Part shown: in pieces, positions 1 to 15,329 of the stretch
Position numbering within the stretch: position 1 is the first letter of the stretch
Layout: the number at the start of each line of letters is the position of its first letter
NCBI GenBank assembly: GCA_946408315.1
Contig: CAMJRV010000018.1
Span: 1 to 15,329 of the forward strand
DNA: 15,329 bases
From: an uncultured Bacillota bacterium
Lineage (GTDB): Bacteria; Bacillota; Clostridia; Peptostreptococcales; Anaerovoracaceae
Direction: 5' to 3'
Made by a program: the position numbers and the translations under genes
Notes under the pieces: model-generated
What the model was told of the DNA's origin: nothing
The model's input: only the letters and a program-made list of their open reading frames with translations
The model's database searches: none

Positions 1-82
1 AAAGCTCCGCAGCCTTCCCGGCCTCCGGATCGTCACAGCCGGTCACCAGCGCAATCTTGCCGTTTAAATTTATATCTATCAA
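1..82 (-). CDS. SDR-like oxidoreductase, N-terminal fragment (cut by window edge)
   Basis: Only the first 27 codons are visible. Reading starts at a TTG (80-82) with AGGAGG eight bases upstream. The peptide begins IDINLNGKIALVTG, which is the first beta strand and start of the nucleotide-binding turn of short-chain dehydrogenases. The classical TGxxxGxG motif is not intact: the sequence reads TGCDDPEAGKAAE, so the second glycine is replaced and the turn is one residue longer. The gene starts 17 bases after the stop of the dehydrogenase at 100-1131 and is probably the last visible member of the gat operon. It may oxidise or reduce a sugar-derived intermediate, but the substrate cannot be inferred. 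A non-SDR Rossmann protein remains possible because so little is visible. Confidence 0.6.
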   Translation of the reverse strand, partial: MIDINLNGKIALVTGCDDPEAGKAAEL

Positions 83-99
83 CAGTTAAGCCTCCTATG

Positions 100-1131
100 T
101 CAATCTGGCGTTATCATAACTTTAAGACATCTTTCTTCCGGATCGGTAGCGGTCCGGATCGCCTCATTCAGCTTGCTCAGGGGGAAGCGGTGCGTAACCA
201 TGGAATCCACGTCGATCACATGGCTTCGGATCAATTGCAGCACGGTGGGATATTCAAAGGGAGTGGAGGAATAGCTTCCGATCAGACTCACCTCATCCAT
301 GCAGATGCGGTTTGCAACGACGGAAACCGTCGTATCCTGGTTGAAAATAGCAAAGGACAGGACGGTGCCGCCTTTTGCGGCGCAGTTTACCGCCGAAGAA
401 AGCAGCGCCGGTACGGCTGCCGCCACAAAGATGACGTCCACCCCCTGACCTTCCGTCATTTCCATGACCGATGCCATCGTATCCTCTTTCGCTCCGTTGA
501 TGATTCTGTCGGCGCCGAGCTTCCGGGCCATTTCAAGCCGGTATTCGGAAACATCGTTGGCGATGACCAGGCCGGCATGCCAGGCTTTCGAAAGCTGCAG
601 CAGGATGGCTCCCACCTGACCTGTACCGACGACCATCACGCTGTCCCCCGGTCTGATACCGGCACGCTCTACCGCGCGGAGTGCGCATGCTGTCGGTTCC
701 ATCATTGCCGCCTGCTCATACGTCACGGAGTCCGGCAATTTCACCATCGAATGCTTCACATGAAGCGGCGACAATCTGATATATTCGGAAAATCCGCCGG
801 GTTCGATGTTCGTTTCCTTCCACTGTTTACAGACCGTGTGATGCCCTCTCTGGCAAGCATGACAGGTAAAGCAGGGAACGTGGTGGGCAACGAAGACACG
901 ATCCCCGATCCGGAAGTTCCCGACTCCCTCGCCGAGCTTTACGATTTCCCCGCCCACTTCATGACCAAGCACCGTTCCCGGCTTCACCGTCTTGTGAACA
1001 GCTTTGTGGATGTCGGTCCCGCAAAGTCCGCAGGCATGCATTTTGATCAAGGCTTCTCCCGCCTCCAGTTCCGGCAGGGCTCTGTCCTCGGTCCTGATAT
1101 CATTTACGTCGTAATAAACCGCCGCTTTCAT
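100..1131 (-). CDS. Zinc-dependent medium-chain dehydrogenase, probable polyol-phosphate dehydrogenase (GatD-like)
   Basis: A 343-residue protein, normal length for the sorbitol/threonine/galactitol-1-phosphate dehydrogenase branch of the MDR superfamily. Visible are the catalytic zinc site (GLCGTD with Cys37, GHE at 56-58, Glu145 in the MMEP stretch), the four structural-zinc cysteines (Cys87, 90, 93, 101) and the NAD-binding turn GTGQVG at 169-174. Family knowledge says such enzymes oxidise a secondary alcohol of a polyol or polyol phosphate with NAD(P)+. The gene lies 36 bases behind gatB and is preceded by AAAGGA, so it is cotranscribed with the PTS genes. By context the substrate is the phosphorylated polyol delivered by the PTS, for example galactitol-1-phosphate to tagatose-6-phosphate. 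The exact polyol is not determined by the sequence. Confidence 0.88.
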   Translation of the reverse strand: MKAAVYYDVNDIRTEDRALPELEAGEALIKMHACGLCGTDIHKAVHKTVKPGTVLGHEVGGEIVKLGEGVGNFRIGDRVFVAHHVPCFTCHACQRGHHTVCKQWKETNIEPGGFSEYIRLSPLHVKHSMVKLPDSVTYEQAAMMEPTACALRAVERAGIRPGDSVMVVGTGQVGAILLQLSKAWHAGLVIANDVSEYRLEMARKLGADRIINGAKEDTMASVMEMTEGQGVDVIFVAAAVPALLSSAVNCAAKGGTVLSFAIFNQDTTVSVVANRICMDEVSLIGSYSSTPFEYPTVLQLIRSHVIDVDSMVTHRFPLSKLNEAIRTATDPEERCLKVMITPD

Positions 1132-1167
1132 AAACAGTTCCTTTCATTTCAGTTCACTATTTTTATT

Positions 1168-1449
1168 TTACTTTAATTTCTCCATGATGAGTTCTACATC
1201 TTTGTCGATTCCGACTCCTGTCAGAAATGAAAGGGTGCGGATGACGGGCGTGTCTCCCGATCCCGTAATCGGCGTTGTGGCGACGATCAGATCGTAGGAT
1301 GCCGCTTTGCCCGGCACTTCGGCCGCCTTGCACTGATCCACCACGACATCAAGTCCCTTTGATGTGAGAATCTCCTTTATCTTGTTTACTACAACCGTAG
1401 ATGTTGCAATACCTGTTCCACAGGCAACCAATACTTTTTTCTTAGCCAT
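1168..1449 (-). CDS. gatB: PTS galactitol-class EIIB component
   Basis: A small cytoplasmic phosphotransfer protein of 93 residues. The N-terminus KKKVLVACGTGIATSTVV contains the phospho-cysteine loop (Cys10 from the chosen start) typical of galactitol-type EIIB, followed by a conserved alternation of beta strands and helices. It accepts phosphate from EIIA and passes it to the sugar during transport through GatC. The start chosen is the ATG at 1447-1449, with AGGAG eight bases upstream; a GTG three codons earlier would abut the ribosome binding site. It lies downstream of gatC across a 101-base spacer holding two hairpins, so its translation or mRNA stability may be tuned separately. The sugar could be galactitol or a related polyol. 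Confidence 0.9.
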   Translation of the reverse strand: MAKKKVLVACGTGIATSTVVVNKIKEILTSKGLDVVVDQCKAAEVPGKAASYDLIVATTPITGSGDTPVIRTLSFLTGVGIDKDVELIMEKLK

Positions 1450-1474
1450 TTCAGGCACTCCTCTCTCTTATTAT

Positions 1475-1536
1475 GCGCCGGCTTGCAGCTATGCTGCAAA
1501 CCGGCCACACTAACGTTCCGCCCGGCGCTTCCGCCG
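1475..1536 (-). promoter_or_regulatory. Two stem-loops in the gatC-gatB intercistronic spacer
   Basis: On the transcribed (minus) strand the spacer folds into two hairpins. The larger pairs 1477-1489 with 1493-1505 (13 bp including one G-U) around a 3-base loop. The smaller pairs 1523-1527 with 1532-1536 around GAAG. Neither is followed by a U-tract, so they are not simple terminators. Likely roles are 3'-end protection of the gatAC message or control of gatB expression; this is inference. Confidence 0.6.
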
Positions 1537-1550
1537 TTTGGCATGATTTA

Positions 1551-2933
1551 TTATCTTTCTGCTTCCGCTTCTGCAATTTCCTTTGCATACTGCTTTTTGA
1601 TGTCATTTCTGACGAAGAACCAGATCAGTCCGTAAATGACGGCGGCAAAGGCGCCTACACCGATCATGACAGGATTTTCAAAGTTCATCAGCTGAATGAT
1701 GATCCATGGGATGATGTGAGAACCGGAATCGATACCGGAAATCATGGTGGCTCCTTCCGGGAAGTCAAAGCCTACCGCATGCCCCATGATGGTCGACAGC
1801 TCCGCCAGATTTGTTGCGAGGAAGAAAACGATACACATCGTCGCGATACCGTTGATCAGACCGCGGACGATATTTCCTCTAGAAGCTGCTACAGCCCATA
1901 CCATGGTAAACGGCAGTACGGCAAGGTCGGCCAGCGGCAGCATTCTGTTATAGGGCAGAATCATAGCAAGTCCGATGGCGATAGGAACCATGAGCAGCGC
2001 AACAGCCATGTTTGCCGGATGTCCGATTACGATGGCCGCGTCCAGACCGATGTATACGTCTTTTCCCGGGAATCTCTTCTGGATAAATTCTCTCGCGCCT
2101 TCGGAGAAAGGAATCAGACCTTCCATCAGGAGGGCAACCATTTTCGGCATAATTGTCAGACCGGCTGAAATCTGGATTCCCAGAGTCAGTGTACCCTTCA
2201 GGTCAAATCCGCCGAGAAGCGCCATCAGGATACCGAGGATCAATCCCATCATCATCGGTTCGCCCAAGAGTCCGAATCTTTTTCTGATGGATTCCGGATC
2301 CGCCTGCAGCTTGTTCAAGCCGGGGATCTTGTCTTCGATTTTGTTCATTAAGTACATAATCGGTGCAAAGTTGACCGTCTCACTGTGAGGCAGGGAAACG
2401 CCGGGCAGTCCGAAGTGGTGTTCCAGAACCGGCGCGGTCCAGTCCGCCAGCTTGAAGGTTACCGCAGCGGTCAGGCAGCCGGCCAGGATTCCGAGGAACA
2501 TGTTGTTCGTCGAATAGTAGGCAACGGAACCGGCAAAGATGAAATGCCAGTAGTTCCAGATGTCAATGTCCATCGTCTTTGTAAAGTTGACCGACAGCAG
2601 GATCAGGTTCATGATAAGAATAATCGGAATTAATAGCGGAGCAACCGGCGTACCGAAAGAGATCGCGGCGCCGATTGGCCAGCCAACGTCTACGATGTCG
2701 AGTTTAAAGCCAAGATTCTCAACAAGAGCGGTTGTTGCAGGTCCAATTGATCCAAGCAAGAGATTTACGACCAGGTTGATAGCGACAAAGCCGACTCCGA
2801 TCGTAATACCTGCGCGGAATGACTTTTTAAAACCCTGGCCTAATACAAGTCCGAAGATTGTGATGATTACCGGCATCATTACCGATACTCCGAGACCCAG
2901 TATGAAGTCTACGGAAGTTTGAATGAATGTCAT
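1551..2933 (-). CDS. gatC: PTS galactitol-class EIIC permease
   Basis: A 460-residue polytopic membrane protein, the usual length for GatC. Hydrophobic segments fill almost the whole chain, starting around residues 8-30. Family features are the conserved glycine/proline loops and the GLDAAIVIGHPANMA region in the second half, resembling the GatC consensus. It forms the translocation channel of the Enzyme II complex in the cytoplasmic membrane and presents the sugar to phospho-GatB. The ATG at 2933 is preceded by AGGAGG. It is the second gene of the operon, 113 bases after gatA, and that gap contains a 21-bp tandem repeat. The C-terminus ends in a charged helix (KKQYAKEIAEAEAER). The class is certain; the exact polyol transported is not. 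Confidence 0.93.
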   Translation of the reverse strand: MTFIQTSVDFILGLGVSVMMPVIITIFGLVLGQGFKKSFRAGITIGVGFVAINLVVNLLLGSIGPATTALVENLGFKLDIVDVGWPIGAAISFGTPVAPLLIPIILIMNLILLSVNFTKTMDIDIWNYWHFIFAGSVAYYSTNNMFLGILAGCLTAAVTFKLADWTAPVLEHHFGLPGVSLPHSETVNFAPIMYLMNKIEDKIPGLNKLQADPESIRKRFGLLGEPMMMGLILGILMALLGGFDLKGTLTLGIQISAGLTIMPKMVALLMEGLIPFSEGAREFIQKRFPGKDVYIGLDAAIVIGHPANMAVALLMVPIAIGLAMILPYNRMLPLADLAVLPFTMVWAVAASRGNIVRGLINGIATMCIVFFLATNLAELSTIMGHAVGFDFPEGATMISGIDSGSHIIPWIIIQLMNFENPVMIGVGAFAAVIYGLIWFFVRNDIKKQYAKEIAEAEAER

Positions 2934-3000
2934 ACTTTTTCCTCCTTAATTATTAAAATATTACAAGGTTGCATTGTGGAAAGCCCACAACTTCCTCCCT

Positions 3001-3042
3001 TATCATAAGTGAATGCACTGCTATCATAAGCAAATGCACTAC
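3001..3042. repeat. 21-bp tandem repeat in the gatA-gatC spacer
   Basis: Two adjacent 21-base units, 3001-3021 and 3022-3042, differ at three positions. The shared core is TATCATAAG followed two bases later by AATGCACT. On the coding strand the unit is seven codons long, has no stop, and is in phase with the end of gatA, just beyond its TGA (3047-3049). It could be a duplicated binding site, a relic of coding sequence, or a recent slippage duplication. Confidence 0.85.
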
Positions 3043-3046
3043 CGGA

Positions 3047-3520
3047 TCAGGCTTTTGCAAGCTCTGCCTGAATCAGTGCGATAACAGTGCTTTCATCCTC
3101 TGCCTGCTGGAGACATTTCAGAAATTCTCCGTCGGCAAACAGGCCGACCAGGCTCTGGAGCATTTCCAACTGTTCCGAAGGCTCATTGATCGCAAGCTGA
3201 AACAGCAGCTGCACCTCCACGGTCTGCTCATCGTCTCCCATCAGGTGAAACAAAACCGGTTTTTTCAGGGTTCCGATTGCCACCGCAGGCTTGTTGACAT
3301 GAACGGCGTCCGTATGGGGAATCGCCACCCCGACTCCGCTCGTCGACAATCCGGTCGGATATACTTTCTCACGGTCAATCACGGCCTGGGTGTATGTCTC
3401 CTTGACAAAACCCTTTTTGTATAATAAATTGCCCAGCTGTTCAATACACAAAAACTCGTCTTCCGCATCGATATGAATCAGCACCAGGTCCTCTGAAATA
3501 TAGCTTGATAGTCCTTTCAC
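3047..3520 (-). CDS. gatA: PTS EIIA component (fructose/mannitol-type domain, GatA)
   Basis: A 157-residue cytoplasmic protein of the PTS EIIA-2 family. The active-site histidine is in VAIPHTDAVHV (His69 from the chosen start), within the family signature after GxGVAIPH. It receives phosphate from phospho-HPr and donates it to GatB. I place the start at the GTG at 3518-3520, with GGGGGAG five bases upstream; another GTG two codons earlier would overlap the ribosome binding site. It is the first gene of the operon, about 40 bases downstream of the predicted transcription start of a sigma-54 promoter. The order gatA-gatC-gatB-dehydrogenase differs from the Escherichia coli gat order, but all parts of the Enzyme II complex are present. 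Confidence 0.9.
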   Translation of the reverse strand: MKGLSSYISEDLVLIHIDAEDEFLCIEQLGNLLYKKGFVKETYTQAVIDREKVYPTGLSTSGVGVAIPHTDAVHVNKPAVAIGTLKKPVLFHLMGDDEQTVEVQLLFQLAINEPSEQLEMLQSLVGLFADGEFLKCLQQAEDESTVIALIQAELAKA

Positions 3521-3570
3521 TTGCACTCCCCCTAATATTTTTTATTTGATTGCTGCGTTGCTATATACTG

Positions 3571-3588
3571 AAGCAATAACTGTGCCAA
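3571..3588 (-). promoter_or_regulatory. Sigma-54 (-24/-12) promoter of the gat operon
   Basis: The minus strand reads TTGGCACAGTTATTGCTT. It matches the sigma-54 consensus TGGCAC-N5-TTGC exactly, with the invariant GG and GC dinucleotides 10 bases apart. Transcription would start near 3561, giving a leader of about 40 bases before gatA. Sigma-54 control of PTS operons by LevR-like activators with PTS regulation domains is established in Firmicutes. No such activator gene is in the window. Confidence 0.78.
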
Positions 3589-3592
3589 CAAA

Positions 3593-3605
3593 TGTATATA
3601 ATGTG
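3593..3605. repeat. Third copy of the operator half-site beside the -24 box
   Basis: TGTATATAATGTG is identical to 3665-3677, 72 bases away in direct orientation. It ends five bases from the -24/-12 promoter. It could be a proximal activator or repressor site, or the -10 of an alternative sigma-A promoter (TTGCAA at 3617-3622, 16-base spacer, TATATA at 3595-3600 on the minus strand). Confidence 0.6.
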
Positions 3606-3640
3606 AACCCGGCTGATTGCAACGGTTTATGGCTTCCGTT

Positions 3641-3678
3641 CCACAATTTATACATTTCTTTTCCTGTATATAATGTGG
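3641..3678. promoter_or_regulatory. Palindromic upstream activating site for the gat promoter
   Basis: An inverted repeat with arms 3641-3654 (CCACAATTTATACA) and 3665-3678 (TGTATATAATGTGG), 12 of 14 positions complementary, separated by 10 bases. It lies roughly 80 to 117 bases upstream of the predicted start, the normal place for an enhancer-binding protein. The right arm recurs exactly for 13 bases at 3593-3605, just upstream of the -24 element, as a half-site. The function is inferred from position and symmetry. Confidence 0.65.
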
Positions 3679-3727
3679 GGTTCCGTCTTTGTTTTTTGTA
3701 AAAAAAGTGGCGCTCCGCATTCCTGCC

Positions 3728-3777
3728 AAACAAATAAACCGTGTGGATAGGATATAGATCCCACCCACACGGTTTAT
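3728..3777 (-). terminator. Intrinsic terminator after the HPr gene
   Basis: A perfect 13-bp inverted repeat pairs 3734-3746 with 3765-3777, with an 18-base loop that can itself pair GGAT with ATCC. On the minus strand it is followed by a short T-rich run (TTTGTTT region). It lies about 40 bases after the HPr stop and separates HPr transcription from the gat promoter region. Confidence 0.75.
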
Positions 3778-3815
3778 ACGATCGATTACCGCTCAGTTTT
3801 CCATCGATTTCACGC

Positions 3816-4088
3816 TCAGTTTTCCGTCTCGCCGATGCCGCTTTCTATCATCGCCGTCAGAGTCGCTACCGCAACTACTTCATCCGGTCCTTCGGCGCGG
3901 ACCGTGACCCGGGCGCCTTTCGAAATTCCCCCGGCGAGGACATTGATGATACTCTTTGCATTGATCGTCTTGCCATCATAAAGAAGATACACGCTGGACC
4001 GGAATAACGAGGCAGCCCGGGCAAATTCGGCAGCAGGCCTTGCATGAAGGCCGGATTTGTTGATAACAGTCGCCTCCTGCTGATACAT
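3816..4088 (-). CDS. ptsH: HPr phosphocarrier protein
   Basis: A 90-residue protein of normal HPr length. With the ATG at 4086-4088 (AGGAGG six bases upstream), the numbering matches classical HPr: the catalytic His15 is in SGLHARPAAEF and Ser46 is in NAKSIINVL. Phosphoenolpyruvate-dependent phosphate passes from Enzyme I to His15 and on to EIIA proteins such as the neighbouring GatA. Ser46 is the target of HPr kinase/phosphorylase in Gram-positive bacteria and links HPr-Ser-P to catabolite repression. The gene is alone, not beside ptsI, and is divergent from the phosphofructokinase gene. An upstream extension in the same frame lacks a ribosome binding site. It could be a Crh-like paralogue, but the retained His15 argues for true HPr. 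Confidence 0.93.
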   Translation of the reverse strand: MYQQEATVINKSGLHARPAAEFARAASLFRSSVYLLYDGKTINAKSIINVLAGGISKGARVTVRAEGPDEVVAVATLTAMIESGIGETEN

Positions 4089-4126
4089 ACAACACCTCCT
4101 ACAATATTCTAATTCAGTATACACCA

Positions 4127-4154
4127 TTCATACCCTCAAATAAAGTTCTGTCAA
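4127..4154 (-). promoter_or_regulatory. Candidate sigma-A promoter for HPr
   Basis: On the minus strand TTGACA (4154-4149) is followed after 16 bases by TATGAA (4132-4127). The -35 is perfect but the -10 is weak. A TATACT a few bases closer to the gene is an alternative -10 with a poor -35. Confidence 0.4.
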
Positions 4155-4264
4155 ACATCGCTTTTAAAATCAGCCTCCTATCGGCATTCATATCGACACC
4201 CATATATTGGCACAAACCTAATCAAAATTTTATCTTCAAGTAACAACAATTTTATCAAAAAACC

Positions 4265-4292
4265 TTGCCATATTTCCGACATATGATACAAT
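4265..4292 (+). promoter_or_regulatory. Candidate sigma-A promoter for the phosphofructokinase gene
   Basis: TTGCCA (4265-4270), a 16-base spacer and TACAAT (4287-4292). The start would be near 4299, leaving a leader of about 85 bases before the ATG. Confidence 0.5.
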
Positions 4293-4317
4293 AATATCAT
4301 CATAATAAAGAAATATA

Positions 4318-4353
4318 GTTACTATTACAGCCGACGGGGCTGTGAATCGTAAC
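4318..4353 (+). promoter_or_regulatory. Stem-loop in the phosphofructokinase leader
   Basis: The inner stem pairs ACAGCC (4327-4332) with GGCTGT (4338-4343). After an internal loop, an outer stem pairs GTTAC (4318-4322) with GTAAC (4349-4353). It lies between the predicted promoter and the ribosome binding site and has no U-tract. It may affect mRNA stability or be bound by a regulator; I do not recognise it as a known riboswitch. Confidence 0.45.
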
Positions 4354-4384
4354 AACATACACATGTCTTAGGAGGGAAATCATT

Positions 4385-5635
4385 ATGTCAAACTTAAAGG
4401 GAGCTGTCCTGATCGGTCAGTCCGGAGGCCCGACTTCGGTAATCAACGCCAGCGCGCTCGGCTGTATTGAGACCGCTTTGAAATCGGAAAACGTCACGCG
4501 CGTATACGGCGCCGCTCATGGGATCAGAGGAGTTCTGGACGACTGTCTTTACGACATGAATCAGGAGGATCCCGAAGAGCTTGCGCTCATGAGGTACACA
4601 CCCTCATCCGTATTGGGAACCTGCCGGTATAAGCTGAAGGATTTTACCGTCGACGATACGGACTACAAGCGGATTCTGGAAATCTTCAAGAAATACGATA
4701 TCCGTTATTTCTTCTATAACGGCGGAAACGACTCCATGGATACCTGCAACAAGATCAGCCAGTTCATGGCACAAAACGGCTACGAATGCAGAGTCATGGG
4801 AATTCCCAAGACTATCGACAACGACCTGGCCCTTACGGACCACTGTCCCGGTTACGGAAGCGCCGCCAAATACATCGCCACCTCCTGCATGGAAATCTAC
4901 AGGGACGCAAAGGTATACGGCACAGGCTCCATCACGGTGCTTGAAATCATGGGAAGAAACGCAGGCTGGTTGACCGCGGCGTCCGCCATCGCTTCCTACA
5001 AGGGCATGGGCCCGGATCTGATCTATCTGCCGGAAGTCGCGTTTGATCTGGATCAGTTTATCGCCGACATCGCCAGAGTCTACGAAGAAAAGGGCGACGT
5101 TCTGGTCGCCGTATCGGAAGGAATCGTTGACAAGAACGGGAATTATGTTTCCGAAATCCTTTCCGCCAATGAAAAAGCCAAGGACGCCTTCGGCCACGTT
5201 CAGATGGGCGGCCTAGCGGCAAACCTTGCCAACTATGCAAATTCAAAGATCAAAGCAAAGGTCAGAGGCATTGAATTCGGAATCATCCAGCGCTGTGCCG
5301 CTCACTTTGCTTCCGAAACCGATGTGAATGAAGCCTACATGGCCGGCAAAGAGGCCTTTAAAGCTGCAGAAGCCGGTATGACGGATAAAATGGTCGCGTT
5401 TGAAAGAGGCGCAGGCTCTGAATACTCCTGCAAAACAGTGCTGGTCGATCTTTCCGAGGTCGCGAACTTCGAGAAGAAGGTGCCGAAAGAGTGGATCAAC
5501 GAAGCCGGAAACGGTCTGCTCCAGCCGTTTATCGATTATGCGCTCCCCCTCATCCAGGGAGAGAACAAGGTCCCTGTTGAGGACGGTGTTCCGAGATTCG
5601 CCAATCTGAAAAAGGTATGCACCTGCGCGAAATAA
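4385..5635 (+). CDS. pfp: Pyrophosphate-dependent 6-phosphofructokinase
   Basis: A 416-residue protein of the PfkA superfamily that phosphorylates fructose 6-phosphate, here predicted to use PPi rather than ATP. Motifs are the N-terminal loop GQSGGPTSVINAS (11-23), GGNDS (113-117), PKTIDND (141-147, catalytic Asp145) and MGRNAGW (189-195). Asp116 and Lys142 replace the two glycines that ATP-dependent enzymes use to make room for ATP; this pair is diagnostic of PPi enzymes, which are reversible and also act in gluconeogenesis. The ATG is preceded by AGGAGGG eight bases away. It is a single gene with its own promoter and terminator, divergent from HPr, so a glycolytic enzyme sits next to sugar-uptake genes. 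Some members also act on sedoheptulose 7-phosphate. Confidence 0.92.
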   Translation: MSNLKGAVLIGQSGGPTSVINASALGCIETALKSENVTRVYGAAHGIRGVLDDCLYDMNQEDPEELALMRYTPSSVLGTCRYKLKDFTVDDTDYKRILEIFKKYDIRYFFYNGGNDSMDTCNKISQFMAQNGYECRVMGIPKTIDNDLALTDHCPGYGSAAKYIATSCMEIYRDAKVYGTGSITVLEIMGRNAGWLTAASAIASYKGMGPDLIYLPEVAFDLDQFIADIARVYEEKGDVLVAVSEGIVDKNGNYVSEILSANEKAKDAFGHVQMGGLAANLANYANSKIKAKVRGIEFGIIQRCAAHFASETDVNEAYMAGKEAFKAAEAGMTDKMVAFERGAGSEYSCKTVLVDLSEVANFEKKVPKEWINEAGNGLLQPFIDYALPLIQGENKVPVEDGVPRFANLKKVCTCAK

Positions 5636-5651
5636 CGAAATAGCTTCAATG

Positions 5652-5680
5652 AAAAGACTGTGAAAGCAGTCTTTTTTATT
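5652..5680 (+). terminator. Intrinsic terminator after the phosphofructokinase gene
   Basis: A 9-bp perfect stem (5652-5660 with 5667-5675) with a 6-base loop runs directly into six Ts and TTATT. It lies 16 bases after the stop codon. Confidence 0.92.
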
Positions 5681-5816
5681 ATATACTCGTTATATCCTCA
5701 TAGAAGCTTCACCAAATCTACATAAAATAACGCTAAACTGGTTTTGAGATAAAATTAGCCGCCGGTTTGCCTCGATGGGGCGAAAATTGAGCGGGTTACG
5801 GTTGGGAGGTTCTGGA

Positions 5817-6488
5817 ATGTACAGACTACTGGTGGTTGACGATGAACAGAAGATTCGAGAAGTGATTCGGGAATATGCCGAATTCAACGGTTATGAGGTG
5901 GCGGAAGCCGAAAACGGCATGGAAGCCATCGGCCTTTGCAAGCTGAACGATTACGATTTGATTATCATGGATATCATGATGCCGAAGCTGGACGGTTTTT
6001 CCGCCTGCAAGGAGATCAAGAAAACAAAAGAGGTCCCCGTGATCATGCTCTCCGCCCGGGGCGAGGAGTACGACAAGCTGTTCGGCTTTGAGCTGGGGAT
6101 CGACGATTATATCGTAAAGCCCTTCAGTCCGAAGGAACTCATGGCCCGAATCAACGTCGTGCTGACCCGCAGAAACAGTCCGGCCGCCGCCAGCCCCGAC
6201 ATTCTGAAATTTGGCGGCCTGGAAATCAATATTCCCGCCAGGGCCGTCACGGTTGACGGGGAAAAGGCGGAGCTGACGCCAAAGGAATACGACCTTTTGT
6301 TCTATCTGGTCCACAACAGGAATATCGCCCTCTCCAGGGAAAAGCTCCTGTCCGATGTCTGGGGCTATGATTTCTACGGCGACGACAGAACCATCGACAC
6401 GCATATAAAAAATCTAAGGAACAATCTCGGCGTCTACCGGGATCACATTGTCACGCTGCGAGGGGTAGGTTATAAATTTGAAGCTTAA
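5817..6488 (+). CDS. OmpR/PhoB-family response regulator
   Basis: A 223-residue DNA-binding response regulator. The receiver domain (about 1-115) has the acidic pair Asp8/Asp9, phosphoacceptor Asp52 in DLIIMDIMMP, Ser79 and Lys101 in DDYIVKPF. The C-terminal winged-helix domain (about 130-222) has the usual ELTPKEYDLL and DRTIDTHIKNLRNNL helices and ends in RGVGYKFEA. The start at 5817 has GGGAGG seven bases upstream; an in-frame ATG 14 codons earlier lacks one. It is phosphorylated by the kinase encoded immediately downstream, whose start overlaps its end by 11 bases. The target genes are not evident. About 135 bases separate it from the preceding terminator, and I see no convincing promoter match there. 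Confidence 0.93.
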   Translation: MYRLLVVDDEQKIREVIREYAEFNGYEVAEAENGMEAIGLCKLNDYDLIIMDIMMPKLDGFSACKEIKKTKEVPVIMLSARGEEYDKLFGFELGIDDYIVKPFSPKELMARINVVLTRRNSPAAASPDILKFGGLEINIPARAVTVDGEKAELTPKEYDLLFYLVHNRNIALSREKLLSDVWGYDFYGDDRTIDTHIKNLRNNLGVYRDHIVTLRGVGYKFEA

Positions 6489-7899
6489 TTGGGACAGGAA
6501 TAGTTTAAAATTTAAAATATGGCTTTATTTTGTGTTGTTTGCCGCCCTTCTGATGGGCATTTTATGGTTTCTGCAGATCTTCTTTCTCGACACCTATTAT
6601 GAGGAGATGAAGATTTCTCAGACGCGGAAGATTGCCAACGCCATCATCTCACATTACCAGGACGACGACCTTGTGGAATATATCTCCGGCCTGTCGTACG
6701 AAAACGATATGCTGATCCATATCGAGTCCAGCGACGGAACGATCATCTTCTCGCCGTCACAAAACCTGGACCGGCCCAGAATCCTGAGCAGCAATATCTA
6801 CCTGATGGAAATGGCCTTTATGAAAAAGAACCTGATTCAGAGCGGAAAGCAGAGCGCGTCGATCATTATGGCCGATCAGGGACGCAAAAATAATACGCTG
6901 GCATACAGCGCCTATCTGGATAATACGGAAGGACACGAAGTATTCCTCTATATCTTTTCCCCGCTGTTTCCAGTAAGCTCCACCGTCGAGATTCTGTCGA
7001 ACCAGCTGAGATACGTTACTCTGATTTCGCTGATTCTGGCATTCGCCCTGTCTCTTTTGATTTCAAACAAAATATCCCGGCCCATCGTGAACATCACGAA
7101 GTCGGCGTCCATACTGGCAGAAGGAAATTATGAAGTTACCTTTGAAGGAGGACATTATTCCGAGATCGCCCAACTGGCGGATACGCTGAACTATACGTCA
7201 AAGGAGCTGGCAAAGGCAAACATCCTCCAAAAGGATCTCATCGCCAACGTTTCCCATGATTTGAGAACACCGCTTACGATGGTAAAGTCCTATGCGGAAA
7301 TGATCCGGGACCTGTCCGGGAACAATCCGGAGAAAAGAAATTCCCACCTGCAGGTCATCATCGACGAAGCCGACCGGCTGAACCTTTTGGTAGCCGACCT
7401 GCTGACCCTTTCCAAGATGCAGTCTGGCGTGGAAACGCTGAATGTGACGAAATTCCACATCAGGGATTCCATCGTAAGCATCCTGAACTCTTACCGTATC
7501 CTGTCCGAGCAGGAGGGTTATCAGTTTATCTGCAATTGTAATCCCGATATCGTCGTGACGGGAGATGAGTCCAGAATCATGCAGGTGCTTTCCAACCTGG
7601 TGAACAACGCGGTGCGCTACAGCGATGAAGAAAAAATCGTCACCGTGTCGGTTACGGATGCTGGAGAATTCGTCCGCTGCGAGGTCACCGACAAGGGTCA
7701 GGGAATTCCGGAAGACGAGCTTGCGCACATCTGGGAACGGTATTACAAATCCAGCTCCAATCACAGCAGGAATACCTCAGGAACCGGCCTCGGCCTTTCC
7801 ATCGTGAAGGAAATCCTGCTGCTGCACGGCGCCCGCTTCGGTGTCATCAGCAAGCCCCGGAAAGGGAGCACATTCTGGTTTGAGCTGCGCAGCAAATGA
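6478..7899 (+). CDS. Membrane sensor histidine kinase
   Basis: A 473-residue kinase. Transmembrane segments lie at about 13-36 and 178-197 and flank an extracellular sensor region of about 140 residues. A HAMP domain follows (about 197-250). The HisKA domain has phospho-acceptor His260 in NVSHDLRTPL. The HATPase domain contains the N box around NLVNNAVRYS (373-382), DKGQGIP (405-411) and GTGLGLSIVK (435-444), so all catalytic boxes are intact. The reading frame begins at a TTG (6478) with GAGGGGTAGG about eight bases upstream and overlaps the response regulator by 11 bases, implying translational coupling. The signal sensed is unknown; the sensor region shows no motif I recognise. It ends 7 bases from the convergent gene at 7907. 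Confidence 0.92.
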   Translation: MKLNWDRNSLKFKIWLYFVLFAALLMGILWFLQIFFLDTYYEEMKISQTRKIANAIISHYQDDDLVEYISGLSYENDMLIHIESSDGTIIFSPSQNLDRPRILSSNIYLMEMAFMKKNLIQSGKQSASIIMADQGRKNNTLAYSAYLDNTEGHEVFLYIFSPLFPVSSTVEILSNQLRYVTLISLILAFALSLLISNKISRPIVNITKSASILAEGNYEVTFEGGHYSEIAQLADTLNYTSKELAKANILQKDLIANVSHDLRTPLTMVKSYAEMIRDLSGNNPEKRNSHLQVIIDEADRLNLLVADLLTLSKMQSGVETLNVTKFHIRDSIVSILNSYRILSEQEGYQFICNCNPDIVVTGDESRIMQVLSNLVNNAVRYSDEEKIVTVSVTDAGEFVRCEVTDKGQGIPEDELAHIWERYYKSSSNHSRNTSGTGLGLSIVKEILLLHGARFGVISKPRKGSTFWFELRSK

Positions 7900-7906
7900 A
7901 AGCAGT

Positions 7907-8890
7907 TCAAATTTTAAATACGATAAACATCTCGTCGATGGCTGCAATTGCCGCCGGGAACGGGTTCATAATCGTCCATATGCTGATCCCGCTCAGATTA
8001 AACTCGTCTACCAGCGAAAGCTTGGCCCTGACGCTCCTCTCATCCTCGTACCACACGACTTGATTGAGGCCCTCCGGGGTTGTGTAGCTGTAATGGGGAG
8101 CCTGCACTGTCTCGTCGTACTCCACCGGCACTCCGGCTCTGATCGCCCGCTCCGCCGCCTCCTCCTGAGAGATCCGCTCAGCGGCGGCGCCATAGGGCAG
8201 AGTCCAAACGTAGCCGTAATTGGAAATCCCCAGCAGGATAGCGCGGGGATTGACCTTTGCCGTTATGACCGACAGCAGTTCCCGCGCCCGGTCGACCGGC
8301 GACACCGGTCCGGGAGCCTCATACACCTGCTCCCAGTGGAACATCCTGAGTTCAAGGAAGTTAGCGGCCCTGCCGAGAGACTCATAATTGATCCCTTCGT
8401 CGTTTATCCCCGGCGTCAGCGAAACCATGACGAGGTTTCCTCTCCGATTCAGCCTTGCGGCTGTCTTCGCGACGGTGACCACAAATTCTTCGCTGTCCTC
8501 CGGCGCAATGTATCCGAAGTTGAAAACGAAGCCCAGATAATTCTTATTCGTCACGGTCATCACGACGTTATTGATCAGCCGGTCCCGGACCCTGGGATCT
8601 GTGAAAAGCACCCGCACCAGCTCATAGCTGTATTGACCGTTTTCATCAAAAGGTGTCAGTACCATGAGGGGCCCGACCCCGCTGTCATAACTGGCCTGAA
8701 TCAGAGATGCGTCGTCGATCGGTACCAGCTCTCCCTGCATCGTGTATCCGTAGCTGTAGTAGGATACGTATGTTAAATCGTCAGCCCACCTCGCAAGCTG
8801 CTCTCGGGTGATGTCCGGCGTGGCATAGCCGTTGACGAAGATTTCCCTTTTCTCCTGCGCAATTCTTACATTTTTCGATTCCGATGACAT
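7907..8890 (-). CDS. GH18 (SleL/YaaH-like) domain protein, probably non-catalytic
   Basis: A 327-residue protein with the fold signature of the spore-cortex/SleL branch of glycoside hydrolase family 18. The N-terminus has NGYATPDITREQL and LTYVSYYSYGYT, and the C-terminal part has NQVVWYEDERSV and the LSGISIWTI strand. It lacks LysM repeats, signal peptide and membrane anchor. The catalytic strand, normally GxNIDFE, reads GFVFNFGYIAPED (120-132): the acidic residues are replaced by Asn124 and Gly126. The expected MxYD motif is also missing (MFHWEQVY, 183-190). It therefore probably binds a glycan without cutting it. The ATG has AGGAGG six bases upstream. It lies 63 bases downstream of citrate synthase with no clear terminator between, so it may share that riboswitch-controlled transcript. 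Its true ligand is unknown. Confidence 0.8.
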   Translation of the reverse strand: MSSESKNVRIAQEKREIFVNGYATPDITREQLARWADDLTYVSYYSYGYTMQGELVPIDDASLIQASYDSGVGPLMVLTPFDENGQYSYELVRVLFTDPRVRDRLINNVVMTVTNKNYLGFVFNFGYIAPEDSEEFVVTVAKTAARLNRRGNLVMVSLTPGINDEGINYESLGRAANFLELRMFHWEQVYEAPGPVSPVDRARELLSVITAKVNPRAILLGISNYGYVWTLPYGAAAERISQEEAAERAIRAGVPVEYDETVQAPHYSYTTPEGLNQVVWYEDERSVRAKLSLVDEFNLSGISIWTIMNPFPAAIAAIDEMFIVFKI

Positions 8891-8953
8891 GGCATGCCTC
8901 CTGCTTTTTTATAACAGTATATTTTATGACAGGAGGCTGTAACGGTTACAAAG

Positions 8954-10357
8954 CTACCGGCTTTTCAGATCAATGTATTCCCTTATTTCCGATACGCTTT
9001 TGTACGCCGGCCTGATAATTTTACTGGCATTGATCAGCTCTTCGATTCTGTGGGCGCTCCAGCCTGAGATGCGCGCAATGGCAAAAATCGGGGTATACAG
9101 CTCCAGCGGCAGGTCGAGCATACTGTAGACAAACCCGCTGTAGAAGTCGATATTCGCGCTGACGCCCTTGTAGATCTTCCTCTCGTTCTCAATGATCTTC
9201 TTGGAAAGCCGCTCAACCATCGCATACAGTCTGAACTCGTCCGTCCTTCCCTTTTCTTCGGAAAGATCCTTTACAAACCGCTTAAAAATATCGGCTCTGG
9301 GGTCGGACAGCGAATATACCGCATGGCCCATCCCGTAGATCAGTCCCTCTCTGTCGAAGGCGTTCTTATACAGCACGTTTTTCAAGTAGACGGAAACCTG
9401 GTCCTCATCCGTCCAGTCGGAGACGTTTCGCTTCAGATCGTCGAACATCTGAACGACTTTGATGTTTGCGCCTCCGTGCTTAGGCCCTTTCAGGGATCCC
9501 AACGCCGCTGCGACGGCGGAATACGTGTCCGTGCCGGAGGAGGATACAACACGCGTCGTAAAGGTCGAGTTGTTTCCGCCGCCATGCTCTGCATGGAGCA
9601 CCAGCGCCAGGTCAAGAATTTTAGCTTCCAATTCACTATATCTGCTGTCCTGCCGGAGCATGTGAAGAATATTTTCCGCCGTGGACAGTTCGGGCTTCGG
9701 GGTATGGATTACCAGGCTCTGTCCGTTAAAGTAGTGCTGGTACGTATGATAGCCGTAAATGGTGAGCAGAGGAAATACGGCGATCAGCTGGAGGCACTGG
9801 CGCAAAACGTTCGCTACGCTGATATCGTTTGCCTTTTTATCGTAGGAATGCAGCGTGAGCACGCTCCTTGCCAGCGTGTTCATCATATCGAGACTCGGAG
9901 CTTTCATGATGATGTCCCTTGCAAAGCTCGAAGGCAGGGTTCTATACCGGGCCAAAAGCTCCGAAAACTCCAACAGCTCCTCTTCATTGGGAAGTCTTCC
10001 GAAGATCAGCAGGTAGGTCGTCTCTTCAAACCCAAACCGCTTTTCATCGATAAACCCATCTACGATCCGCTCGACGTTATATCCCCGATAATAGAGCCTG
10101 CCCTCACAGGGGACCTTTTCTCCATCCACCGTGTCAAAAGCCTGAATGTCCGAGATTTCCGTCAGTCCTGTCAGCACTCCGTTCCCGTTGAGGTCCCGCA
10201 GTCCTCTGTTGACCTCGTATTTTCTATACAGCTCGGGGTCGATGGAGCTGTTTTGATAGCACAGGCTGGTCAGCTTCCGGATTTCCGGCGTTACCTCTCT
10301 GAGCTCTCCCTGATATCCCTGTTGGTTCATCATGATATCGTCTTTCTTTGTATCCAT
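8954..10357 (-). CDS. gltA: Citrate synthase
   Basis: A 467-residue Si-type citrate synthase. It condenses oxaloacetate and acetyl-CoA to citrate in the cytoplasm, the entry to the oxidative branch leading to 2-oxoglutarate and glutamate. Active-site signatures are intact: HAEHGGGNNST (His258), GPKHGGAN (His294), YGMGHAVYS and SDPRA (Asp352), numbered from the chosen start. A 2-methylcitrate synthase activity cannot be excluded. The start is the ATG at 10355-10357 with AAGGGG nine bases upstream; an in-frame ATG 11 codons earlier abuts its purine-rich stretch and lies in a leader hairpin. The gene is preceded by a c-di-AMP riboswitch and a terminator, and followed by the GH18-like gene. It ends in TAG. 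Confidence 0.93.
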   Translation of the reverse strand: MDTKKDDIMMNQQGYQGELREVTPEIRKLTSLCYQNSSIDPELYRKYEVNRGLRDLNGNGVLTGLTEISDIQAFDTVDGEKVPCEGRLYYRGYNVERIVDGFIDEKRFGFEETTYLLIFGRLPNEEELLEFSELLARYRTLPSSFARDIIMKAPSLDMMNTLARSVLTLHSYDKKANDISVANVLRQCLQLIAVFPLLTIYGYHTYQHYFNGQSLVIHTPKPELSTAENILHMLRQDSRYSELEAKILDLALVLHAEHGGGNNSTFTTRVVSSSGTDTYSAVAAALGSLKGPKHGGANIKVVQMFDDLKRNVSDWTDEDQVSVYLKNVLYKNAFDREGLIYGMGHAVYSLSDPRADIFKRFVKDLSEEKGRTDEFRLYAMVERLSKKIIENERKIYKGVSANIDFYSGFVYSMLDLPLELYTPIFAIARISGWSAHRIEELINASKIIRPAYKSVSEIREYIDLKSR

Positions 10358-10383
10358 ATGTCTGTTCCCCTTTCTTCCTTCTG

Positions 10384-10407
10384 CCGGCATCTCCCAGAGA
10401 TACCCGG
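10384..10407 (-). promoter_or_regulatory. Leader hairpin just upstream of the citrate synthase ribosome binding site
   Basis: On the minus strand CCGGGTATCTC (10407-10397) pairs with GAGATGCCGG (10393-10384), about 10 bp with one bulged G and one G-U, closing a TGG loop. It lies after the riboswitch terminator and a few bases before the purine-rich ribosome binding site. It has no U-tract. It may insulate or modulate translation. Confidence 0.5.
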
Positions 10408-10425
10408 TACCTCAAATAGTCCTGT

Positions 10426-10456
10426 AAAATAGAAAAACTGCGGTAATTACCCGCAG
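10426..10456 (-). terminator. Intrinsic terminator of the riboswitch expression platform
   Basis: On the minus strand CTGCGG (10456-10451) pairs with CCGCAG (10443-10438) over a 7-base loop, followed by TTTTTCTATTTT. It lies after the c-di-AMP aptamer and before citrate synthase, so it can act as the controlled terminator. An earlier run of seven Ts (about 10485-10478) follows a GC-rich segment and could be part of the same switch. Confidence 0.8.
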
Positions 10457-10541
10457 CATCAGTCAAAAAATGGCATGCAAAAAAACATAACCGGAGTGCG
10501 CCCAAGTGCCGTTTACGGCGCGTCAGGCGCGCATCACCTCA

Positions 10542-10663
10542 CTCTTTTCTAATGCTTACGAGATTAGCTGACGGATTCGGACAGAAAAGATGCCCTACGC
10601 GAAACGATCGCGATTCACCCCAAAAATTGGTTCTCCCGCTCCATTGCTGGATTCAGCTTCCTA
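10542..10663 (-). promoter_or_regulatory. c-di-AMP riboswitch (ydaO-yuaA class)
   Basis: The minus strand contains the conserved blocks of this aptamer in order: GCTGAATCC, GGGAGAACCA, TTTTTGGGGTGAATC, a variable hairpin CGCGA-TCGTT-TCGCG (10612-10598), TAGGG, TCTGTCCGAATCCG and GTCAGCTAATCTCGTAAGC. The known tertiary pairing is present as a perfect 7-bp match between CTTTTCT (10589-10583) and AGAAAAG (10550-10544); its sequence differs from the Thermoanaerobacter example I remember, but its position is the same. Binding of c-di-AMP to this class usually turns genes off through a terminator. Here the downstream gene is citrate synthase, then the GH18-like gene. The P1 ends are only approximate. 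Confidence 0.93.
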
Positions 10664-10697
10664 TTCAATTTTCTGCTTTCTAATTTCTATTTATAAT

Positions 10698-10726
10698 AAA
10701 ATACCATAGTAAAAAAACAAAATCAA
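10698..10726 (-). promoter_or_regulatory. Candidate sigma-A promoter of the riboswitch-citrate synthase unit
   Basis: On the minus strand TTGATT (10726-10721), a 17-base spacer and TATTTT (10703-10698). The start would fall near 10690, about 25-30 bases before the aptamer. A TATAAA slightly further downstream is an alternative -10 with a T-run as -35. Confidence 0.5.
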
Positions 10727-10763
10727 GAGGAGAATAAAACATCTTCCTTCTTATTCCATTTCC

Positions 10764-12062
10764 TCAGTCCCACGGTTTCCCCAGCACATGTACGACAAAA
10801 GCCTTTGCGATGTCGGGATCGAATTGATATCCGGCATTTTTCTTGATTTCATAAAGCACCACCGCATCGTCCAGCGCTTTTCGGTAAGGCCGTTCGCTCG
10901 TCATGGCGTCATAGCTGTCCGCCAGCGCGATGATCCTCGCCTCGATGGGAATCTCACAGCCCGCCAGACCTCTCGGGTAACCCTTTCCATCCCACCGTTC
11001 ATGATGGGAGAGTACACAGTCCGCAAAGTCCGGCATTTCGTTGGTCGCGCTCAAAATCCGAAAGCCGACGTCGGGATGGCGTTTGATTTCCTCCTGCTCG
11101 CGCTCTGTCAGCTTGCCTTCCTTGTTCAGGATGCTTTCATCGATGGCGATCTTGCCGATATCGTGGAGATGGCCGAGCAGTTTCAGCTTGCTCGTCTCGG
11201 TTTCTGAAAAACCGATGGCGGCGCCAATTTTTTGCGCCACCTCTCCCACACGTTCCGAGTGCTTCTCTTCCCGCGGATTTTTTTCGTAGAGGGTCTTGAT
11301 GATGGTGCTGATCAAGTTCCCCCTGAGGCCCTCATTCTGGATGATCTTATGCTTATACATAGCGTTTTCGGCATTCTTCAGGATTTCAGCAAAGCTCACG
11401 TCCATAGAGGACTTGGTAGCCCAGCCCAGAGACATGCTGACATGGATCATATCAAGGCTTTCTCTGCCGCAGTCCTCTTTAATCCGGTCTACCACCTTCT
11501 CCGCCTCTCCATATGCCGTGTTTGGCAGCAATACGACAAACTCGTCGCCGCCCCAGCGCGCCACCACATCCCCTTTCCTGCACCTGGCCCGGATCATCTC
11601 TGCCACCTTTTGCAGGAGCTGATCTCCCAGATGGTGACCGAATGCATCGTTGATCATTTTCAATCCGTTGACGTCCGCCATGATGACGGAGATGGGAAGA
11701 TTCTTTTCCGCGTCCAGCCGCTCGACTTCCATTTCATAATATCTTCTGTTGCACAGCCCGGTGAGCAGGTCGTAATAACTTAAATAGAGATTGTACTTTT
11801 CCGACTGTTCTACTTTTTTCAGCAGACGGCCCAGGATGACATACAGAATAATGGATGTAACCAGAACGTACACTATGCCTTTATAGGTATTGATCATGAA
11901 AAAGAACGTATCGTCAGGAGAAAGGAGATAGGCGAGCCGGTCGGAGAAAAAAATCCAAAGGATACCGATGAGCGTATAGATCAGGGTGATGGAAATGCAC
12001 TCCTGCTGATACTTATATCGAAACGGTATGAATGCAAATATTTTTTTCAGAAATTGCAGCAT
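10764..12062 (-). CDS. Membrane GGDEF plus HD-GYP protein (c-di-GMP synthesis and breakdown)
   Basis: A 432-residue protein from the ATG at 12060-12062, with AAGGAG six bases upstream. Two hydrophobic segments (about 25-40 and 55-80) anchor it in the membrane with a short external loop. The GGDEF domain (about 95-245) has an intact GGDEF motif at 171-175, preceded by five residues and RKGD, an RxxD inhibitory site for c-di-GMP feedback. The HD-GYP domain (about 250-430) has HLHDIGK (HD at 300-301) and HHERWDGKGYP (353-363), the full signature of c-di-GMP phosphodiesterases. Both activities look possible, so the protein may switch between making and degrading c-di-GMP. No effector gene is adjacent. 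The upstream gene is the interrupted transglycosylase, whose terminator separates the two. Confidence 0.92.
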   Translation of the reverse strand: MLQFLKKIFAFIPFRYKYQQECISITLIYTLIGILWIFFSDRLAYLLSPDDTFFFMINTYKGIVYVLVTSIILYVILGRLLKKVEQSEKYNLYLSYYDLLTGLCNRRYYEMEVERLDAEKNLPISVIMADVNGLKMINDAFGHHLGDQLLQKVAEMIRARCRKGDVVARWGGDEFVVLLPNTAYGEAEKVVDRIKEDCGRESLDMIHVSMSLGWATKSSMDVSFAEILKNAENAMYKHKIIQNEGLRGNLISTIIKTLYEKNPREEKHSERVGEVAQKIGAAIGFSETETSKLKLLGHLHDIGKIAIDESILNKEGKLTEREQEEIKRHPDVGFRILSATNEMPDFADCVLSHHERWDGKGYPRGLAGCEIPIEARIIALADSYDAMTSERPYRKALDDAVVLYEIKKNAGYQFDPDIAKAFVVHVLGKPWD

Positions 12063-12137
12063 GAGTATCTCCTTCAACAAATACGGTTAAAGTGAATTTG
12101 ACAGGATGAAAGGCGATTCCAGAAAGACAAATGATGC

Positions 12138-12172
12138 AAAATGAAAATAACCGCCGGCTATACCAAGCCGGC
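12138..12172 (-). terminator. Intrinsic terminator overlapping the transglycosylase stop codon
   Basis: On the minus strand GCCGGC (12172-12167) pairs with GCCGGC (12158-12153). The stop codon TAG (12160-12158) lies inside the hairpin, and GGTTATTTTCATTTT follows. The 6-bp GC stem and U-rich tail support termination before the GGDEF gene. Confidence 0.75.
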
Positions 12173-12967
12173 AAAATTACTCAGAATACTGTCCGGCTCG
12201 GAAGCGGGTTCTGAATCAGACAGAATATTAAGCTGCATTTTATAGCGGTAGAGTTCCATGAGCAGCGCATAATCCTTAATCTCAAGATCGTCGGATGAAA
12301 GGCCGAGCAAACCGAGGCTCAAATCTTGGAGTCCATCGTTATCGGCCGGAGAAATCCGGGCGGGAAGCGACGCATTGCCTGCCGTAATCGGCTCGCCTGC
12401 ATACCCCATCACCTTTGCGATGTAATTCTGCGTTTCTTTAAAAGGAGGAACTCCGTTATATTTTGCCACGTTACCCGGACCTGCGTTGTAAGCTGCAAGC
12501 GCCAGCACCGTGTTCCCATCGTAGCGTTCCAGCTGCTGGCTTAAATATTTCGCCCCGCCCATGATATTCTGTTCAGGGTCAAAGGCATCCGTCACTCCAA
12601 GACTTCTCGCCGTTCCCGGCATCAGCTGCATGATGCCCTGCGCTCCCGCGTGAGATTCCGCCCCAGGGTCAAAGTTGGATTCCGCTTTTGCAACCGCCTT
12701 CAGCAATTCAACGGGAACGTGGTACGTGTCGGAAGCTTTCCGGAATATCTCGTCAAGATCAACTCCATTGCCCGGCGGAGCAGAGATCGCATTGCCGCTT
12801 GCAGAGAAATTCTGCCGGACGCTGTTTGAGATGACGGATTCCAGTATATCAGAAAAGCTCTGCGCAGCGCCGGGAGCACTGCCCTCCGGGCTTCGGCTCT
12901 CTGATGCGCCGGGGACTCGACCTGCACCGGTCTAATTAAATTTTGGATTGATAAGATTGATTGCCAT
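12158..12967 (-). pseudogene. Soluble lytic transglycosylase interrupted by an early amber codon
   Basis: The frame opens at ATG 12967-12965 with GAAAGG seven bases upstream and reads MAINLINPKFN. It then meets TAG at codon 12 (12934-12932) and continues without further stops to 12158. Beyond the stop lie a Ser/Gly/Ala-rich linker, FRKASDTYHVPVELL and a complete SLT domain: catalytic Glu96 in AKAESNFDP, GAQGIMQLMPGTA (108-120) and AYNAGPGNV (159-167). A tail of about 85 residues contains ALLMELYRYKMQLNIL. SLT enzymes cleave peptidoglycan between MurNAc and GlcNAc. CAG to TAG is the simplest origin. No good in-frame ATG, GTG or TTG with a ribosome binding site lies between the stop and the SLT domain; the first, a TTG at 12706, starts inside the domain. 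It could be a true pseudogene, a readthrough gene or a sequencing error. Confidence 0.8.
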
Positions 12968-13030
12968 TGCCGAACCTTTCACGAACTCTGTAATAAAATC
13001 AAGTGCTTTTTATTTTGAAAATATATTATA

Positions 13031-13059
13031 TAATTACACAATTCCACAATATTTGTCAA
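13031..13059 (-). promoter_or_regulatory. Sigma-A promoter of the transglycosylase gene
   Basis: On the minus strand a perfect TTGACA (13059-13054), a 17-base spacer and TAATTA (13036-13031), in an AT-rich gap between the HD-domain gene and the transglycosylase. The leader would be about 55-60 bases. The well-kept promoter suggests the amber mutation is recent. Confidence 0.6.
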
Positions 13060-13095
13060 TGTAATTTCCTTTGGATTGGACAGTTTTGTAGAAAT

Positions 13096-13734
13096 TTACG
13101 TTACTTTTGTAATAAACTCACGGCACTTTTCCAGAAACCGGTTCAAATGCTCCGTTTCCGCGTTCCGATCCGCATTGAGCCTTCCCATCCGGTCGCAGTA
13201 TCCCAGCAGAGCGATCTCCTCGATGTCGGCGTCCTGGACCATGCTCCCGATATCGGCAAACTTCATGGATTTTGACACAAAGAGGATCTGCATATGCCAC
13301 CGGATCAGGGCGGTAATGCGACGGATCAAACCCTCGTCCTCCAGGAATTCTCCAAGAAATTCTCCGGCCTGCAGGGCTCCCACCTTGTCATGGTCATAAG
13401 CCGTGACCTTTTCACCTTGGCGCTTTGTCGTATCCGCCTTCCCGATATCATGCAGCAGCGCGGCCCACATGAAAGCCAGCGGTTCACGGCTTTCCCTCTT
13501 TTTCCGAGCCGCCTCGTCGACGACCATGAGCGTATGATTCCAGACGCTCCCCTCGGGATGATGCTTTGGAGACTGAGGCGTCTTTTGCAGCCGTTCCAGC
13601 ATAGAAAAGGGATGCTCGCGGAGCTTCCCCTCTTCCCGGATTCTGTTAAAGTAGATCGACGGAGCATCGTCCTTCATGAGATGCTCTTGCATTTCTTCAA
13701 ACAACTTCTTTTTTTCAATCATATGCGATACCAA
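13096..13734 (-). CDS. Stand-alone HD-domain phosphohydrolase (CCA-enzyme HD-like)
   Basis: A 212-residue cytoplasmic protein. The HD metal site is visible: His67 in HPEGSVWNHTLMV (59-71), His95-Asp96 in LLHDIGKADTTKR, His115 in YDHDKVGA, His147 in IRWHMQ and Asp181 in GYCDRMGR. The HPEGxVWxHT and YDHDKVGA patterns resemble the C-terminal HD domain of bacterial tRNA nucleotidyltransferases, but the nucleotidyltransferase domain is absent, so a general phosphohydrolase or 2',3'-cyclic phosphodiesterase is the most I would infer. The start is a TTG (13734-13732) with AAGGAG seven bases upstream; an ATG four codons later is too far from it. The start lies inside the end of the GNAT gene (20-base overlap), so translation is coupled. 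Confidence 0.8.
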   Translation of the reverse strand: MVSHMIEKKKLFEEMQEHLMKDDAPSIYFNRIREEGKLREHPFSMLERLQKTPQSPKHHPEGSVWNHTLMVVDEAARKKRESREPLAFMWAALLHDIGKADTTKRQGEKVTAYDHDKVGALQAGEFLGEFLEDEGLIRRITALIRWHMQILFVSKSMKFADIGSMVQDADIEEIALLGYCDRMGRLNADRNAETEHLNRFLEKCREFITKVT

Positions 13735-14596
13735 GATAATACTCCTTTTCCATGCTCAAGACATCCGAAGCGTCGTTGAACCGGATCATTCCGAAAGGCC
13801 GGATACTTCCGCCGAGAACCGCGCCGGCATAAGCCGGAGTCCTGACAATGTATTTTTCAGCGGGCACCAGCTCTGCAAACTGTTTCAGCGCCGCCGCCTC
13901 GCACCCAACGGGAACCAACAGCTCCTTAATCAGCACTTCCTCCTGAGAAACCCTTTCATAATAGGCGCAGCCTTCTCCCTTGCTTCCGCCGTTGATCCCG
14001 AAAATCCCCGCATCTGCAATCAGAGATAATTTCTTCTGAAAGTCAATTTCCGCATCCCGGTAATCCACGTAGGAATGACCCTCGAGCAAGCATCTACGAA
14101 TTCGATTGTACCCGTCGCTGAGGATCGGGTTGAAAGAGAAATGATGCGGGTCAGGCCCCGCCAGCTTTTCGATTTCCCCGAGCCCCAAAACCGCTTCCCG
14201 CACCGGAAATCCGGGGAGATAGCCCCGTTTTTCATAAAACCGGAACAACTCCTCCCTTGCCGGGACAAGCAGCGTGATTTCGGTCTGTACCGACATCAGA
14301 TAGCGGTTGCTGAATTCGAGCAGCTTTTCCGCGTAACCTCGCTTTTGAAAATCGGGATGCGTCGCTACGGCGTAGATCATGGACGCTTTGGATTTTGTTC
14401 CGTCCTTTTCAATCAGATCCACCGGGATCATCGTCAGCATGGAAACGTTCCGCCCGTCCTCAAGGAGGACTGCCGTTCTTCCGACCCAGTCTGTATTTTT
14501 AAAATGCAGCCCGATGAAGCTGTCTTCATCTCCGAAAGCCAGTTTCCAGATTTCTCTCAGCTCCGCCTCGTCTTCTATTTTTGCAAGTCTCATCAT
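13715..14596 (-). CDS. GNAT-family N-acetyltransferase (Eis-like architecture)
   Basis: A 293-residue protein, larger than a single GNAT domain. The N-terminal half is a GNAT fold: motif A YAVATHPDFQKRGYAEKLL (75-93) carries the acetyl-CoA loop Q-K-R-G-Y-A, and PAREELFRFYEKRGY (112-126) is motif B. The second half, to residue 293, resembles the extended C-terminal part of Eis-type acetyltransferases, but I cannot prove it by eye. It transfers an acetyl group to an amine; the substrate is unknown and resistance should not be assumed. The start has GAGAGGG seven bases upstream; the adjacent second ATG is equally possible. It is divergent from the small gene at 14710 and overlaps the downstream HD gene, forming a two-gene operon. 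Confidence 0.82.
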   Translation of the reverse strand: MMRLAKIEDEAELREIWKLAFGDEDSFIGLHFKNTDWVGRTAVLLEDGRNVSMLTMIPVDLIEKDGTKSKASMIYAVATHPDFQKRGYAEKLLEFSNRYLMSVQTEITLLVPAREELFRFYEKRGYLPGFPVREAVLGLGEIEKLAGPDPHHFSFNPILSDGYNRIRRCLLEGHSYVDYRDAEIDFQKKLSLIADAGIFGINGGSKGEGCAYYERVSQEEVLIKELLVPVGCEAAALKQFAELVPAEKYIVRTPAYAGAVLGGSIRPFGMIRFNDASDVLSMEKEYYLGIAYD

Positions 14597-14670
14597 TCTG
14601 AAGCCCTCTCAATCATAGTATTTATTAATTCATGAAAACATATTTAACGTTTTTTCTCTTATCGACATAT

Positions 14671-14676
14671 TATAAT
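14671..14676 (+). promoter_or_regulatory. -10 box upstream of the small hypothetical gene
   Basis: A perfect TATAAT lies 20 bases before the ribosome binding site GGAGG (14696-14700). The -35 region is only a T-rich run (about 14649-14655) with no good match. Confidence 0.45.
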
Positions 14677-14709
14677 AAAGCGAATAAAGCGAAACGGAGG
14701 ATTTTTGTC

Positions 14710-15066
14710 GTGTATTTGCATGCAGAAAACAATGTCAACTACCAGAACATCTACCCGGATGTCTATTACAAGGTTCAGCCCTTTGCGATGATGGCGTGCG
14801 ACGAACTGGAAGCCGCCAATTGGGAAGTTCCCACCCAGGAAGTGGTGAGGCAGATATCGGACCAGATCTATGAAGACGTTTGCAGAATCCACCCCGATCT
14901 GGCAGAGCGGGAACAGTATCACCCCATGTCATACGAGGCGGCAGAGGCATATCAGATGACGGAACGCCTGGCAGAGGCGGAACAGTGGCGCGGCGGCGGT
15001 TTTTTCCGCGACCTGATCGACATCCTGCTGCTGAACGAGATTTTCCGAAGAAGGCGCCGTTGGTAG
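14710..15066 (+). CDS. Small hypothetical protein with hydrophobic helix and Arg-rich tail
   Basis: A protein of 118 residues from a GTG (14710-14712) with GGAGG nine bases upstream. An in-frame ATG at 14632 lies upstream of the TATAAT at 14671, so I reject it as the start. I do not recognise a named family. The N-terminal half is acidic and aromatic (NVNYQNIYPDVYYKVQPF), the middle is helical and Glu-rich, and the end reads GGGFFRDLIDILLLNEIFRRRRRW: a short amphipathic or hydrophobic helix closed by five arginines and Trp. Such an end could touch the membrane or nucleic acid, but this is inference. There is no signal peptide. It is transcribed away from the GNAT gene and towards radA. Codon use is like its neighbours, so it is probably a real chromosomal gene. 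It ends in TAG. Confidence 0.72.
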   Translation: MYLHAENNVNYQNIYPDVYYKVQPFAMMACDELEAANWEVPTQEVVRQISDQIYEDVCRIHPDLAEREQYHPMSYEAAEAYQMTERLAEAEQWRGGGFFRDLIDILLLNEIFRRRRRW

Positions 15067-15110
15067 TACCCCTGATATCAATTGCTTTCGGAAAAGGTAC
15101 TTACATTTCG

Positions 15111-15142
15111 AGAATTGCCCGGCGTTAGCCGGCTGCAATTCT
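15111..15142. terminator. Stem-loop between the convergent small gene and radA
   Basis: AGAATTGCCCGGC (15111-15123) pairs with GCCGGCTGCAATTCT (15128-15142), 13 bp with a 2-base bulge and a GTTA loop. It directly abuts the radA stop codon. Neither strand has a good U-tract, so it may be a factor-assisted or bidirectional transcript end. Confidence 0.5.
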
Positions 15143-15329
15143 TCAGTTCGGCTGCTGAACAACCTGTATCGCTTCTCTCAGGCTGTTCACACCGACCACC
15201 TGAATGCCGCCCGGCACATCAGTCAGTCTGGCGGCGTTTTTTTGCGGCAGGATCACCTTTGTGAAGCCCAGGCGGGCGGCTTCCTTTACAATTTTATCGG
15301 CGTTCTGTATGGACCGCAGATCTCCTGTC
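15143..15329 (-). CDS. radA: RadA DNA repair protein, C-terminal fragment (cut by window edge)
   Basis: The last 61 codons and the stop TGA (15143-15145) are visible. The peptide begins GDLRSIQNADKIVKEAARLG, followed by FTKVILPQKNAARL, and ends with IQVVGVNSLREAIQVVQQPN. This matches the end of the Lon-protease-like domain of RadA (Sms): in known RadA a GE-x-R segment, a helix ending in LGF, a VIVP strand and a final GV-x-x-LREA helix. RadA is a RecA-like ATPase that helps branch migration during recombinational repair. The ATPase and zinc parts lie outside the window. It converges on the small gene at 14710. Confidence 0.85.
   Translation of the reverse strand, partial: TGDLRSIQNADKIVKEAARLGFTKVILPQKNAARLTDVPGGIQVVGVNSLREAIQVVQQPN

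Follow-up and report, generated by a model that had tools for sequence, protein, structure and literature searches.

The locus described herein raises the question of why a c-di-AMP riboswitch, an RNA element of a well-characterized class, precedes a citrate synthase gene, which encodes an enzyme of central metabolism. The window, by which we mean the whole stretch of 15,329 nucleotides that was analysed, comes from an uncultured member of the Anaerovoracaceae (Clostridia) represented by a draft assembly that is 67% complete with 3% contamination. In the present study, we conclude that the leader is probably a c-di-AMP riboswitch acting as a transcriptional OFF switch on citrate synthase. The aptamer, the terminator, the identity of the gene, the recurrence of the pairing, the overlap of alternative helices, and the diadenylate cyclase domain on which we draw were all computed from sequences.

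The aptamer and its gene

An initial annotation, made from the letters of the window alone, had proposed a c-di-AMP aptamer upstream of gltA. The Rfam covariance model RF00379 bore this out, matching positions 10668-10538 of the minus strand over its whole length (model 1-134) with 103 bits and an E-value of 5.2e-24 (cmscan; gathering score 38). This was the sole Rfam match at gathering score within the window and the sole RF00379 match in its assembly (67% complete, 589 contigs). A custom model, R1, the training set of which included the window, gave 121 bits. The features of the aptamer and of the genes that follow it are listed below.

10538 to 10668, minus strand: c-di-AMP riboswitch aptamer, RF00379, ydaO/yuaA class (cmscan, R1)
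10655 to 10658, minus strand: 5' strand of helix P1, AGCU (Rfam structure line)
10553 to 10556, minus strand: 3' strand of helix P1, AGCA (Rfam structure line)
10583 to 10589, minus strand: loop strand of the tertiary pairing, CUUUUCU (sequence; swapped-tail control)
10544 to 10550, minus strand: tail strand of the tertiary pairing, AGAAAAG (sequence; swapped-tail control)
8954 to 10357, minus strand: coding sequence of citrate synthase from its likely start ATG 10357, with a longer frame from 10390 (PRK14032, PF00285, PDB matches)
7907 to 8890, minus strand: glycosyl hydrolase family 18 (GH18) gene (PF00704)

In helix P1, A10556, G10555, and C10554 form canonical pairs with 10655-10657. The tertiary pairing of seven base pairs, CTTTTCT 10589-10583 with AGAAAAG 10550-10544, was found exactly as had been claimed, and our scoring script gives a helix of nine pairs at this position. 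Among the 166 of 176 riboswitches that were scored, the mean for the own loop-tail pairing was 16.7 versus 12.8 for swapped tails, and at least five contiguous pairs were present in 160 of the 166; the own pairing was better than 90% of the swaps in just 78 of them. The score of 103 bits and the recurrence described below rule out a chance match, and the window aptamer is, judged by its sequence, an ordinary member of the known class RF00379.

The gene at 8954-10390 on the minus strand scored 724 bits with the NCBIfam citrate synthase profile PRK14032 (cut-off 426) and 391 bits with Pfam PF00285 (cut-off 27), and 74 PDB sequences matched its product, the best being the citrate synthase 1iom. 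By these two profiles the gene is a citrate synthase of the Si type; TIGR01800 (2-methylcitrate/citrate synthase II) reached 273 bits, under its cut-off of 421, and homology cannot separate the substrates. Translation probably starts at ATG 10357, which is preceded by AGGGGAA (10371-10365), because the alternative ATG 10390 sits within a hairpin (10407-10384). No supported gene lies in the interval between the aptamer and citrate synthase, and the order of aptamer, terminator, and gltA is real. The GH18 gene begins 63 nt downstream of citrate synthase and may possibly share its transcript, while a GGDEF-HD gene (Pfam) lies upstream of the aptamer. A diadenylate cyclase domain (PF02457) was found in the window genome (G000) with an E-value of 5.2e-44; 16 of the 18 riboswitch-bearing genomes searched contained this domain, with no match in G031 and G009.

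Terminator and alternative helices

The terminator that had been placed between the aptamer and gltA is present at 10457-10437, with seven pairs, five of them G-C, followed by TTTTCTATTT. A pattern scan of 10380-10800 found this one terminator versus 0.6 expected by chance, and, thus, the pattern by itself is weak. No sigma-70-like promoter was detected in the same interval, which takes in both the sequence preceding the aptamer and that from the terminator to 10380. The elements of the proposed expression platform are as follows.

10437 to 10457, minus strand: intrinsic terminator stem-loop, then a T-rich tail (pattern scan, fold analysis)
10549 to 10556, minus strand: 5' arm of the proposed antiterminator, AGCAUUAG (eight contiguous pairs with 10462-10455)
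10455 to 10462, minus strand: 3' arm of the proposed antiterminator, CUGAUGCU (pairing with 10556-10549)

The 5' arm of the antiterminator overlaps P1 by three bases (10556-10554) and the tail of the tertiary pairing by two, and its 3' arm overlaps the 5' arm of the terminator by three. Alternative overlapping helices were present in the window and in most of the other citrate synthase leaders evaluated. With bases in common with both P1 and the terminator, the antiterminator fits the layout of an OFF switch, for which the statistics are moderate. The comparison of own and swapped tails covered 70 of the 176 leaders after filtering for tail, terminator, and position; L180, L200, L198, L264, L298, L128, L136, and L285 were among those outside it, as was L161, the tail of which was masked. 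Antiterminator energies placed 18 of the 70 evaluated leaders in the best 5% versus swapped tails. The window tail ranked at 0.109 and that of a sister species of the same genus (G432, locus L242) at 0.254, with the duplex being weaker in the sister (-7.3) than in the window (-11.9, eight contiguous pairs).

A look at the duplexes with looser filters took in all 16 citrate synthase leaders, among which the antiterminator duplex was absent from L264 and L298. An 11-bp version of the helix, examined in eight distinct leaders from the large family-specific group described below, had 93.2% of its cells paired versus 42.5-64.1% when slid; regarding its covariation score, shuffles stood at 90.8% and 14 of the 500 reached the value of the helix, the alignment having been made without the window. 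When the leader was folded freely, by a method without pseudoknots, P1 was absent from the minimum-energy structure. The window leader also carries an extra G+C-rich segment (approximately 10534-10490) that is missing in G432.

Recurrence of the arrangement

The survey of other Clostridia that had been suggested for the order of riboswitch and gltA gave a positive result, both within the family of the window and in a second family. The family set comprised 349 genomes, was not marked as a sample, and was searched with stricter filters, under which RF00379 was found at 27 places in 22 genomes and was not found in the other 327. At 14 of these 27 places, in 13 genomes, the gene directly following the riboswitch is citrate synthase:

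Family loci with citrate synthase first: window, L153, L158, L161, L180, L183, L191, L196, L197, L198, L200, L202, L243, and L244

No other gene follows the riboswitch as often in the family, and the combination occurs on several separate lineages. Genome G066, which has one of these pairs (L202), is identical over 4350 bases to Sinanaerobacter chloroacetimidivorans BAD-6 at the common citrate synthase locus. Outside the family, a sample of 393 genomes of the order (47 with matches) yielded no Si-type case; a sample of 391 genomes of the class, 113 of which had matches, yielded at least two further citrate synthase loci, L264 and L298, in one genus of another family, with 89 loci covered (29 from the search output and 60 of the other places listed). 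The first genes behind all 176 leaders are distributed as follows.

GNAT acetyltransferase, 28; peptidoglycan-binding hydrolase-like, 28; DapB-like, 18; citrate synthase, 16
Aminomutase, 11; chemotaxis-receptor-like, 9; opine-dehydrogenase-like, 8; SleB-like, 7; TrkH-like, 6
LysM-hydrolase-like, 6; Re-citrate-synthase-like, 5; KUP-like, 3; RCK-like, 2; other, 29

These labels denote tblastn similarity to one query each, with several query names assigned by eye; the names checked against the profile library were those of citrate synthase, aminomutase, GNAT, DapB, opine dehydrogenase, and the LeuA-like protein only.

Citrate synthase copies

The closest named citrate synthases provided negative evidence on conservation, with no aptamer upstream of any of the 80 nearest named loci. 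The same aptamer model recovered 81 of 81 known-positive sources, 17 of these aptamers having trained it, and at a few of the 80 loci (L032, L073, L077, and L086) the contig gives just approximately 230-650 bases before the match. The window genome contains at least three copies of citrate synthase, namely that of the window and at least two others. The copy on contig C371 shares 78% identity and has the common family copy as its nearest relative; its contig is cut within the gene and, thus, its leader lies outside the contig. The pieces on contigs C20 and C77 are 81% and 91% identical, respectively, to the riboswitched copy of another genome (G365, L158) and are probably, from their sequences, halves of one gene. 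The leader on C20 retains a TATAAT-like box as well as a terminator resembling the one in L153, and no aptamer was found in it, including with the filters off.

Related family copies (L210-L215) had the aptamer in none of six cases, and the window gene is, by sequence comparison, an extra copy and not the widespread family copy. The control of a housekeeping gene at the window was rejected on these two grounds.

The gene tree had 60 rows, with 51 of the 80 named loci dropped and L222 flagged as a long branch. In a large family-specific group, ten riboswitched rows were mixed with seven rows that had no aptamer in the fetched sequence; the other riboswitched rows comprised the trio L161, L196, and L198, the pair L264 and L298 from the other family, and the window, which stood alone beside the common family copy. 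Over the 16 riboswitched rows, the riboswitch state changed at least six times, with four changes forced by well-supported branches, in a count that alone cannot separate gains from losses. The exact pair of riboswitch and gene at the window was found in one draft assembly only, and this arrangement is, as far as has been seen, private to its lineage.

History of the locus

In G432, the GGDEF-HD gene (75-77% identical) and a convergent histidine kinase gene (79%) correspond to those at the window, the aptamer is 89.5% identical over 124 nt, and the terminator region is kept. In that species, a protein of 434 aa that belongs to no Pfam family occupies the place of citrate synthase and the GH18 gene. 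Since G432 has this gene and the window has citrate synthase, comparison of the two sequences indicates that one riboswitch locus holds different cargo in two species. The genes on either side adjoin in G365, G387, and G433, with no aptamer between them. A homologue of the 434-aa gene behind a riboswitch in G035 suggests that this gene was the older cargo. A match of 25 residues in G387 was considered as a remnant of the 434-aa gene and dropped, because it represents the terminal part of the convergent histidine kinase gene, read on the other strand; without this argument, the order of events at the locus is not proven.

These findings bear on the strongest of the alternatives to an OFF switch on citrate synthase, namely that the riboswitch was recently severed from an old target, that citrate synthase arrived by gene replacement, and that its control here is incidental and unselected. 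The unrelated gene behind the riboswitch at the same locus of G432 is in line with such a history, as is the private nature of the window arrangement (none of 80 and none of six). However, it is unlikely that this enzyme of all others was hit by chance, given that riboswitches of the family precede citrate synthase more often than any other gene and do so on several separate lineages. Furthermore, the aptamer tail and terminator are common to the window and G432, and the window antiterminator is, if anything, the stronger of the two despite the extra segment in between. We consider this alternative to be improbable.

Discussion

According to the OFF-switch reading, the tail on the 3' side of the aptamer (10556-10549) would pair with 10462-10455 at low c-di-AMP, and the resulting antiterminator would take bases of the 5' arm of the terminator, allowing RNA polymerase to read through into citrate synthase. 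At high c-di-AMP, when potassium is ample, the ligand would stabilise P1 and the tertiary pairing, both of which hold the tail; with the tail held, the terminator at 10457-10437 would form and citrate synthase would drop. The likely purpose would be to stop the synthesis of citrate, 2-oxoglutarate, and glutamate (beta-glutamate in relatives), the anionic osmolytes that accompany potassium. Ligand binding, the direction of regulation, and the metabolic purpose are the parts of this explanation that we infer, and the best reading is that c-di-AMP shuts the synthesis of glutamate precursors, and, thus, of osmolytes, at its first step.

An antiterminator that overlaps both P1 and the terminator usually implies OFF logic, and the accessible portion of PMC5575661 reports the ydaO riboswitch of B. 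subtilis as an off switch. Both points argue against an ON switch or another expression platform, such as a different helix exchange, by which c-di-AMP would raise citrate synthase. The moderate antiterminator statistics and the G+C-rich segment present in the window leader and not in that of G432 leave some room for this alternative, which we nevertheless regard as very improbable. Least credible of all is a non-functional relic with a promoter behind the terminator driving citrate synthase, a scenario in line with the altered leaders nearby (the C20/C77 citrate synthase keeps TATAAT-like and terminator sequences with no aptamer) that is opposed by the score of 103 bits across the whole RF00379 model, the 89.5% identity with the aptamer of G432, and a scan that ran from the terminator to 10380, stopping short of 10357-10380, and detected no promoter-like site.

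The OFF-switch reading at the window may be part of a broader pattern. Candidate Re-citrate synthase genes were found behind eight riboswitches outside the family, as the first gene at five and the second at three. At L128 and L136, the riboswitch is followed by a LeuA-family protein, aconitase (973 bits against an NCBIfam cut-off of 612 at L128; by similarity at L136), and a gene like that for isocitrate dehydrogenase (best match at L136 with 440 bits, under the NCBIfam cut-off of 510; by similarity at L128). The LeuA-like protein is also first at L285, L297, and L322, and at L303, L309, and L318 it comes second, after a gene with a best match to glutamate 2,3-aminomutase (620-631 bits, just below the cut-off of 650). 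Two of the eight candidates, L303 and L285, were examined with Pfam and both belong to the HMGL-like family; two, L128 and L322, were examined with NCBIfam and fell far under all of the isopropylmalate and homocitrate synthase cut-offs. The L303 protein is identical over 98% of its length to a protein of Thermoclostridium caenicola. The name citrate (Re)-synthase is carried by one database protein with 76% identity to the L303 protein, and the neighbouring genes together with this name suggest that the LeuA-like proteins may be Re-citrate synthases. The remaining named matches (isopropylmalate or isopropylmalate/homocitrate/citramalate synthase) count against this assignment, as does the presence of a Si-type gene in six of the eight genomes. 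Beta-glutamate is an osmolyte, and if the assignment is correct, a pathway through citrate, 2-oxoglutarate, glutamate, and beta-glutamate would be under c-di-AMP in some species. Our literature search found no paper on glutamate 2,3-aminomutase and osmolytes. Re-citrate synthases are often misannotated as isopropylmalate or homocitrate synthase, according to the accessible portion of PMC12016533.

A wider proposal, on which we are evenly divided, is that c-di-AMP riboswitches of Clostridia govern a glutamate-osmolyte regulon into which the entry step of citrate synthesis was recruited repeatedly, through several Si lineages and unrelated Re-citrate synthases, and that when a copy lost its riboswitch, another copy came under a different riboswitch, as at the window. 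If true, c-di-AMP would set the supply of anionic osmolytes together with potassium uptake at the level of RNA, in parallel with the way pyruvate carboxylase is controlled at the protein level in Listeria. As the initial annotation had noted, c-di-AMP inhibits pyruvate carboxylase in Listeria, and the accessible text of PMC8822347 states this for both Listeria and Lactococcus, by direct binding, and describes the activation of pyruvate carboxylase in Bacillus by DarB free of c-di-AMP. In Listeria, mutations in citZ, the gene for citrate synthase, suppress the need for c-di-AMP, and the accumulation of glutamate and glutamine upon c-di-AMP loss requires citZ (accessible portions of PMC8549634 and PMC7299772). 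The possible physiological link would agree in its direction with the work on Listeria, and were the riboswitch to lower citrate synthase when c-di-AMP is high, its effect would point the same way as the control of pyruvate carboxylase, at the next step.

A signal related to salt and potassium may, therefore, directly throttle central metabolism. The lethality of c-di-AMP loss and its cure in Listeria by citrate synthase mutations pose a question that becomes testable in other bacteria. An RNA link on separate lineages, and perhaps for two unrelated enzymes, would suggest that matching citrate and glutamate to potassium is a core task of c-di-AMP and, in that case, no peculiarity of Listeria.

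Regarding previous reports, the accessible portions of two reviews (PMC7266159 and PMC5575661) name transporters for potassium and amino acids and genes for the cell wall, osmotic functions, and sporulation as targets of the class, and the word citrate does not occur in these portions. The available parts of PMC4342826, PMC5670726, PMC12593503, and PMC11076491 likewise contain no link between the riboswitch and citrate synthase. No paper linking an RF00379 riboswitch to citrate synthase was found in the literature searched, to which two primary papers on the class, Block 2010 and Nelson 2013, do not belong. Within the literature searched, citrate synthase as the target of a known riboswitch class is unexpected, recurrent, and seemingly unreported, and it would extend the targets named in the accessible review text from transport and the cell wall to central carbon metabolism.

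The arrangement at the window may be compared with four known systems. It shares the aptamer class, the terminator platform, and the presumed OFF logic with the ydaO/yuaA riboswitch (RF00379), whereas its target is an enzyme of central metabolism. Lysine 2,3-aminomutase belongs to the N-acetyl-beta-lysine osmolyte route, and its genes behind c-di-AMP riboswitches resemble the present case in placing osmolyte-making enzymes under the same riboswitch class, while citrate synthase lies further upstream in metabolism. The Re-citrate synthase of the Clostridium kluyveri and Heliomicrobium type also makes citrate, and candidate genes for it stand behind riboswitches of relatives; however, it belongs to the unrelated protein family PF00682, in contrast to PF00285 for the window gene. 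In the control of pyruvate carboxylase, c-di-AMP similarly lowers the flux to citrate and glutamate (accessible portions of PMC8822347 and PMC7299772), but acts on the enzyme protein one step earlier, whereas control at the window would be exerted on the mRNA of citrate synthase.

Hairpins and Leaders of the Citrate Synthase Genes

Beyond the terminator, the predicted fold places a second hairpin upstream of the citrate synthase ribosome-binding site, where it covers an upstream ATG at 10390, and an inverted repeat precedes the GH18 gene, the likely ribosome-binding site of which lies inside the second arm.

10384-10407, minus strand: second hairpin, from the fold, CCGGGTATCTC (10407-10397) paired with GAGATGCCGG (10393-10384)
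8896-8937, minus strand: 8-bp inverted repeat, arms GCCTCCTG (8937-8930) and CAGGAGGC (8903-8896)

The likely ribosome-binding site of the GH18 gene could be masked by this repeat in the predicted fold. Positions 100-5635 of the window, distant from the riboswitch, include dehydrogenase-like, PTS-like, and HPr-like frames, the names of which were assigned by eye, and a phosphofructokinase gene (PF00365).

The leader of the other citrate synthase gene in the same genome (L248, contig C20 of G000, 1954-2132) retains a TATAAT-like box at 1954-1964 and a riboswitch-type terminator at 2042-2070, and the aptamer is absent from it. The aptamer model also gave no match to the leaders in the genomes G363, G134, and G080, the last on a contig that stops close upstream.

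Genes Behind Other Riboswitches

In the sister species G432, the riboswitch precedes a different gene, which has a homologue behind a riboswitch in the genome G035 (locus L199).

L242, 1223-2524: gene for a 434-aa protein behind the riboswitch in G432

Pfam gave no match for this protein, nor did NCBIfam at an E-value of 1e-20. Another recurrent arrangement behind the riboswitch (loci L126, 1231-3989; L135; L144; and L162) consists of an opine-dehydrogenase-like gene and, after it, a further conserved gene; in L126, this further gene gave weak matches of the B12-binding and methylaspartate-mutase types. At L129, L130, L131, L133, and L138, an acetyltransferase-like gene is preceded by two c-di-AMP aptamers in tandem, approximately 300 bases apart.

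At eight riboswitch loci (L303, L309, L318, L304, L326, L295, L335, and L305), the aminomutase resembled the likely glutamate 2,3-aminomutase more closely than it did the lysine enzyme. The eight loci possibly represent a beta-glutamate osmolyte route under the control of c-di-AMP.
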